A stretch of 64,000 nt of DNA, taken from contig JAFVEA010000005.1 of assembly GCA_017478185.1 (NCBI GenBank), positions 62,001 through 126,000 of the forward strand. Direction: 5' to 3'. The position numbers and the translations under genes were made by a program. How positions within the stretch are numbered: the first letter of the stretch is position 1; every line of letters begins with the position of its first letter. This DNA is from Clostridia bacterium (GTDB lineage: Bacteria; Bacillota; Clostridia; Christensenellales; UBA1242). The notes beneath the pieces are model-generated. The model was not told the DNA's origin, searched no databases, and saw nothing but the letters and a program-made list of their open reading frames with translations. Below, one piece after another: positions 1-64,000 of the stretch.

Positions 1-1
1 A

Positions 2-439
2 ACAGATGCTGGCATAAACGTTAGTGAAAAAATGTTTAAACAATATTATGTTAAAACAAAAGATGATTTTCAGCTTGCCCCATCATATGATGAAAGATAT
101 GAATATTATATAAAAAATAATGATGAAACTTATCAAAAAACAAATGTAACAGAAGAAATGCTTTATGACTACTATATACAAATTGGCAACACATATCAAA
201 AAGCAACAGAGTATAAAGCTGGAAAAACATATTATATAAAAAACAACGACGGCTCAATAAAAATTAGTGAAGGTTATTTTTTTGCTTTGGGAGATAACCG
301 AGCAAACAGCAAAGACAGTTCAGAAGTTGGGCCATTAAAAAACACAAAAGTTAAAGGAATTGTTGAAACACTGGTGCCAGATGGAACTTTTTTGAATAAA
401 ATATTATCAAAATTGTTAAATTTAAAATTGGCAAAATAA
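2..439 (+). CDS. lepB: Signal peptidase I, 3' part, with a tyrosine-rich insert
   Basis: The reading frame is open to the left edge (codons in phase from base 2), so the N-terminus, membrane anchor and catalytic Ser/Lys boxes lie outside the window. The visible C-terminal part has the family's box E (ALGDNRANSKDSSEVGPL), followed by the expected short beta region (VKGIVE). Signal peptidase I cleaves signal peptides from exported proteins at the outer face of the membrane. Oddly, about 80 residues before box E are a tyrosine-rich repeat (YYIKNNDETYQK, YYIQIGNTYQKATEY, KTYYIKNNDG) foreign to this enzyme family; the same module occurs in the giant lipoprotein next door. The insert lies between the usual boxes D and E. 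Family assignment is good; whether the enzyme is active is unknown. Confidence 0.82.
   Translation, partial: TDAGINVSEKMFKQYYVKTKDDFQLAPSYDERYEYYIKNNDETYQKTNVTEEMLYDYYIQIGNTYQKATEYKAGKTYYIKNNDGSIKISEGYFFALGDNRANSKDSSEVGPLKNTKVKGIVETLVPDGTFLNKILSKLLNLKLAK
17..265 (+). repeat. YY module copies inside signal peptidase
   Basis: About three degenerate copies of a unit with the pattern V[TS]E-x-[MF]-x-x-YY, then Y-x-K-A-x-x-Y-x-A-x-x-TYY. A 22-residue stretch here aligns without gaps to residues encoded near 9.9 kb in the giant lipoprotein, with 13 identities by eye. The copies keep the reading frame open. Confidence 0.7.
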
Positions 440-469
440 AAAAATCTTATGATTTTTCATAAGATTTTT
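440..469 (+). terminator. Rho-independent terminator of the signal peptidase gene
   Basis: AAAAATCTTATGA pairs perfectly with TCATAAGATTTTT around a TTTT loop, beginning right at the stop codon and ending in a T run. Confidence 0.85.
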
Positions 470-838
470 TTAACCGCTTTGTTGGCTTTTATAATTTTTT
501 GCTAAGAAAAATGTTTGTTTTTTAAAGATTTTAATTAGTGATGTTATAAATTGTATGAAACAAACAATTGAGATTGACACGCTTCGTTCGCAATGCCTTG
601 AGGCGTTAGCCGAAAGCTTGGCGCAGTTTCAAGCAGTTGAGATTGCCACGCAAGAATGAACCTTGCTCGCAATGACGGGAATAAAAGCGCCAAACAAGAG
701 GAGTTTTATTTTGAGGCAACAGAAGTTATTCCCCACCTGCCATTCTTAAAAAGGCATTGGCCGACGTGAGAATATTAAAAAGCTTTTATTCAAAAATCAT
801 ACTTTTCCTAACATCATCTCATAATTTTTCTATCAGTA
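470..838. other. Intergenic region with a GC-richer repeat, no gene seen
   Basis: This stretch separates the signal peptidase gene from the end of the giant lipoprotein gene. I see no supported gene. The middle (about 568-690) is clearly richer in G+C than its surroundings and holds the palindromic repeat listed separately. No clear terminator for the lipoprotein gene is visible here. Confidence 0.6.
568..676. repeat. Dispersed palindromic repeat, two partial copies
   Basis: TTGAGATTGACACGC at 568 and TTGAGATTGCCACGC at 637 are near-identical starts, each followed by TCGCAATG. In the second copy ATTGCCACGCAAG and CTTGCTCGCAAT form an imperfect inverted repeat. This looks like a degenerate intergenic repeat family of the type found scattered in many bacterial genomes. 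Confidence 0.55.
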
Positions 839-3800
839 TCACCAGTTATTTAAATCAAAAAAGCCATTTAAATAAGGGAATTTATCAGAGCCGCCATCTA
901 CAGAAAAACTATATTGTTTCCATAGATTATTTTTATTTTCATCTCCTGACACACCTGTTTTGCCATTTTCATCTTCTATATTATACGAAGCAAAACTATT
1001 TGTTGTTAATGTTGTTTTATCAACAATTCGTGTTATGAAATAATTTGAAGAGTCAATTCCATAAGTGTTTTTAAGGGTTGCATAGTTGTTTTGCAAGTTT
1101 ATATTATTGACCTCAATTCCTTTAACACAGCCAATTGCAATCAAACTTGAAATTTCATCATCTCCAAATTTCAACTTGTTTATGTAGTCATTTTCTCCAA
1201 CAACAAAATCACAATTTGTTCCTTCATCTTCAATAAAATATCCTTCAAACAAACAATATTTCAAAAATTCTTTCATATCTGAGTTTGGAGTTCTCTCAAA
1301 CAATCCAACAAACTCACCTAAATAAACATTGTTATTAACATCTGTTCTAATCTTTGTTGTGCCCAAATTGTTTTTTCCAGCAAAGTAACAATATTGAATT
1401 GTTGCATCACCCTTAATAAGTTTTCCAACAAGCCCTCCAATATAAACTAAACCACTAGCTGATTTTAAGTGAATGTTGCCTGCTGTGAAACAGTGGTCTA
1501 AGTTTGCTGTTTCCATTTCTCCAACAAGCCCTCCAACAACAAAATCGTTGGCGTTTGAAATTGTTATGTTAACCACGCTAAAGCTAAATTTAACTTCTCC
1601 TGAAGTTAGCTTTCCAACAAGTCCACCAAAAGTTCCACTTGGATTTTGTATATCAATATTTCCATAAACAGCACAATTTGAAATCTGCCCTCCAACAACT
1701 TCTTTTATAAGTGGAGCAACAATTAAGCTGTTTGCTGAGCTATTTATTTGTGTGTTGCCAAATTTATATAATATGTTTTCTAATTTACTATTTTTTGTTA
1801 AATTAAAATTAAACAAAGAATAAGTATTACCCTCATTTATTAAAACATCAGAAAAAACAAAATATCCATTTCCATTGATTGTGAAAGAACTATTTTGCAG
1901 GCCATTTAAACTTAAAGGTGTTTTTGCGTTCAAATCTCTAACAAACGCATAATTAACGTTGTTGTTTATTTTGTTAAGCATATTTAACTCAACAAAGTTT
2001 TCAATATAATAAATATTATTGTTTGCTGTTAACGATTTCTGATTGTTTAAAGCAAGATAATAATAGCCATAGTTGTAAGAATTATCTCTCTTAAAGAAAT
2101 CACTTCCAAATATTTGTTCATTATCAAAAACATCTGTAGTTTTTTTAACAATTGTTTTATTATTTTCTATATTTTCTTTAACAAACTTATCAGTTGTTCT
2201 GCTTAAATCAGAAATGTGAAGCATTTGGTTGTTTGAATTGTTACAAACAACTCTTCCAACACTTAACCCACTTGAATAAACATCAACATAAGAAATCAAA
2301 TATTTCACATAATTGGTTGATGCTTGAGTGTTTTCTCCAACAACTCCGCCAATTTTAATATCGCTGTTATTTTCACTTATAAAAACATCAAGCTTGCCCA
2401 TAGCATAAGCATAACTTAACTTAAACTCATTCTTTCCAACAAGTCCACCAACAGAACTATTTTGAACTGTGTTCAAAACATAGAAATTCTCAAAGTTTTC
2501 ATCTGTTACATCCGAACTTTCAACTTCTGTGTATTGATAATACCCTGGAACATAAATTCTTTCATAATATGTTAAACTATTATTAAATACTGTTGGTTGA
2601 ACATAAGAATCAACAAAAATATAATAATTTGTATAGTTTTCACTTGTTACACTTGAACTTTCAACTTTTGTGTATTGATAAGACTCATCAACATAAGTCT
2701 TTTCATAATATGTTAAACTAGAATCAAAGTTTGTTGGTTGAACATAACCAAAAATATAATAATTCATATAGTTTTGATTTGTTGCGGTAACAGCAGTGTA
2801 TTGATAATAACCTGGAACATAAATTCTTTCATAATATGTTAAATTACTATCAAATTTACTTATCTTTTTATAATTATCAAGTTTTATGTCTGCATAGCTC
2901 CAACAATTATTTATTGTTTTGTTGTTAATTCCAACCAAAGCTCCAACGCTTATATCGCTATTGTTAACATAAATTGTTAATATTCCGCTTTCGCTTTCGC
3001 CAAATTGTCTGTTTGGCAAATCTTTGCCTAAACTTTGTGCTGCGTTGGATGGCCCTGTTATGAAAAGTATGTTTTTGCAATAAAGTTCATTATTTATTAT
3101 ACTATCTGTATAATAAGAAGCATTGAAATTTGTTGCCCAAAGTGCAGCAGTAATATCGTTCACCCAAACGGACACAAATCCACTAGTGTCCAAAATTACA
3201 TATGCAAGAACTATGGAAGGCAATTCATTTTTGACGGCGATAGGAAATACAAAGGAACCATTGCTGGTATAGAAACATCCATTCTCAAGTGCCTCGTTCG
3301 CAGTTGTGGAATTCGTGATACTAGTTCGATACTGAGAGTAAATATTTGCAAGATCTTGAGCATAGTTCATAAATTCTTCCTCAGAACTAAACCCAAACAA
3401 GTTTGCTATGATTGTCTGGAAATTGATAGACTCTAGACTTACATCGGTTCCAAAAGTCATCGTGTATGGATAATTTATGCCTATCACCACACTTCTGGTG
3501 GGATCATTGCTTACGTTCTTGGTAAACGAAACAAGCGATCCGTTATAAAGCTCTATAGCTTTATTATAAAATTGGGTATAAGCGTTACGAGCATCGCTAC
3601 TGATTGTTGGGGTGTATTCAGAACCGTTTGTAGGAATTTCAAAATTGTTCATAAATGTGGCAAACAACTCACTAAGGGAATTGAAGGCAGTAATTGTAGA
3701 ATTAGATGCAGACTTCGTTGTGTGTTTAGAAAGACTTGCAATTTGTCCAAAATCCCCAGCAACCATGCCAAAAGGATTGCAATCGTCATATTTTACATTA

Positions 3801-6800
3801 ACTCTTGTTCCGTTATACCCTGAAATGTATCTTTCATACAATTCAGAACACCCCCCGTTGGATATGAATTCTCGGTATTGTGGCAACTGTCCTGCAACAC
3901 AGTTTGTGATAACTCCGTTGTTTTCTATTGCCAAAAGCCCAAAATTACTTTCTGCCAATATGTCTTTGCTAGACAAAACTTGAATACCGGAAATCATAAC
4001 AGTTTTTGGAACACTATCAAAAAGCGCACAGCCATTTGTGGTTATAGTATGCCCCATTCCGATTATTTGCAAGTTTGATTTTTCGCTTAATTTTAATGTT
4101 GTTGAAACCGAAGCATCTTCTTTCAAAATGTAAGTTGTGAATGTTCCTTGGTTTTGAGAAAAGATGTCACTCAAAGTTTTAAACTCTATCGATTTTTCGC
4201 TAAATCCAGCAATTCTTGGCAAGGTTAAGCTATTAGCATCACTATTAACTTGCTCAAACCCTGAAAATGTTGTTGCTATAAGTTTGCTTGCCAAAATGTT
4301 GTTGTTTGAAGAATAATCATCTTGCAAAACGCCCGTGAAATCAGAACTATAACGGCTGTTTTTAATTGAATTTTCTGGTGCGTCTGCAACAAGAGCCTGT
4401 GCAATAGAGTTTTGTTTTGTTGTTTCACTTTGCGTGTCAAGATATTCCACAAAACCTGGTTCAAAAATTGCACCAAAACTTAAACAATATTCTATTGATT
4501 GAGAGGTTTTTGCAACAATTCCCCCAATATAAGATAAACAATCTGCCGTTCCTGTTTCCTCATAATCATTTAAAAGCCTACCATAATTTATCGCAAATGA
4601 AATGTTTATATCACTATATCCACAAATTCCACCTATATAAGCTTTTTTAGTGTTATAAACAGCGATATTTGCTGCGTTTTGAGAATTTGATAAAATTAGA
4701 TTGTTTTTACCTTGTGTTTCAGTTCCATTTAATAAAATTCCTCCGAACAATCCACCAACATAAGCTTCTTGATTTGAAGTAACAACAATCTCGCCACCTT
4801 CTGTTTCATTATCTTTTATAACAAATTTCTCTATTGAGGAAATTGATACTCTTTCATCTATTATCAAATTAACAATTCCAGCAATCCCTCCAACATAGCT
4901 GTTTGAAACTATATTTTCAGCTGTTGCTGTTATGTTTATGTCTGATTTATTGCTGTTTAAGTCACTTTTAAGTATTATTGTATCAGTTCTTGTGTTGATT
5001 ATTGTTGTGTTATAACTTCCAACAATTCCTCCAACATAAGCTGTTTGGGCGTTTTTCACAACAATTTTGTTTTCGCCAACAATACCTTTATTTTCGCCAA
5101 CAACAGAAACATCAGAAATTGTTGTCAAAAATGAATAACCAACAGCTCCTCCAACAAATGCTGTTTCAATTTCACATCCTGATTCACATCCTGAATTTAT
5201 TGATATGTTTGGCTTAGCGGTTATATAACTTATTGTGCTCTTTTGAGAACATTTAACATAGCCAATAACTCCTCCAACATAAACTTCCTTGGCATTTGAT
5301 TCAAATAAAATATTACAAATTGTTTCAGCTCCAGAAATTCTGAAAGAATCTCCATCAGCATATCCAACAACTCCACCAATCGCAATTGTTGAATTTTCGT
5401 TCTCATTTGCTTTTATGTTTATTTTATTATTATTAGTTGTTGCGGTGCGAATATAGTCTGATTTTGACTGCCCAATCATTCCTCCAACAAACAACTTATT
5501 GTCTTTTATAGTATAACTTTCATTTTTGACATCAAAGCCAGAAACTGTAATATCCTCATAGATTGATTTTTCTGAATATCCAACAAATCCACCCACTGCC
5601 GTAAATTCATTTAATTCAAACTGAATATTTTCATCAAAGCTAACACCAACTTTTTTAAATGTGCAGTTTTTTGCTTGGCTCATCAGCATTCCAAAGTATG
5701 CATCCAATTCTTCGTCACCCGCTATTTTTGAAACTGTTGAGTTTTCTGATGTTGTTTTTATAACAAAATCTATGTTAGACAATTTAAAACTGTTAACATT
5801 TTTTCCAAAAAATGGAATTAAAGTGTTCTTATCTATTATTATTTCAATCAAGGCGTTGTCACCATTTGAGGTGTAACCCTCCATAACTCCACTTGGCCCA
5901 GCATTTTCATATAAATCTTTAAACCAATTGTATAGTTCTTTTTTTGTATTATCAATTTCAATTTTAATTTCTGAAGTGAAGTCAAACACAATAGGAATAA
6001 TTTTTCCATTTCCGTCATAATCACATTGAACTGAATAGTTCCCTCTCTTGCCACTTTTAACATAAGTTAAATAATCTTTAACTGTTTTTATAACATTTGC
6101 TTCTTTCACGTTTCCAACATAAAGTCTTGGGAATATGAAGTTTTCTTGCGTTTTGTCATAATCCCAAATTATGTTGTTGTCATCCTCTGTTCCAAACGCC
6201 TTAAAAGCTTTTTCCATAGCTTCAACACTATGAACAAAACCAGCCAAACTGTCGTATTCTATATTTTTAAATTGTTCACCAAAAACTGAATTTTCCACTC
6301 CACCAACAAGAGGTGTGCTAGAACTTGAACTTATGGTTGAAACTGGTTTTGTTGCTGCCCTTCCGCCTATTTCAACAAAATGAATGTTTTGTGATGTGTA
6401 ATTAGCTTTCCCTATAACATATCCCACCAAGCCAGATGAATCAGTTATTGAAACACTGCCTGGGAACACTGCAATGTTGCCTGCTTCTGAAGTTGATGAT
6501 TTTAAAACATTTATCACAGCATTAGAAACTCCAACCAAACCACCAGCATATTTGTTTGCCATAACTTGCCCAGTTGTGTAAACTCCATACAAAAATGCTG
6601 ATTGATATAATTCATTATTGAGATTTGTTAAAGTTTGAGCGTTAACTTCATAACTTACATTTGATAACAAATCAGATGACCAATCATCTGTTTTATATGT
6701 TGCAATTCCAATAACTCCACCCGCAATTTCACTTGAGCTGTTTTGAACATTAACTCTTGAATAAGAATATTCTATTCCACCAGACAAGTCATCAGTTTTT

Positions 6801-9800
6801 GAATAAGAGCCAACATTAAACCCAACCAAACCACCTATTGCCTTTGATCTTCCTGTGAACAAAGTTTTGGTTCCAGCTTGAGCGTTAACATTTCTGTTAA
6901 CACTAAACGCTTTGTCACTTGCTGTTTGAGCAACATCATCCAAACCAATGTATGAATAAATTATCAAGCCTCTGTTATCTCCAACAAGTCCTCCTGCAAA
7001 CAAGGTTGATTGAAGTTCTTGCCCTAATCCGTTTTCATTTAAAATAAACTTACAATATGAAATTGCTGTTTTCTCATCTATGCAACCAAAAAGTCCTCCA
7101 ACAATTTCTGCTTTGATTAAAAAGTTGCCCAAAACTTCACAATTAATAATCTTTGGTTGTTCATAAGTTTTAACTTTATCGCCCAAATTAGCAACACCAG
7201 CAATTCCACCAGCATAAGATTGTTTTTCAATGTTTAAAATTTGATTATAAGAAGATTGCCCTACAGCATTATCTTCATTTTCTTCTTTTCCACCCCATAA
7301 GCTTATGCTATCATTTATTGGAACATCATAACTTGCCTCAACTGAAATGCTTGAAGTTAAGTTGCTCATATTAGAATGTTCACCTTCAGCATAGCCAACA
7401 ATTCCTCCAACAATGTGAGCTCCAACAATTTGGGCGGAAGAACTGCTTAAAACTGTTATTGTGTTTATGTAAGAGTTGTTCAAATACCCACAAAGGCCAC
7501 CAACAACATCTGTTGTTGTTGCATTAAACGCCGCTATGTCTAATGTTAAGTTTGATATGATTGCGCTGTCTAATTCAGCAAAAAATCCCAAATATTGAGT
7601 GCTGCCAGCTTCTTCTTCTTGTTCTGTTCCTTCCACAATAATTTTTATATTTTTAAAGGTCATTCCATTCCCTTGCATATTGCCCATAAATTTAAGTTTT
7701 GTGGAATCAACTCCATTTATTAATGACATATTTTGATTAAAGTCAACATCAGCAACAATTCTTGTGTAGGAAGAACTTTTTTCTTCACTTGAACTGGTTA
7801 TTGAAATTTTTGAAAAACTTGTTGGATTATAAACAATTCTTGGGTTTTCTTTATCTCCAAAATTTGCGTTGTTATAAACAAGAGCCCTTTCTTCTTCATC
7901 AAACAAAACTTCTCTGTGGCTGTAGGCAATGTTGTGCGCTTCAATTAGAGTTGGTGCTTCAAAATAATCTTTGTTTGTGCCCAAATCTAAGAACCATATT
8001 CCTCTGTTGTCGTCAATTTCATCACCAAAAACAAAGCCTAAGATTTTTTCTTTTTGAGCGCACAAAACAATTCTTTCAAGCCCAATTGCTGGGTCAACAA
8101 TGCTTTTTGAAACTGCCTTATCAATCAAATAATAACAGCTTTTTATTGTTCCGTCATTATTTATATTTCGCTGTTCATCAATTCCAACAAACGCGCCGTT
8201 GTTTGATTTCTCATCTTTTATGGCACATGTTGAATATGAATATTTTATTATTGCATCTGCTGAATTTCTATAAACAAAACCACCAGCAAAAACACTGTCT
8301 AAAGAAATGTTTGCATAACAATTTTCTATTGTTCCATTGTTTATGTTAACAAATCCTCCAACTGATGCTCCAGAATAAATTTTGTTTTTGTTTCTTCTAA
8401 CAAATTTTCCGTCTATATATTCAACACCATTCAAAACGTCATTTGTTCCGACCACAGCATCTTGTTTTTCACTTTCAACAAAACTTGTGTTGATTCTTCC
8501 GCTGTTTTGCCCAACAAGTCCACCAGTTAAAATGGTTGAATCATCTGCTGAACTAGCTATGGATGTGTTAATTAAATCAGAGCCATAAAAATAACTTGCT
8601 GAAATAACTCCTAAGTTGTTTGCCGTAAGTCCGCCCATTTTTCCAACTCCAACAATAGTAAAGCCACAAGTTGATTTTAGATTGTCAACAACTTCATTAC
8701 GTATTTTAACATCTTCAAGCCTGCCAAACCTACTGTTTGTTATAAATCCGCTGTTTGTTCCAACAAGGCCTCCTATGTTTATGCCACCAACAGAAGTGGC
8801 TCTTGATTTTATAAATATTTTTGTTGTGTTTGGAGTGCTTTCCAAAATAGTTTGAACATCCTTGTTGTATTCACTATAATCTGCACTTTCTGTTGTTTCT
8901 TTGTTTGAAATAACCTCACAGTTATAGATTATTCCACCGTTGTTTTGACCAGCCAAAAATCCAAAGTTAACATTTGTTTGTTCTTCTAAATCAATTGTCA
9001 TATGCTCATTTATTTCAACAACAATGTTTATAAGCCTTGTTGATTCTGTTGTGTTTGATTTTGAATTATAAGTTGAAATTGTTTCAAACAATCCAATATT
9101 TCCATTTCCAGAAACATTAAAGCTTTCAATAATTAACTTATAGCCATTTCCGTCCAAACTTCCAATATTTGTTGTTAATGGAGTCCAATCAGTTAATGTT
9201 AGGTTTTCAGTTAAAATATAATGCTCATTTGCTTGCATATTTCTAAGTTCATCAACAGTTCCAACAGGGGTTGGCTGTTCATCTTCCTTGTCGTTTATAA
9301 ATTGTATTGCAAAGTTGCTATCATAAATTCCATTTGAAATTTGCAAAAAGTCTTCATCCATAACATCTTTTTGAAGCAAAAGTTCATAACATGTTCCATC
9401 TCCAGACAATTTATAACCTCTGTTTAGGCTCACATTCAACAAAATCTCAACTTCTGTTCTGCCTCGAATTAAAAATGCGTTTTCTGTTTCATCAAACCTT
9501 AAAAAGAAATATGAATAACTGCCTCCTGCATTCAAATTTATGGACTCTTCATTTTTATAAATCCAAATTGACCCATAATTTTGTTGATTTCCATAAGCAT
9601 TTAACTCTTTTATTTTTTCAATTATTTTGTCAACTATTCTTTCATATGCTAGCGCATCAAAATCTTGTCCCAAAACCCCAAAACTTGATGCCAATTCTTT
9701 TGCTTTTTCAATGAATTGTGAGCTTTCGCTGTTTGCATAAAATTCACCAAACTGAGTTGTTAAACCAAGCCTTAAAGGCTTATAACCATCTTGAATATTT

Positions 9801-12800
9801 ATGGCATATGTTGGCTTAAAGCTTTCTGCACTAACCCCACTTATAGGAATATAAGAAAAATTATTTTCTGTTCCGCTTCTGGTGTAATAAGTTTGGTTTG
9901 CTTCATATTTTGTGGCTTTTATGTATTCTTCTCCGTCCAAAATATAATAATTGTAATCAACATTTTCAATAACCACTGCTTCAATCAAATAATCAACCAA
10001 ATAAAGTTTTAAAGTGAAATAAGTTATAACACTATTTGAGTTAACAGTTGCCGTTAATGTTATATATCCATCTTCACTTGTGATGTTTGCATCAACTCCG
10101 GCATAAATGCTTATTGTTTCAAAATAATTTGAGTTTGTTTGAGGCGCCGTTATCATCTCATTGTTGCCAACAATTGTGTTTTGTGTGTTTATATAAACAC
10201 CCTCGCCCCCATCAACTGAAACACTAACATAAGAATCTTGCAAAACACCCGTGATGTTTATGTTTAGCTTTGTTCCTTTTGCAATTATCACGCCATCATT
10301 TAGCCTTGCATCATCATTTAGCCTTGCATAATTTTCAACAACATTCATTTTAACCCAAGGTGCAAAAATTGTGTAAAGTTTTTCTGTTTTTGTTAAAACA
10401 GCCTCACTAACTCCATTTTTATAAACTGAAATAGTCACCAAAAATTCTGTGTTTAATGGCAAACCAACTGATGTTAATGTGCTAACATAAAACACCCCAT
10501 TTGCATTTTTGTCATTAAACAAAATCAAAGAACTACCTATGTGTTGTGAATAATCTGAATTGTTATAATCAAAAACAAGTTTTCTTTCATTGTTTATGAT
10601 GTATCTGTCAAAAGAGATTGTTTGAGAGTTTGCATACCCCTCAACTTTTATGTAATCAAAATCAGAAAAGCTTTCTGTAACATTTATCTTAAGCATTCCA
10701 AATGCGCCACTTGCTATTCTGTCAGTTCCGTCCTCATATCCAAATTCGTTATAATTGTTTAAATAGTTTTGCAAGCTTAAAAAGTGTGTAATTTCAATGC
10801 TGTGAGCTTCTGAAGGAATCCAATTTATGCTTAAGCTATCTTCTTTTTGTGTTCCATCTTTGTTTTCAACAAAAACAAACCAATCTTCAACTTCTTTTTC
10901 AGTCATTCTTTGATGAGGTTTGTGTTCAACATAAAATGTCATTTCAAAAATGTTTCCATTGGTTGTTGAACCAAAGCTAATGGTTTCACCATTGTGTTTT
11001 AAACAATTTTCGGCAGTGACTTTCCATTGTATATATTCATAATAAGTTTTTGTTTCATCAAAAGCATCACTTTCTAAAACTTTTTGATAGCTCCCATCAC
11101 TGTTTCTAACATAAAGACCCACATAATTTTCACTTGTTACATCTTCTTTTATTCTGTGTTGATAAATTTCTAAATCAGTTGGGTCAAATGCTTCGATATT
11201 ATCTGACTCAGCGCTTAAAACAATTTTTAATTTAAATCTGTTTTCTGTTTCTGTTTCTATTTCATTTAAATAAAGATTTTTAACGCCTTCATAAACTATT
11301 GCAGTGATTGTTTTTGTGCCTATATTTGCTTTAATTGTTTCGTCCAAAAGCAAAACGCTATCCACTTTTTGATTTGACTCATTATAAAAACTTATTTTAA
11401 CAAAAGGAAGTGTTGTTATTTTCGTTTTTTGGCCTTCTTCCAAATTTCCATAAAAGATTATGCCGTTTGAGTTGTTTAAATCATAATAAAGTTCCTTTTC
11501 TTCATTCCAAGAAATCTGGTTAACATCTATAAGGCCATCGGAATTTTCAGAATCTTCGGAATTTTCAAAAACTGCGGTTAATTTTAATCCCAAACTGTCA
11601 TCATAACTTTGACTGCTGTTTGTTTCAAAAGTCACATAAGCAGTGTTTTCTCCGCCCTTTTGAATATAAATTGTTTCAGGAAGAGAAAAACTTTTAAATC
11701 CTCCAACCACAAAAATTTGAAAAGTGCTTGAAATGGCCGCGCTCTTCCTGCTTGAAATAGTTATTTTGAATAAACCTGTTCCATTAAATTTTAAAACAAA
11801 TCTGTCTAGTGAATTTTTATCGCCAATTTCAAAACTAATATTCGTGTTGTCTGTTTTTAATTCCAATTCCGCATAATTGTTTATGTCTTCCAAACTTATT
11901 AAATCACTAAGCTTAAGTGAAAAATTACTGTCTATTAATGAATCTAAGAACACAACAATTTTGCCTTCATCATATTTTCTAAATTTTGGAAGAGGATCTG
12001 GATTTTCTTCAGAGTTTTCATCACTTAAAAACTCATCAATAACAATTTGCCCAATTGAGGTGTTATAAAAATTTAGATTACCAATTTTGATTATTGGATA
12101 TTTGTTGTTAACGCCTTCAATTATTGTCCAGTTTGTAGAAAGACTGTTCCACCCAGAATAAGTGCTCATTGCTTGCATTTCAGCACTGTTTCTGGCATTT
12201 ATAAACTCACTAGAACTTGTGCTTTCTTCAACCTTATTGTCTTGATAATAACAATTTGAACAATAATTTTTGTTACCAATCATATTAGCAAAAGGAACGC
12301 CAGAAACATCTCCGCCATTAAACACAGAATAACAATAAATAACAAATCCACTGCTGGCGCCACTATAATCAAACTGACCTATAAACTGACCAATGTTGTT
12401 TGAAATGTTTGTCATATTAACAATTGCGTAAGAGTTTGATATAAAATTGTTTGTGTTGTCACTTAAATAGCCCACAAATCCACCTGCTATGTTAATTGCC
12501 ACATAATAATCTGTTACATTTTCAGCTGTAACACCTGATGCCACTTCATAACCTGTTTCACTGCTATAAGAATAATAAGTTTCATTTTCATCATAATTTG
12601 TGGCACTTTCAAACTTTTTCTTTAAGCCAACAGAAACATTTGCAAATGACTTTGAAATTTTGGCATTATCAGCATAACCAACAAGTCCACCAACATAATT
12701 TTGAGCCACAATATCTCCATAAAACTTGTTGCCACCTTGTAAGCTTTCTCCATATGAAACTAAATTATAATTTTGATAATATGAAATTGCATAACAATTT

Positions 12801-15800
12801 TCTATTTGACCTGCTAGTTCCCCAACAAGTCCACCAACATAATCATTTGCATAAATTGAAGTTTTTTCACTTAAGCCATTGTTATAAAATTCACACAAAA
12901 CATATGTTAAATCCCCAGAATTTTTTCCAATAGCACCACCAACATAATTGTTCGCTGTAATTTTTGGAGCAATTGAAACATTTTGAACGCTCCCAGAGTT
13001 TTCACCACAAATTCCGCCAACATTGTTGCAATTTGTTGAGTTTATGTTTGTTTGAACTTCAATTGATGTTCCTATAATGTTTGACCCACTTGTTTTTAGT
13101 GCGCCAGAGATATTCCCGCTGTTTTGTCCAACAAGTCCACCAATGTTTGTTTTCTCTTTTATGTCAGAACACTCCACTGTTATGTTAGACTTATAAAGGG
13201 TTATCAAACTTGCTTCTGTTGAGATTTTTCCGCTGTTTTTCCCAACAAATCCACCAATGTTTATGCTGCTCACGGCTTCACCTAAATTTAATTTAAGATT
13301 TATAGAGCCATAACAATTCTTTATTTTTCCGATATTTTCCCCAACAAATCCACCAATGTTTGTTTCATTATCAGTATCAGTGTTTAATTCAATTAAACTA
13401 CTTGTATATCTTGGATTTAACGCAACATTTTTGATTATTCCACTATTCTTTTGTGCAATCAATCCAAAATTAGTTGTTAAAGTTTTTTCAAAGCTATCAT
13501 AATAAAAATTGATGTTTTCAATTCTCACTCCAGCCACAATTTCGTTTATAAAATTTGTGTTAAGCCCGCTTATTGAATATTTTCCATTTTTTGAATAATA
13601 AGAAATATCCTCATTGAAAGAATCTGCATTTTCCACTTTTTTATAATATTCTAAAACAAAATAATCTGAAAAATTATCCTTAGTCACTACGCCTTCAGCA
13701 CACACTGTGTATGCTCCTGTTGTGCTATCATATGAATAATATTTTTCATCTTCATCATATTCTGCCCCATGAACATAGTTTAAAGTTTTTGTATAGTAAT
13801 TATTATAATTCTCTTCAGTTGCATTCAAAACTTTTGAATAAGGGTTTGACATTAAGTTATATTTTAAATTTTTCTTGACACTCCACTCAGATAGTGTTAT
13901 ATCATCCATCAAAACAAAATATGAATTTGTTTTTTCGCTTAAAAACATTTTTTCTAAGTCATCTTGATTTTTTATTTGATAAGGGTTATCTTCTGTTCCA
14001 TTAACAAAATTTACTGTTATAACTTTTGCTGGCGATAATTCTGTGTTGTTTATAATGTTAGTATAATATTCTTCCTTTTCACTTTCTTCTTCATTAACCA
14101 AATAGCTTGGCAAAACTTTTATATAATAGCTCTCATCCAAAATGTTTTCGCCACTATATTTAGCTGTCACCACGCCATTATTTTTTTCTAATGTTAAAGG
14201 CGAGTTTTGATTGAACCTCTCTTCTATTTCATTTAAAACTTCATCATAAACAGCAATGCACTTATTTTTTTCTTCAGAACGAGAAGCAGAATAAGAATAA
14301 ACCAAAAATGTTAAGTTTTTATCAAAAACATTGTATGGAGAAAATTCTGTTATTTTTATCTCAGCTGAAGAATAATTGCTATTTTCAAAATCTTCAATGT
14401 TTATCTCTGTGCAGTTCAATTCAAAACTTTTAAGCAATGTTGGTTTTATGCATTCAACATTAAAACTAATAGGATAAACCTTGTTAAACTCATTAACAGA
14501 AAAATAAACTGTAAGAATGTTGACCCCCTCAATTTCATCACTTGTTTGAGGCTTTATTTTTAAGCCAACAAGGGCAAAAGTCTCTTCGTCTTTTATTTCT
14601 TCAACAATCCAACCTTTTTCTAAAGCCTCTTCTAAGCTCGTTTTATTGCCATTAAAATATAATTCATATTCAAGTTCATATTTTAATCCGCTTTGAGTTC
14701 TTTTTGTTATGGTTGGAACAAAACTCTGTGTGCCAATTCCACTTTCTTGGTTGTAAGCACTTAAATATTTGTTATCAAAAATTTCAAAATTTTTGTTGTT
14801 TAAATTTGCACCAAAATTCTCAAGCTCCAAATAAGTTGCAACTTTTATGGTTATTATTTTTTCTTTTTCTTCAATTTTTTCATCTTCATTACAAGCATAA
14901 TATTTAACTTTAATCACAATTTGTTCAAATGTGTTTTCATCATTAATATCTCTAACTTCATTTGAAAGAGTTTTAAAAGTAAAAGTTTTTTGGTTTAAAT
15001 CATATTTTATATCTTTGTTAACCAAATTTTTATAAGATGTTGTTTCATTGTCAACAACTTCATATTCCAAAGAAATTGTGGCATCTTTTGATGTTTTTAA
15101 AACCGTGCTAAACTCAGCTCCAGCTTGAATATAAACATTAAAACCGTCTGTGTTTCTGAAATAAAAATTAGTATAATTTCCTTCAGTAACTTCCGTTTTT
15201 TCAGCTTGTGAATATGTGTCATCATTAATTATTTTATAATAAGTTAGGTTGTTGTCAAACACGTTTGCTTCGCTATAGTTATAATCTATTCTGCTTATTT
15301 CGTTTTGCGCTTCTATCTCTAGGTATGTTAAGTTTTCAGCATTTATGTTAACAACATTTATGTTAATTGAAACAACTTTTAATGTGCTTTTTTCAATAAA
15401 AGAAATTGTCGCCGTTCCAACCTCTATGGTTTGAAATTCTACGGATATTGAATTTGGCTTATCTTCCAATTGAAAAACATTGGTTATTTTAACTGAATTT
15501 TCATTGTTTGATGTTATTTGAAACAAACTTAAATTAACATTTGTTTCAGCAGTTAAAGTTAGCGTGCATATTTTGTTTCTCTTTAAGATTAAATCTTTTT
15601 CAGACTCTTCAGATAACTTTAAATTTAACACACTTTGAAAAATATTGCAGTTAACATTAATTTCAAAAGGAGGTAAGCCCTCTTCATAATTAAACAAAAT
15701 TTTCATACCAAAAGAAGATAGCTTTTTGGCTAAATCATCATTAAGCAATGCATCATCATATGATATATACACATTTTTGTTGCTTTTTTGTTCTTCAATT

Positions 15801-17257
15801 GGCTTATAAACATCAAACTCTGTTCCTAAATATGAATTTGTTTCTTCATCAAAAGTTGAAAATGAAGCTTTTAAATCACCCGCATAAACTCTTATATATT
15901 TTTTAAAATTATCCAAACTTATTGGGTTTTTGTCTGCGTCAACTCCAGAACCCAAAACAAGCCTAAACTTGTTGTTAACAACCCGCGTTGGATTTATTTC
16001 AAAAACATCAAAAGCTGTTCCTGCATATTTGCTGCTTTCAAACAGCTCTAAATTTAATGTTTTTTCAGTTTCATCATTTATTGAAAACTCAAAAACTTCA
16101 TCACTTTTGCTGATTTCCGTAAAATTTTGAGCTTTTATAAAAGCTTTTTTAACAATTGTTTTTATCTCAACTTTTATGTAGGCATCTTTTGCTAAATATC
16201 TAACCCCATTATAAACAAGATAGGCACGAACTTTTAAATATGTTATTCCTTCTTTTTGTGGGGTGATTGAAAATTCTCCATTTCTAGCTCCCCCTTCATC
16301 AACAGTTTTGTGAACACTCACAATGCCTAAATTATCTTCGTTTAAAATTTCATATTCATAGTCGTTTTCAACATCAACACTCAAATCCAAAACTCTTTCA
16401 ACCGATTCAGAAGAGCCTTCAACAAAGTTTGAAATTATAACCAAATCTTTCGCTTCTTCTTTTGTTTCTTCAATTGATTCATAAGTGGTTAGCTCTTCTG
16501 TTCCATTTTTAACCTTTATGTTGGATGAGTTAAATTCATTGTAGATAACAACTTCAAAAGTTTTTGATTCAACATCATCTCTAGAACTTTTTGCAACAAT
16601 TTTAACTGGCCCCAAGCTTACTGTCTCATCAGAAAAAACTGTTAAAATATGTTTATCTTCTATTCTTCCACATTTTGGATTAACATCTTGTCCGCCCTCA
16701 AAACAAAACTCCAATCCGTCATCATTTGATGTTATTGGCAAAAACTTTATGCCATCAATTTTTCTTAAATCAATGCTGGAGCCTTTTGAGACAGCACACA
16801 AAACATCATCAACAACAATTTGACTCATTGGCTCAATAACATTTATTTCTATTCCTTCACTTGAAATAGCACTGTTATCTAAGCTTTTTATAAACATTGT
16901 TGTTGTTCCTGGGAAAGCAGCATAAATTTTGATTTTGGCATTGTTGCCGTCATACTCAAAATCTCCTGCTGAAGCAATTTGAGGATTGCTAAAAACAACC
17001 TCCAAATTTTTGGAAATATTTTTGTCTTTAACTCCTTCAATGGTTATGGAGAACTCTTTAAAATAAGGCTCATTTTCATCTTCCTGAGCCTCCAAACCTT
17101 GAGCCTGTGTTGGCCTTAAATATAAAGTGACACTTTTTTCAGCATCAACAACTATTTTCATATTTTTATAAATATCACCACAGCCACTTAGACCAAAAAG
17201 TGATATAACAAAAAATAAAAAAACAAAACAAAAACTTTTTCTTAAAACTGCTCCCAT
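839..17257 (-). CDS. Giant GLUG-repeat lipoprotein, 5472 residues
   Basis: A lipoprotein signal peptide with lipobox LSGC (Cys26) predicts export and lipid anchoring on the outer membrane face. After it come long beta-rich, Ig-like stretches (to about residue 1100), then blocks of GLUG motifs (GGLVGxNxGxIxNCY type) at roughly residues 1250-1700, 2750-3900 and to the C-terminus, introduced by lines such as NPYQIKNQDDLEKMF. GLUG repeats are found in large surface and adhesin-type proteins, so a role in binding or surface structure is likely but not shown. No C-terminal sortase signal is seen. Tyrosine-rich YY modules interrupt it at six places. A segment near 3.1-4.0 kb differs in base composition. 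Start: ATG with AAGGGGA upstream. No frameshift across 16.4 kb, so it is under selection. Confidence 0.85.
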   Translation of the reverse strand: MGAVLRKSFCFVFLFFVISLFGLSGCGDIYKNMKIVVDAEKSVTLYLRPTQAQGLEAQEDENEPYFKEFSITIEGVKDKNISKNLEVVFSNPQIASAGDFEYDGNNAKIKIYAAFPGTTTMFIKSLDNSAISSEGIEINVIEPMSQIVVDDVLCAVSKGSSIDLRKIDGIKFLPITSNDDGLEFCFEGGQDVNPKCGRIEDKHILTVFSDETVSLGPVKIVAKSSRDDVESKTFEVVIYNEFNSSNIKVKNGTEELTTYESIEETKEEAKDLVIISNFVEGSSESVERVLDLSVDVENDYEYEILNEDNLGIVSVHKTVDEGGARNGEFSITPQKEGITYLKVRAYLVYNGVRYLAKDAYIKVEIKTIVKKAFIKAQNFTEISKSDEVFEFSINDETEKTLNLELFESSKYAGTAFDVFEINPTRVVNNKFRLVLGSGVDADKNPISLDNFKKYIRVYAGDLKASFSTFDEETNSYLGTEFDVYKPIEEQKSNKNVYISYDDALLNDDLAKKLSSFGMKILFNYEEGLPPFEINVNCNIFQSVLNLKLSEESEKDLILKRNKICTLTLTAETNVNLSLFQITSNNENSVKITNVFQLEDKPNSISVEFQTIEVGTATISFIEKSTLKVVSININVVNINAENLTYLEIEAQNEISRIDYNYSEANVFDNNLTYYKIINDDTYSQAEKTEVTEGNYTNFYFRNTDGFNVYIQAGAEFSTVLKTSKDATISLEYEVVDNETTSYKNLVNKDIKYDLNQKTFTFKTLSNEVRDINDENTFEQIVIKVKYYACNEDEKIEEKEKIITIKVATYLELENFGANLNNKNFEIFDNKYLSAYNQESGIGTQSFVPTITKRTQSGLKYELEYELYFNGNKTSLEEALEKGWIVEEIKDEETFALVGLKIKPQTSDEIEGVNILTVYFSVNEFNKVYPISFNVECIKPTLLKSFELNCTEINIEDFENSNYSSAEIKITEFSPYNVFDKNLTFLVYSYSASRSEEKNKCIAVYDEVLNEIEERFNQNSPLTLEKNNGVVTAKYSGENILDESYYIKVLPSYLVNEEESEKEEYYTNIINNTELSPAKVITVNFVNGTEDNPYQIKNQDDLEKMFLSEKTNSYFVLMDDITLSEWSVKKNLKYNLMSNPYSKVLNATEENYNNYYTKTLNYVHGAEYDEDEKYYSYDSTTGAYTVCAEGVVTKDNFSDYFVLEYYKKVENADSFNEDISYYSKNGKYSISGLNTNFINEIVAGVRIENINFYYDSFEKTLTTNFGLIAQKNSGIIKNVALNPRYTSSLIELNTDTDNETNIGGFVGENIGKIKNCYGSINLKLNLGEAVSSINIGGFVGKNSGKISTEASLITLYKSNITVECSDIKEKTNIGGLVGQNSGNISGALKTSGSNIIGTSIEVQTNINSTNCNNVGGICGENSGSVQNVSIAPKITANNYVGGAIGKNSGDLTYVLCEFYNNGLSEKTSIYANDYVGGLVGELAGQIENCYAISYYQNYNLVSYGESLQGGNKFYGDIVAQNYVGGLVGYADNAKISKSFANVSVGLKKKFESATNYDENETYYSYSSETGYEVASGVTAENVTDYYVAINIAGGFVGYLSDNTNNFISNSYAIVNMTNISNNIGQFIGQFDYSGASSGFVIYCYSVFNGGDVSGVPFANMIGNKNYCSNCYYQDNKVEESTSSSEFINARNSAEMQAMSTYSGWNSLSTNWTIIEGVNNKYPIIKIGNLNFYNTSIGQIVIDEFLSDENSEENPDPLPKFRKYDEGKIVVFLDSLIDSNFSLKLSDLISLEDINNYAELELKTDNTNISFEIGDKNSLDRFVLKFNGTGLFKITISSRKSAAISSTFQIFVVGGFKSFSLPETIYIQKGGENTAYVTFETNSSQSYDDSLGLKLTAVFENSEDSENSDGLIDVNQISWNEEKELYYDLNNSNGIIFYGNLEEGQKTKITTLPFVKISFYNESNQKVDSVLLLDETIKANIGTKTITAIVYEGVKNLYLNEIETETENRFKLKIVLSAESDNIEAFDPTDLEIYQHRIKEDVTSENYVGLYVRNSDGSYQKVLESDAFDETKTYYEYIQWKVTAENCLKHNGETISFGSTTNGNIFEMTFYVEHKPHQRMTEKEVEDWFVFVENKDGTQKEDSLSINWIPSEAHSIEITHFLSLQNYLNNYNEFGYEDGTDRIASGAFGMLKINVTESFSDFDYIKVEGYANSQTISFDRYIINNERKLVFDYNNSDYSQHIGSSLILFNDKNANGVFYVSTLTSVGLPLNTEFLVTISVYKNGVSEAVLTKTEKLYTIFAPWVKMNVVENYARLNDDARLNDGVIIAKGTKLNINITGVLQDSYVSVSVDGGEGVYINTQNTIVGNNEMITAPQTNSNYFETISIYAGVDANITSEDGYITLTATVNSNSVITYFTLKLYLVDYLIEAVVIENVDYNYYILDGEEYIKATKYEANQTYYTRSGTENNFSYIPISGVSAESFKPTYAINIQDGYKPLRLGLTTQFGEFYANSESSQFIEKAKELASSFGVLGQDFDALAYERIVDKIIEKIKELNAYGNQQNYGSIWIYKNEESINLNAGGSYSYFFLRFDETENAFLIRGRTEVEILLNVSLNRGYKLSGDGTCYELLLQKDVMDEDFLQISNGIYDSNFAIQFINDKEDEQPTPVGTVDELRNMQANEHYILTENLTLTDWTPLTTNIGSLDGNGYKLIIESFNVSGNGNIGLFETISTYNSKSNTTESTRLINIVVEINEHMTIDLEEQTNVNFGFLAGQNNGGIIYNCEVISNKETTESADYSEYNKDVQTILESTPNTTKIFIKSRATSVGGINIGGLVGTNSGFITNSRFGRLEDVKIRNEVVDNLKSTCGFTIVGVGKMGGLTANNLGVISASYFYGSDLINTSIASSADDSTILTGGLVGQNSGRINTSFVESEKQDAVVGTNDVLNGVEYIDGKFVRRNKNKIYSGASVGGFVNINNGTIENCYANISLDSVFAGGFVYRNSADAIIKYSYSTCAIKDEKSNNGAFVGIDEQRNINNDGTIKSCYYLIDKAVSKSIVDPAIGLERIVLCAQKEKILGFVFGDEIDDNRGIWFLDLGTNKDYFEAPTLIEAHNIAYSHREVLFDEEERALVYNNANFGDKENPRIVYNPTSFSKISITSSSEEKSSSYTRIVADVDFNQNMSLINGVDSTKLKFMGNMQGNGMTFKNIKIIVEGTEQEEEAGSTQYLGFFAELDSAIISNLTLDIAAFNATTTDVVGGLCGYLNNSYINTITVLSSSSAQIVGAHIVGGIVGYAEGEHSNMSNLTSSISVEASYDVPINDSISLWGGKEENEDNAVGQSSYNQILNIEKQSYAGGIAGVANLGDKVKTYEQPKIINCEVLGNFLIKAEIVGGLFGCIDEKTAISYCKFILNENGLGQELQSTLFAGGLVGDNRGLIIYSYIGLDDVAQTASDKAFSVNRNVNAQAGTKTLFTGRSKAIGGLVGFNVGSYSKTDDLSGGIEYSYSRVNVQNSSSEIAGGVIGIATYKTDDWSSDLLSNVSYEVNAQTLTNLNNELYQSAFLYGVYTTGQVMANKYAGGLVGVSNAVINVLKSSTSEAGNIAVFPGSVSITDSSGLVGYVIGKANYTSQNIHFVEIGGRAATKPVSTISSSSSTPLVGGVENSVFGEQFKNIEYDSLAGFVHSVEAMEKAFKAFGTEDDNNIIWDYDKTQENFIFPRLYVGNVKEANVIKTVKDYLTYVKSGKRGNYSVQCDYDGNGKIIPIVFDFTSEIKIEIDNTKKELYNWFKDLYENAGPSGVMEGYTSNGDNALIEIIIDKNTLIPFFGKNVNSFKLSNIDFVIKTTSENSTVSKIAGDEELDAYFGMLMSQAKNCTFKKVGVSFDENIQFELNEFTAVGGFVGYSEKSIYEDITVSGFDVKNESYTIKDNKLFVGGMIGQSKSDYIRTATTNNNKINIKANENENSTIAIGGVVGYADGDSFRISGAETICNILFESNAKEVYVGGVIGYVKCSQKSTISYITAKPNISINSGCESGCEIETAFVGGAVGYSFLTTISDVSVVGENKGIVGENKIVVKNAQTAYVGGIVGSYNTTIINTRTDTIILKSDLNSNKSDINITATAENIVSNSYVGGIAGIVNLIIDERVSISSIEKFVIKDNETEGGEIVVTSNQEAYVGGLFGGILLNGTETQGKNNLILSNSQNAANIAVYNTKKAYIGGICGYSDINISFAINYGRLLNDYEETGTADCLSYIGGIVAKTSQSIEYCLSFGAIFEPGFVEYLDTQSETTKQNSIAQALVADAPENSIKNSRYSSDFTGVLQDDYSSNNNILASKLIATTFSGFEQVNSDANSLTLPRIAGFSEKSIEFKTLSDIFSQNQGTFTTYILKEDASVSTTLKLSEKSNLQIIGMGHTITTNGCALFDSVPKTVMISGIQVLSSKDILAESNFGLLAIENNGVITNCVAGQLPQYREFISNGGCSELYERYISGYNGTRVNVKYDDCNPFGMVAGDFGQIASLSKHTTKSASNSTITAFNSLSELFATFMNNFEIPTNGSEYTPTISSDARNAYTQFYNKAIELYNGSLVSFTKNVSNDPTRSVVIGINYPYTMTFGTDVSLESINFQTIIANLFGFSSEEEFMNYAQDLANIYSQYRTSITNSTTANEALENGCFYTSNGSFVFPIAVKNELPSIVLAYVILDTSGFVSVWVNDITAALWATNFNASYYTDSIINNELYCKNILFITGPSNAAQSLGKDLPNRQFGESESGILTIYVNNSDISVGALVGINNKTINNCWSYADIKLDNYKKISKFDSNLTYYERIYVPGYYQYTAVTATNQNYMNYYIFGYVQPTNFDSSLTYYEKTYVDESYQYTKVESSSVTSENYTNYYIFVDSYVQPTVFNNSLTYYERIYVPGYYQYTEVESSDVTDENFENFYVLNTVQNSSVGGLVGKNEFKLSYAYAMGKLDVFISENNSDIKIGGVVGENTQASTNYVKYLISYVDVYSSGLSVGRVVCNNSNNQMLHISDLSRTTDKFVKENIENNKTIVKKTTDVFDNEQIFGSDFFKRDNSYNYGYYYLALNNQKSLTANNNIYYIENFVELNMLNKINNNVNYAFVRDLNAKTPLSLNGLQNSSFTINGNGYFVFSDVLINEGNTYSLFNFNLTKNSKLENILYKFGNTQINSSANSLIVAPLIKEVVGGQISNCAVYGNIDIQNPSGTFGGLVGKLTSGEVKFSFSVVNITISNANDFVVGGLVGEMETANLDHCFTAGNIHLKSASGLVYIGGLVGKLIKGDATIQYCYFAGKNNLGTTKIRTDVNNNVYLGEFVGLFERTPNSDMKEFLKYCLFEGYFIEDEGTNCDFVVGENDYINKLKFGDDEISSLIAIGCVKGIEVNNINLQNNYATLKNTYGIDSSNYFITRIVDKTTLTTNSFASYNIEDENGKTGVSGDENKNNLWKQYSFSVDGGSDKFPYLNGFFDLNNW
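2470..2875 (-). repeat. Three tandem YY modules in the giant lipoprotein
   Basis: Three near-identical units with alternating elements SLTYYE, YQYT and ENYTNYYIF; the DNA copies are also clearly similar (repeats of TTTCATAATATGTTAAA), so duplication here is recent compared with the other copies in the gene. Confidence 0.8.
9800..9985 (-). repeat. YY module in the giant lipoprotein
   Basis: Encodes YNYYILDGEEYIKATKY followed by QTYYTRSG and VSAESF. It is the copy most like the signal peptidase insert. Confidence 0.65.
11020..11180 (-). repeat. YY module in the giant lipoprotein
   Basis: Encodes DVTSENYVGLYV, NSDGSYQKV and ETKTYYEY, matching the module order seen elsewhere. Confidence 0.6.
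12496..12630 (-). repeat. YY module in the giant lipoprotein
   Basis: Encodes NYDENETYYSY and GVTAENVTDYYV, sitting inside a GLUG block and separating two GGLVG/GGFVG units. Confidence 0.6.
13565..13845 (-). repeat. Two YY modules in the giant lipoprotein
   Basis: Encodes NATEENYNNYYTK, DEDEKYYSYDS, VVTKDNFSDYFV and NEDISYYSKNG: two consecutive degenerate units at the border between the N-terminal region and the first GLUG block. Confidence 0.6.
15131..15265 (-). repeat. YY module in the giant lipoprotein
   Basis: Encodes NLTYYKIINDDTYSQ and VTEGNYTNFYF within the N-terminal Ig-like region. Confidence 0.6.
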
Positions 17258-17476
17258 TTTTTCCCCTTAGAACATATTTTTTGCATAGATTATATTTTTA
17301 TTTATAATCAAGCTATTATTCTACATATTATATTTTATATAATATGAGGGTCATAAGTCAACCAAAAACAAACACTTAATTAGATTTTTTTAATGCTTTG
17401 TTGCAATTTTTTGCTATATTGTTTTATTTTTTGTTAACAAAAAGATATAAAGCTTATAAAAATCTTTTTTATTTCA

Positions 17477-17505
17477 TTGACACTTCTTTTTAAATATGTT
17501 AGAAT
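17477..17505 (+). promoter_or_regulatory. Sigma-A promoter of the PH-like gene
   Basis: TTGACA at 17477-17482, 17-bp spacer, TAGAAT at 17500-17505. Confidence 0.8.
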
Positions 17506-17536
17506 AAATCAAATAAAAATATATAGGAGAAAATCT

Positions 17537-17920
17537 ATGGCAAGAAAGACATTGTATGAAAATGTTGAAGTTCTTTGGAAAGACCGCAAGCGCTGGTGCG
17601 GACTTCCTTGGTCATTTACAAGATATCAACTCATAAAAAAACCTGGGTCATGGATAAAACTTATCAGTGATGTGGGGCTCTTTCACTCAGAGTTTGAAGA
17701 AATAAACTTATTCCGTGTTGAAGACATAAGTGTTTATCAATCTTTTTCAAACAAGTTTTGGGGCACTGGAACGATAACTGTTTATTCAAAAGATAAATCA
17801 ACATCAACTTTTGAAATTGTTAGAGTTAAAGACCCATACAAAGTTAGAAATATTTTGATTGAATATCTTGAAGAAGACAGAAACACAAGAAATATGACCG
17901 TAAGCGAAGCTCACATATAA
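17537..17920 (+). CDS. Small PH-like domain protein
   Basis: A 127-residue protein beginning MARKTLYENVEVLWKDRKR. The pattern of alternating short strands (SWIKLISDVGLFHSEFEEINLFRVEDISVYQS, here paraphrased as strand-turn-strand) and a C-terminal helix (VRNILIEYLEE) is that of bacterial PH-like (bPH/YdbT-type) proteins, whose biochemical role is mostly unknown. No membrane segment is seen. The ATG at 17537 is chosen because TAGGAGA lies 6 bases upstream and the longer reading frame runs back into the promoter. It has its own promoter and terminator, so it is monocistronic. Family call is moderate. Confidence 0.6.
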   Translation: MARKTLYENVEVLWKDRKRWCGLPWSFTRYQLIKKPGSWIKLISDVGLFHSEFEEINLFRVEDISVYQSFSNKFWGTGTITVYSKDKSTSTFEIVRVKDPYKVRNILIEYLEEDRNTRNMTVSEAHI

Positions 17921-17922
17921 TC

Positions 17923-17953
17923 AAAAAAGCACCTCTTTGGGGGTGCTTTTTTG
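17923..17953 (+). terminator. Terminator of the PH-like gene
   Basis: AAAAAAGCACC and GGTGCTTTTTT flank a short loop, directly after the stop codon. Confidence 0.85.
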
Positions 17954-18043
17954 TTTTAAAATTTGGTTGTAAGCTGAAATAATTTTATATTATAACAAAA
18001 AACATAAAAGCTTACTCAATATGTTTTTTAAAATTTAGTTTTT

Positions 18044-18544
18044 TTAATTCTTTATATCCAAAACTTTCATTGATATAACACCACTGTTGATTGATTGATA
18101 TGAAACAACATCACCAACTTTTGCACCCATCAAAGCTTTTCCTGCTGGGCTTTCATTTGACAAAAGTCCATTTAATGGGTCACTTTCTGTTGAACCAACA
18201 ATTTTATAAACAACTTCTTCATCAAAAGTTAAGTCTTTGATTTTAACTGAACATCCAACAGAAACTTTGCTGATGTCAACCTTTCCGCTAATAACTTTTG
18301 CTTTCTTAATCTTTTCTTCAAGTTCACTAATTTCATTTTCTGTTACTGTTTGTTCATCTTTTGCTGCTGAATATTCGCTGTTTTCACTTAGGTCACCATA
18401 ACTTCTTGCCACGGCAATCTTTTGTGATACCTCTGCCCTCTTAACATTTTTTAGGTAGTCTAATCTATCTTGCAATTGTTTATATCCATCTTTTGTTAAC
18501 CAAACAACATTCTCAAGATTTTCTTCTTCATTTTTTTTAGCCAT
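18044..18544 (-). CDS. greA: Transcription elongation factor GreA
   Basis: GreA enters the secondary channel of RNA polymerase and stimulates cleavage of backtracked transcripts. The 166-residue length is near the usual 158. The N-terminal coiled coil carries the acidic tip motif DLSENSEY needed for cleavage, followed by the FKBP-like C-terminal domain (SVGCSVKIKDL, LLSNESPAGKALMGAKVGD). AAGGAGA precedes the ATG. The gene has a consensus promoter and a short leader with a strong hairpin (separate entries), which may control its own level. Assignment is secure. Confidence 0.96.
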   Translation of the reverse strand: MAKKNEEENLENVVWLTKDGYKQLQDRLDYLKNVKRAEVSQKIAVARSYGDLSENSEYSAAKDEQTVTENEISELEEKIKKAKVISGKVDISKVSVGCSVKIKDLTFDEEVVYKIVGSTESDPLNGLLSNESPAGKALMGAKVGDVVSYQSINSGVISMKVLDIKN

Positions 18545-18574
18545 TTGTTTAATCTCCTTATAATAAAAATATCA

Positions 18575-18602
18575 CGCACCCAACAAAGATTGTTGGGTGC
18601 TT
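18575..18602 (-). promoter_or_regulatory. Hairpin in the greA leader
   Basis: GCACCCAACAA and TTGTTGGGTGC form an 11-bp stem with a small loop, only a few bases after the predicted transcription start. It could stabilise the mRNA 5' end or act as an attenuator; the following bases are AT-rich but not a clean T run. Confidence 0.6.
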
Positions 18603-18616
18603 GTTGTATGCCCACT

Positions 18617-18645
18617 ATTATAGCGAAAATAAAAAATCTTGTCAA
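18617..18645 (-). promoter_or_regulatory. greA promoter
   Basis: Reverse strand TTGACA (18640-18645), 17-bp spacer, TATAAT (18617-18622): full consensus. Confidence 0.88.
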
Positions 18646-18706
18646 GAAATTTTAAAAACTTTTTGCCAAAATTTTTATAAATATATTATATTCGTTTACT
18701 TAAAAT

Positions 18707-19888
18707 TTATTTCTGTTTTTTATCTCTTAGATGTCTTAACTTATAAATAAATCCACTTTTAATTTTAACAACACCAAAAGGGCATAGTTCTTGGCAACAA
18801 TAACATCTTATGCACTTCATATAATCAATATGTGCATACCTTCTACCCCTTTTATCGGTTTTTATCTCAATTGCTTTTTTAGGGCAATGAAGCGCACACT
18901 TCCCACATCCTCTGCACTTCTTGCAAGGAATAACTGGCCTTTGAGTCATCCACCTGTTGATTGGGCCTTGCAAAAACTTTGGAACAGCACTCGCAAAAGG
19001 AGTGAAGTGGTTTGGCTTTATGCTTTTATAGTCTTTAAATATAAAATCTTTTATATCTTCACCCAAAATCTGAACATCAAAATTTTCATTAACATATCCG
19101 TGAACTTGTCCTCTAACCATTGTTGGAATATCTTTTGGCTCAACATTCATAATTTTGCACCCAACAACATCCATCGCAACTGGGTTTTCACTTGCCATAA
19201 CAAGACCTATCTTTTTGGGTGTTCCATGGGTGGGACCATCCCCTTCCATTCCAACAACAGCATCAGAGATATGAAGGCATAATTTTTTGCCATAATACTT
19301 ATGTATATCATACAAATTATCGCTAAAGTTATCTAACCCCTGAAACCTTCCATGATACTCAACTTTTAAAAGCCCTGGAATAGCTCCAAACATATTTTTA
19401 ACTGCATTTGATATACCCGCATACCCATGCGTTTTAAGCTTGCATAAATTGAATATAACATCTGCTTTTTCTAAAGCGTCCAAAAGGGTTAATTTTGTGT
19501 TAACAAAGCCATCAACTTTAACTTCTGCGCCATTATAATTATCATTTATTTTTATGCCATACTTTTCTTGAAGTTCAAGCATTCCACTTGCTTTATAAAT
19601 AGGCATCATCGCATTTTGGTTATAGGCTCCACCCGCGCTATCAACAACAAAGCAATCAGCTCCAACCTCTTTTATGAGTTTTGCCACCGCCAAAACAACC
19701 GCTGGATGAGTGGTTACCGCTTCTTCTGGCGCTGCTTTATGAACAAGGTTAACTTTTAGTGCAACCATTTGTCCTTTTTTAACAAATTTTTTTATTCCGC
19801 CCAAAAGCTCAATAGCATCTTTTATTGCTTTATCAACATTTTCTTGATTATAATTATCACACTTTTTTATCGCAACAATATTTTCCAT
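18707..19888 (-). CDS. DUF362 protein with two 4Fe-4S clusters
   Basis: A 393-residue protein. Residues 1-300 match the DUF362 family (KVNLVHKAAPEEAVTTHPAVV, VVDSAGGAY, NLCKLKTHGYAGISNAVKN, DAVVGMEGDGPTHG), and the C-terminal 80 residues hold two ferredoxin motifs (CRGCGKCALHCP and CIRCYCCQELCP). Proteins of this kind are common in anaerobes; their substrate is not established, so I name no reaction. The clusters suggest electron transfer and a cytoplasmic location. TAGGAG stands before the ATG. It is followed downstream by greA on the same strand but with its own spacing, so an operon is doubtful. Confidence 0.88.
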   Translation of the reverse strand: MENIVAIKKCDNYNQENVDKAIKDAIELLGGIKKFVKKGQMVALKVNLVHKAAPEEAVTTHPAVVLAVAKLIKEVGADCFVVDSAGGAYNQNAMMPIYKASGMLELQEKYGIKINDNYNGAEVKVDGFVNTKLTLLDALEKADVIFNLCKLKTHGYAGISNAVKNMFGAIPGLLKVEYHGRFQGLDNFSDNLYDIHKYYGKKLCLHISDAVVGMEGDGPTHGTPKKIGLVMASENPVAMDVVGCKIMNVEPKDIPTMVRGQVHGYVNENFDVQILGEDIKDFIFKDYKSIKPNHFTPFASAVPKFLQGPINRWMTQRPVIPCKKCRGCGKCALHCPKKAIEIKTDKRGRRYAHIDYMKCIRCYCCQELCPFGVVKIKSGFIYKLRHLRDKKQK

Positions 19889-20010
19889 TCTTTAGTTTTC
19901 TCCTAATCTATATTTTATAAAATAACCATAAAAAAATCAAATAATTTATGGCTATTTTATTGTTTTTTTGCTTGTTTTGTGTTATACTAACAAAAATTTT
20001 GAGGTACTTT

Positions 20011-20304
20011 ATGAAATTATGGATAAAAACAATTAAAGGTGACCACATAACAAACTCAACTTTATATGAAGTTCCTGGCGTTTTTGATGCTAAAAAGCTA
20101 CTGGAATATCTAACAGAAATTTGTTATAATTTAGACATTCCGCGCCCAATTGTCACCCAAAAAAACTATCGAGATTTTATGCAATTTAATCACACAGTTT
20201 TTAAGGAAAGTGACTTTGTTGAAAGCATAGATTTTGACACATTTTGGGTTGAAATTGCCATAAGCAAAAACAAAAAAAGCACTGATTTTTATAGTAATTT
20301 ATAA
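20011..20304 (+). CDS. Small hypothetical protein (97 residues)
   Basis: Begins MKLWIKTIKGDHITNSTLYE; unrecognised, with an alpha/beta pattern and no membrane segment. The ATG at 20011 is chosen over an upstream one because GAGGT stands 5 bases before it and the longer frame overlaps a probable promoter (TTGTTT at 19960, TATACT at 19983). The next gene starts 41 bases downstream on the same strand, so the two may be cotranscribed. Confidence 0.6.
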   Translation: MKLWIKTIKGDHITNSTLYEVPGVFDAKKLLEYLTEICYNLDIPRPIVTQKNYRDFMQFNHTVFKESDFVESIDFDTFWVEIAISKNKKSTDFYSNL

Positions 20305-20345
20305 ACAAAAAGTGTATATGTTATAAAATAAAGAAGGAAATTATT

Positions 20346-20651
20346 ATGAAAGTTGTTACTATTTGCGGAAGTATGAAATTTGCAAATCAAATGAAAAAAA
20401 TTGCAGGCGATATTTCAAAGAAAAATGGTTGGTGCGTTTTGCAATGTGTTTATGATATTGATGTTAATAAAACAACAAAAGAAGAGCTAAAAATATTAAA
20501 ACAAGCACATTTCAAGAAAATAGATTTATCAGACGCAATTTATGTTGTAAATATTGGTGGATATGTGGGAGATTCTACTAAATCTGAAATTGAGTATGCA
20601 ACAAAAAATAAGAAAGAAATAATTTATCATGAAAAAATAAAAGCTTATTAA
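20346..20651 (+). CDS. Nucleoside 2-deoxyribosyltransferase-like protein
   Basis: 101 residues. The start VTICGSMKF, the middle LKQAHFKKIDLSDAIYVVN and the end GYVGDSTKSEIEYATKNKK fit the nucleoside 2-deoxyribosyltransferase-like (DUF4406-like) fold, where GSM binds the nucleotide and the Ser-x-Glu near the C-terminus supplies the catalytic-type Glu. These small members often occur in phages or as nucleotide-salvage enzymes; the substrate here is unknown. AAGGAAA lies before the ATG. Confidence 0.65.
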   Translation: MKVVTICGSMKFANQMKKIAGDISKKNGWCVLQCVYDIDVNKTTKEELKILKQAHFKKIDLSDAIYVVNIGGYVGDSTKSEIEYATKNKKEIIYHEKIKAY

Positions 20652-20753
20652 ATAGGCATAAACTTAAAGCCGAAATAGAGTTAAAATCTTTACTTTAGCT
20701 TCTTTTATTTTAAAAATAAGACAAAAAATAAATTTATAAAAAAGGAAAAATAA

Positions 20754-22031
20754 ATGAAAAAAGCAATAATAATTGATGGATTAACATTATTGTATAGAAA
20801 AAACAAACAAAACAAAGCAACCTATTGTGAATTTGGAATTAAATGTGGCGCTTTGTGTGATAAAATTGCTGGAACAGCACATTATTTGGAACACATGTTC
20901 TTTTATGAAACTTTAAAAAGAAAAAAAGAAGAAATAGACAAAGAAAAATATATAAACAGAATCAATGCCTTTACTTCTTTTAATGAACTTCAAATAACTT
21001 TTGACCAAAGCTCAAAACTTTTAGAGCATTGTTTTGATGTCTGCTCTGATATGCTATTTAACTCAAATATATCAAAAGAAAATGTTTCAAAAGAATTTGG
21101 TCCAATAAATGCTGAGATAAACAAAAACAACCTAAATCTAAACAAAGAAAAATTACGACTATTGCACAATGTTAAATTATATAACAACAAAAAATTTTCA
21201 TTAAGCCCTACTGGCACAAATGAATCAATAGAAAAAATAACACCAAAAATATTACTTAATTTTAAAGAAAAGTATTTTTATAAAGAAAATTTTAGTGTTA
21301 CCATTTATACAAATAAATCTTTACACTTTGTTAAAAAATTGATAAAAAAATATATATTACCAAATCTTAAATCAAAAAATGAGAAAGTTTTAAATACTAG
21401 TAATTTAGAGTTTACAAAAAAATCATTTATTCAAATAATTAAAAATAATATGAAAGATAGTAGTTTTATTTTAAATTTAGGCAGACAAAATTTAGAGAAA
21501 AACACTTTGTCAAAACTAAAACAAGCACAAACCTTTCATTTTATGAAATCACTTTTTAACAAAAAATTAAGAGAAGTGCTTAGAGAAAACAATTCTTTTA
21601 TATATAGTTTATACGATTATGATTATCGAAATAAATTTGAGTTTTTGTATGGAATAAAAACCCAAACAGAAAACAAAAACCTAATACCCTGCCTTGTTGA
21701 GATATCAAAAGTTTTAAAAGATATATATAAAAATGGATTTTCAAAAGAAGATTTTGATGATTTTGTTCAAAAACAAAAACTTACAGATGATATGGACTAT
21801 ATAACACCAGCTTCAGCTATTTCAGACATTAAAAATATGTATAGGCTTTATGGTTGTTTTTTAAAACAAAAACTAATAGATAAATCTTTCTATTCAATAA
21901 CTTTAAAGCAAGTTAACAACCTTTTTAAAGAAATTTTTTCTAAAAGAGATATATTTTTAAGCATTATGACAAATGCTGATAAAAAAGATTTGCCAACTCT
22001 TAAACAAATTGAAAAAATATTTAATGAATAA
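20754..22031 (+). CDS. M16-family zinc metallopeptidase
   Basis: 425 residues. The inverted zinc motif HxxEH is present (HYLEH, residues 43-47), with the third ligand Glu expected in the segment EFGPINAEI about 70-80 residues on. The rest follows the two-domain M16 half (N-terminal active domain, C-terminal half with the Arg/Tyr substrate site expected). Related M16B proteins in Bacillota degrade peptides in the cytoplasm and often lie near dapG or pnp; that context is absent here. AAGGAAA precedes the ATG. It is quite divergent (Lys/Asn-rich), but the motif and spacing support activity. Confidence 0.8.
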   Translation: MKKAIIIDGLTLLYRKNKQNKATYCEFGIKCGALCDKIAGTAHYLEHMFFYETLKRKKEEIDKEKYINRINAFTSFNELQITFDQSSKLLEHCFDVCSDMLFNSNISKENVSKEFGPINAEINKNNLNLNKEKLRLLHNVKLYNNKKFSLSPTGTNESIEKITPKILLNFKEKYFYKENFSVTIYTNKSLHFVKKLIKKYILPNLKSKNEKVLNTSNLEFTKKSFIQIIKNNMKDSSFILNLGRQNLEKNTLSKLKQAQTFHFMKSLFNKKLREVLRENNSFIYSLYDYDYRNKFEFLYGIKTQTENKNLIPCLVEISKVLKDIYKNGFSKEDFDDFVQKQKLTDDMDYITPASAISDIKNMYRLYGCFLKQKLIDKSFYSITLKQVNNLFKEIFSKRDIFLSIMTNADKKDLPTLKQIEKIFNE

Positions 22032-22050
22032 TACAAAAAATATAAATATT

Positions 22051-22081
22051 AAAAAGTGGAATTATATTAACCCCACTTTTT
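22051..22081 (+). terminator. Terminator of the M16 peptidase gene
   Basis: AAAAAGTGG and CCACTTTTT with a 13-base loop, followed by Ts. Confidence 0.75.
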
Positions 22082-22120
22082 TATTTTTATATTTCTACTC
22101 TTAATAAACAGTTAATAAAC

Positions 22121-22144
22121 AAAAAGAGCCATATGGCTCTTTTT
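22121..22144 (-). terminator. Terminator of spoVG (bidirectional)
   Basis: AAAAAGAGCC-ATAT-GGCTCTTTTT is a perfect palindrome with T runs on both strands, 55 bases after the spoVG stop. Confidence 0.8.
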
Positions 22145-22198
22145 ATGCACTCCTATATGTTTTTGAAGTGCCTAAACATCAAACTTATCCCGCAAAAA

Positions 22199-22483
22199 CT
22201 ATTCAGCAACCTCTGTTGGCGCTTCTTTTAATGCTTTTTCATACTCAGCAAGTATTAAATCACGAATTTTTTCTCTAGTTTCAGTGTTCAAAGGATGTAC
22301 AACATCTTTATAAGTTCCATCTGGTGTTTTTCTGCTTGGCATAGCAATAAACAATCCTTGATTTCCCTCAATGATTTTGATGTCGTGAACAGCAAAGCAT
22401 TCATCAATTGTTAAAGATGCAACTGCTTTAAGTTTGTTTTCGTCCTTTTTTACAATGCGGATACGAATATCAGAAACATTCAT
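22199..22483 (-). CDS. spoVG: Septation/RNA-binding regulator SpoVG
   Basis: 94 residues beginning [21 protein letters not shown]-type. Family motifs: [41 protein letters not shown], matching SpoVG over the whole length. SpoVG is a small nucleic-acid-binding protein that affects septum formation and gene expression in sporulating and non-sporulating Bacillota. The ATG at 22483 is preferred to an in-frame TTG one codon before it, given AGGAAGGTG upstream. The promoter carries a TTTTTTTCTAAAAA motif also seen near spo0A. Confidence 0.93.
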
Positions 22484-22543
22484 CAAGTCACTTCACCTTC
22501 CTTTTATAGATTAGCAAAAAAGTAACACTTTTAGCTTGCATAT

Positions 22544-22572
22544 ATTGTAAGCTATTTTTAGAAAAAAATCAA
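22544..22572 (-). promoter_or_regulatory. spoVG promoter with an internal palindromic motif
   Basis: Reverse strand TTGATT (22567-22572), 17-bp spacer, TACAAT (22544-22549). The spacer contains TTTTTTTCTAAAAA (22555-22568), which overlaps the -35 and could be an operator. Confidence 0.65.
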
Positions 22573-22638
22573 ATAAAAAACACTAACTTTTTTATTTTTT
22601 ATAAAATTTTATTTTTAAACATTTTTTAGCATATTTCA

Positions 22639-22650
22639 TATATTAAATTT
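22639..22650 (+). promoter_or_regulatory. Probable -10 element of a leaderless murC mRNA
   Basis: TATATT ends 6 bases before the murC ATG, and no Shine-Dalgarno is present, so the predicted start of transcription falls on the A of ATG. The -35 is weak. Confidence 0.5.
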
Positions 22651-24003
22651 ATGATAAACTTTAATAGAATAAAAAAGTTATATTTTGTTGGAATTGGTGG
22701 CATCAGTATGAGCGGACTTGCTAAACTTATGCTAAATTTTAAAAAAGAAGTTTGTGGATGCGATAATAAATTAAGTGATACAACAAAAAATTTAACAAAT
22801 CTTGGAATTATAGTAAAAAAAAGTTATTATAAAAAAGGTTTGGAAAATTGTGACCTAGTTGTTTATACAAACGCAGTTCCTTTAAATGACAAAAATTTAA
22901 TTGAAGCAAAAAAATTAAACAAGCCAATAATAGAGCGAGCTGAGTTTTTGGGAGAAATAACAAAACTTTATAAAAAAACTGTTGCCATATCAGGAACACA
23001 CGGAAAAACAACCACCACATCAATGATAGCAAATATTATGGATTTTAAAAATCCAACCGTTCACGTTGGAGGAATTTTGAATAGCGCTAAATCAAATATA
23101 AAAATTGGAAACAAGCAAACTTTTATAACTGAAGCTTGCGAATATAACAAAAGTTTTTTAAAATTAAATCCAACATATAGCATAGTTTTAAATATTGAAA
23201 AAGACCACTTAGACACTTATAAAACTCTAAAAAATTTAAAGCAAGCATTTTTTGAGTTTGTTAACCAAACAAGCAAAAAAGTTATAATTAACCATAATAT
23301 TTTAAGCACTTTACCTCAAAATTTTGATTATTCAAAGCTTATAACCTTTTCTATAAACAATAAGGCTAACTATGTTGCAAAAAACTTAAAGTCACATAGT
23401 GGAGCATATGGTTTTGATGTTTACAAAAAAGAAAATTTTGTTGGGCATATTGATTTAAACATTTTGGGCAAACATAATGTTTTAAATGCTTTAGCCTCAA
23501 TTGCCTTATGTTTAGAGCAAAATATTTCATTTAAAATTATAAAAGAAAAATTAGAAAGTTTTAAAAACACCAAACGAAGATTTGAAATATTATATAACAA
23601 AGATTTTAAGGTTATAACTGATTATGCTCATCACCCAACAGAAATAAAAGCTAGTATAAAAACTGCCTTATCTATTTCTAAAAACAAACTCATTTGCATA
23701 TTTGAGCCCCACACCTATTCACGCACAATTTCACTTCTTAAAGAATTTTCAACTTGTTTTAAAGGTGCAGAAAAGCTTATTCTTCTTCCAACCTATAAAG
23801 CTAGAGAAAAGAAAATTTTGGGGGGCTCATCTTATGATTTATACAAAGTTTTAAAACAACAACAAAGTGTGGTCTATGCAAAAAATTATGATTCTTGCCT
23901 TGAAATATTAAAAAAAGAGATAAAAAAAGATAATGTGTTTTTATTTCTTGGCGCTGGAACAATAGACAATCTAGCAAGAGAATTTGCCTCAAAACTTAAT
24001 TAA
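22651..24003 (+). CDS. murC: UDP-N-acetylmuramate-L-alanine ligase
   Basis: Adds L-Ala to UDP-MurNAc, the first amino acid of the peptidoglycan stem, in the cytoplasm using ATP. 450 residues, the normal length. The N-terminal Rossmann-like domain begins FVGIGGISMSGLAKLM; the ATP site is GTHGKTTTTSM (near residue 114); the C-terminal domain has TDYAHHPTEIKA and FEPHTYSRT, all diagnostic. The start gives the normal N-terminus, yet no ribosome binding site is visible upstream; see the leaderless finding. Neighbours are unrelated, and spoVG diverges from it. Confidence 0.96.
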   Translation: MINFNRIKKLYFVGIGGISMSGLAKLMLNFKKEVCGCDNKLSDTTKNLTNLGIIVKKSYYKKGLENCDLVVYTNAVPLNDKNLIEAKKLNKPIIERAEFLGEITKLYKKTVAISGTHGKTTTTSMIANIMDFKNPTVHVGGILNSAKSNIKIGNKQTFITEACEYNKSFLKLNPTYSIVLNIEKDHLDTYKTLKNLKQAFFEFVNQTSKKVIINHNILSTLPQNFDYSKLITFSINNKANYVAKNLKSHSGAYGFDVYKKENFVGHIDLNILGKHNVLNALASIALCLEQNISFKIIKEKLESFKNTKRRFEILYNKDFKVITDYAHHPTEIKASIKTALSISKNKLICIFEPHTYSRTISLLKEFSTCFKGAEKLILLPTYKAREKKILGGSSYDLYKVLKQQQSVVYAKNYDSCLEILKKEIKKDNVFLFLGAGTIDNLAREFASKLN

Positions 24004-24032
24004 ACTATTTTATAATATTTAAGCTTTTTCTA

Positions 24033-24061
24033 TTGACATTAAAAAAAATTTAGTGTATAAT
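24033..24061 (+). promoter_or_regulatory. rpmE promoter
   Basis: TTGACA (24033-24038), 17-bp spacer, TATAAT (24056-24061): full consensus. Confidence 0.88.
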
Positions 24062-24093
24062 GTTTTTACATTATTTTTGTGAGGTAAAATAAA

Positions 24094-24309
24094 ATGAAGC
24101 AAAACATACATCCAAACTATCACACAATCACTGTTCAATGCGCTTGTGGAGAAACTTTTACAACAAAATCAACATATGCTAAAGATAGCGTTTTAAAAAT
24201 TGACATTTGCAACAAATGCCATCCTTTCTTTACAGGAAAACAAAAGCTTGTGGACACAGCTGGTCGTGTTGAGAAGTTCAACAAGAAATACAACCTAGAA
24301 AACAAATAG
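24094..24309 (+). CDS. rpmE: Ribosomal protein L31, zinc type
   Basis: 71 residues. The N-terminus MKQNIHPNY is diagnostic, and the zinc ligands CAC and CNKC mark the zinc-binding (C+) form of L31, a 50S subunit protein that bridges to the 30S. GTGAGGT precedes the ATG. rpmE-prmC-prfA is a common order in Bacillota, here with a terminator between rpmE and prmC. Confidence 0.96.
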
Positions 24310-24326
24310 CTGTTTAAAACATCAAA

Positions 24327-24357
24327 ATAGATGCTATTTTTTAGCGTCTATTTTTTT
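24327..24357 (+). terminator. Terminator between rpmE and prmC
   Basis: ATAGATGCTA pairs with TAGCGTCTAT (one G-U), followed by a T run. It would reduce transcription into prmC-prfA relative to rpmE. Confidence 0.8.
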
Positions 24358-24375
24358 GTTTGTTTTGAGGTGATT

Positions 24376-25167
24376 ATGGAATATAAAAATTTAAAAAACT
24401 ACTTTAAAAACTTATCTATAGATAACAAAAATCTAAAAAGAGATATAACTTTTTTAATCAAAGATTTGCCTGAAGATATTTCATCTTATCAAAAAACCAA
24501 GTTAAAAAAACAATTAAAAGAACTAATTCAAGGCACTCCCCTTGCCTATGTTATGGGCTATACCGAATTTTTAAATTGCAAGATTTTTGTAAGCTCAAAA
24601 ACATTAATTCCAAGACCAGAAACAGAACTTTTGTGTGATATGGTTTTAAACAACATTAAAACATCACAAGAAAGGCCAAAAATTTTGGATTTATGCAGTG
24701 GAAGTGGATGTGTTGGAGTTGCAATTCAAAAAGCAACAAATTTAAGCGTGGATGCCGTGGAAATTAGCGATGATGCTATAAAAATTATAAAGAAAAACAT
24801 TAAACAAAATGGCGTTAAAATAAAAGTTATAAAAAGTGATATGTTTGAAAAAGTTGCTAAAAAATATGATTTAATAATTTCAAATCCCCCATACATAAAG
24901 AAAGCAGACATAAAAACACTTGATAATAGCGTTAAAGATTTTGAACCACACCTAGCTCTTGACGGCGGAGATGATGGCTTAAAATTTTATAGAATAATAG
25001 CAAATGAAGCAACAAATCATCTAACAAAAAATGGCAAAATTGCTCTTGAAATTGGCTATAATCAAGCAAAACAAATAAAAAAATTGTTAGAAAAAAACTT
25101 TAAAGATATAAAAATTGTGAAAGACTATTTTAAATTAGATAGATTTATTTTTGCAACAAGGAGATAA
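24376..25167 (+). CDS. prmC: Release factor glutamine methyltransferase
   Basis: Methylates the Gln of the GGQ motif in release factors using SAM; its substrate PrfA is encoded directly downstream. 263 residues from the ATG at 24376 (GAGGTG just upstream); an earlier in-frame start would lie inside the rpmE terminator. N-terminal helical domain with GTPLAYVMGYTEF and PRPETELL, SAM motif LDLCSGSGCVGVAI, and the catalytic SNPPYIK. All residues needed for activity are visible. The end abuts prfA with one base between. Confidence 0.95.
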   Translation: MEYKNLKNYFKNLSIDNKNLKRDITFLIKDLPEDISSYQKTKLKKQLKELIQGTPLAYVMGYTEFLNCKIFVSSKTLIPRPETELLCDMVLNNIKTSQERPKILDLCSGSGCVGVAIQKATNLSVDAVEISDDAIKIIKKNIKQNGVKIKVIKSDMFEKVAKKYDLIISNPPYIKKADIKTLDNSVKDFEPHLALDGGDDGLKFYRIIANEATNHLTKNGKIALEIGYNQAKQIKKLLEKNFKDIKIVKDYFKLDRFIFATRR

Positions 25168-25168
25168 T

Positions 25169-26248
25169 ATGTTAGAAAAATTAAAAGAATATAAAGATAG
25201 ATATGATTTTTTGGTGAACGAATCTTGCAAGCCTGAAGTTATTCAAGATATGGAAAAGTGGAAAAAAATCACAAAAGAACAAAGTGATTTAGAAGAATAT
25301 GCCACACTTTATAATGAATATACAAAAGCTCAAAATGATTTAAAAAGTGCTGAAGAGGTTTTAAAAGACACTGATGATAGTGATTTAATTGAAATGGCAA
25401 AAACAGAAATTGATGAAAACACCGAAAAATTAAAGGTTTTAGAAGATAAAATCAAACTTGCCCTACTCCCAAAAGACAGCAAAGACGATAGCAAGTCAGT
25501 TATTGTTGAAATTCGAAGTGGTGCTGGCGGAGATGAATCAAGCTTGTTTGGTGCTGAACTTTTTAATATGTATAAAAAATACGCAGAAAAACAAGGTTGG
25601 AAAATTGAAATAACAGAATATAATGAAACCGAAGTTGGTGGAATTAGAGAAGCTGTTATGATTTTAACAGGCAAAAATTCTTATAAAAGATTAAAATTTG
25701 AAAGTGGTGTTCACAGAGTTCAAAGAGTTCCAGAAACTGAATCGCAAGGCAGAGTTCACACAAGCACGGTAACTGTTGCTGTTTTGCCTCAAGTTGAAGA
25801 AGTAAGTTTTGTTATTGAAGACAAAGATTTAAAAATAAACACCTATAGAAGCACTGGTTGTGGCGGTCAAGGGGTTAACACCACCGATTCTGCTGTAAGG
25901 CTTACACACCTTCCAACTGGAATGGTTGTAACCTGCCAAGATGAGCGAAGCCAAATTAAAAACAGAGAAAAAGCTTTGAACATTTTAAAGGCAAAATTGC
26001 AAGATTTTTATGAAGAAAAAGCAATAAATGAGCATCAACAAGAACGAAAAGCTCAAGTTGGAACTGGTGACCGAAGCGAAAGAATAAGAACTTATAACTT
26101 CCCTCAAGGAAGAGTTACTGACCACCGAATTGGACTTAGCCAATATAATATAAACGAATTTATGCTTGGCGATATAGACAGTATGCTTGACGCCCTATTT
26201 GAAGCTGAACAAAAAATAAAACTTGAAAGTTTAAATAAGAATAATTAA
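25169..26248 (+). CDS. prfA: Peptide chain release factor 1
   Basis: Ends translation at UAA and UAG. 359 residues from the ATG at 25169 (AAGGAGA upstream). The codon-recognition loop reads VPETES, where most RF1 proteins have PAT, and the peptidyl-transferase motif is GCGGQGVN, where GAGGQHVN is usual; the GGQ itself is intact, and the following NTTDSAVRLTHLPTG and CQDERSQIKNREKAL are standard. Cotranscribed with prmC. The family is secure; the small motif changes are worth noting. Confidence 0.95.
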   Translation: MLEKLKEYKDRYDFLVNESCKPEVIQDMEKWKKITKEQSDLEEYATLYNEYTKAQNDLKSAEEVLKDTDDSDLIEMAKTEIDENTEKLKVLEDKIKLALLPKDSKDDSKSVIVEIRSGAGGDESSLFGAELFNMYKKYAEKQGWKIEITEYNETEVGGIREAVMILTGKNSYKRLKFESGVHRVQRVPETESQGRVHTSTVTVAVLPQVEEVSFVIEDKDLKINTYRSTGCGGQGVNTTDSAVRLTHLPTGMVVTCQDERSQIKNREKALNILKAKLQDFYEEKAINEHQQERKAQVGTGDRSERIRTYNFPQGRVTDHRIGLSQYNINEFMLGDIDSMLDALFEAEQKIKLESLNKNN

Positions 26249-26274
26249 AATTAGTAAACCATAAGTTGAAAAAT

Positions 26275-26336
26275 AAACAACAAATTGTTTGTTGACTCCT
26301 TTCATATTTGTTTGTTATAATAAAATTGCACCGGTG
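26275..26336 (+). promoter_or_regulatory. Promoter and possible operators of the XRE/TPR gene
   Basis: TTGACT (26292-26297), 18-bp spacer, TATAAT (26316-26321). An imperfect inverted repeat AACAACAAATTGTTTGTT overlaps the -35, and a perfect CACCGGTG palindrome lies at the expected start region. Either could be bound by the encoded regulator. Confidence 0.55.
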
Positions 26337-26359
26337 AAAAAGAAAAGGAGAAAAAAATT

Positions 26360-27529
26360 ATGCAAATAAAAATTGGAGAAAAAATAAAAAACCTTCGAAA
26401 AGAATCAGGCAAAAAACAAGAAGATTTGGCTAATGCCTTGGGCGTTACAAATCAAGCCGTTTCAAGATGGGAGACAAACAGCGTTTATCCAGACATTGAA
26501 TTTATTCCAGCTATTGCAAACTTTTTTGGTATATCTATTGATGAACTATTTGGTTATGAAAATGAAAGAATTTTAAAAATAAATGAATATTATGATAAAA
26601 TTATGGAATTAAATAACAAAAACAATGGCACCGATAACTGCACTGAAGAATGCATAGCTTATGCTAGAGAATGTTTGTTTGAATTCCCAGAAGAAGAAAA
26701 GCTGTTATATGCTTTAGGAACAGTTTTGTTTACAGCTGGCTATTCTCGTTATGGTGAATGTCATAAAATTGATAAAGAAGGATTTGATTGTTTAGATACA
26801 GACAAACATAAAACATACAAAGAATGGAATGAGGCAATAAAAATATATGAAAAGATATTGTCTAAACAAAAAATAGGTGAATTTTATTATAAAAGTATTG
26901 AAAAACTTCTTATACTCTACAATAACATTGGAGAAAAAGACAAAGCAAAAGCTCTTATTGATTCTTTACCTTCTCTAAATCAAACAAGTGATTTTTTATC
27001 GGGTGTTTGTGCTGATGGCAAAGAAAAATTAAAAGCATTTTCTAAGCTTATTTTAAAAATGGTTGATGAATGTTCTTTTTATATGGCTCAATATGTTATA
27101 GCAAATAATTCAAATATTACCCCTGAAATTGCTGTTGAAATTATTCAAAACGCTATAAAAATGTTTGATTTGGTTATAACAGACAAAAATTATGGCACAT
27201 ATAATGAAAAACTTTTAAGACTAAATTTATATTTATCCAAATGGTTATGGATTGCGAACAAACATAATGAAGCTTTTGACGCTCTTTTTAAAGCTTTAAA
27301 TCACGCAAAAAATATAGATAAACTAAAAACTCAAAAAACTTCAAAACTTACTGCTCCACTTGTTAAATATGTTCAAGAAGATGTTTATAACAACACACAA
27401 AAAAGTAGAGCTTCAACTTTAATTGAGGAATCTTTCTGGTTTTTTCAAGGAGATGAAGCAAAAATAAAAGAAGAAATGAAATCTGACCCTCGTTGGGACG
27501 AATGGGTTAAAGAAATAAAAAAATGTTGA
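26360..27529 (+). CDS. XRE-family regulator with a TPR-like C-terminus
   Basis: 389 residues. Residues 1-65 are a Cro/C1-type helix-turn-helix (IGEKIKNLRKESGKKQEDL, GVTNQAVSRWETN, IPAIANFFGISIDELFGYE). The remainder is helical with Tyr/Ala-rich repeats typical of TPR-like ligand- or peptide-binding domains. Such proteins are usually transcription regulators, sometimes responding to peptides; the target is unknown, though autoregulation is plausible given the palindromes at its promoter. AAGGAG precedes the ATG. It stands alone, convergent with rpoC, and shares a bidirectional terminator. Stop codon TGA. Confidence 0.85.
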   Translation: MQIKIGEKIKNLRKESGKKQEDLANALGVTNQAVSRWETNSVYPDIEFIPAIANFFGISIDELFGYENERILKINEYYDKIMELNNKNNGTDNCTEECIAYARECLFEFPEEEKLLYALGTVLFTAGYSRYGECHKIDKEGFDCLDTDKHKTYKEWNEAIKIYEKILSKQKIGEFYYKSIEKLLILYNNIGEKDKAKALIDSLPSLNQTSDFLSGVCADGKEKLKAFSKLILKMVDECSFYMAQYVIANNSNITPEIAVEIIQNAIKMFDLVITDKNYGTYNEKLLRLNLYLSKWLWIANKHNEAFDALFKALNHAKNIDKLKTQKTSKLTAPLVKYVQEDVYNNTQKSRASTLIEESFWFFQGDEAKIKEEMKSDPRWDEWVKEIKKC

Positions 27530-27540
27530 CATTTAAACAA

Positions 27541-27568
27541 AAAACTCTATCAATAAACATAGAGTTTT
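27541..27568. terminator. Bidirectional terminator between the XRE gene and rpoC
   Basis: AAAACTCTAT and ATAGAGTTTT around an 8-base loop, with A and T runs for both strands. Confidence 0.8.
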
Positions 27569-27583
27569 TTATAAAATATTAAA

Positions 27584-30500
27584 TTATAATTCCTCCATTA
27601 GTTCTTTTTCACTATCTGAAAAATCATATTCATTTTTCTTTTCTCTTTCTGCTTCATCTTTTATTGCTTGATATGATGATGGAACAACAGAGTTATATCT
27701 TTTAAGTCCTGTTCCTGCTGGAATAAGTTTTCCAATAATAACATTTTCTTTCAAACCTTCAAGGTGGTCAACCTTACCTTTTATGGCTGCTTCTGTTAAC
27801 ACTCTACTACTCTCCTGGAATGATGCAGCAGATAAGAATGAGTTTACAGCCAAGCTTGATTTTGTTAATCCCAACAAAATTCTCTTTGCTGTGGCTGGCC
27901 TTTTGCCTTCCATAACTGCTTCTAGGTTTTGTTGTTCATAATCGTTTATGTCTAGTGTGTCACCTGGAATCATATCTGTGTCGCCAGAACTTTCAATTTT
28001 AACTTTTCTAAGCATACATCTAATAATTATTTCAACATGCTTTGGCTCTAAATCAACACCTTCTGCTTTATAAACTTTTAAAACTTCAGTTAAAATATAC
28101 TCTTGAACATCTTTAAGTCCTCTTGTTCTTAAAATGTCTTGAGGATATAAACTTCCTTCAGTTAATGCTGTTCCGCTCTCAACCTCATCACCTGTTTTAA
28201 CTCTACAATATGATTTTGCTGGAAGCAAATATTCAACATCTCCATCTTTTGTTCTAACTGTAACTTCTTTTCGTTTATCAACATCACGAACGGTAACTTT
28301 TCCTGCAACCTCACAAACAATAGCTGCATCATTTGGCCTACGAGCTTCAAACAATTCTTCAACACGAGGCAAACCTTGAGTGATGTCGGCAGCAACTGCA
28401 ATACCAGAAGTATGTTTTGTTCTCATAGTAAGCTGTGTTCCTGGTTCACCAATAGATTGAGCGGCAACAATACCAACAGCATCTCCAACCTCAACCATAT
28501 CGTTGCAAACCAAGTTTCTACCATAGCATTTTGCACAAACTCCGTTTTTACACTTACAAGTTAAAAGTGTTCTTATTGTAACTTCTTTTATTCCTGCGTC
28601 AATAATTTCTTTTGCTTGACTAGGTTTTATCATTTCGTTTGCACTAACAATAACTTTTTTGGTTTTTGGGTCAACAACATCTTCAACAGTAACTCTTCCT
28701 GTTATTCTTTCTTCCAAACTTTGAATAACTTGGTCACCATCTTTAATTTCTGTAACTTTCATACCTTTTATTGACTCACCAAGTTCTTTAAAACAGTCGT
28801 CTTCAACAACAACAACTCCGTGAGCAATATCAACAAGCCTACGAGTTAAATAACCAGCATCAGCTGTTTTTAATGCAGTGTCGGCCAAACCTTTACGACC
28901 ACCACGAGCAGACATAAAGTATTCAAGAGAACTTAATCCTTCACGATAAGAAGACAAAACTGGAATATCTGTTTTCTGACCTGATGTGCTGGCAATAATT
29001 CCACGAATACCACAAAGCTGGTTAATCTGGTCTGCACTACCACGAGCTTTTGATGAAACAATAACTTTTAATGGGTTAAACTCATCAAGGTCGGCAACCA
29101 CACAAGTTTTAACTCTACTTGTTGCTTCGTTCCAAAGTTCAATGTTTTTGTTAACTTTTTCTTCACGAGTTATAAGTCCACGACCATAAAGTTTTTCATT
29201 TTGTTGGGTGAATTCTTTATATTTGTTTATAACATCATATTTCTCTTGAGGAATTGCCATATCAAACACGTTCATAGTAATTCCAGCAAGTGTTGAATAT
29301 TTAAAACCAATTTCCTTAACGGCATCAACCATTTTTGCGGCTTCAGTTGTTCCTAAAATGTTAAATGTTTTAGCAAAAATGCCTTCCATTTTGCTCTTTG
29401 TAACTGGAAAATCAATTTCATAATTTAGAATTTCTTGTGGGTTTGTTCTGTCAACATATCCCAAGCATTGAGGAATGCATTCGTTAAACAAAATCTTTCC
29501 TATTGTTGTTTTAACTTTTCCTGTTATAACTTCGCCGTTAAGACTAGCTTGCCTTCTAACATAAATTGGTGATTGAATAAATAATTTTCCATCATTATAA
29601 GCCATTCTTGCTTCATCTTCATCTTTATAAATGTTACCTTCACCAAGCATACCTTCTCTTACCGTTGTCATATAGAATATTCCAAGGGCAACATCGTGGT
29701 GAGCTTCGATAATAGGTTTTCCTGTTGCAGGTTTTAAAATGTTGTTGCTGGCAAGCATAAGCATTCTTGCTTCTGTTCTTGCCTCCAAACTTAATGGAAC
29801 ATGAATAGCCATTGTGTCACCATCAAAGTCTGCGTTGAAACCAGGACAAACAAGTGGGTGAAGTTCGATTGCTCTTCCATCAACCAAAACTGGTTCAAAA
29901 GCTTGCAAGCTTAAACGGTGAAGTGTTGGAGCACGGTCCAAAATAACTGGGTGGTCTTTTATAACATGCTCTAAGATGTCCCAAACCTCAGTTTTTTCAC
30001 GCTCAACCATTCTTTTTGCGGATTTAACATTTTGAGTGAAGTTTAATTCAACAAGTTTACGCATAACAAATGGTTTAAAAAGTTCCAAAGCCATTTCTTT
30101 TGGCACACCACATTGATAAAGTTTAAGTTCAGGTCCAACAGCAATAACTGAACGACCAGAATAGTCAACACGCTTACCCAACAGGTTTTGACGGAAACGA
30201 CCTTGCTTTCCGCTAATCATAGCTGTTAATGATTTAAGCTCTCTTTGTTTTGCTCCTTGAACTGGCTTTCCTCTCTTTCCGTTTGCAATAAGAGCATCAA
30301 CAGCTTCTTGAAGCATACGCTTTTCGTTTCTAACAATAACATCAGGTGCAGCAAGCTCAATAAGCTTTTTAAGCCTGTTGTTTCTGTTTATAACACGACG
30401 ATATAAGTCATTTAAGTCACTGGCAGCAAATCTTCCACCATCAAGTTGAATCATTGGTCTTAGTTCTGGTGGCAAAACTGGCAAAACATCCAAAATCATC

Positions 30501-31177
30501 CATCTAGGATTGTTTTCACTCTTTAAAAATGCTTCAACAGTTTCAAGCTTTTTGATTGCTTTTAATTTTTTCTGCCCTTTTGCAGTTAAAATTATCTCTT
30601 TTAACTCTTTTGATTCTTTTGCCAAATCAACTTCATCCAAAAGCTCTCTGATTGCTTCTCCACCCATTCCAGCCCTAAATGAGCCTGGGCCAAACTCTTC
30701 TATCGCATCACGATATTCTTTATCTGTGATTATTTGCTTTTTCATAAAGTTTGTTTTGCCTGGATCCAAAACAATATAACTAGCATAATATAAAACTTGT
30801 TCCAAATTTTTTGATGTCAAGTCCAAAATTGTTCCAATTCTTGATGGAACTCCACGAACAAACCAAATATGTGAAACTGGAGTTGCAAGTTCTATGTGTC
30901 CCATTCTTTCACGACGAACTTTGCTTCTTGTTATTTCAACTCCACATTTCTCACAGTGATGACCTTTATATCTTATTCTTTTATATTTTCCACAGTGACA
31001 TTCAAAGTCTTTGCGAGGACCAAATATTTTTTCACAAAACAAACCATTCATTTCTGGTTTTAATGTTCTGTAGTTTATTGTTTCTGGTTTTGTTACTTCA
31101 CCATAAGACCATTCTCTAATCTTTTCTGGTGATGCCAAACCTATTTTTATAGAATCGAAATTTTTTAATTCAAACAT
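27584..31177 (-). CDS. rpoC: RNA polymerase beta' subunit
   Basis: 1197 residues. N-terminal zinc site [20 protein letters not shown], active-site loop FNADFDGD with the three Mg-binding Asp, bridge-helix and trigger-loop regions ([27 protein letters not shown]). It is unusual in several near-universal positions: Thr455 follows NADFDGD where Gln is standard, the trigger loop has Lys921 in place of Phe just before the catalytic His922 (MRTKHTSG), and the usual PSQD is AHHD. Cotranscribed with rpoB (12-base gap). Function is not in doubt, but the catalytic centre is atypical. Confidence 0.97.
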
Positions 31178-31189
31178 TTTCTTACTCTC

Positions 31190-34100
31190 CTATTCCTCAT
31201 CTAAATCATCAAACAAATTTCCTGCATCAAATTCGCTAGCATTTTCGGCATTAAATTCACTTTCAGACATTATATCACTTGATTCACCTTCAATATCATC
31301 AAAGTTTACATCAATTTCTTCAGCTTCTTCTGTTTGTTTCTTTTTGATTGGTATGTCAATCTCATCATTTGTTAAGTCATTTAATGTCACTTCTTGGTTG
31401 TTCTCTGTAAGGATTCTCATATCAAGGCCAAGTGACTGCAACTCTTTTATCAAAACTTTAAAGCTTTCTGGAATTCCTGGTTCTGCAATTTGCTGACCTT
31501 TAACAATGCTTTCATAAACTTTTGTTCTTCCTGTTACATCATCAGACTTAATCGTTAGCATTTCTTGCAAAAGATTAGCTGCTCCATAAGCTTCCAATGC
31601 CCAAACGTCCATTTCACTGAACTTCTGTCCTCCAAACATTGCCTTACCACCAAGAGGTTGAGCCGTGACTAATGCGTATGGTCCAATACTTCTTGCGTGA
31701 ATTTTGCTGTCAACCATATGGTTAAGTTTTAACATATACATATATCCAACAGTGATTCTGTCTGAGAAAGGTTCACCTGTTCTTCCGTCATAAAGCTCAA
31801 CTTTTCCGTCTTCACTAAATCCGTTTTCTTTATAAAGTTGTTCAATAACCTTCTCTGTTGCCCCATTAAACACTGGTGTTGCAATTTTCCAGCCCAAAGC
31901 TTTTGCAACTCTGCTTAAGTGAACTTCCAAAAGCTGACCTATGTTCATACGAGAAGGAACACCAAGAGGGTTTAAAACAATATCAACTGGTTGTCCGTTT
32001 GCCAAAAATGGCATATCTTGGCTTGGAAGTATTTTTGAAACAATACCTTTGTTTCCGTGACGACCAGACATCTTGTCACCAACAGAAATCTTTCTTTTTT
32101 GAGCAACATAAACTTTAACCAATTGGTTAACCCCAGCTTCTAACTCATCTTTGTTTGCTCTGCTAAACACCTGAACATCAACAACAATTCCACCACGGCC
32201 GTGTTGAACACGCAAAGATGTGTCACGAACTTCTCTTGCCTTTTCTCCAAAAATCGCTCTTAAAAGTCTTTCTTCTGGAGTGAGTTCTGTTTCACCTTTT
32301 GGAGTTACTTTCCCAACCAAAATATCTCCTGGACGAACTTCTGAACCAATTTTTATAATACCATTTTCATCAAGGTTTTTAAGAGCATCTTCACTTAAGT
32401 TTGGAATATCTCTTGTTATTTCTTCTGGTCCAAGTTTTGTTGTTCTACATTTTATGTCTTCAACTTTTAGTGTTATTGATGTGAACACATCATCACGAAC
32501 CAATCTTTCGTTAATTAAAATAGCATCTTCATAGTTATAACCTTCCCAGTTCATAAATGCAACCAAACAGTTCTTACCCAAAGCAAGTTCACCATCTTTT
32601 GTTGCAAAACCGTCAGCTATTGTGTCACCACTTGAAACTTTTTCACCAACAGACACAATTGGTTTTTGGTTTAAACATGTGTCTTGGGTGGTTCTTGCAA
32701 ATTTTGTAAGCAAAAACTCATGTTCTTTTTTCTCTTCATCTTCAATGATAATTTTGCTCGCATCAACATATTTAACTATTCCATCACAGTCACTTAAAAC
32801 AAGTGAGCCGTTGTCTTTTGCTATTTTGTGTTCAAATCCTGTTCCAATTATTGCTGTTTCTGTTGTTAAAAGTGGAACTGCTTGCCTTTGTTGGTTAGAA
32901 CCCAAAAGGGCACGAGCTGTGTCATCACTTTCCAAAAATGGAATAAGTGAAGTTGCTGCTGAAATAAATTGTTTTGGTGAAACATCAACATAGTCAATTT
33001 CACTTGCTGGAACTTCAATAAACCTATCTTTATAACGACAGATAACTGTTTTGTTAACAAATCTTCCATCTTTGTCGAGAGGCTCAATGGCTTGAGCAAT
33101 TTTGCATTTTTCTTCTTTGTCCGCCATCAAATATTCAATGGTGTCGGCAACCTTTCCGGTTTTTTTGTCAACTTTTCTGTATGGAGTTTCAATAAATCCA
33201 TATTCATTAACTTTTGCATAAGTTGCTAGTGAGTTTATAAGACCTATTGATTGACCTTCTGGTGTTTCTATAGCACAAATTCTTCCATAGTGGGTGTAGT
33301 GAATATCACGAACTTCTTCTGTTGCTCTTTGTTTGCTAACTCCACGAGGTCCAACCGCACTAACCTTTCTTTTTTGAGTTAACTCTGAAAGTGGGTTAAC
33401 TTGGTCCATAACCTGAGATAGTGGACTTGTTTTCATAAAGTCTAGAAGTGCTTTGTTAACTGGTCTTGCCGAAATTATTGAAGCTGGTGTTGCTTGATTT
33501 AAGTCTTGACCTTGCATTGTTTCTCTGGCAAGAGTTGCAAGCCTAGACATACCTGAGTTCATAGCAATTGAAACAAGCTCTCCAACAGGGCTTATTCTTC
33601 TGTTTGCCAAGTGGTCAACAACATCTAACGTTCCAATACCTTCCATTAAATCCAAAAGATAGCTAACTGAAGCCAAAATATCATCCATTGTTAAATGTCT
33701 GCTCATAAGCTCTAGGGCATTATCTCTAACAGCCTGCATTTTTTCTTCCTTAGTCTTTTTGCCTTTCATAAGTTCATTAAAAAGTGGCAAGTGGATTTTT
33801 TCTGTGATTCCAAGCTCTTTTGCATCACAATTTAAAACATCTTCAAGATTTACTCTGTTATTTCCTCTCATATGATGTTTTTTGCCATTTTTAAGTAACA
33901 CATAAACTTCATTTATTCCACTTGCTTGAATTTGTTTTGCTTGTTCTTCTGTAAGTTTTGTGTTCTTTTCTATAACCTCTTTGTTTTTAAGAGTGACATC
34001 TTCAGCCAAAACAAGTCCAACAAGTCTGGTTTCAAAGCTAAGTTTTTTGTCAAACTTATATCTTCCAACCTTTCCCAAATCATATCTTTGCCTTGTGAAA

Positions 34101-34900
34101 AACATATTGTTTATGTAATTTCTTATAACATCAGCAGAAGGAAGTTCACTTGGACGAAGCTTTTTTGATAGTTCAATCAAAGCTTCTTCTTCTGTTTTTT
34201 GAATTTCTTTGTCTAATGTGTCAACAACATAAGGGTTATTGCCAAAAAGTTTTGCAATTTCTTGTTCAGTTCCAAGACCAAACCCTCTTAGCAAAACTCC
34301 AATAGAAACCTTAACGTTTCTGTCAATAATAACTCTTAATGTGTCTAACTGAGTTTGTTCAAACTCAAGCCAAGTTCCCCTTGTTGGAATAAGGGTGTTT
34401 TTGTAAGTTGTTTTACCTGTGTTTTTGTCATCGATAGATTCATAATAAGCCCCTGGACTTCTAACAATTTGGCTGACAATAACACGGTCAACACCACTGA
34501 TTAAAAAAGTCCCCTCTGGAGTCATTAAAGGAACATCCCCAAGCAAAACATCTTGTATGTCACTTGCTTCACCAGTTTCTTTTTTAACAAGCCTTGCATG
34601 AACTCTTATTGGAGCCATATAGCTAAGACCACGTCTGCGGTATTCAGAAATTGGATATTTAACTTGCTTATAGTCAATATAATAATCCAAGAACTGAAGT
34701 TCGACCTTTCCACTAAAATCTTCTATTGGTGAAAACTCTGAAATAATTTCACCAATCCCCTTCTCTAAAAATTGCTTGTATGTTTCTTTTTGAACAGCAA
34801 TAAGATAAGGAACATCAAATTTTTCTTCAATACGAGCAAAACTTAAACGCTCAACCTTTCCACATTTTACTTTTTTACAATTTAAAGTTTTTTCTGCCAT
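31190..34900 (-). CDS. rpoB: RNA polymerase beta subunit
   Basis: 1236 residues with all main blocks: the rifampicin region (LSQVMDQVNPLSELTQKRK), THYGRICAIETPEGQSIGLI, ELALGKNCLVAFMNWEGYNYEDAI and the C-terminal VHLSRVAKALGWKIATPVF, then an acidic tail. Gln509 replaces the His that is E. coli 526, with Val497 (E. coli Phe514) and Pro493 (Gln510); changes at 526 are classical rifampicin-resistance substitutions. GGGAGAG precedes the ATG. The ribosomal protein genes usually upstream (rplJ-rplL) are absent; rpoBC has its own promoter and a leader of about 200 bases. Confidence 0.97.
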   Translation of the reverse strand: MAEKTLNCKKVKCGKVERLSFARIEEKFDVPYLIAVQKETYKQFLEKGIGEIISEFSPIEDFSGKVELQFLDYYIDYKQVKYPISEYRRRGLSYMAPIRVHARLVKKETGEASDIQDVLLGDVPLMTPEGTFLISGVDRVIVSQIVRSPGAYYESIDDKNTGKTTYKNTLIPTRGTWLEFEQTQLDTLRVIIDRNVKVSIGVLLRGFGLGTEQEIAKLFGNNPYVVDTLDKEIQKTEEEALIELSKKLRPSELPSADVIRNYINNMFFTRQRYDLGKVGRYKFDKKLSFETRLVGLVLAEDVTLKNKEVIEKNTKLTEEQAKQIQASGINEVYVLLKNGKKHHMRGNNRVNLEDVLNCDAKELGITEKIHLPLFNELMKGKKTKEEKMQAVRDNALELMSRHLTMDDILASVSYLLDLMEGIGTLDVVDHLANRRISPVGELVSIAMNSGMSRLATLARETMQGQDLNQATPASIISARPVNKALLDFMKTSPLSQVMDQVNPLSELTQKRKVSAVGPRGVSKQRATEEVRDIHYTHYGRICAIETPEGQSIGLINSLATYAKVNEYGFIETPYRKVDKKTGKVADTIEYLMADKEEKCKIAQAIEPLDKDGRFVNKTVICRYKDRFIEVPASEIDYVDVSPKQFISAATSLIPFLESDDTARALLGSNQQRQAVPLLTTETAIIGTGFEHKIAKDNGSLVLSDCDGIVKYVDASKIIIEDEEKKEHEFLLTKFARTTQDTCLNQKPIVSVGEKVSSGDTIADGFATKDGELALGKNCLVAFMNWEGYNYEDAILINERLVRDDVFTSITLKVEDIKCRTTKLGPEEITRDIPNLSEDALKNLDENGIIKIGSEVRPGDILVGKVTPKGETELTPEERLLRAIFGEKAREVRDTSLRVQHGRGGIVVDVQVFSRANKDELEAGVNQLVKVYVAQKRKISVGDKMSGRHGNKGIVSKILPSQDMPFLANGQPVDIVLNPLGVPSRMNIGQLLEVHLSRVAKALGWKIATPVFNGATEKVIEQLYKENGFSEDGKVELYDGRTGEPFSDRITVGYMYMLKLNHMVDSKIHARSIGPYALVTAQPLGGKAMFGGQKFSEMDVWALEAYGAANLLQEMLTIKSDDVTGRTKVYESIVKGQQIAEPGIPESFKVLIKELQSLGLDMRILTENNQEVTLNDLTNDEIDIPIKKKQTEEAEEIDVNFDDIEGESSDIMSESEFNAENASEFDAGNLFDDLDEE

Positions 34901-34968
34901 TTTTGGAACTCTCCCTTAGATTTGCTATAATTCCCCAATTTTTATTTAGTTAAAAGCTTGTAAAATGC

Positions 34969-34995
34969 AAAAAATATGCAACACGAATATTGCAT
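34969..34995 (-). terminator. Attenuator-like hairpin in the rpoB leader
   Basis: On the reverse strand ATGCAA and TTGCAT form a short stem followed by ATTTTTT, between the promoter and rpoB. A terminator here would limit rpoBC expression. The stem is only 6 bp, so the call is tentative. Confidence 0.4.
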
Positions 34996-35105
34996 TTTTT
35001 TCACATATTATCGGCAATCGCCATTAAAAAACTCACTCATTTTTTTAATTATTACCAAAACAACCCCACCATTAAGCTAAACTAATCGAGAACAATAGTT
35101 ATAGT

Positions 35106-35134
35106 AGTATAACATATATAAAAAATAGTGTCAA
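35106..35134 (-). promoter_or_regulatory. rpoBC promoter
   Basis: Reverse strand TTGACA (35129-35134), 17-bp spacer, TATACT (35106-35111). The 34901-35239 gap is otherwise filled by the leader, the hairpin listed above and the divergent promoter at 35192. Confidence 0.82.
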
Positions 35135-35191
35135 GAGTTTTCTTGAAAATTTTTTTTTTATATATAAAATATATAAAAGCAAATTTTAGTA

Positions 35192-35220
35192 TTGAAAATT
35201 GAAAATAAAAATGATAAAAT
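35192..35220 (+). promoter_or_regulatory. Promoter of the 352-residue unknown gene
   Basis: TTGAAA (35192-35197), 17-bp spacer, TAAAAT (35215-35220). Confidence 0.6.
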
Positions 35221-35239
35221 AAAAATGGAGGGCTTATAG

Positions 35240-36298
35240 ATGAGAAGAAACTCAAAAGACACAGAAAGTAAAACTCCTAGAAAAATTAAAGAAGGAAAAC
35301 ATTTTTTATTTAACGGCACAAGGGTTGACGAAGACAATAATAAAATTTATAATTTTGATGAACATGTTAAAGGATTGGATGCTTCTTATGACCTTTCAAA
35401 CATCCCTTTTGATTTTGATAAAGAAAATTTACAAGTTCGTCACATAGAATTTTCCGAAAAACAATTAGCGGAAATGTATGAGTGCCCTAAAATTATTATT
35501 GACGGACAACAACTGGGAAGATATGTTGATAGAGAAAAAGAAACAAAATATAAAACAGTGTTTTTTGCTGTTGCTCCAGACATAATTTTAGAAAAAAATC
35601 CATCATCTGAAAAAAAGATTCCTGGAATATATGAAATAATAATAACAGCACACAAAAACCATCCAGAGCACTACTCTATTTCAATTTATGGATTGGTTGA
35701 CGGAACAGAAAATGGGCATGTTTTTTTGGCACGATTAGATAATAATGATGATTTGGAAGCTTTTCATAGGAATAAATACTTTACAAAAAAAGATATAGAT
35801 AAACAAAGAAAACTTCGTAATATTATTCCAGATTTTATACATTTTAAACATGATGAATTTTTAGATAGACTAAAAGATAGGCTCACTAGAAATGGATATG
35901 GAGCATGGTTTATAACTCCGTTTCCTCACTTGCACGCCGTGGATGGCAAGCACTTTTTAAAAACTCCAGAATCAGTTGAACCAATCTTTGTTAAAAAATT
36001 AGCTAACAAACGTGATATTGGCATTCCACATAAAAATGATAAAAACAACTTTAAAAGCTTAAACACCAGTTTACGGTTTATGCTTGAAAGATTTAATGTG
36101 TCTGAAAAAGCTGAATTACCTAAAGATAACATATTAGTTAGTAAACTTGCAAAAGAAATTAAAGATACTCACACAATTTCAGAAAATCCAGTTTATGAAG
36201 ATGTTATTAACATAATAAGTGGTTTCAACAATCACTCAAACAGAGAAATAGAGAAAAAAAGAACCAAAGAGAAAAACAACAATTTAAAAATTAACTAA
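35240..36298 (+). CDS. Unknown charged protein (352 residues)
   Basis: I do not recognise this protein. It is soluble, without signal or membrane segment. N- and C-termini are basic and probably disordered (MRRNSKDTESKTPRKIKEG; KKRTKEKNNN). The middle has mixed alpha/beta segments such as KTVFFAVAPDII, IYEIIITAHKNHPEHYSISIYG and WFITPFPHLHAVDGKHF, with several His residues. TGGAGGG stands before the ATG. It begins a stretch of sporulation genes (spoIIID is 53 bases downstream), but that position alone does not show a sporulation role. Confidence 0.7.
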   Translation: MRRNSKDTESKTPRKIKEGKHFLFNGTRVDEDNNKIYNFDEHVKGLDASYDLSNIPFDFDKENLQVRHIEFSEKQLAEMYECPKIIIDGQQLGRYVDREKETKYKTVFFAVAPDIILEKNPSSEKKIPGIYEIIITAHKNHPEHYSISIYGLVDGTENGHVFLARLDNNDDLEAFHRNKYFTKKDIDKQRKLRNIIPDFIHFKHDEFLDRLKDRLTRNGYGAWFITPFPHLHAVDGKHFLKTPESVEPIFVKKLANKRDIGIPHKNDKNNFKSLNTSLRFMLERFNVSEKAELPKDNILVSKLAKEIKDTHTISENPVYEDVINIISGFNNHSNREIEKKRTKEKNNNLKIN

Positions 36299-36315
36299 GT
36301 TTTTTGTTTTATTTT

Positions 36316-36345
36316 GTCATATTTTGTTGTATAAAATCATACTTT
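36316..36345 (+). promoter_or_regulatory. Sigma-E promoter of spoIIID
   Basis: GTCATATT (36316-36323), 14-bp spacer, CATACTTT (36338-36345) matches the known sigma-E consensus of B. subtilis in both elements and spacing. The predicted start of transcription is on the ATG itself. Confidence 0.75.
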
Positions 36346-36351
36346 TTAAAT

Positions 36352-36588
36352 ATGACAAACTCAAGAATTTTGGAATTTGCAAATTTTTTCATAAAACAAA
36401 AAAGCACAATCAGAAAAACAGCAAACTATTTTTGCGTTTCAAAAAGTGCTATGCATATTTATCTTCACAAAAAACTTAAAAAAATTGATTATAACTTATT
36501 TTTAAAAGTTCAATTTTTATTAAACAAAAACAATCAAGAAAAACACATTCGTGGTGGCTTTGCCACAAAACTTAAATATAAAAATTAA
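36352..36588 (+). CDS. spoIIID: Mother-cell sporulation regulator SpoIIID
   Basis: 78 residues: helix-turn-helix TIRKTANYFCVSKSAMHIYL, then the conserved tail HIRGGFATKLKYKN that is diagnostic for SpoIIID. In B. subtilis it acts after SigE in the mother cell, activating and repressing many genes. The ATG at 36352 is chosen because a longer frame would overlap the sigma-E promoter; there is no ribosome binding site, which fits a leaderless mRNA. It is slightly shorter than the 93-residue B. subtilis protein. Confidence 0.92.
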   Translation: MTNSRILEFANFFIKQKSTIRKTANYFCVSKSAMHIYLHKKLKKIDYNLFLKVQFLLNKNNQEKHIRGGFATKLKYKN

Positions 36589-36612
36589 ATTTTAGTTATT
36601 TTTTAAAAATTG

Positions 36613-36641
36613 TTGACATATAATATTTTATGTGCTAAAAT
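36613..36641 (+). promoter_or_regulatory. Promoter of the initiator tRNA
   Basis: TTGACA (36613-36618), 17-bp spacer, TAAAAT (36636-36641). Confidence 0.8.
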
Positions 36642-36651
36642 TTAATTATAT

Positions 36652-36712
<61 letters not shown>

Positions 36713-36728
<16 letters not shown>

Positions 36729-36940
36729 GTCAAGGTGGATTTAATCCACTTTTTTTATTTTTGCGGGCTGGATTCACACGCTGTGCGTGCTTGTGCAATG
36801 TTTTGCACAACCAGCGACGGAAAGGCAACTTTGCGTGGCTTATATGTGCAAGCACCTCTCTTCCACGCTCGTTGGACGCTATGTTCTCACCCAGCCCCCC
36901 GCCACCAGTCAAGGTGGATTTAGTCCACTTTTTTATTTTT
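36713..36940 (+). repeat. tRNA 3'-end duplication flanking a GC-rich tRNA-derived remnant
   Basis: The last bases of the tRNA plus its terminator (36713-36762) are repeated almost exactly at 36891-36940. Between them lies about 130 bp of GC-rich sequence that contains inverted pieces of the same tRNA (GCGGGCTGGATTC at 36763, ACCAGCGAC at 36810), a direct piece (GCTCGTTGG at 36867) and a perfect hairpin TTGTGCAA-TGTT-TTGCACAA (36791-36810). It is not a functional tRNA. Confidence 0.7.
36732..36757 (+). terminator. Terminator of the initiator tRNA
   Basis: GTGGAT-TTA-ATCCAC followed by a T run. Confidence 0.85.
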
Positions 36941-36949
36941 ATATGTTTT

Positions 36950-37696
36950 TTAATTAAAATACGCTAAATTATATTTTGTGTTTTTAAGTTTAAAATCAAA
37001 CAAAAACCTATCAGCAACTATTGAGATGAATTGACCATTGCTTATTCTATCATTTTTGGTGAAAACATTAATTTTTATAAGTTCATTTAATTTCATAAGT
37101 TTTCCGCTCTGCCCCGCAACAAACAAAGCGTGCCTAATTGTTCGTTCAACCACGCAAGCATTAACACCAAATTTTTTAGCAATTGCTGGATATAATTTTT
37201 TTGTTAGTCTATGATATTTTTCAGCATCAGAAATAACAAACATTATTGCCTCAACCAAATATCTATAACCTGAAAGATTGGGCATTATTCCAACTTCCAA
37301 ACAAAATGCAGAAACCGCGCTTTGAAGACTTAAAAGGTTGTTCGAATTTTTATCCAAACAACAAAGTTCATCTTCACTTATAAAATTTTTTAAATTAGAA
37401 AACAAAAACTCATAAGAAAGTGTTTTTATTTCACCATTATTTTTAACACTTAAACAAAAATCGTTAAACAAAACTGTTTTTGTTGAATAATTTTGATTAA
37501 CAAATTTAACAAAATTAATTGAATTTTCAATATTTTCTTCCACAAACAAACAATCTGGTTCTAATATTTCTAAACAATTTTTGGCATCTTGAAAATTATC
37601 AAATTGTTTTAATAATTTTATTTCATTTTTATTGCAATATTTTTTAATTTTTTCATTTAATTTTTGATTTTTTCCTATTAAGAATGCTAAACTCAT
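36950..37696 (-). CDS. spo0A: Spo0A with a degenerate receiver domain
   Basis: 248 residues. The C-terminal effector domain is clear (GYRYLVEAIMFV, KKLYPAIAKKFGVNACVVERTIRHA, FISIVADRFLF) and keeps the DNA-recognition helix of Spo0A, the master regulator of sporulation entry. The N-terminal receiver fold is weak: the acidic pair is Gly8-Lys9, the phosphoacceptor aligns to Glu53 in place of Asp, and the conserved Thr and Lys are not found. So phosphorylation in the usual way seems impossible, and Glu53 might mimic phospho-Asp. AAGGAGA precedes the ATG. It diverges from sigG, with three TCTAAAAA motifs between. Confidence 0.88.
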   Translation of the reverse strand: MSLAFLIGKNQKLNEKIKKYCNKNEIKLLKQFDNFQDAKNCLEILEPDCLFVEENIENSINFVKFVNQNYSTKTVLFNDFCLSVKNNGEIKTLSYEFLFSNLKNFISEDELCCLDKNSNNLLSLQSAVSAFCLEVGIMPNLSGYRYLVEAIMFVISDAEKYHRLTKKLYPAIAKKFGVNACVVERTIRHALFVAGQSGKLMKLNELIKINVFTKNDRISNGQFISIVADRFLFDFKLKNTKYNLAYFN

Positions 37697-37769
37697 TTAT
37701 TTTTCTCCTTTTTTGTAAACAAAACATAAGTTAATATAAACAAGCTTTAAAAACAAATAATTTAGCGCG

Positions 37770-37836
37770 TTTTTTCTAAAAATATCAAATTTTTTATCAA
37801 ATTTTTTTCTAAAAACGGTCGATTTTGTCTAAAAAA
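37770..37836. promoter_or_regulatory. Three TTTTnTCTAAAAA motifs between spo0A and sigG
   Basis: Copies start at 37770, 37802 and 37823, roughly 3 and 2 helical turns apart. The same motif sits in the spoVG promoter. They resemble a weakened 0A box (TTGTCGAA against TTGTCTAA in the third copy). Confidence 0.4.
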
Positions 37837-37933
37837 GGTTGTTTTTTTATTTTTTTTATTAAATTTTTGTTTTTTTAAATAATTTTTTATAACCATTTTT
37901 TGTTTTTTTGAATTTTCTTGTATGTTTTGTTAA

Positions 37934-37951
37934 TCCTACTTTTGTAGGAGG
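37934..37951 (+). promoter_or_regulatory. sigG ribosome binding site masked by a hairpin
   Basis: TCCTAC-TTTT-GTAGGA forms a perfect 6-bp stem whose 3' arm contains part of the Shine-Dalgarno (GTAGGAGG). A leader hairpin that restrains sigG translation is known in B. subtilis. Confidence 0.65.
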
Positions 37952-37956
37952 AAAAA

Positions 37957-38733
37957 ATGCCTAACAAAGTTTATATTTGTGGAGTGAACACAAACAAGCT
38001 CCCCACCCTAAGTCAGGAAGAAATGCAAAAGCTTATGATAAAAATAAAACAAGGTGATGACAGCGCCAAACAAGAATTTATCTATGCAAATATGAAGCTT
38101 GTTTTATCCGTTATTCAAAAATTTTTATATAAAAAAAAGCAACACACCGATGACCTATTTCAGGTGGGATGTGTTGGGCTCATAAAAGCCATTGACAATT
38201 TTGACATATCATTAAATGTTAAATTTTCAACATATGCCGTTCCTATGATTATTGGCGAAATCAGAAGATTTTTAAGAGATGACTCTCCAATTAGAGTTAG
38301 CCGAAGCCTTAGAGATATTGCCTATCAAGCACTTCAAGCAAGAGAAAAAATTGAAGCCCGCACCCAAAGAGAAGCCAGCCTTGATGAAATAGCATTAGAA
38401 TTAAACACCCCTTATTTTGAAGTTGCATGCGCTATGGACGCAATAAGCGAGCCTATGAGCCTTGATGAACCTGTTTATAGCGATGATAATGATGTGGCAA
38501 GTTTAGGAGAATTTATTCAAGATGAATACACCAGTTGCGAAAAATGGATAGACAATGTTTCCATAAAAGATGCGTTAAATGAACTAGACAGCCGTGAAAA
38601 AAGAATACTTGTTCTTAGATATTATTTGGGCAAAACTCAAATTGAAGTTAGTGAAGAAGTTGGCATAAGCCAAGCACAAGTTAGCAGACTGGAAAAAAAT
38701 GCTTTAAAAGTTGTTAAAAAATATTTAATATAA
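37957..38733 (+). CDS. sigG: Late forespore sigma factor SigG
   Basis: 258 residues. The N-terminal KVYICGVNTNKLPTLSQEEM is specific to SigG; region 2 (DDLFQVGCVGLIKAIDNFD, KFSTYAVPMIIGEIRRFLRDDSPIRVSRSLRDIAYQAL) and region 4 (REKRILVLRYYLGKTQIEVSEEVGISQAQVSRLE) are typical. It directs late gene expression in the forespore. In most relatives sigG follows sigE on the same strand; here it faces sigE and their stop codons abut with no bases between. Its terminator falls inside the 3' end of sigE. Confidence 0.96.
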   Translation: MPNKVYICGVNTNKLPTLSQEEMQKLMIKIKQGDDSAKQEFIYANMKLVLSVIQKFLYKKKQHTDDLFQVGCVGLIKAIDNFDISLNVKFSTYAVPMIIGEIRRFLRDDSPIRVSRSLRDIAYQALQAREKIEARTQREASLDEIALELNTPYFEVACAMDAISEPMSLDEPVYSDDNDVASLGEFIQDEYTSCEKWIDNVSIKDALNELDSREKRILVLRYYLGKTQIEVSEEVGISQAQVSRLEKNALKVVKKYLI

Positions 38734-38759
38734 CTATAAGTGTTTAGTTATATTTTTTT
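38728..38759 (+). terminator. sigG terminator inside the end of sigE
   Basis: ATATAACTA and TAGTTATAT pair around an 8-base loop, then Ts; the left arm includes the sigG stop codon. Confidence 0.75.
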
Positions 38760-39453
38760 TCATTTTAACTAAAATCTTTTTTTCTATTCTTGAAATATAG
38801 CTTTGTGAAATGTTTAAAAGGTCAGCAACCTCTTTTTGCGTTCGTTCTTTTTCTTCTCCAAGCCCAAATCTAAGCTTTACAATTTGTTGCTCTTTTTTGT
38901 TTAGTTCTGCTAAAACCTTGTGTATTGCTTCTTTTTCAACACTGGTGTCCAAATAAGAAAAAACTTCATCTGGGTCAACCCCCAAAACATCAGAAAGTAA
39001 TAACTCATTGCCATCACCGTCAAAAGATAATGGTTTATCTAATGAAGTTTCTTTCTTTTGTTTTGAAGCTTTTCTTAAATACATTAAAATTTCATTCTCA
39101 ATGCACCTACTGGCATATGTTGCAAGTTTTATTTTTTTATCTAAGTTAAAAGTTGAAACGGCCTTAATTAATCCAATGCTGCCAACAGAAATTAAATCTT
39201 CTAATTCCACCCCACTGTTTTCAAATTTTTTGGCGATATAAACAACAAGCCTTAAATTTCGCTCTATCAGTTCATTTTTTGCATTTTTGTCACCATTAAC
39301 AAGCCTTATTAAGCATTCATTTTCTTCATCTTCTTTCATTGGTTGAGGCAAACTTTCATTCGAACACAAAAACAAAAGCATATCTTTTTCATTTGAAAAA
39401 ATATTATCTTCAAAAAACTTTCCAAACACTTTTTTTAGTAATTTTTTAATCAT
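38734..39453 (-). CDS. sigE: Early mother-cell sigma factor, pro-SigE
   Basis: 239 residues. A leader of about 32 residues (MIKKLLKKVFGKFF, then SNESLPQPMKEDEE) corresponds to the pro-sequence removed by SpoIIGA; then region 2 (ERNLRLVVYIAKKFENSGVELEDLISVGSIGLIKAV, KLATYASRCIENEILMYLR) and region 4 (EVADLLNISQSYISRIEKK). It is translated directly after spoIIGA, with its GGAGG inside the end of that gene, so the protease and its substrate are coupled. Confidence 0.96.
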   Translation of the reverse strand: MIKKLLKKVFGKFFEDNIFSNEKDMLLFLCSNESLPQPMKEDEENECLIRLVNGDKNAKNELIERNLRLVVYIAKKFENSGVELEDLISVGSIGLIKAVSTFNLDKKIKLATYASRCIENEILMYLRKASKQKKETSLDKPLSFDGDGNELLLSDVLGVDPDEVFSYLDTSVEKEAIHKVLAELNKKEQQIVKLRFGLGEEKERTQKEVADLLNISQSYISRIEKKILVKMKKNITKHL

Positions 39454-39454
39454 A

Positions 39455-40282
39455 TTAAACCTCCATTATTTTAGGACTCAAAATCACATCAAATCCTTTG
39501 TTTTTAAAAAATCTATCTTCACTCACCCCAACACAAACATCTATATTTTTATTATTAAAAAAACATTTCTCTGCATCAAAAACCAATATATTTTTAAAAC
39601 CAGAAATGCTATTAACTTTTATTGTTTGTGGATTGTTTAATTTTGAATATTTTTTAAGCAAAAAATTTATTCTATCATCATCTGAAAACCAGTTTTTAAG
39701 CTTTTCTTCACATATCATCAAAACTGGTTTGCCCTGTTTGTTTGTGAGAGTGTTTCCTGTGTCTAAAAATCCTTTTAAATTGGCAACTTTGTTGTTTAGC
39801 TTAATTGTTATGTTATACAAAAATTTTTGTATGTTTTTTTTAATATAAAATTTTTTTAAGACATTTGTTAAAAACAAAAACAAAATCACACTTGTTGCCA
39901 AAATTCCACCAACAGGAATGTTTGAATTATATGAATAACTCATACCTCCCACTCCTTTTATTCCTAAAAAACTGAATATGGCAATAATCGCTCCACCAAA
40001 CAAAAAAGTGAATAACATAAACAATAGTGTTTTTAAAAATATTTTCTTAAAATTTAATTCTATTAAAAAACACATAAAAACAGCCATAGCAATTTTTATA
40101 AAAATGTTAAACACCCCAAAAGATAGATAAACACTGAAAACTGAAAACACTGCTCCAACAAAGCTTGAAAAAATAAGTTTTAACCATTTATGATTTAATG
40201 CCAAACTTTTTAAAACTAAATATAAAATCAAGCCATCTATTAACATATTTTCTAATAAAACCATTTCAATATAAACAATCAT
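39455..40282 (-). CDS. spoIIGA: Pro-sigma-E processing protease SpoIIGA
   Basis: 275 residues: about five N-terminal membrane segments (to about residue 150), then a soluble aspartic-protease-like domain with the active-site motif GFLDTGN (DSGN in B. subtilis). It cleaves pro-SigE at the sporulation septum on a signal from the forespore (SpoIIR). It forms a two-gene unit with sigE. The ATG lacks a Shine-Dalgarno; TAAAAT ends 6 bases upstream, suggesting a leaderless mRNA. Confidence 0.93.
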   Translation of the reverse strand: MIVYIEMVLLENMLIDGLILYLVLKSLALNHKWLKLIFSSFVGAVFSVFSVYLSFGVFNIFIKIAMAVFMCFLIELNFKKIFLKTLLFMLFTFLFGGAIIAIFSFLGIKGVGGMSYSYNSNIPVGGILATSVILFLFLTNVLKKFYIKKNIQKFLYNITIKLNNKVANLKGFLDTGNTLTNKQGKPVLMICEEKLKNWFSDDDRINFLLKKYSKLNNPQTIKVNSISGFKNILVFDAEKCFFNNKNIDVCVGVSEDRFFKNKGFDVILSPKIMEV

Positions 40283-40294
40283 AATTTTATTTTA
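40283..40294 (-). promoter_or_regulatory. Probable -10 of a leaderless spoIIGA mRNA
   Basis: Reverse strand TAAAAT (40289-40294) then 6 bases then ATG; no clear -35, as expected if an activator is needed. Confidence 0.4.
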
Positions 40295-40306
40295 CAAAAA
40301 TCAAAA

Positions 40307-40334
40307 CAAAAAAGGCGCTAAAAAATTTTAGCGT
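40307..40334 (-). terminator. Terminator of the small membrane protein gene
   Basis: Reverse strand GACGCTAAAA and TTTAGCGCC form the stem, followed by TTTTTT. Confidence 0.75.
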
Positions 40335-40374
40335 CTTTGACTTATTTTAGCTTATTTTAAAACTTTTTGCTGAA

Positions 40375-40653
40375 TTAATAATTAAGCACAAGTGTTAAAG
40401 TTCTAATTATCATCACAATCAGCCCCACAAAAGTTATAATCCCCCCAACAATTATTGTTATCTTGTAGGTTTCTGTTTGTTTGTATGTTGAAGAATCAAC
40501 CGTTTTATCTCTTCTGTATGTCAATGTTTTTGCCAGAAGCATTAAAGCCAGCCCAATAATTATAACAATAATTGCAACAATAATTAAAGGTTCAGACAAA
40601 TATGTTGCAACACTCCTTTCTCCAGGTTCAGCGCTTAATAAACTAAAATTCAT
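40375..40653 (-). CDS. Small membrane protein with two transmembrane helices
   Basis: 92 residues, not recognised. Two hydrophobic segments (PLIIVAIIVIIIGLALMLLA and ITIIVGGIITFVGLIVMII) flank a short polar loop with TYRRDKTVDSS. The second ATG (40653) is preferred, since GAGGAGA is only 2 bases from the first. It has its own promoter and terminator, between spoIIGA and pgsA. Confidence 0.65.
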   Translation of the reverse strand: MNFSLLSAEPGERSVATYLSEPLIIVAIIVIIIGLALMLLAKTLTYRRDKTVDSSTYKQTETYKITIIVGGIITFVGLIVMIIRTLTLVLNY

Positions 40654-40680
40654 AGTCATATCTCCTCATAATCTGAGATA

Positions 40681-40709
40681 ATTATATCATAAAAACAAAT
40701 TTTTTGCAA
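40681..40709 (-). promoter_or_regulatory. Promoter of the small membrane protein gene
   Basis: Reverse strand TTGCAA (40704-40709), 17-bp spacer, TATAAT (40681-40686). Confidence 0.75.
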
Positions 40710-40752
40710 TAGGCCTTTTTAACTTTTAATCAACTCTTTTTTAAAGCTAAAA

Positions 40753-41376
40753 TTATTTATTCTTTTGTGTCTCTTCATTATTTTTATCAGAAAAAGATTT
40801 ATCTTCTTTTTTCTTTTTTAAAGCATTTATAACTTTTTTGTAATTTAAACTAACATACAAAACAACACTTGAAAAAACAACTCCAAACCCAGCATATAAA
40901 ATATATTCATACCAAGGGGCAAAAACTGATGGGAAGAAGCTTAAAAATATACCTATCGTGATAACCAAAGTTCCAGTTTTCCCAATAATATTGCTTGGAA
41001 TTGTTATATTTTTCCCAAACAAAAAAATCCCCATTAAAATCATTGTTAAATCAACTGCAACAATTATTCCAAAAAACCACCAAAAAATAATGCCCTCAAA
41101 AGCTAAACAAAATAGTGTTGCAGATTTTAGCAATTTGTCTGCAAGAGGGTCTAAAACAATCCCCACAGGAGTTATTTGATTAAACTTTCTTGCCAAAAAA
41201 CCATCCAATAAATCCGTTAAACTGGCAATCACAAAAACACAAAGCGAAGGCAAATAATTTGGCCTAAAAACAAAAAACATAACCAAAAGAATTGGCACAC
41301 ACACAAGCCTTATGATGGTTAACACATTTGGTATGTTTAACAAACTTTTAAAATGCTTTCTTAATTTTTCATTCAT
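40753..41376 (-). CDS. pgsA: CDP-diacylglycerol-glycerol-3-phosphate phosphatidyltransferase
   Basis: Makes phosphatidylglycerol phosphate from CDP-DAG and glycerol-3-phosphate in the membrane. 207 residues with several membrane helices and the full CDP-alcohol phosphotransferase signature (DLLDGFLARKF, then GIVLDPLADK). Starts at MNEKLRKHFKSLLNIPNVLT. There is no Shine-Dalgarno; TATAAT ends 6 bases before the ATG. The C-terminal tail is highly charged (KKKKEDKSFSDKNNEE). Confidence 0.94.
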   Translation of the reverse strand: MNEKLRKHFKSLLNIPNVLTIIRLVCVPILLVMFFVFRPNYLPSLCVFVIASLTDLLDGFLARKFNQITPVGIVLDPLADKLLKSATLFCLAFEGIIFWWFFGIIVAVDLTMILMGIFLFGKNITIPSNIIGKTGTLVITIGIFLSFFPSVFAPWYEYILYAGFGVVFSSVVLYVSLNYKKVINALKKKKEDKSFSDKNNEETQKNK

Positions 41377-41382
41377 AAAATT

Positions 41383-41410
41383 ATTATAACACACTATCGC
41401 AAAAAATCAA
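41383..41410 (-). promoter_or_regulatory. pgsA promoter, leaderless configuration
   Basis: Reverse strand TTGATT (41405-41410), 16-bp spacer, TATAAT (41383-41388), then 6 bases and the ATG at 41376. Confidence 0.7.
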
Positions 41411-41586
41411 ACAAAAATTTTATTTTTGTAACAAAAACAAAAATAAACAAATATACTGACTATGTAACTTTTTTGCTAACAGATTTGTTTATACACAAGA
41501 AAAAATCAGCCACCTCTATAAAATTTTTGCGATATAAAATCTAATTACAATCCGCCCTTACGTTGTAAGACAAACAAAAAAGTTAT

Positions 41587-41616
41587 AAATCCCCACAAAA
41601 CTTTGTGGGGATTTTT
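41587..41616. terminator. Orphan strong hairpin upstream of ogg
   Basis: AAATCCCCACAA-AACT-TTGTGGGGATTT, 12 bp with a T run. No gene precedes it on the + strand: 41377-41586 holds only the pgsA promoter and AT-rich sequence with a small CTTAC-GTT-GTAAG stem. A short untranslated RNA could end here, but no promoter for it is convincing. Confidence 0.7.
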
Positions 41617-41664
41617 GTTGCTCATTTTTTTGTTTTGTGATATCTTTAAAAAAGAGGAAAAATT

Positions 41665-42501
41665 ATGAAATACAAAATTTATGAAGACAAAATTGAAATA
41701 ACAGAAGCAAATACATTTGATATAAAATCCATTTTAGAAAGCGGACAAATGTTTAGATTTAAACAAACAGAAAATGAATGGATTGTTCAAAGCGGTGATA
41801 AAGTGGCAAAAATTTGTCAGGTTAATGACAAAAAATACATATTAAAGAGCAAAAATTTAAAATATTTTGAAAATTTCTTTGACTTTCAAACAAATTATGA
41901 TATAATACAAGCAGAACTAAATAAATTTAGTTATATGCGTCCAGCGTTAGAATTTTCTAAGGGTGTTAGAATTTTAAAACAACAACCTCTTGAAACTCTT
42001 ATTTGTTTTATAATTTCGGCAAATAACAATATTTCAAGAATCAAAAAAAGCGTAAATTATATTTGCGAGCATTTTGGTCAAAAATTAGAAGAAAACCTGT
42101 TTGCTTTTCCAACACTTGATGAACTTTTAAAAATAACAGAAAAAGATTTTATGCTGGCTGGAACAGGTTACCGAGCACCATATCTTGTTAAAACAATAAA
42201 AGAATTAGAAAATGGGTTTAGCTTGGAACAATTAAAACACATTCCAACAGAAGAGGCAAAGCAAAAGCTTTTAACTCTTGCTGGAGTGGGCCCAAAGGTT
42301 GCTGATTGCGTTCTTCTGTTTGGACTGCAGCACAAAAAAGTATTTCCTGTCGACACTTGGATAGCAAAAGTTTATAACGACTTTTTCGAACATGAAACAA
42401 ACAGAATAAAAATGAGAAAAAAACTTGTTGGAACTTTTGGGGATTTATCAGGAATAGCACAACAATATTTGTTCTATTATAAAAGAGAAATAAAAAATTA
42501 G
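41665..42501 (+). CDS. ogg: 8-oxoguanine DNA glycosylase/AP lyase (OGG1 type)
   Basis: Removes 8-oxoguanine from DNA. 278 residues. The helix-hairpin-helix and active site read LAGVGPKVADCVLL with the catalytic Lys211, and FPVDTW with Asp230, as in human OGG1 (Lys249, Asp268); the N-terminal SGQMFRF is also typical. OGG1-like enzymes are known in clostridia. GAGGAAA stands before the ATG. Followed by the NYN gene after 11 bases, probably an operon. Confidence 0.92.
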   Translation: MKYKIYEDKIEITEANTFDIKSILESGQMFRFKQTENEWIVQSGDKVAKICQVNDKKYILKSKNLKYFENFFDFQTNYDIIQAELNKFSYMRPALEFSKGVRILKQQPLETLICFIISANNNISRIKKSVNYICEHFGQKLEENLFAFPTLDELLKITEKDFMLAGTGYRAPYLVKTIKELENGFSLEQLKHIPTEEAKQKLLTLAGVGPKVADCVLLFGLQHKKVFPVDTWIAKVYNDFFEHETNRIKMRKKLVGTFGDLSGIAQQYLFYYKREIKN

Positions 42502-42512
42502 GAGATTAAAAA

Positions 42513-43175
42513 ATGAGTAACATTGCACTATTTATTGACATAGACAACGCAAAAGTAAATTTGCCTGTTTTTGAAAGTATTTTAAAAGCTTTAAGAAAAA
42601 GAGGTCGCCTAACCTTTGTTAAAGTTTATGGATTTAACGAAAGAAAACACATAAAATTTGGAGATATTATTGAAGAATATGGCTTTGAATCTGCCCCAAC
42701 AATGAGATTTAAAAAGAGAGCTAAATCTCAATTAGACACAAGAATTTTTGTTGATGCTGTAAGGCTTTATTACACCGCTGAACACATTGATGAATATTGT
42801 TTTATGGCAGGAGCTGGTGACCTTGTTCCACTTTTAAGCTTTTTGCGTTCTGGCGGAATAACTTTAACCACAATAAAAACCCCAGACGTCACTGGAAACG
42901 ACCATATGTTTGATGAAGCTATTGAAATTGACGTGGAATATAACCCTCCTGTTAGACTTTCAAAAGTTCAAATGAAAAAGCGATTAGCTGCAATTTCAAA
43001 ACGTTCAAAAGCATTGATGAAAAACGATAATGATGATGAGGACGCTTTAAAAGAGCGTGAAGAGCTTATTGATGAAATTGAATCACTCCTCACTTCAAAA
43101 CAAGACAACATGGATGCAGAAGAAAAAGAAATATATTCAGCTTTAGAAAGTTTGTTGGATGTTTTAAAAATATAA
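42513..43175 (+). CDS. NYN-domain (PIN-like) protein
   Basis: 220 residues. The NYN fold is shown by ALFIDIDNAKVN, KVYGFNERK, DTRIFVDAVRLYY and FMAGAGDLVPLLSFLRSGG, with the acidic residues expected for a PIN-like ribonuclease site. Proteins of this LabA/DUF88 type are thought to act on RNA, but the target is unknown. The C-terminal part is charged and probably a coiled coil. TAGGAGA precedes the ATG. Third in the possible operon ogg-NYN-SDR. Confidence 0.85.
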   Translation: MSNIALFIDIDNAKVNLPVFESILKALRKRGRLTFVKVYGFNERKHIKFGDIIEEYGFESAPTMRFKKRAKSQLDTRIFVDAVRLYYTAEHIDEYCFMAGAGDLVPLLSFLRSGGITLTTIKTPDVTGNDHMFDEAIEIDVEYNPPVRLSKVQMKKRLAAISKRSKALMKNDNDDEDALKEREELIDEIESLLTSKQDNMDAEEKEIYSALESLLDVLKI

Positions 43176-43187
43176 AAGGTAAATTTT

Positions 43188-43997
43188 ATGAACAATTACA
43201 CTCTTTTAACAGGTGCTGTTGGAGGACTGGGGCAAGCTTTTGTTTTTGAGTTATTAAAACAAAACAAAAGCTTGCTTTTAGTTAGCACAAAACAAGAAAA
43301 ATTAGATAATTTTATAAAGAAATATAAAGAAATTTTTCAAAATAAAAATATAAAAACTTTTGTTTGTGATTTAAGCAAAAAAGAACAAATAACAAACTTA
43401 ATAAATTTCATAAAGCAAGAAAAAATAACTGTAAACACATTGATAAATAACGCTGGTGTTATTATTGAAGGTGATTTGGAGAATTTTTCTGATGAACAAA
43501 TAGAAAATGCTATTATGGTTAATTGCATAGGAACACTTGATTTAACAAAAAATATAATAAAAATAAGAGATAAAAACCAAAAACTTGAGGTGTTAACCGT
43601 TGCATCGGTTGCATCTCGTTATCCAATCCCACATATGGGGGTTTATTCTGCAACAAAAGCTTTTTTACTTTCTATGATGTTGTCTCTTAGTTATGAATAC
43701 AGCAAAAAAGACATCTCTTTTTCAACTGTATGCCCTGGTGGAATGGCAACAACCCAAGAAATGAAGGATTCAATAAAATCAATGGGAATAGGAGGAAAAT
43801 TATCCACCCTATCAACCGAAAAAGTTGCAAAAATTGCATTAAAAGGCCTCAAAAGAGGTAAACGTGTTATAACACCTGGATTTTTTAACAAATTTTTGGT
43901 ATTTTTAGGAAAATTGGTTCCAATAACATTTCAAGCAAAACAAGCTGGAAATATATATAAAAAATCACAAATAAAAAGGGGTTTATATAAAAAATAA
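43188..43997 (+). CDS. Short-chain dehydrogenase/reductase
   Basis: 269 residues. NAD(P) site TGAVGGLGQAF, the NNAG motif (LINNAGVI), catalytic Ser region (VASVAS) and YSATK. The C-terminal tail is longer and more basic than usual (KKSQIKRGLYKK). Substrate unknown; the closest general type is the DltE-like/ketoreductase-like group. AAAGG precedes the ATG, 12 bases after the NYN gene. Confidence 0.88.
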   Translation: MNNYTLLTGAVGGLGQAFVFELLKQNKSLLLVSTKQEKLDNFIKKYKEIFQNKNIKTFVCDLSKKEQITNLINFIKQEKITVNTLINNAGVIIEGDLENFSDEQIENAIMVNCIGTLDLTKNIIKIRDKNQKLEVLTVASVASRYPIPHMGVYSATKAFLLSMMLSLSYEYSKKDISFSTVCPGGMATTQEMKDSIKSMGIGGKLSTLSTEKVAKIALKGLKRGKRVITPGFFNKFLVFLGKLVPITFQAKQAGNIYKKSQIKRGLYKK

Positions 43998-44006
43998 ATA
44001 ATATTT

Positions 44007-44047
44007 AAAAAGAACATATTGATTATATTTTTTCAATATGTTCTTTT
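44007..44047. terminator. Terminator between the two convergent SDR genes
   Basis: AAAAGAACATATTGA pairs with TCAATATGTTCTTTT, a 15-bp stem usable on both strands. Confidence 0.85.
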
Positions 44048-44115
44048 GTTATTGTATTTTTTATAAACAGTCTTTTATACGATTTTTTTATAGATTAAAA
44101 AGCTTATTGTTTTTG

Positions 44116-44859
44116 TTATTCGCCATACATCCCGCCGTCAATTCTTATAACTTCACTATTTATAAAATCTGCGTTTTCTGATGATAAAAAGAAAATCAAA
44201 TTTGCAACATCTTGTTCTGTTCCTGCCCTCTTTTTGAATATTTTTTCTTCTTCACTTTTTATGAAATCTTTGTCCATATCTTTTATTTCGCTTTCTGTTG
44301 CAATAAACCCAGGAGCAACACAGTTAACGTTTACATATGGGGCAAATTGCATCGCCAAGTTATGTGTTAGTGAAATTATTCCCGCTTTTGAAGCGTCATA
44401 ATCCAAACACATAGGAAAGTATGTGTTTATGCCGTTTGTGCTTGCAACGTTTACAATCTTTCCAGATTTTTGTTTAAACATTTCTTCGCCAAAACACTTA
44501 GAAACCAAAAAAGTGCCAACCAAATTAACATCTAATATTTTTTTAAAATTTTCTGCCGTTTTATCACAAAACAAAGTGTCTATTGAAATACCAGCATTGT
44601 TAACCAAAACATCAACTTTATGAAATTTTTTTATAACATCATCAAAAAGAGCTTGAACATCACCTTCCTTTGATATATCACATTTTTTTATAAAACACAA
44701 AACCCCCAAACTTTCTACCTCTTTTTGAACTTTTTGCGCTAAATCTTTTTGTGTGTTATAAGTTAAAACAACATCAAAATTGTTTTCAGCAAAAGTTAGG
44801 GCGGTTTTTTTGCCTATTCCCCTATTTCCGCCAGTTATCAAAACAACTTTCCTATTCAT
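44116..44859 (-). CDS. FabG-like 3-oxoacyl-ACP reductase family protein
   Basis: 247 residues, the normal SDR length. Cofactor motif TGGNRGIGKK, NNAG (VNNAGIS), NVASTNG, catalytic YDASKAG and the C-terminal IRIDGGMYGE are all FabG-like. No fatty-acid genes are near it, so a different ketone/alcohol substrate is quite possible. AAGGAGA precedes the ATG. It lies 39 bases after efp with the efp terminator between. Confidence 0.85.
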   Translation of the reverse strand: MNRKVVLITGGNRGIGKKTALTFAENNFDVVLTYNTQKDLAQKVQKEVESLGVLCFIKKCDISKEGDVQALFDDVIKKFHKVDVLVNNAGISIDTLFCDKTAENFKKILDVNLVGTFLVSKCFGEEMFKQKSGKIVNVASTNGINTYFPMCLDYDASKAGIISLTHNLAMQFAPYVNVNCVAPGFIATESEIKDMDKDFIKSEEEKIFKKRAGTEQDVANLIFFLSSENADFINSEVIRIDGGMYGE

Positions 44860-44870
44860 CTTTTCTCCTT

Positions 44871-44894
44871 CAAAAAAAGGGCTAAAAAGCCCTT
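44871..44894 (-). terminator. efp terminator
   Basis: AAGGGCT-TTTT-AGCCCTT on the reverse strand, followed by seven Ts. Confidence 0.85.
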
Positions 44895-44897
44895 AAA

Positions 44898-45452
44898 TTA
44901 ACCTCTTGAATAATATTTTCCGTCTGCGGTGGTCACTATTATTGTTTCACCTTCGTTTATAAACATTGGAACTTTAACAACAAATCCAGTTTCTGTTACT
45001 GCATCTTTTGTTTGGTTTGAAGAACTTCCAGAAGTTGAGCTCATATCAATTGAAACAACTTTCATTTCAAGTTTTTCTGGAATTTTTATTCCCAAAAGTT
45101 CACCGTTCAAACTTTCAACATCAACAGACAAATTATCTATAAGATAGTTTTTGTTATCTCCAATCCTATCTGCTGGAATTTCCATTTGTTCATAAGTTTG
45201 GTTATCCATAAAATAATAAGTTTGTCCGTCATTATAAAGATATTGCATATTTTGCCTTGTTATGTTGGCTTGCTCAATCTTATAGTTTGTGTTAAAGTTT
45301 CGGTCAATGGTGGCCCCAGTTTTTATGTTCTTTATTTTTGTTTGCATAAAGGCTGAACCTTTTCCAGGTTTTACATGCAAAAAATCAACAACCCTATATA
45401 AATCGCCATCAATAATAACATGCATACCTTTTTTAATGTCTGAAATTTCCAT
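44898..45452 (-). CDS. efp: Elongation factor P
   Basis: Relieves ribosome stalling at consecutive prolines. 184 residues, the standard length, from MEISDIKKG; a start 3 codons earlier would touch the GGGAGA ribosome binding site. The loop that enters the peptidyl-transferase centre is HVKPGKGSAFMQ with the Lys that is modified in some bacteria; domains II and III (VTETGFVVKVPMFINEGE) are complete. It has its own promoter and terminator. Confidence 0.96.
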   Translation of the reverse strand: MEISDIKKGMHVIIDGDLYRVVDFLHVKPGKGSAFMQTKIKNIKTGATIDRNFNTNYKIEQANITRQNMQYLYNDGQTYYFMDNQTYEQMEIPADRIGDNKNYLIDNLSVDVESLNGELLGIKIPEKLEMKVVSIDMSSTSGSSSNQTKDAVTETGFVVKVPMFINEGETIIVTTADGKYYSRG

Positions 45453-45479
45453 AATTATCATTCTCCCTAATTATTTTAA

Positions 45480-45508
45480 ATTTTATTATATTTAACAAAA
45501 TTTGTCAA
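45480..45508 (-). promoter_or_regulatory. efp promoter
   Basis: Reverse strand TTGACA (45503-45508), 17-bp spacer, TAAAAT (45480-45485). Confidence 0.8.
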
Positions 45509-45529
45509 GAAAAATAATATAATATGCTT

Positions 45530-46426
45530 TTAAGCTTGTTTAACTTCTTTTTCTTGCTCTTTGATGCAGTTTTCGATATAGTTTTGCCACTTATGCTTTT
45601 TTTCTTGCTTCTTTTGCTTTTTGATATAACTTTGCCACTTTATAAATCCATAAGTTGAATTCATCAAATAACCAAGTGATAAAATAAGCATAATATATTG
45701 TCCGCTTAAGGTCCACATAATTGCCTCAACAATTGCCACTCCAATCCAAGGAATCCATTGTTCTTTATATCTAAACAGCAAAAATAGTCCGTTGCAAACG
45801 CTAAATGTGTTTGCCAAAGCATCTAAATACCACCAATCTGAAAGCCCTTCAGAAATTGCTCCAATGCTGGTGAAAATCGCTCCAACCGCAACAGACACAC
45901 AAAGCATTCCAACAAAAATAGCTATTTCTTTTTTATAGTTAAATTGTTTAACTTTTGTTAGTGTTATATTGTCTTTGTCTTGCCATTTTTCCCAAGAGAA
46001 AAATGATATAAAAAGCATAGGAATCCAGAATATAAGTTCAAACAAAGCGCTTATATAAAATCCATTAAAAAAGTAAACTATTGTTTGTGTGGTGTCATAC
46101 AAAATAAAAGACACAATAAAAGCCCACTTTGACTGCTTGCTTAAAAGTAGTTCACACGAACATCCACCAACTATAGCAATAATCTCAACCACCCTAATCC
46201 ACGTTGGCGAACTTGGGTCATCTGGATACAAAATTCCAAAAAGTATTCCAAGTGAGCAAATTGAAATTAACCAAATCTTTTCATATGTTGAATAATACTT
46301 CCAAAGCCTCACCAAAAAATTTTGTTTCTTTTGTGTGGCCTTTTCTTCTTTAACTTTGGCATATGTGATTTTTTCTTCACTATTAACAATTTCGTTTTCT
46401 ATAACTTGTTCTTCAGTTTTTTCCAT
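45530..46426 (-). CDS. PnuC-like transporter (nicotinamide riboside type)
   Basis: 298 residues. A charged N-terminal tail (about 45 residues) precedes seven or eight membrane helices; the last part has the aromatic-rich PnuC pattern (FRYKEQWIPWIGVAIVEAIMW, LMNSTYGFIKW). PnuC proteins carry nicotinamide riboside or related vitamins by facilitated diffusion. Substrate is inferred only from the family. The C-terminal tail is very basic (KKQKKQEKKHKWQNY). Ribosome binding site AGAGAA is weak. Confidence 0.75.
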   Translation of the reverse strand: MEKTEEQVIENEIVNSEEKITYAKVKEEKATQKKQNFLVRLWKYYSTYEKIWLISICSLGILFGILYPDDPSSPTWIRVVEIIAIVGGCSCELLLSKQSKWAFIVSFILYDTTQTIVYFFNGFYISALFELIFWIPMLFISFFSWEKWQDKDNITLTKVKQFNYKKEIAIFVGMLCVSVAVGAIFTSIGAISEGLSDWWYLDALANTFSVCNGLFLLFRYKEQWIPWIGVAIVEAIMWTLSGQYIMLILSLGYLMNSTYGFIKWQSYIKKQKKQEKKHKWQNYIENCIKEQEKEVKQA

Positions 46427-46458
46427 TATCTTATTCTCTTTTAATGCGTATAGTCGCC

Positions 46459-46487
46459 ATTATATCACATACTGCCAATCTTGTCAA
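46459..46487 (-). promoter_or_regulatory. Promoter of the PnuC-like gene
   Basis: Reverse strand TTGACA (46482-46487), 17-bp spacer, TATAAT (46459-46464). Confidence 0.85.
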
Positions 46488-46548
46488 TTGGTAATTTTAT
46501 ATTTACATCTCAAAAACTTTGTGTTAAAATAAAAAATGAGGTGAAAAA

Positions 46549-47808
46549 ATGTTTGATGAACTAAATATTTCAAAAGATTTGTTAAAATTAAGTGAACAAG
46601 CTGAACAAAATTTGGCTGGTGTTTGGAAAGGTTTTGATGAAGTTTGCCTATATAACAGTGCAAAAGTTTTAAAAGCTTTTCAAAATGTGAAATTAACTTG
46701 CACTGATTTTTGTGAAAACACTGGTTATGGTTATTATGACCGAGGCAGAGAAAAACTTGAACAAGTTTATAGTGAAATCTTCCACACAGAAGATGCTTTG
46801 GTAAGGCCTCAAATAATGTCGGGCACTCACGCATTGTCTTTAACCTTTTTTGGGCTTTTAAAGCACGGCGACACTTTGATATCAATAACAGGAGAACCTT
46901 ATGATTCTCTAAAAGGCATTATTGGAATTAGTGGCAACAGCCACAACAGCCTTATGGCTCACGGAGTTAAATATGAACAAATAGATTTAGTTAACAATGA
47001 TTTTGATATACAAAAAATAACACAAAGGCTTAAACAATCAAAAGTTAAAATGGTGGAAATTCAACGCTCAAGAGGTTATAGCCAAAGGCTTAGCCTAAGC
47101 GTTGAAAAAATTGCAAAAGTTTGCCAAAAAATAAAAGAAATTGATAGCGATGTTATCATTATGGTGGACAATTGTTATGGTGATTTTGTTGAAAAAACTG
47201 AGCCAACCGAAGTTGGCGCAGACATTTTGGTTGGCTCACTCATGAAAAATTTGGGTGCTGGGCAAGCCAAAACTGGTGGATATATTGTTGGCAAAAAAGA
47301 TTTAATAAATGATGTGAGCGAACGGTTTTCTGCCCCATGCGTTGGAAAAGATGTTGGAGCAAACTTAAATCAGCATTTGTCCTTTTTTAAAGGAATTTAT
47401 CACGCTCCAAGCGTTGTTTTATCAAGTCTTAAAACAATGACCCTAGCAAGTTATATGCTTGAAAAACTTGGCTATAATGTTAGCCCAAAATATAACGAAC
47501 AAAGATGCGATATTGTTCAAACCATAAATCTTCATAGCGAAAACGAGCTTATTGAATTTTGCCGAGGCATTCAAAAAGGGGTGGCGTTAGAAAATTTTGT
47601 AACTTTAATTCCAAGCGAAATGCCTGGCTATCCACACAAAGAAATTATGGCAAGTGGAAGCTTTATTTCCGGCTCAACAATCGAGCTTAGCTGTGACGGC
47701 CCAATAACTCCGCCCTACACCGCCTATATGCAAGGTGGCCTCACTTATGAATATGGCAAGCTTGGGCTTTTGATTTCACTTACGCACCTTCAAAATTTGA
47801 AAAAATAA
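46549..47808 (+). CDS. Alum_res-family PLP enzyme (methionine gamma-lyase-like)
   Basis: 419 residues of the family called aluminium-resistance or methionine gamma-lyase-like, related to Cys/Met metabolism PLP enzymes. Substrate/cofactor regions: RPQIMSGTHALSLTFFGLL, VDNCYGDFVE and the PLP-lysine region SLMKNLGAGQAKTGGY. The true substrate is not well established. TGAGGTG precedes the ATG. It diverges from the PnuC-like gene with closely placed promoters. Confidence 0.9.
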   Translation: MFDELNISKDLLKLSEQAEQNLAGVWKGFDEVCLYNSAKVLKAFQNVKLTCTDFCENTGYGYYDRGREKLEQVYSEIFHTEDALVRPQIMSGTHALSLTFFGLLKHGDTLISITGEPYDSLKGIIGISGNSHNSLMAHGVKYEQIDLVNNDFDIQKITQRLKQSKVKMVEIQRSRGYSQRLSLSVEKIAKVCQKIKEIDSDVIIMVDNCYGDFVEKTEPTEVGADILVGSLMKNLGAGQAKTGGYIVGKKDLINDVSERFSAPCVGKDVGANLNQHLSFFKGIYHAPSVVLSSLKTMTLASYMLEKLGYNVSPKYNEQRCDIVQTINLHSENELIEFCRGIQKGVALENFVTLIPSEMPGYPHKEIMASGSFISGSTIELSCDGPITPPYTAYMQGGLTYEYGKLGLLISLTHLQNLKK

Positions 47809-47821
47809 ATAAAAAATATAA

Positions 47822-47855
47822 AAAATAAGAAAAGAACTTGTCTTTTCTTATTTTT
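47822..47855. terminator. Bidirectional terminator
   Basis: AATAAGAAAAGA and TCTTTTCTTATT around ACTTG, with A and T runs; serves the PLP enzyme gene and the LRR gene. Confidence 0.8.
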
Positions 47856-47903
47856 GTTTTGTTTAACTTTGTTTATTTTTCACAAAATTTAAACATTTGT
47901 TTT

Positions 47904-50810
47904 TTATTGAGCTGTAACAACTTTTTCTATGATTTTGCCGTTTTTATAATACCACCAATTTCCAACTTCTGTTTCATTTGCTCCATTTCCTGTGAAGTAA
48001 TACCATGTGGCATTGGTTAAAGCAGTATTATTATTATTATCTATACTTATGTTTGCTTTTTTAGTTTCTGTTTCCATGTAATAAACTTTTTCTAAATTAG
48101 AGCAATTATAAAATGCACCCCAGTATATAGTGGTTACACTTGCTGGAATGGTTATGCTTGTTAAGCTTGTGCAACCTTCAAAAGCATGAGAACCAATTTT
48201 TGTTACAGTGTTTGGAATTGTTGTTGCTTTACAACCTGCAACAAGTGTATTTGTTGCTGTTCTTATTATCGCATTACAATTATCTCTGCTATCATACACG
48301 GTGTTTCCTTCTTCAACAACAATCTCCGCTAAATTTGTGCAACCATTAAACGCACCACTGTATATACTGGTTACACTTGCTGGAATGGTTATACTTTTCA
48401 AACCACTGCCAAAAAATGCAGAATCGCCTATTGTTGTTACAGTGTTTGGAATGGTTATGCTTGTTAAACTTTTGCAACCGTTAAAAGCGCTATTACCAAT
48501 TGTGGTTAGCTGAGAACCCTCGGCAAAAGTTATACTTTCTAAGCCACTACCAGAAAATGCAAGCTCGCCTATTGTTGTTACACTTGCTGGAATGGTTATG
48601 CTTGTTAAGCTTCTACAACCCCTAAATGCATAATGGCCTATCGTTGTAAATTGAGAACCCTCAGCAAAAGTTATACTTTCTAAGCCACTGCAACCCATAA
48701 ATGCATAATAGCCTAAATTGGTTACACTTGCCGGAATGGTTATGCTTGTTAAGCTTGTGCAATCCTCAAAAGCGCTATTACCAATTGTGGTTAGCTGAGA
48801 ACCCTCGGCAAAAGTTGTGCTTTCTAAGCCACTGCCAGAAAATGCAAGCTCGCCTATTGTTGTTACACTTGCCGGAATGGTTATGTTTGTTAAGCTTGTG
48901 CAATTTCTAAAAGCACCAGAACCAATTGTGGTTAGCTGAGAACCCTCGGCAAAAGTTATGCTTTTTAAGCCACTGCAACCATCAAACACACACCAGCCTA
49001 TCGTTGTTACACTTGCTGGAATGGTTATGCTTGTTAAGCTTGTGCAAAATCCAAAAGAACCCCGAAAATCAACACCACCAATTGCTGTTAACTGAGAACC
49101 CTCGGCAAAAGTTATGCTTTCCAAGCCACTGCCAAAAAATGCAGTATTACCTATATATATTACACTTGCTGGAATGGTTATGCTTGTTAAGCTTGTGCAA
49201 TTTCTAAAAGCACCAGAATCAATTGTTGTTACAGTATTTGGAATTGTTGTGTTTTTACAACCTACGATAAGTGTGTTTGTTTCTGTTTCTATTATCGCAT
49301 TACAATTATTTCTGCTATCATACACGGTGTTTCCTTCTTCAACAACAATCTCCACTAAATTCGTGCAACTAAAAAATGCCTCATCGTTTATCTTTGTTAC
49401 ACTTGCCGGAATGGTTATGCTTGTTAAGCTTGTGCAACCCTCAAAAGCATTATAACCAATTGTGGTTAATTGAGAACCTTCAGCAAAAGTTATACTTTCT
49501 AAGCCACTGCAACCATAAAATGCATTATCGTTTATCATCATCACACTTGCTGGAATTGTTATGTTTGTTAAACTTATGCATCCTTGAAAAGCTTCAGAAC
49601 CAATTGTGGTTACAGTATTTGGAATTGTTGTTGCTTTACAACCTGCAACAAGTGTGTTTGTTTCTGTTTTTATTATCGCATTACAATTATCTCTGCTATC
49701 ATACACAGTGTTTCCTTCTTCAACAACAATCTCCGCTAAATTTGTGCAACCTTTGAAAACCCCATTACTTATGTTGGTAATATTATTTGGAATTGTTATA
49801 CTTGTTAACTTAGTGCAATCATAAAAATCACTCATACTTGTTACTGGCAGATTCTTAAAAGTGCTTGGAATTGTTATTGATGTGCAATCTTTATTTTCTA
49901 CAGAAACTACATATTCATTGTAATAACGACCGTTGAAATATTTATCAGCGAATTTTAAATCCCCATCAACCCAACTTGCATAAATTCTAATACCCCCTGC
50001 TGGCATTGTTGTGAAGGTATAATATTGCGTGAGATTTTCATCGCTATACCAACCTGCAAATCTAAACCCATCTTTTGTTGGCTCTGTTGGAGCAGAAACT
50101 GCTGTTCCATAATCTTGAGTTATTGTGTTAACAATTTCCCCGTCTGCAACGCATGTTATTGTGTATTGAGTTAGCTTCCAAACGGCTGTGTATATTCTAT
50201 CTCCATATGAGCCTTTTTGGATTGTTACAGATTCTGCTGGTGTTTCTAAATTTGTCCCTCTCCAACCAACAAAGGTATAATTTTCTTTTGTCGGATTGTT
50301 TAATTTTATATTACTTTCAGCAGTATAACTGGTAGGGTTTGTTTTACTAAGATTTCCTCCATCTAAGTTATAAGTTATAGTATAAGTATATGAATTTGAA
50401 ATCCACTTTGCATAAAGTGTTTGGTTTTGTGTTATTTTTATGTTTAAATTAAATTCTTGTGTTTTTTGGCTATCAACAAACCAACCAACAAAAGTGTAAC
50501 CAGTTTTTTCTGGTGTTGGCAAACTTAAATTTGCTTCATTTAAAGACTGGCCACTATTTACGCTTAATTGCTCACAAGTGCTTCCAGAATCTGTTTCAAA
50601 AGTTATTGTGCAAACTGTTTGCTCACCATCTGTTGTTTGTGTGTCGTCTTTTGTTTGTTTATCATCTGTTGTTTGTTGTGTGTTATCTATTGTTTGTGGT
50701 TCATCTTTTGGATTGTTGTCACAAGCAGAAAAAACAAAGCCACAAAAAAATATTGCAACCATAAAAACAACAGACAAAAACAGTGTTTTTAAATGTTTTG
50801 TTTTGTTCAT
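47904..50810 (-). CDS. BspA-like leucine-rich-repeat surface lipoprotein
   Basis: 968 residues. Lipoprotein signal with lipobox FSAC (Cys30), a Thr/Asp/Gln-rich linker (residues 31-65), three InlB-type B repeats (about 65-285: GYTFVGWF, YTFVGWRG, FRFAGWYS), then more than 20 LRR_5 units (SLTSITIPASVTTIGxxAF) and a short C-terminal domain. BspA-like proteins of gut and oral bacteria bind host matrix or other cells; here that is inference. DNA copies of the repeat are nearly identical. GGGGA precedes the ATG. The promoter holds a run of 12 G and is probably phase-variable. Confidence 0.92.
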   Translation of the reverse strand: MNKTKHLKTLFLSVVFMVAIFFCGFVFSACDNNPKDEPQTIDNTQQTTDDKQTKDDTQTTDGEQTVCTITFETDSGSTCEQLSVNSGQSLNEANLSLPTPEKTGYTFVGWFVDSQKTQEFNLNIKITQNQTLYAKWISNSYTYTITYNLDGGNLSKTNPTSYTAESNIKLNNPTKENYTFVGWRGTNLETPAESVTIQKGSYGDRIYTAVWKLTQYTITCVADGEIVNTITQDYGTAVSAPTEPTKDGFRFAGWYSDENLTQYYTFTTMPAGGIRIYASWVDGDLKFADKYFNGRYYNEYVVSVENKDCTSITIPSTFKNLPVTSMSDFYDCTKLTSITIPNNITNISNGVFKGCTNLAEIVVEEGNTVYDSRDNCNAIIKTETNTLVAGCKATTIPNTVTTIGSEAFQGCISLTNITIPASVMMINDNAFYGCSGLESITFAEGSQLTTIGYNAFEGCTSLTSITIPASVTKINDEAFFSCTNLVEIVVEEGNTVYDSRNNCNAIIETETNTLIVGCKNTTIPNTVTTIDSGAFRNCTSLTSITIPASVIYIGNTAFFGSGLESITFAEGSQLTAIGGVDFRGSFGFCTSLTSITIPASVTTIGWCVFDGCSGLKSITFAEGSQLTTIGSGAFRNCTSLTNITIPASVTTIGELAFSGSGLESTTFAEGSQLTTIGNSAFEDCTSLTSITIPASVTNLGYYAFMGCSGLESITFAEGSQFTTIGHYAFRGCRSLTSITIPASVTTIGELAFSGSGLESITFAEGSQLTTIGNSAFNGCKSLTSITIPNTVTTIGDSAFFGSGLKSITIPASVTSIYSGAFNGCTNLAEIVVEEGNTVYDSRDNCNAIIRTATNTLVAGCKATTIPNTVTKIGSHAFEGCTSLTSITIPASVTTIYWGAFYNCSNLEKVYYMETETKKANISIDNNNNTALTNATWYYFTGNGANETEVGNWWYYKNGKIIEKVVTAQ
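48130..49760 (-). repeat. Near-identical LRR DNA repeats
   Basis: A unit of about 69 bp recurs many times with long shared blocks (GGAATGGTTATGCTTGTTAA). A longer block encoding EIVVEEGNTVYDSR occurs three times (near 48310, 49340 and 49720). Such identity favours recombination that changes repeat number. Confidence 0.8.
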
Positions 50811-50873
50811 TCTTTTCCCCTTTTTCCTTTTTTATATTTTTTGCTGCCAAGCCCATTTTTAACAGTCATTTTC

Positions 50874-50906
50874 ATTATACCATTACCCCCCCCCCCCTAG
50901 TGTCAA
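50874..50906 (-). promoter_or_regulatory. LRR lipoprotein promoter with a G12 tract in the spacer
   Basis: Reverse strand TTGACA (50901-50906), a 21-bp spacer containing 12 consecutive G (50886-50897), then an extended -10 TGGTATAAT (TATAAT at 50874-50879). At 21 bp the spacing is 4 above the optimum; loss of 3-5 G would bring it to 16-18. Confidence 0.8.
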
Positions 50907-50929
50907 CAACTGAAAGCAAAAAATTTAAA

Positions 50930-50959
50930 AAAACTTTGCTATTTTTTAGCAAAGTTTTT
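50930..50959 (-). terminator. ddh terminator
   Basis: AAAACTTTGCTA and TAGCAAAGTTTT around a T-rich loop, just beyond the ddh stop. Confidence 0.75.
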
Positions 50960-50973
50960 GGCATATAAAATTC

Positions 50974-51942
50974 TTATAAATAACTTTTTATGAGTTCTTC
51001 ATAACAAATTGGCGACAAATATTTAAACGGAACATCAAAAACAGACAAACAGCCAACTTTTCCTTCTTGATAAAGCCTATAAACCGCCCTAGAAAAACAA
51101 ATCAAAACCGATGCGGTGAAATCTGGATTGCTATCTAATTTTAATGAAAATTCAAAAAAACTTTCGTTTCCACTTTTAGAATCAAAAAAACCTGAAACAA
51201 CACCTGCATGATAAAGCTTGTTATGCTCTTTTTCAAGCTTTTTTTGTGGCAAAAAATGCACATTTGTTTCATAATCTAAAAAATAATACGGCATTGATTT
51301 TATTTTTTGCTCTATTTCATCTTTTTTAGCTCCTTTTTTTATTGCAACATAACACTCTCTTTTATGTTTATCGCTTGGGCTTAAATTAACCCGCTTTCCG
51401 CTCCGAACCAAGTTTAAAGCTTGTTTGTTTAATATTGTGTATTGCCTAGCGTCCAAAACGCCGTCAATTTTTCGTATTGCATCACTATGCCCTTCACTTA
51501 TGCCATCTCCCCAAAAAGTGTGGAAATGTGAATTTTTTGAAAAGCTAGAAAACAAAACCCGCATCAAAGAAAATAATCCTGGGTCCCACCCGCAAGAACA
51601 TAAACCCAAAGTTTTGTTTTGCGTTCCAACTTTGTTTAGTTTTTTTAGATGCTCTAAAATCTTTTGGTGAGTGTCAAAACTGTCAATGATGCAAAAATCT
51701 TTTAAAACTTCAGGGCTCTGCTCCGGCAAATCTTTTTGACTGCCTCCACACATAATCATAACATCAATTTTGCCTTTATAACTTTTTATGTTGTTATAGC
51801 TATCAAAAAAATATTCATCTTTAAAAAGTTTTTTATCTCTTCTTGAAAATATGCAAACCAAAATCATATCACTATTGTTTTTTAGTTCTCTTGCAACAGA
51901 CTTACCCAAATTTCCATAACCAACAATTCCTATTCTTATCAT
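50974..51942 (-). CDS. ddh: Meso-diaminopimelate dehydrogenase
   Basis: NADPH-dependent one-step synthesis of meso-DAP from tetrahydrodipicolinate, feeding peptidoglycan and lysine. 322 residues from MIRIGIVGYGNLGKSV (GGAGG upstream of this ATG, so an upstream in-frame start is rejected). Motifs: nucleotide site GYGNLG, MIMCGGSQKDLPEQ, CSCGWDPGLFSLMR, FWGDGISEGHSDAIRKIDGV, and YHAGVVSGF. All the residues around the DAP pocket seem present. Confidence 0.93.
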   Translation of the reverse strand: MIRIGIVGYGNLGKSVARELKNNSDMILVCIFSRRDKKLFKDEYFFDSYNNIKSYKGKIDVMIMCGGSQKDLPEQSPEVLKDFCIIDSFDTHQKILEHLKKLNKVGTQNKTLGLCSCGWDPGLFSLMRVLFSSFSKNSHFHTFWGDGISEGHSDAIRKIDGVLDARQYTILNKQALNLVRSGKRVNLSPSDKHKRECYVAIKKGAKKDEIEQKIKSMPYYFLDYETNVHFLPQKKLEKEHNKLYHAGVVSGFFDSKSGNESFFEFSLKLDSNPDFTASVLICFSRAVYRLYQEGKVGCLSVFDVPFKYLSPICYEELIKSYL

Positions 51943-52019
51943 AAAATCCTCCAAAAAAATATATGATAAAAATAAAAAAGTGTTAAAAAACACTTTAAAA
52001 TTTGTTATAAAAAACCGCT

Positions 52020-52334
52020 TTATTTGTTTTTATAACTTAAAATAACAGTTTTAACCGCATCTTTTTGTTTGTCTGACAGCATTTGATAACCCTCAAGCAT
52101 TTCAAGCATATCTTTATCCGCCACAATAACTTCATTCCCAATCGAAAAAAATTGAGCAAGTGATATTCCAAAACCCTTTTCACAAATCAGCTCTAAGGTG
52201 TCTAGTGTTGGAGAATAATTTAATCTTTCCCAATTGTAAATTGTGTTAACCGCAACTCCACTTCTTTTTGCAAGTTCATAAGTTGATATATGTCTTGTGG
52301 ATTGTAATTCTTTTATTCTAGATAAAACATCCAT
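52020..52334 (-). CDS. Small XRE-family regulator
   Basis: 104 residues: helix-turn-helix at residues 5-60 (ISTYELAKRSGVAVNTIYNWERLNYSPTLDTL, paraphrased as a standard Cro/C1 motif), then a helical tail (MLEMLEGYQMLSDKQKDAVKTVI). AGGGGGTG precedes the ATG. It diverges from the SLOG gene across 156 bases with an inverted repeat, and may regulate both. Confidence 0.85.
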   Translation of the reverse strand: MDVLSRIKELQSTRHISTYELAKRSGVAVNTIYNWERLNYSPTLDTLELICEKGFGISLAQFFSIGNEVIVADKDMLEMLEGYQMLSDKQKDAVKTVILSYKNK

Positions 52335-52416
52335 TCGACCACACCCCCTATATAATTATCATATATATTATATAGCATTATAGTTGTTATATGTTAGATT
52401 TTTATATATAACGAAT

Positions 52417-52469
52417 AGTGAACATTTTATATAATTTTAGTTCACTTTTTGTGTTTTGTTTGTTATACT
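52417..52469 (+). promoter_or_regulatory. Inverted repeat overlapping the SLOG gene promoter
   Basis: AGTGAAC (52417-52423) and GTTCACT (52440-52446) are perfect inverted copies 16 bases apart. The second covers a poor -35 (TTCACT, 52441-52446) placed 17 bp before TATACT (52464-52469). Confidence 0.5.
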
Positions 52470-52490
52470 GAAACAAAAAGGTGGTGCTTT

Positions 52491-52946
52491 ATGAGAAGAG
52501 TTGCTTTTATCGGACATAGACTGGTTTTAAAAGATATAAAACAAAAACTAAAAACAGCAATAGAAAATGAAATAAAAAATGGGAACATAAATTTTATGGT
52601 TGGTGTTTATGGAGATTTTGACAAACTCACCCTAGAAGTTTTGAGAGAACTTAAAAAAATATATGATATAAAAATTGAAGTTGTTGTTACAAGTTTAAGC
52701 AAAATTCACTCACAAAACAAAAATAATTTTGAAGAAAATTACACTCCTTATAAAGATGCTAATATTGTTATGTTTGAAACTGAATTAGAATATTTTAAAA
52801 ACAAAATCACATCAAGCAACAAAAAAATGATTGATTGTTCAAATGTTTTGATTTGTTATGTTGACATAAACAGTTATAAAAGCGGAGCCAAAAAAATATT
52901 TTATTATGCCAAAAGAAAAAATTTAAAGATAATAAACTTATATTAA
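52491..52946 (+). CDS. SLOG/DUF1273-like protein
   Basis: 151 residues. The start MRRVAFIGHR is the FxGHR motif of YpsA/DUF1273-type SLOG proteins, and later VGVYGDFDKLTLEVLRELKK, IDCSNVLICYVD and SGAKKIFYYAKRKN follow the Rossmann-like SLOG pattern. SLOG domains bind nucleotides or nucleotide-derived ligands; the function here is unknown. AAGGTGG precedes the ATG; an earlier in-frame start would overlap the promoter. Confidence 0.7.
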   Translation: MRRVAFIGHRLVLKDIKQKLKTAIENEIKNGNINFMVGVYGDFDKLTLEVLRELKKIYDIKIEVVVTSLSKIHSQNKNNFEENYTPYKDANIVMFETELEYFKNKITSSNKKMIDCSNVLICYVDINSYKSGAKKIFYYAKRKNLKIINLY

Positions 52947-52972
52947 AAAAATCGCCATAAAGGCGACTTTTA
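52946..52972 (+). terminator. Terminator of the SLOG gene
   Basis: TCGCC-ATAAA-GGCGA followed by CTTTTATT. Confidence 0.65.
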
Positions 52973-52973
52973 T

Positions 52974-53047
52974 TGGAGCAAGTAAAGGGAATCGGACCCT
53001 CATTAAGTGCTTGGGAAGCACCCGTTCTACCACTAAACTATACCTGC
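52974..53047 (-). tRNA. tRNA-Gly (CCC)
   Basis: 74 nt including CCA. The acceptor stem GCAGGTA/TACTTGC closes with one G-U pair; the anticodon loop TTCCCAA gives anticodon CCC. T-loop GTCCGATTC is normal. Confidence 0.93.
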
Positions 53048-53055
53048 ATAATTTT

Positions 53056-53084
53056 ATTATATCAAAAATATTCAAAAAAATCAA
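53056..53084 (-). promoter_or_regulatory. tRNA-Gly promoter
   Basis: Reverse strand TTGATT (53079-53084), 17-bp spacer, TATAAT (53056-53061). Confidence 0.75.
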
Positions 53085-53218
53085 TCATAATTTAAAAATA
53101 AAAAGAGTTTTTTGATTTTTGTTGTTTAAAACACAAAAAGAACACTGTTTGATTTTAGTGTTCTCTTCTTTTTTAAATCTATTAAACCTATATTATTTTT
53201 TAATAAAAAGATTAAATT

Positions 53219-54643
53219 TTACGCCGCTAATTGCCGTTCTTTGTTTGGGGTGTTTGCTTTAACATTTTTTGAGTGTTGAAAAGGTGATTTAATCCAATTT
53301 TTAAATCTGTGAATAGCATCCAAAATTCTTCTGATTGGGCTCTTGTGAGAATTTTCAACAACTTGTATGTCTTGTTTGGTGTTATCATACAATTCATCTG
53401 AATTTATATGCTCGCCTGAGATAATATTGTTTTCTCGTGCATCAATTGCTTTATAAATCGTTGAAATTTCATCTTTTGTTTTTGCAAAATGTTTTGGCCG
53501 GTTTCCGTCATCCCATGTTGGGTCAAAATAATACCAATTTTTATTAGGAAGCAAAACTCTTGAAATTTGGTGGTTAAGCCTGTTTTCTTTTGTTCCAACA
53601 TAACAAGGCTGTGCATCATATCCCATTTCAAGCATAAAAGCATTAAACAAATTTGATGAAGCTGTGCAAACACCTGTTTTGTCTAACATCGCATAATATG
53701 GTGAACGAATTTTTTGTTTTAATGATTTTTTGTCTATTTTTTTTAATTTTTCAACAATGCTTTTATCTTCATTTATTTTTCCTAAAAAATAATCTTCATC
53801 TTTTTGAGTTAAGTCCAAATTTTTATGGTCATAGGCAATTGCTTTTGAAACATATTGATAAACTTTAAAAATTTTGTCTAAATCACTATCATTTGTGTTT
53901 GTCACATCTTTTATAACGCTTTTTATATCTTTTTGCATTTTACTCATCTCAGACATTTTTAGTGGCATCGTCTCATAAGTTACATAAATCTGGCAATTTT
54001 CATCATTAAGTTTTTTAAACAAATTTGGATTGTTTTTTTCTAAGCGAAAATATGTTTTCATATCCAATTGAAGCTTTATTGGTTCAATATTGTTGCAAAC
54101 TTCATTTATGGCTTTTTCAACATTTGTTACAGCCTCGTTTAAATTTAGAACAGCATTATATTCAAAGCCATTTTTTAATGTGTTTGATATTTCTTGTTCA
54201 GTTTTTTCATTGTTTTCAACAAGTTTGTCAAATGATGAATAATTTTTAAATGTGTGAGTTACGCTATTGTTTTTAATATCGAAATTTAACCCCACAGTGT
54301 CATTGTTAATATCTAATTCTGTTAATTTTGTTAAATTTTTTGAATTGTTATAAAAATAATTAAAAGAGCCTAGCAAATCAATTTCATTTTTAAAATGAAT
54401 TTTTAAAGATTCCAAATTTTTAAAATTTTCAATTCCTTTTAGGCTATATTTTTCTTTTGCTTCGTCAAAAGATTTTTTATCTATATCAAAATTTAAACTT
54501 GTTATATGTTTTGCTTGAGTGTCTGTTATTTGATTGTTTGTTATCTTCCCTGGGCTTTTTATTCCCAAATCATCCCAGTCAATATCTTCATAATTTTTTC
54601 TTATTAAATCAAAAAGAAACGGATTATCTTCTCTTTTTAACAT
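53219..54643 (-). CDS. Transglutaminase-like (papain-fold) protein
   Basis: 474 residues, soluble, no signal peptide seen. The C-terminal half has a transglutaminase-like core: GVCTASSNLFNAFMLEMGYD with the nucleophile Cys, RLNHQISRVLL with the His, and WYYFDPTWDD with the Asp. The N-terminal half (about 270 residues) is Asn/Lys-rich and not recognised. Members of this fold cleave or cross-link proteins; the substrate is unknown. Start at ATG 54643 with GGAGG close upstream. Upstream is a five-copy array of 42-bp hairpin repeats and a consensus promoter. Confidence 0.8.
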   Translation of the reverse strand: MLKREDNPFLFDLIRKNYEDIDWDDLGIKSPGKITNNQITDTQAKHITSLNFDIDKKSFDEAKEKYSLKGIENFKNLESLKIHFKNEIDLLGSFNYFYNNSKNLTKLTELDINNDTVGLNFDIKNNSVTHTFKNYSSFDKLVENNEKTEQEISNTLKNGFEYNAVLNLNEAVTNVEKAINEVCNNIEPIKLQLDMKTYFRLEKNNPNLFKKLNDENCQIYVTYETMPLKMSEMSKMQKDIKSVIKDVTNTNDSDLDKIFKVYQYVSKAIAYDHKNLDLTQKDEDYFLGKINEDKSIVEKLKKIDKKSLKQKIRSPYYAMLDKTGVCTASSNLFNAFMLEMGYDAQPCYVGTKENRLNHQISRVLLPNKNWYYFDPTWDDGNRPKHFAKTKDEISTIYKAIDARENNIISGEHINSDELYDNTKQDIQVVENSHKSPIRRILDAIHRFKNWIKSPFQHSKNVKANTPNKERQLAA

Positions 54644-54663
54644 TTTTACCTCCACCAGCTCAT

Positions 54664-54856
54664 TTATACAAAAATTAAACAGTTTGCTCCCTGAGCCTTG
54701 TTTAATTATACAAAAATTAAACAGTTTGCTCCTTGAGCCTCGTTTAATTATACAAAAATTAAACAAGTTTGCTCCATAAGCCTTGTTTAATTATACAAAA
54801 ATTAAACAGTTTGCTCCTTGAGCCTTGTTTAATTATACAAAAATTAAACAAGTTTG
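54664..54856 (-). repeat. Five tandem 42-bp hairpin repeats upstream of the transglutaminase gene
   Basis: Units begin (as TACAAAA on the + strand) at 54667, 54709, 54751, 54794 and 54836. In the mRNA each full unit can fold as AATTAAAC...GTTTAATT with an inner GCTC...GAGC stem, followed by TTTTTG. The inner stem is kept in every full unit, with a G-U change in one. This and the adjoining 54857-55024 AT-rich stretch hold no other gene. Confidence 0.85.
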
Positions 54857-54860
54857 TCAA
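54832..54860 (-). promoter_or_regulatory. Promoter ahead of the hairpin array
   Basis: Reverse strand TTGACA (54855-54860), 17-bp spacer, TATAAT (54832-54837): full consensus. The -10 lies in the first repeat unit; the later units repeat the TATAAT but lack a -35. Confidence 0.85.
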
Positions 54861-55024
54861 TTTTTAAAAAATACACAATAGTTTTATAAAAAATTTAAGT
54901 ATTATTAAAATTTTTTTAAAGGGCATAATTATTTAAGCTTTTTATAAAATTTAACTATTTATAGTTAAAAATATTTTACTTTTTAACAAAAAAAAATTAT
55001 AATACTATAAAAGGAGATAAAACA

Positions 55025-55720
55025 ATGGCTATATTTTATGTTCTTTTAATTATAACTTTTGCATTATCTTGCCTTTTTGTTGCTCTACAAAATGAAAAAC
55101 AGCCACTTCTTAGCCTATTTTTAAAAGGAATGGCATCAATAAGCGTTGTTTGTTTGGCTCTTTATGCAAGCTTTAAATCAAATTGTCTTAGCTCTAGTGC
55201 TGGCTTACTATTTGTTATTGGTCTTGTTTTTTGCTTGTTTGGAGATGTTTTGCTGGCTTTGTTAGAGTTTAAACAGGGTGACAAATATAAAATCATAAAT
55301 TCTGGCTCAATTTCATTTTCTTTGGCACATTTGTTTTTTGTGATTGCAATGATTTTGTTAATTCCAGGAAACGGGCTTTATCTTGCTTTTTGCTTCTTGT
55401 TTGCAATTTTAATGGTTGGAGTTATTTATTTAATTCAAAAACCAATGAAACTAAACTATAGCAAAAGCACTTTGGTGATTCTTTGTTACACTTTTATGCT
55501 TTCAACATCACTTGCCATAAGCTTTGCGTCTATGCTCATAAAAGGATTTAGCGCTTTTTATATTGTTATGTTTTGTGGATTTGTTTTGTTTTTTGTGAGC
55601 GATTTAATACTTTCTTTAATTTATTTTAAAGAAAATTCAAAAAGAAGTTTATATTATTATAATTTAGGAACATATTATCTAGCAATAATATTGATTGCTT
55701 TAAGTTTTGTTTTGTTTTAA
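55025..55720 (+). CDS. YhhN/TMEM86-family membrane protein (lysoplasmalogenase-like)
   Basis: 231 residues with about eight membrane helices. The pattern VIGLVFCLFGDVLLALLEF followed by SFSLAHLFFV, with the Gly-Asp and His seen in the YhhN family, supports the call. Family members hydrolyse the vinyl ether of lysoplasmalogens; plasmalogens are common in clostridia, which fits. AAGGAGA precedes the ATG. First gene of a three-gene operon, 11 bases before the next. Confidence 0.78.
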   Translation: MAIFYVLLIITFALSCLFVALQNEKQPLLSLFLKGMASISVVCLALYASFKSNCLSSSAGLLFVIGLVFCLFGDVLLALLEFKQGDKYKIINSGSISFSLAHLFFVIAMILLIPGNGLYLAFCFLFAILMVGVIYLIQKPMKLNYSKSTLVILCYTFMLSTSLAISFASMLIKGFSAFYIVMFCGFVLFFVSDLILSLIYFKENSKRSLYYYNLGTYYLAIILIALSFVLF

Positions 55721-55731
55721 AGGAGGAAATT

Positions 55732-56205
55732 ATGAAACAAAAAGATTTAAATATTACATTTTTTGCATACGGGACAAACATTTCTCAATCAGAAATGAAA
55801 AGTCATTCTGAAAGTGCTGTTTTTATTGGATATGGCGAATTAGAAAATTTTGAGTTAAAATTTAGGGGCTTCCCTAATCACGCTATTGCAACAATCCAAA
55901 AAAAGAAGGGTGCAAGGCTCCCTATCGCCATTTATGACTTGATGCCAACAGATAGGTTCACATTAGACAATTTTGAAAAATTCCCTTATGCCTACAAAAA
56001 ACAAAAAGTTAAGGCTCTTTTTAACGGCAAACCAATAACCGGTTATATTTATTTCTTAAAAATTAAATTAGACCCTCAAATTCCTAGCGATGAATACATA
56101 AAAGCTTTAAGACTAGCTTATTTTGAAGCGGGATTTGACGACAAAATAATTGATGACGCAATTTTGGAGTGTGGTGGAAAAGTTAATGAAGAGGAGCTTT
56201 ATTAA
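55732..56205 (+). CDS. Gamma-glutamylcyclotransferase-like protein
   Basis: 157 residues. The GGCT/AIG2-like fold is indicated by FFAYGTN near the N-terminus, the catalytic-type Glu in LDNFEKFPYAYKK, and KALRLAYFEAGF. Such enzymes release 5-oxoproline from gamma-glutamyl compounds; the substrate here is unknown. AAGGAGG precedes the ATG. Its stop overlaps the next start by one base (TAATG). Confidence 0.78.
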   Translation: MKQKDLNITFFAYGTNISQSEMKSHSESAVFIGYGELENFELKFRGFPNHAIATIQKKKGARLPIAIYDLMPTDRFTLDNFEKFPYAYKKQKVKALFNGKPITGYIYFLKIKLDPQIPSDEYIKALRLAYFEAGFDDKIIDDAILECGGKVNEEELY

Positions 56206-57371
56206 TGGCAAAATATTATTTACCAGATTACTCTAACTGCTATGTTAATATGATAAGTTCTGTTGCAAAAAAATTTAAGGTTGAAACTGGCCATAACACC
56301 TTAAAAGAAGTGGATGAGATATTAAAATCTCCAACAAAAAATATTGTTGTAATGCTATTGGATGGAATGAGTGAAGACATTATAAAAAACAACTTACCAG
56401 AAGACTCTTTTTTAAGAAAAAACACCATAAAACAAATAACTTCAATTTTTCCAACAACCACAACAGCTGGAACAATGTCATATAAAACAGGCCTAACCCC
56501 AATTGAACACGGGTGGCTTTCTTTGTTTTTATATTTTAAAGAAGTTGGAGAAAGTGTTAATTTATATCTAAACACTGGAGCTTATTCAAGAAAGCCAACC
56601 ATTCTTCCAAACATTGCTCAAAATGTTTTGGGATTTTGCAATATTTTTGAAAAAATTGAAGAAAAAACAAAAGGCAAAGTCAAAGCTTATGGCGTTAGCA
56701 TAAAAGAAGCCAGAGATTTGTTTGGAAACATAACTCAAATAACTTATGACACTTTTTCTGAGATGTGTGAACTTTTAAAAACACTATGCTCTCTTGATGA
56801 CAAAAAAGTTATTTATGCCTATCACAACAACCCAGACAACACTATGCACCACTATGGTCCACACAGCGATGAGGTTAAAAACTTACTTTTAGAAATAGAT
56901 GCTGAAATTGAAAATTTGGCAAAAAACTGCCCTGACACAACTTTTTTAATTTCTGCTGACCACGGACAAAGTTATGTTGAAAAAGTTTTTGACCTTCACG
57001 ATTATCCAGATTTAGATAACACCCTTTCAATGCCCCCAACTGGCGGACCTAGGGCTTTTAACTTGTTTGTTAAGAAAGGCAAAGAAAAAGAATTTAAAAA
57101 GCTTGTTAAAAAATATTTTAAGGATGAGTTTGTTTTGTTCTCTAAAAAAGAAGTTTTAAAAATGAATTTATTTGGAACAGGCACCCCTCACCCAAAATGT
57201 GATGACTTTTTTGGAGATTTTTGGCTTGTTAGCATTGGAAAGGCAAATTTGTGTTACACAACAATGTATAAACAATCAACAGCTCAGCCAATTGGAGCTC
57301 ATGGGGGGCTAACAAAAGAAGAGATATTTTTGCCATTAATCGCTTATAAAAACATAGAAAAAGCTAATTAA
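56205..57371 (+). CDS. Alkaline-phosphatase-superfamily phosphodiesterase/pyrophosphatase
   Basis: 388 residues. Metal- and catalytic residues of the AlkP/NPP superfamily are visible in order: LLDGM (Asp), FPTTTTAGT (Thr nucleophile), NPDNTMHHYGP (Asp, His), SADHGQ (Asp, His) and GAHGGLT (His). These enzymes hydrolyse phosphodiester or pyrophosphate bonds of nucleotides or lipids. No signal peptide, so it acts inside the cell. Translationally coupled to the GGCT-like gene. Confidence 0.85.
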   Translation: MAKYYLPDYSNCYVNMISSVAKKFKVETGHNTLKEVDEILKSPTKNIVVMLLDGMSEDIIKNNLPEDSFLRKNTIKQITSIFPTTTTAGTMSYKTGLTPIEHGWLSLFLYFKEVGESVNLYLNTGAYSRKPTILPNIAQNVLGFCNIFEKIEEKTKGKVKAYGVSIKEARDLFGNITQITYDTFSEMCELLKTLCSLDDKKVIYAYHNNPDNTMHHYGPHSDEVKNLLLEIDAEIENLAKNCPDTTFLISADHGQSYVEKVFDLHDYPDLDNTLSMPPTGGPRAFNLFVKKGKEKEFKKLVKKYFKDEFVLFSKKEVLKMNLFGTGTPHPKCDDFFGDFWLVSIGKANLCYTTMYKQSTAQPIGAHGGLTKEEIFLPLIAYKNIEKAN

Positions 57372-57480
57372 CAAATATTTTAAACAAATTTTTATAAAAA
57401 TATATAATTTTTGAATTCAAAAAATTAAAATTAAAATTTATGTTTTGTTATTTAACATAACTTATTTAAGCTTTACAAAC

Positions 57481-57512
57481 AAAAAAAATCCTAAAATTTA
57501 GGATTTTTTAAT
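57481..57512. terminator. Bidirectional terminator
   Basis: AAAATCCTAAA and TTTAGGATTTTT make a near-perfect palindrome between the AlkP gene and cmk. Confidence 0.8.
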
Positions 57513-57528
57513 TTAAAAATTCATATTT

Positions 57529-58287
57529 TTATTGCAAATTTCTTTCATCTGGAACATTTTTCTTTTCTTCTTGAGGGGGAATTGAACTTTCAACCACACT
57601 TTCAACTTTTTGCCTTGCATTTTTTTGAATTTCATAAACTTTTTGCATAACCGTGTTAACACATTCATCTATTGACAAATTTGTTGTGTCAACAACCAAA
57701 GCTCCGTCACATTTTTTTAATGGGCTAATTTTTCTGTTAATATCTCTATAATCTCTTTCAACAAGTTCTGACCTTATTTGGTCTAAATTAACATCTTCAC
57801 CTTTTTTTAAATATTCTAAACATCTTCTTTTAGCTCTTGTTTCAACATCGCAAGTCACATAAATCTTTAGGTCTGCATCAGGAAAAATTTCTGAGCCAAT
57901 ATCTCGCCCTTCCATTATTATATTTTTGTTGGTTTTTTTAACATCTCGCTGAAAATCTCTAACTTTTTCTCTTATGAATGGCTTTTGAGAATATTTTGAC
58001 ACATTTTCACTTATTTCTTCAGTGTGTAACAAGTTTGTTACATCTTCGCCATAAACAAAAATTCTGTTTTCTCCATTTGTGCCATAAATTATTTTGATAT
58101 CAATGTTTTGCATCATACACAAAAGCTTCTCATCTTGATTTTCGCCTATATTCTCCCTTTGCGCCTCCAGCGTTATTGCCCTATAAAAAGAACCTGCACT
58201 AAAAAATCCATAATCAAGCGTTGCTGACAATTTTTTTGCTAATGTTGACTTACCTGACCCAGATATTCCATCAATTGCTATAATCAT
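57529..58287 (-). CDS. cmk: Cytidylate kinase
   Basis: Phosphorylates CMP/dCMP. 252 residues: Walker A GISGSGKST, FFSAGSFYRAIT, EGRDIGSEIFPDADLKIYVTC and the Arg-rich RRCLEYLKKGE, plus RDYRDINRKISPL. A 30-residue Glu/Lys-rich tail beyond the usual end is extra. AAGGAG precedes the ATG. It lies downstream of metG on the same strand, separated by a hairpin. Confidence 0.95.
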   Translation of the reverse strand: MIIAIDGISGSGKSTLAKKLSATLDYGFFSAGSFYRAITLEAQRENIGENQDEKLLCMMQNIDIKIIYGTNGENRIFVYGEDVTNLLHTEEISENVSKYSQKPFIREKVRDFQRDVKKTNKNIIMEGRDIGSEIFPDADLKIYVTCDVETRAKRRCLEYLKKGEDVNLDQIRSELVERDYRDINRKISPLKKCDGALVVDTTNLSIDECVNTVMQKVYEIQKNARQKVESVVESSIPPQEEKKNVPDERNLQ

Positions 58288-58313
58288 AAAAACTCCTTAA
58301 AACTTTTTTCTTA

Positions 58314-58341
58314 TAAAAAAGGTATAGGAAATCTATACCTT
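58314..58341 (-). terminator. metG terminator, upstream of cmk
   Basis: AAAGGTATAG and CTATACCTTT form the stem on the reverse strand, overlapping the metG stop, followed by TTTTATAAG. Confidence 0.75.
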
Positions 58342-59978
58342 TACATAACATCATCAGATGTTAACCTCTTAAACAATGGTTCAAACTTGCCAAAGTTTTT
58401 GCCACCAACAAAATCAACAACATCCCATTTTATGTTGTTTATATTTAGATAATTTCTTAGTTTTTGTGAACTTAAAGGCATAAATGGCTCAAACAAAACA
58501 GACAAGTTTGCTATAACAAAAGCGCAAGTTGCCATAACATTGTTAAATTCTTTGCTATCTTCCTTAAACAAAACCCAAGGTTTTTTGGTGTCATAATATT
58601 TGTTTGAAATGTCAACAAGCTCAAAAACTTGAGCTAAAGCATCCCTAAAATTCAAACTTTTTATGTTTTTTGCAGTGTTTTTAAATGTTTCTGCAACCAT
58701 CATTTTTATTCCACTGTCAACAACTCCGCTAGGAATGAACCCATCCAAGCCTTTATAATTTAGAGTTCTGTTAACAAAATTTGCATATTTGTTCACAATT
58801 TCACCATTGTGAAGAGCGTGATAATCTTCAAAAGTGAAATTTGAATCTCTCTTTTCTGGACCATTTGCAATGGTGTATAACCTCAAGCTGTCGGCATCAA
58901 ACTTTTTAAGCATATCAAGCATTGGCCAACCATTGCCCTTACTTTTTGATATTTTTTCACTGTTTATGTTCATAAATTCAGTTGCAACACAAACATTTGG
59001 CAAAAACATCTTTTGGTCAAACGCTTTAAGAAGAGCTGGGAAAATTATGGTGTGAAAAACAATGTTGTCTTTTCCGTGGCACAAATAAACAAGATTGCTG
59101 TCATCATTGTGGTCATACCAAAAATCTTGCCATTTTAAAGGGTTTTTAACGCCTTTTTCTTTTTGTTCATCGCAATATTTCATAACTGCACTAACATATC
59201 CCCAAACCGCTTCAACCCAAACATAAATTCTTTTGTCTTCATATCCAGCAATTGGAATTTCAATTCCCCAATTAAGGTCACGCGTAACTGCCCTATCAAC
59301 AAGCCCTTCATTCAGGAACTTTTCTGTTTCATTTATGCTGTTTTTTCTCCAAAACTTACGGCATTTGTTAAAATGTTCTCTCATTTCTGGCTCTAATTTT
59401 GAAAGCGCAAAATATAAATTTGTGTTTTCTTTTATTTCAGTTAAATTTCCACAAATTCGGCACTTTGATTTTAAAAGGTCAGAGCTTTGAAAAACATAAG
59501 AACAGTGGTCACATTGGTCACCTTTGCTAACTTCTCCACATTTTGGACACACAACCTCAACTTCACGGTCATACACAAATTTTTTACAATTTGGGCAATA
59601 TGACGCAAGTTCTGTTTTTGGATATAAATATCCATTTTTTTGAAGAGCCAAAATAAGTTCTTTTGATTTTTCGTGATGATATGGGCTGGCTGTTTTTGTA
59701 TATACATCAAAACTAAATCCAAGCCCCTCTAAAACCTTTGAAAATTGTTCGTGATATCTATCCACAATTTTTTGTGGCGTTGTTTTTTCTTTTAACGCTC
59801 TTTCGGTTATTGGCGTTCCATGGCAATCAGTTCCACTAACCATGCAAACGTCATCTCCACAAAGCCTGTGATATCTTGCCAAAATATCTCCGCTAATATA
59901 AGCACAAATATGCCCTAAGTGAATATCACTGTTGGCATAAGTCCAAGCAATCCCTATAACAACCTTTTTCTTATCCAT
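58341..59978 (-). CDS. metG: Methionyl-tRNA synthetase
   Basis: 545 residues, cytoplasmic. Class I signatures: WTYANSDIHLGH and KISKSKGN. The connective domain carries two zinc knuckles (CPNCKKF, CPKCGEVSKGDQCDHC, CRICG), so it is the two-knuckle type. It ends without the C-terminal Trbp111-like tRNA-binding domain found in many bacterial enzymes. GAGGTG precedes the ATG. No T-box leader: only a 17-base-scale leader separates promoter and start. Confidence 0.96.
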   Translation of the reverse strand: MDKKKVVIGIAWTYANSDIHLGHICAYISGDILARYHRLCGDDVCMVSGTDCHGTPITERALKEKTTPQKIVDRYHEQFSKVLEGLGFSFDVYTKTASPYHHEKSKELILALQKNGYLYPKTELASYCPNCKKFVYDREVEVVCPKCGEVSKGDQCDHCSYVFQSSDLLKSKCRICGNLTEIKENTNLYFALSKLEPEMREHFNKCRKFWRKNSINETEKFLNEGLVDRAVTRDLNWGIEIPIAGYEDKRIYVWVEAVWGYVSAVMKYCDEQKEKGVKNPLKWQDFWYDHNDDSNLVYLCHGKDNIVFHTIIFPALLKAFDQKMFLPNVCVATEFMNINSEKISKSKGNGWPMLDMLKKFDADSLRLYTIANGPEKRDSNFTFEDYHALHNGEIVNKYANFVNRTLNYKGLDGFIPSGVVDSGIKMMVAETFKNTAKNIKSLNFRDALAQVFELVDISNKYYDTKKPWVLFKEDSKEFNNVMATCAFVIANLSVLFEPFMPLSSQKLRNYLNINNIKWDVVDFVGGKNFGKFEPLFKRLTSDDVM

Positions 59979-59995
59979 TTTTCACCTCGACAACT

Positions 59996-60024
59996 ATTCT
60001 ATCAAAAATATTGGCGTTTGTAAA
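59996..60024 (-). promoter_or_regulatory. metG promoter
   Basis: Reverse strand TTTACA (60019-60024), 17-bp spacer, TAGAAT (59996-60001). Confidence 0.7.
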
Positions 60025-60026
60025 TA

Positions 60027-60052
60027 GAAAAAGGGGTAAAAATTCCCCTTTA
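60027..60052 (-). terminator. Terminator of the OLD-like gene
   Basis: AAAGGGG and CCCCTTT on the reverse strand around an AT loop, with a following T run. Confidence 0.75.
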
Positions 60053-60054
60053 TC

Positions 60055-61821
60055 TTAAATAAGTTTTTCAACAATATTTATCCACAATTTTTTAACTGGA
60101 CGGTCAATCTTTATTTCCTTAAAGTTTTTGCTTATAAATGACTTTATTCTCTTTGCAATTTCATCTCTATAATTTGCTGGCAAAGTGTAGTCATTTTGTT
60201 TTGCATACTCCTCAACTTGGCAAATAAATGGCTTGCCTGTTTCCAGTTCAAAATTTGCATCCAAAATTCTTATTAAATAACTTCCAGCGGCCCTTGCAAA
60301 AAGTTCATATGGAATAACATCTTCCAGTGTTTCAAACTTGCCAAAATCACTTAATTTAATAATTTTTTTCTGTTCATCAAAATATGTGTTTGAGGTTAAA
60401 TATTTAAACACTTTTTCTGTGGTTTTAAGGTCAGACAAAAACACTTTTGGAAGTTCGCTGTCTTCAGACAAAATCTGAGCAATTCCGTCCACCCCATTTA
60501 TTCCAGCACTAACAAAAACAACATCATTATTTGTTTTTATTTTGCCCCTTCCTGTTAAATAATTTTTCATTGTTGTTAATAAGTATTGGTCACTTTCAGA
60601 CATAACAATAATTGGGTCACAACTGTTTAATATAGACCTTGAAACTTCAATGCCAACTGCACTTTGAACTGGCAAAAGTGAAGCTTTGTTGCTTTGCTCT
60701 TTGTTTAACTTTAGCTCATTTGAAACCATGCTGTGGCCAAATTTATCTTTATAAACAACTTTTGCTCTGTTTAAATGCTCTGTTGGAATCATAAAGCTTG
60801 AGTGTGTTGTGTAAACAATTTGATTTTTTTGTGATAACTGCTCCATAAAGTGGACCAAATCTTGCTGAGCAAGCCCGTGAAGAGTCATTCCACTTTCATC
60901 TAAAAGTAATATTGTGTTTGTGTAAAAAAGCCTACTTTCAAGTGAAAATACCAAAAAGAAAGACAAAAACCATTGCATACCAACACTTCTCTCTTCAAGA
61001 GGAGCTGAATTTCCCATAGAATCAGTAACCAAAATTTCTAAGCTGTCTCCTTCAAAGATAAACTGAAATTTATAGTCACCTTGCCTCCACATTTCAGAAA
61101 ATTCTTGGCTAAGCCTAATTCCAGCATTGTCGAAAAGCTTTTGATATTCTTCTTTCTTTTTGGTTAATTCTGAAAGCTGAGTTGATGTTAACTTTTCATT
61201 TTTTGCCTCACTGAAAAGAAGTGGCAAATCTTCTTTTAACATTTCTGGAGTTATTCCAACATACATAAGTAGTAATTTTATTGTTCTTTTCTTAGCCGGA
61301 GTTAGCGCATTAACTCCTTTTTTGTTAAAACTTGAAAGCATTTGAGGAAGATAGATGTTGCTATCCAAATTTCCATAGTTGCTATAATAAATAAATCCTG
61401 GCATTATTTTTATGATAAATTCATTTAACTTTTCTTTCTTCTCTTCTGGCACAACAACCGGAACATCAACAAAATATTTTCCAGATAGCGTTCTTGTTAT
61501 TGTTACAAAATCAAATGGATGAATGGTTGGAAAATATTTTCTTAAAAGAGATAAATCTCTTGTTTCTAGCTTAAATTTTGCACTCACAAATTCGGGGAGC
61601 CTTTCTGCATCCATAAGTTCATCGATTCTATCTCTTGGCAAATCTGAATTTAAAATTTTGTTGTCAGTTTGAAAAGCTGGCTTAAGCTTCCAAAGGGCTT
61701 TTAATAGGTTGCTCTTCCCTGCCTCATTAACTCCAGTTACGGCAGTGATATCCTGACAAGTTATCCAACCAGAATCTGAAAAAGAACGAAAGTTCTGAAC
61801 TCTAAACATTTTTAATTTCAT
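60055..61821 (-). CDS. OLD-like ATPase with an atypical C-terminal domain
   Basis: 588 residues. ABC-type ATPase core: Walker A TGVNEAGKSNLLKALW (near residue 30), signature region ERSVGMQW, Walker B ILLLDESGMTLHG, and the switch His in VYTTHSS. This is the AAA_15/OLD group. In OLD nucleases a TOPRIM domain follows; here the corresponding segment reads IIVMSESDQYLL and KVFLSDLK, and the usual catalytic Glu and DxD are not evident. No UvrD-like helicase is next to it, so a Gabija-type defence system is not supported. AAGGAG precedes the ATG. DNA repair or defence role is a guess. Confidence 0.75.
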   Translation of the reverse strand: MKLKMFRVQNFRSFSDSGWITCQDITAVTGVNEAGKSNLLKALWKLKPAFQTDNKILNSDLPRDRIDELMDAERLPEFVSAKFKLETRDLSLLRKYFPTIHPFDFVTITRTLSGKYFVDVPVVVPEEKKEKLNEFIIKIMPGFIYYSNYGNLDSNIYLPQMLSSFNKKGVNALTPAKKRTIKLLLMYVGITPEMLKEDLPLLFSEAKNEKLTSTQLSELTKKKEEYQKLFDNAGIRLSQEFSEMWRQGDYKFQFIFEGDSLEILVTDSMGNSAPLEERSVGMQWFLSFFLVFSLESRLFYTNTILLLDESGMTLHGLAQQDLVHFMEQLSQKNQIVYTTHSSFMIPTEHLNRAKVVYKDKFGHSMVSNELKLNKEQSNKASLLPVQSAVGIEVSRSILNSCDPIIVMSESDQYLLTTMKNYLTGRGKIKTNNDVVFVSAGINGVDGIAQILSEDSELPKVFLSDLKTTEKVFKYLTSNTYFDEQKKIIKLSDFGKFETLEDVIPYELFARAAGSYLIRILDANFELETGKPFICQVEEYAKQNDYTLPANYRDEIAKRIKSFISKNFKEIKIDRPVKKLWINIVEKLI

Positions 61822-61952
61822 ATCAAAATCTCCTTAAAAGCAAAAATAAAACAAGCAAAATACCAAAAACGCTGTGAGCTTTTTTCTAAGCACACCAAAT
61901 TCCCCCATTTTTAGTAAATCAGTTGCTTGTTAAAGTTAACTAATTTAAAATT

Positions 61953-61981
61953 ATTATAACACAAAAAACAAAAGTTGACAA
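61953..61981 (-). promoter_or_regulatory. Promoter of the OLD-like gene
   Basis: Reverse strand TTGTCA (61976-61981), 17-bp spacer, TATAAT (61953-61958), with a leader of about 125 bases that I cannot assign. Confidence 0.65.
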
Positions 61982-61995
61982 GAGAAAACATACAA

Positions 61996-62030
61996 ATAAA
62001 AAAAGCTATTTTTTGACAAAATAACTTAAT
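61996..62030 (-). terminator. rlmN terminator
   Basis: Reverse strand AAGTTATTTT and AAAATAGCTT with a following T run. Confidence 0.6.
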
Positions 62031-63075
62031 TTTTTTTATTGTTTTCTTTTAGAATCTTGTTTCTAAGTTGCCCACAAGCTCCGTCAATATTTTCACCTAT
62101 TGTCCTCCTGATTGTTGCTGAGGCTCCATATTTTTTTAGAACAGCTAAAAATTCTTCTGCTTTTTTTCTTGAAACTGTTTTAAGTTTTCTTTCTTCAACT
62201 TCATTTAAAGGAATTAAGTTTATGTGTGTTGGAAAGCCTTTTAACAAAAATGCTAGTTCTTTGGCACATTCTTTTGAATCGTTTACGTCACTAATTAAAG
62301 CATATTCAAAAATAACTCTTCTTCCAGTTTTGTTAAAATAATTTTTACTTGCAGAAATGATTTCTGAAATTTTATATTTGTTTGCTATTGGCATAATCTT
62401 TTTTCTTATTTCATCATTTGGGGCATGCAGTGATATTGTTAAAATTATTGGAAGCCCCAAGTTAGACAAATTTTTTATGTTTGGAACAATTCCACAAGTT
62501 GATAAAGAAATATTTCTTGCTGAAATGTTTATGCCATCTTTGCTTGTTACAAGTTTTAAAAATTTTGTTACATTAGAGTAGTTGTCTAACGGCTCACCAC
62601 TGCCCATTAACACAAGGTTTGTTATCTCTCTTTTTTTAACCGTTCCTCCAAGCAATTTGTTAACAACCAAAACTTGACTTAAAATCTCACCTGCACTTAA
62701 GTTTCGAACTCTGCCATTTAGTGAAGACGCACAAAATTTGCACCCCATACTGCATCCAACTTGAGTTGAAACGCAAAGTGTGTTGCCATATTTATATTTC
62801 ATCAAAACACCTTCAATTATGTTGTCATCAAAAAGGGAATAGGCAAACTTTTGCGTTCCATCTTTGTCTGTTTGAACTTGATAAATTTTTATGGGTTCAT
62901 CAACAAACTCTTCTTCCAGTTTTTGTTTTAAACTTTTTGGAATATTTGTTATTTCTTCAATTTTTTTGCCTAAATAAATATTTTCAAAAATTTGTTTTGC
63001 TCTATATTTAGGTTCGCCCCACTCATCTAGAACACTTTCTAACTCACTTAAAGATAAATCTTGTAATATTTTCAT
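62026..63075 (-). CDS. rlmN: 23S rRNA (adenine-C2) methyltransferase RlmN
   Basis: Radical-SAM enzyme that methylates A2503 of 23S rRNA and A37 of some tRNAs. 349 residues. Cluster motif CSMGCKFCASS, SAM-binding region LVLMGSGEPLDNY (MGMGEPL is more usual), ISLSTCGIVP and the C-terminal catalytic Cys in DGACGQLRNK. GAGGTT precedes the ATG. All catalytic residues are present, so it is RlmN more likely than Cfr on context and N-terminus. Confidence 0.93.
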   Translation of the reverse strand: MKILQDLSLSELESVLDEWGEPKYRAKQIFENIYLGKKIEEITNIPKSLKQKLEEEFVDEPIKIYQVQTDKDGTQKFAYSLFDDNIIEGVLMKYKYGNTLCVSTQVGCSMGCKFCASSLNGRVRNLSAGEILSQVLVVNKLLGGTVKKREITNLVLMGSGEPLDNYSNVTKFLKLVTSKDGINISARNISLSTCGIVPNIKNLSNLGLPIILTISLHAPNDEIRKKIMPIANKYKISEIISASKNYFNKTGRRVIFEYALISDVNDSKECAKELAFLLKGFPTHINLIPLNEVEERKLKTVSRKKAEEFLAVLKKYGASATIRRTIGENIDGACGQLRNKILKENNKKN

Positions 63076-63094
63076 AATTAACCTCTTAGTGTTT

Positions 63095-63122
63095 ATTATA
63101 ACATAATTTTTAAAAAAGTAAA
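63095..63122 (-). promoter_or_regulatory. rlmN promoter
   Basis: Reverse strand TTTACT (63117-63122), 16-bp spacer, TATAAT (63095-63100). Confidence 0.6.
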
Positions 63123-63148
63123 TATTTAAAAACTTGCTTGCATATATT
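63119..63148 (+). promoter_or_regulatory. Possible sigma-E promoter of yabPQ
   Basis: AATATT near 63121-63126, 14-bp spacer, CATATATT (63141-63148). Weaker than the spoIIID site. Confidence 0.4.
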
Positions 63149-63171
63149 TTTTAATAAAAAAGGTGGAAAAT

Positions 63172-63432
63172 ATGGAAGAAATTATATTAAATCATAAAAT
63201 TATTTGCGATGCAAGAAAATTTTTGCAGATGACTGGCATACAAAAAGTTGAAAGCACAAATGAAAATCAAATAGTTTGTGTTGCTATGAACCAGCCACTT
63301 ATAATCACTGGAAAAAATATGCACATAAAAAAACTTGATGTCGGGCAAGGGATTGTTGACATTGAAGGGCAAATCGACAGCTTAAAATATGAACCAAAAA
63401 AGAAGCCATTTTTTAAAAGGATTTTTAAATAA
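63172..63432 (+). CDS. yabP: Spore protein YabP
   Basis: 86 residues. The YabP/YqfC pattern is clear: ILNHKIICDARKFLQMTGI, IITGKNMHIKKLDVGQGIVDIEG and the end KKPFFKRIFK. YabP is needed for normal spore envelope formation in B. subtilis and is made in the mother cell. ATG 63172 is chosen over a GTG three codons earlier that overlaps the AAGGTGG ribosome binding site. Followed by yabQ with a one-base stop-start overlap. Confidence 0.85.
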   Translation: MEEIILNHKIICDARKFLQMTGIQKVESTNENQIVCVAMNQPLIITGKNMHIKKLDVGQGIVDIEGQIDSLKYEPKKKPFFKRIFK

Positions 63433-63743
63433 TGCTTTTTGAAACCATAAATCAAGGATTTATATTTTTGTATATCTTGTTATTTTGTTTTTGTTTAACA
63501 GTTTTTTATATCCCTTTAAAAATATTAAAAACAAAAATAAAACAAAAATGGCTTGTTGTTATTTTTGATTTTTGTTGTGCTTTTTTTGCAAGCCTTTTGT
63601 TTTTTGTTGTTTGCGTTTTGTTTTGCTATGGACAAATTAGACTTTATGCAGTTTTAACTTATGTTTTTGGAATTTTGTTTTTTAATTTTTTATTAGACAA
63701 AATAAAGATAAGGTTATCATTAAAAAAGAAAAAAGAGTGTTAA
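63432..63743 (+). CDS. yabQ: Spore cortex membrane protein YabQ
   Basis: 103 residues with three to four hydrophobic segments and the YabQ pattern around VVIFDFCCAFFASLLFFVV and YGQIRLYAVLTYVFGILFF. YabQ localises to the outer spore membrane and is required for the cortex in B. subtilis. Gene order yabP-yabQ is conserved; divIC, often next, is not on this strand here. Confidence 0.78.
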   Translation: MLFETINQGFIFLYILLFCFCLTVFYIPLKILKTKIKQKWLVVIFDFCCAFFASLLFFVVCVLFCYGQIRLYAVLTYVFGILFFNFLLDKIKIRLSLKKKKEC

Positions 63744-63752
63744 CACTCTTTT
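63731..63752 (+). terminator. yabPQ terminator
   Basis: AAAAGAGTGTT-AACACTCTTTT is a perfect palindrome overlapping the yabQ stop. Confidence 0.8.
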
Positions 63753-63785
63753 CTCTTTTCCCGCTTCTATTTTTTAAATATTATT

Positions 63786-64000
63786 TTATTTTTTGGTTGA
63801 AAACTTTGTTATAGCTTCAACAAGTTCGGCAACAGACGCATTTATGTTTTTGATTTCCTCTTTTGATGCCCCATTTGCTTTTGCTTGTTTTGCTTTTTCT
63901 TTTAGCTGTTCAATCAATTCTTTAATCTTTTTAATGCTTTTTTCTCTGCTGTTTTCTGTGCTTGACTTTTCTATTTTGTTTAAAGCTTTGTCTATTTGGT
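63786..64000 (-). CDS. Partial coiled-coil hypothetical protein (C-terminal end)
   Basis: An open frame enters from the right edge and stops at 63786-63788. The visible 70 residues are Lys/Glu-rich and helical (SIKKIKELIEQLKEKAKQA, EIKNINASVAELVEAITKF), suggesting a coiled coil. The start lies outside the window and no family is recognised. Confidence 0.6.
   Translation of the reverse strand, partial: QIDKALNKIEKSSTENSREKSIKKIKELIEQLKEKAKQAKANGASKEEIKNINASVAELVEAITKFSTKK

Follow-up and report, generated by a model that had tools for sequence, protein, structure and literature searches.

A G-tract in the promoter spacer of a BspA-like lipoprotein gene as a probable phase-variation switch in a small-genome lineage

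The BspA-like lipoprotein gene and its promoter

In the window (the whole 64-kb stretch of DNA that was analyzed), a gene for a large surface lipoprotein lies behind a promoter whose spacer carries a run of 12 G residues. The features of the locus are listed in order of coordinates.

47904..50810, minus strand: surface lipoprotein of 968 aa with BspA-type LRR (LRR_5) and Flg_new repeats, called from Pfam matches and a lipoprotein signal
48388..49231, minus strand: imperfect LRR-encoding tandem repeats with 141/285-bp periods and 76–84% match
50817..50822, minus strand: Shine-Dalgarno-like AAGGGG, 6 nt before the ATG, judged by eye
50874..50879, minus strand: -10 hexamer TATAAT
50874..50882, minus strand: extended -10, TGG-TATAAT, separated from the -35 hexamer by a 21-bp spacer
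50886..50897, minus strand: G12 homopolymer within the promoter spacer, reading C12 on the plus strand
50901..50906, minus strand: -35 hexamer TTGACA, perfect consensus
50929..50959, minus strand: terminator-like hairpin of 13 pairs followed by a T-rich stretch (-13.3 kcal/mol; z of -5.9)

The 968-aa protein qualifies as a BspA-type LRR lipoprotein, defined by a lipoprotein signal peptide together with an LRR_5 match that passes the Pfam cut-off. It matches LRR_5/BspA with an E-value of 1.6e-136 (448.6 bits against a cut-off of 27.7) and Flg_new with an E-value of 3.3e-37, and its signal includes a lipobox-like FSAC at residues 27–30. Just after the lipobox, a short degenerate tandem repeat (18/39 nt; window positions 50616–50719) encodes an Asp/Thr/Gln-rich linker whose residues differ slightly between two BspA copies.

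The promoter, read on the minus strand, has the order TTGACA-CTA-G12-TAATGG-TATAAT with a spacer of 21 bp. The locus therefore fits the structural definition of a tract promoter, a G/C homopolymer between the -35 and -10 hexamers, and apart from the tract, which falls exactly within the spacer, the promoter is a near-perfect sigma-70 type with an extended -10. Conserved flanks surround the tract (TTGACACTA...TAATGGTATAAT). It is the only G/C run longer than 6 in the window, where the five G8 matches overlap to make this one tract (0.14 matches expected under dinucleotide shuffling).

The -10 is 63 nt from the start of the lipoprotein gene. The terminator-like hairpin stands between the G12 promoter and an upstream diaminopimelate (DAP)-dehydrogenase-like gene and makes read-through from upstream improbable. 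No second promoter-like site with 16–18-bp spacing was found ahead of the gene. Because the hairpin isolates the promoter and no alternative site of that spacing is present, expression of the gene most likely depends on the G12 promoter, an inference from sequence alone.

An earlier, sequence-only reading had described TTGACA, a 21-bp spacer containing 12 G, and a -10 upstream of a BspA-like lipoprotein, and this held exactly. It had also described the LRR DNA repeats of the gene as near-identical, which failed, as the units are only 76–91% identical overall. Its further proposal that the gene also varies in length is weak, since even the best repeats are about 84–91% alike. Length variation by recombination of near-identical repeats is thus unsupported, and the tandem repeats at 48388..49231 remain a conceivable but weak source of it.

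Tract promoters across the genome

The genome of 1.10 Mb has 10 G/C runs of at least 9 (0.33 expected under a first-order model) and six of at least 12 (0.002 expected). All 10 runs of at least 9 sit between a -35-like (TTGA-type) and a -10-like hexamer. They range in length from 9 to 14 and give assembled spacers of 18–23 bp; all ten exceed chance and fall in the unstable range of 8 or more. The promoters are given as left flank / tract length / right flank / total spacer.

Window promoter: 3/12/6/21
C3:295832 promoter: 3/11/6/20
C3:299407 promoter: 1/10/8/19
C3:336242 promoter: 0/9/9/18
C3:540149 promoter: 4/14/5/23
C4:10219 promoter: 0/14/8/22
C5:97922 promoter: 0/C11/9/20
C1:57520 promoter: 6/12/3/21
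C6:21 and C6:1045 promoters: 6/14/1/21 each

At C3:299407, two -10 candidates are equally consensus-like and the one bearing the TGN motif was used. The nontract part of the spacer is 9 nt in seven of 10 promoters and 8, 7, and 7 nt in the remaining three. The tract starts anywhere from 0 to 6 nt past the -35 while the nontract length stays constant (exact permutation p = 0.0024, with right flanks shuffled among seven independent promoters; same-genome tract pairs are related, leaving an independent sample of ∼7).

A nontract spacer of 9 nt means that G8 yields 17 bp, and a G8 tract would give exactly this spacing in seven of nine distinct tract promoters. The same value dominates among ordinary promoters of the genome, as 33 of 50 distinct tract-free TTGACA...TATAAT pairs with both hexamers perfect have a 17-bp spacer. 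A plausible tract length thus brings the tract promoters to the ∼17-bp optimum. Because ordinary promoters of the species peak at 17 bp, 21 bp should be a low state; the window promoter is four above the species optimum, and shorter tracts are likely to be its high states, although this is inferred. An extended -10 is present in eight of nine tract promoters versus 13 of 50 tract-free promoters (p = 6e-4). It would soften an OFF state into a low state, which fits basal activity.

Three more claims of the earlier reading can be judged against these counts. That such a G-run is striking in this genome held. That 21 bp is low and 16–18 bp high is supported by the peak of tract-free promoters at 17 bp. 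That the extended -10 allows basal expression fits the enrichment of this element, with activity itself inferred.

In the assembly, every one of the ten loci departs from 17 bp, so no ON state was seen, and the window genome yielded no convincing G6–G8 versions of the tract promoter. Most of the assembled population would then occupy low states. Spread of the tract by a dispersed repeat or mobile element was considered for the window genome and ruled out because flanks of independent promoters are unrelated; flanks are shared only within the BspA pair and among the lipoprotein genes of the C1/C6 array.

Genes downstream of the tracts mostly encode surface products. A lipobox is present in six of the nine genes below readable tracts versus five of 97 background genes (p = 2e-5), and seven of the nine are exported-like versus 27 of 97. 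The background was drawn from six regions of this genome, and export and lipobox calls follow simple sequence rules rather than a trained predictor. The lipobox excess persists when counted by gene family (four of seven; p = 8e-4). Among the tract-controlled products are two BspA-like proteins, the lipoproteins of a tandem array (C1/C6 ends), two more lipoproteins, and a protein with a CotH domain; an export signal is lacking in two genes.

Some members of the set are unusual. In the tandem array (L032, C6:1–4505, and the end of L033, C1:57520–57543), which is split across contig ends, each of the related lipoprotein genes has its own G12–G14 promoter. Ahead of the CotH-domain protein (L036:3923–3933; C5:97922), a C-run (C11 on the coding strand) replaces G. 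The tract-driven genes at L035:3220–4279 and L037:2243–2895 encode proteins of 329 and 191 aa with neither an export signal nor a Pfam match.

Tract lengths and tract promoters in relatives

Copies that share flanks differ in tract length. The site at C3:295832 is a 96%-identical duplicate of the window cassette that spans the terminator and promoter and extends into the coding region, and it has G11 versus G12 in the window. In relative G043, sites with the same flanks read TTGACA-G8/12/14/14-[CT]AGTACAAT, and in a Candidatus Ancillula genome, tracts of G10 to G14 lie between TTGACAAGC and TGCTATAAT. Comparison of tract lengths in related genomes had been proposed in the earlier reading as a check; same-flank copies do differ, but they are paralogs rather than cells and are therefore only an indirect sign of slippage. 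With one genome per species, each site has a single assembled length, which in a homopolymer may be off by a base or two. Two scans of viral contigs for the same locus gave zero matches, and a search for an orthologous promoter in sister species returned, beyond the same-genome duplicate, only short low-complexity matches.

Loss of mismatch repair as a driver of slippage was rejected in its simple form because the genome has a mutS gene (mutL was not covered). Switching would therefore rest on tract length rather than on a missing MutS.

The arrangement recurs in the family. The pattern TTGAC-N0-10-G8-N0-14-TANNNT is present in 113 of 247 same-family genomes, versus three hits in all for the reversed pattern used as a control. 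In a phylum-wide sample, 33 of 399 genomes have the pattern, usually once each, and the reversed control also matches some genomes. Density in the family reaches about 41 distinct sites in G116, whose genome is 1.2 Mb; the downstream proteins there have a common signal peptide, and the single protein tested carries LRR_5. Domains encoded below tract promoters in the family include LRR_5 (L076 and L315 in relatives), Flg_new, DUF6273, and beta-helix/PMP repeats. Below tracts in relatives, 41 of 57 genes are exported-like versus 39 of 122 in the background (p = 5e-7). Two of the family members could be identified further: Lab288P3bin111 (a Bacillota MAG), whose origin we take from its project name to be a termite gut, and an uncultured Clostridia MAG (BRZ_ES bin41), matched by identical sites and coordinates.

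Across 67–78 distinct family promoters, the right flank shortens as the left flank lengthens (Spearman -0.72 to -0.76; p about 1e-13). The same is seen in 87 promoters with an unambiguous TATAAT -10 (rho of -0.72; p = 2e-15), which were taken from a scan of genome contigs and one of viral contigs. Their sources are Clostridia and Bacilli MAGs, Saccharibacteria, Anaeroplasmataceae, Ancillula, Pumilibacter, Borkfalkia, Streptobacillus, and others, and many of the source records are host-associated, judged by their titles.

The commonest assembled spacer in family relatives is 16 bp. Almost every copy in G116, G054, and G135 combines a G9 tract with a 16-bp spacer, an arrangement that looks stable, not variable. 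This uniformity could reflect a favored state, the stability of short tracts, or another role, each of which is possible.

Individual genomes offer further observations. G116 (L253, L261, L276, and L315–L317) and G135 (L254, L262, and L269) each have dozens of near-identical G9/16-bp promoters, whose uniform length sets them apart from the promoters of the window genome. They precede paralogous exported proteins; the N-termini are of the KQASLTATGTIGF type, and LRR_5 or DUF6273 occurs in some of these proteins. In G690, a Candidatus Ancillula MAG of an endosymbiont lineage, at least 27 G-tract promoters (L107, L132, L146, L155, and L182) have tracts of 9–15 and nearly constant flanks (TTGACAAGC...TGCTATAAT), a large set that appears to be phase-variable. 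Across L098–L183, assembled spacers are commonest at 16 and 18–20 bp and rarer at exactly 17 bp, a scarcity that is partly an effect of requiring at least nine G; in the window genome, by contrast, promoters without a tract are most frequent at 17 bp.

A spacer-length switch, its rivals, and its meaning

The G12 run is likely the variable element of a promoter-spacer phase-variation switch of the porA/tp0126 type. This central claim of the earlier reading is supported by every indirect test that was run; cell-to-cell variation within a population and an effect on transcription are inferred. In the proposed mechanism, slipped-strand mispairing at replication would add or remove G residues, and each gain or loss would bring the spacing closer to 17 bp or take it farther off. 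States G7–G9 (16–18 bp) would give high expression, and the assembled G12 state (21 bp) would be low with some basal activity through the TGN extended -10. The ten loci would switch independently, and a clonal population would therefore display many combinations of surface lipoproteins.

Comparable promoters are known in pathogens. In Treponema pallidum, expression of tp0126, which encodes an OmpW homolog, is best when its poly-G gives a spacing of 17 nt (PMC7864442, citing Giacani 2015). Like the window promoter, it has a poly-G between the -35 and -10, a 17-nt optimum, and a surface protein as product. It differs in phylum and gene, in that the effect of length was measured there and is inferred here, and in that the window genome has ten loci with the same calibration. 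In Neisseria meningitidis, the length of a G-run in the porA promoter sets transcription by altering spacing, likewise with a 17-nt optimum (PMC7864442), and both porA (poly-G spacer) and opc (poly-C) have a G/C run in the promoter, as in the window genome. However, PorA is an outer-membrane porin of a Gram-negative pathogen, whereas here the organism is Bacillota-like with a genome of 1.1 Mb, the genes under tract control encode lipoproteins, and its tract promoters usually have an extended -10 (eight of nine). The Vlp lipoproteins of Mycoplasma hyorhinis switch via a poly-A promoter tract. The Vlp system is similar in its reduced genome, multi-gene lipoprotein set, and independent homopolymer promoter switches, and differs in having an A-tract, a wall-less pathogen as host, and one gene cluster rather than dispersed unrelated genes with a G-tract. 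The literature searched contained no published example of a BspA-type protein under a poly-G promoter switch, and no prior report of the device for this group was found in the open-licence literature searched.

The alternative that survives best, though we consider it unlikely, is that the G-run is a fixed part of the promoter, either a DNA-shape element or the site of a regulator or alternative sigma factor that marks a surface-protein regulon, without length switching. In its favor, nearly all promoters of G116, G054, and G135 are G9/16 bp ahead of related surface-protein genes, and at tpr promoters a CRP-like protein acts jointly with tract length (PMC7864442). Against it, the run in the window genome lies at offsets of 0–6 nt from the -35, unlike a binding site fixed in a promoter, while the nontract total is kept. 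One promoter has C11 in place of G, and lengths vary from 9 to 14 within the genome and from 8–14 or 10–14 with identical flanks elsewhere.

A second alternative holds that the tracts are decaying or neutrally expanding, that promoters have drifted out of range (18–23 bp), and that the genes are essentially off without useful reversion. All ten assembled spacers exceed 17 bp and there is no convincing G6–G8 locus, as this alternative would have it. However, the reading frames are long and uninterrupted and carry good signals, the design recurs in many genera of the family, where the commonest assembled spacer is 16 bp, and neutral growth would not keep the nontract length at 9 nt. We regard decay as very improbable.

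That the homopolymer lengths or the runs themselves are assembly or sequencing artifacts is all but excluded. Such runs are prone to error, and a number of the ten sites (C1 end, C6 start, and C3 end) are near contig ends, but the window tract lies far from the ends of its contig and reappears with intact flanks in a second independent cassette. Genomes assembled independently also show the design at hundreds of sites, with a reversed control near zero.

Switching by spacer length therefore remains the preferred reading. The mechanism is already known; its multi-locus, uniform, and calibrated use genome-wide in a reduced-genome uncultured lineage appears to be new. The bacterium has a small genome, is probably gut-dwelling, and has relatives in animal guts. 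The calibration rule predicts a state for each locus, with G8 as ON at seven of nine distinct promoters, and can be checked in public metagenome reads without culture.

We lean, with limited confidence, toward a bolder reading in which a whole uncultured, reduced-genome family with gut-living members runs large, combinatorial, random switching of its surface by one G-tract device tuned to 17 bp. Nearly half of the sampled family species share the design, and the finding bears on a stated open question. To our knowledge, the family includes no recognized pathogen. If the reading is true, phase variation at many loci, which discussion to date has treated as a feature of pathogens, would be very dense in gut commensals or symbionts. 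If confirmed, switching of antigens and adhesins would be routine for small-genome gut residents and no mark of virulence.
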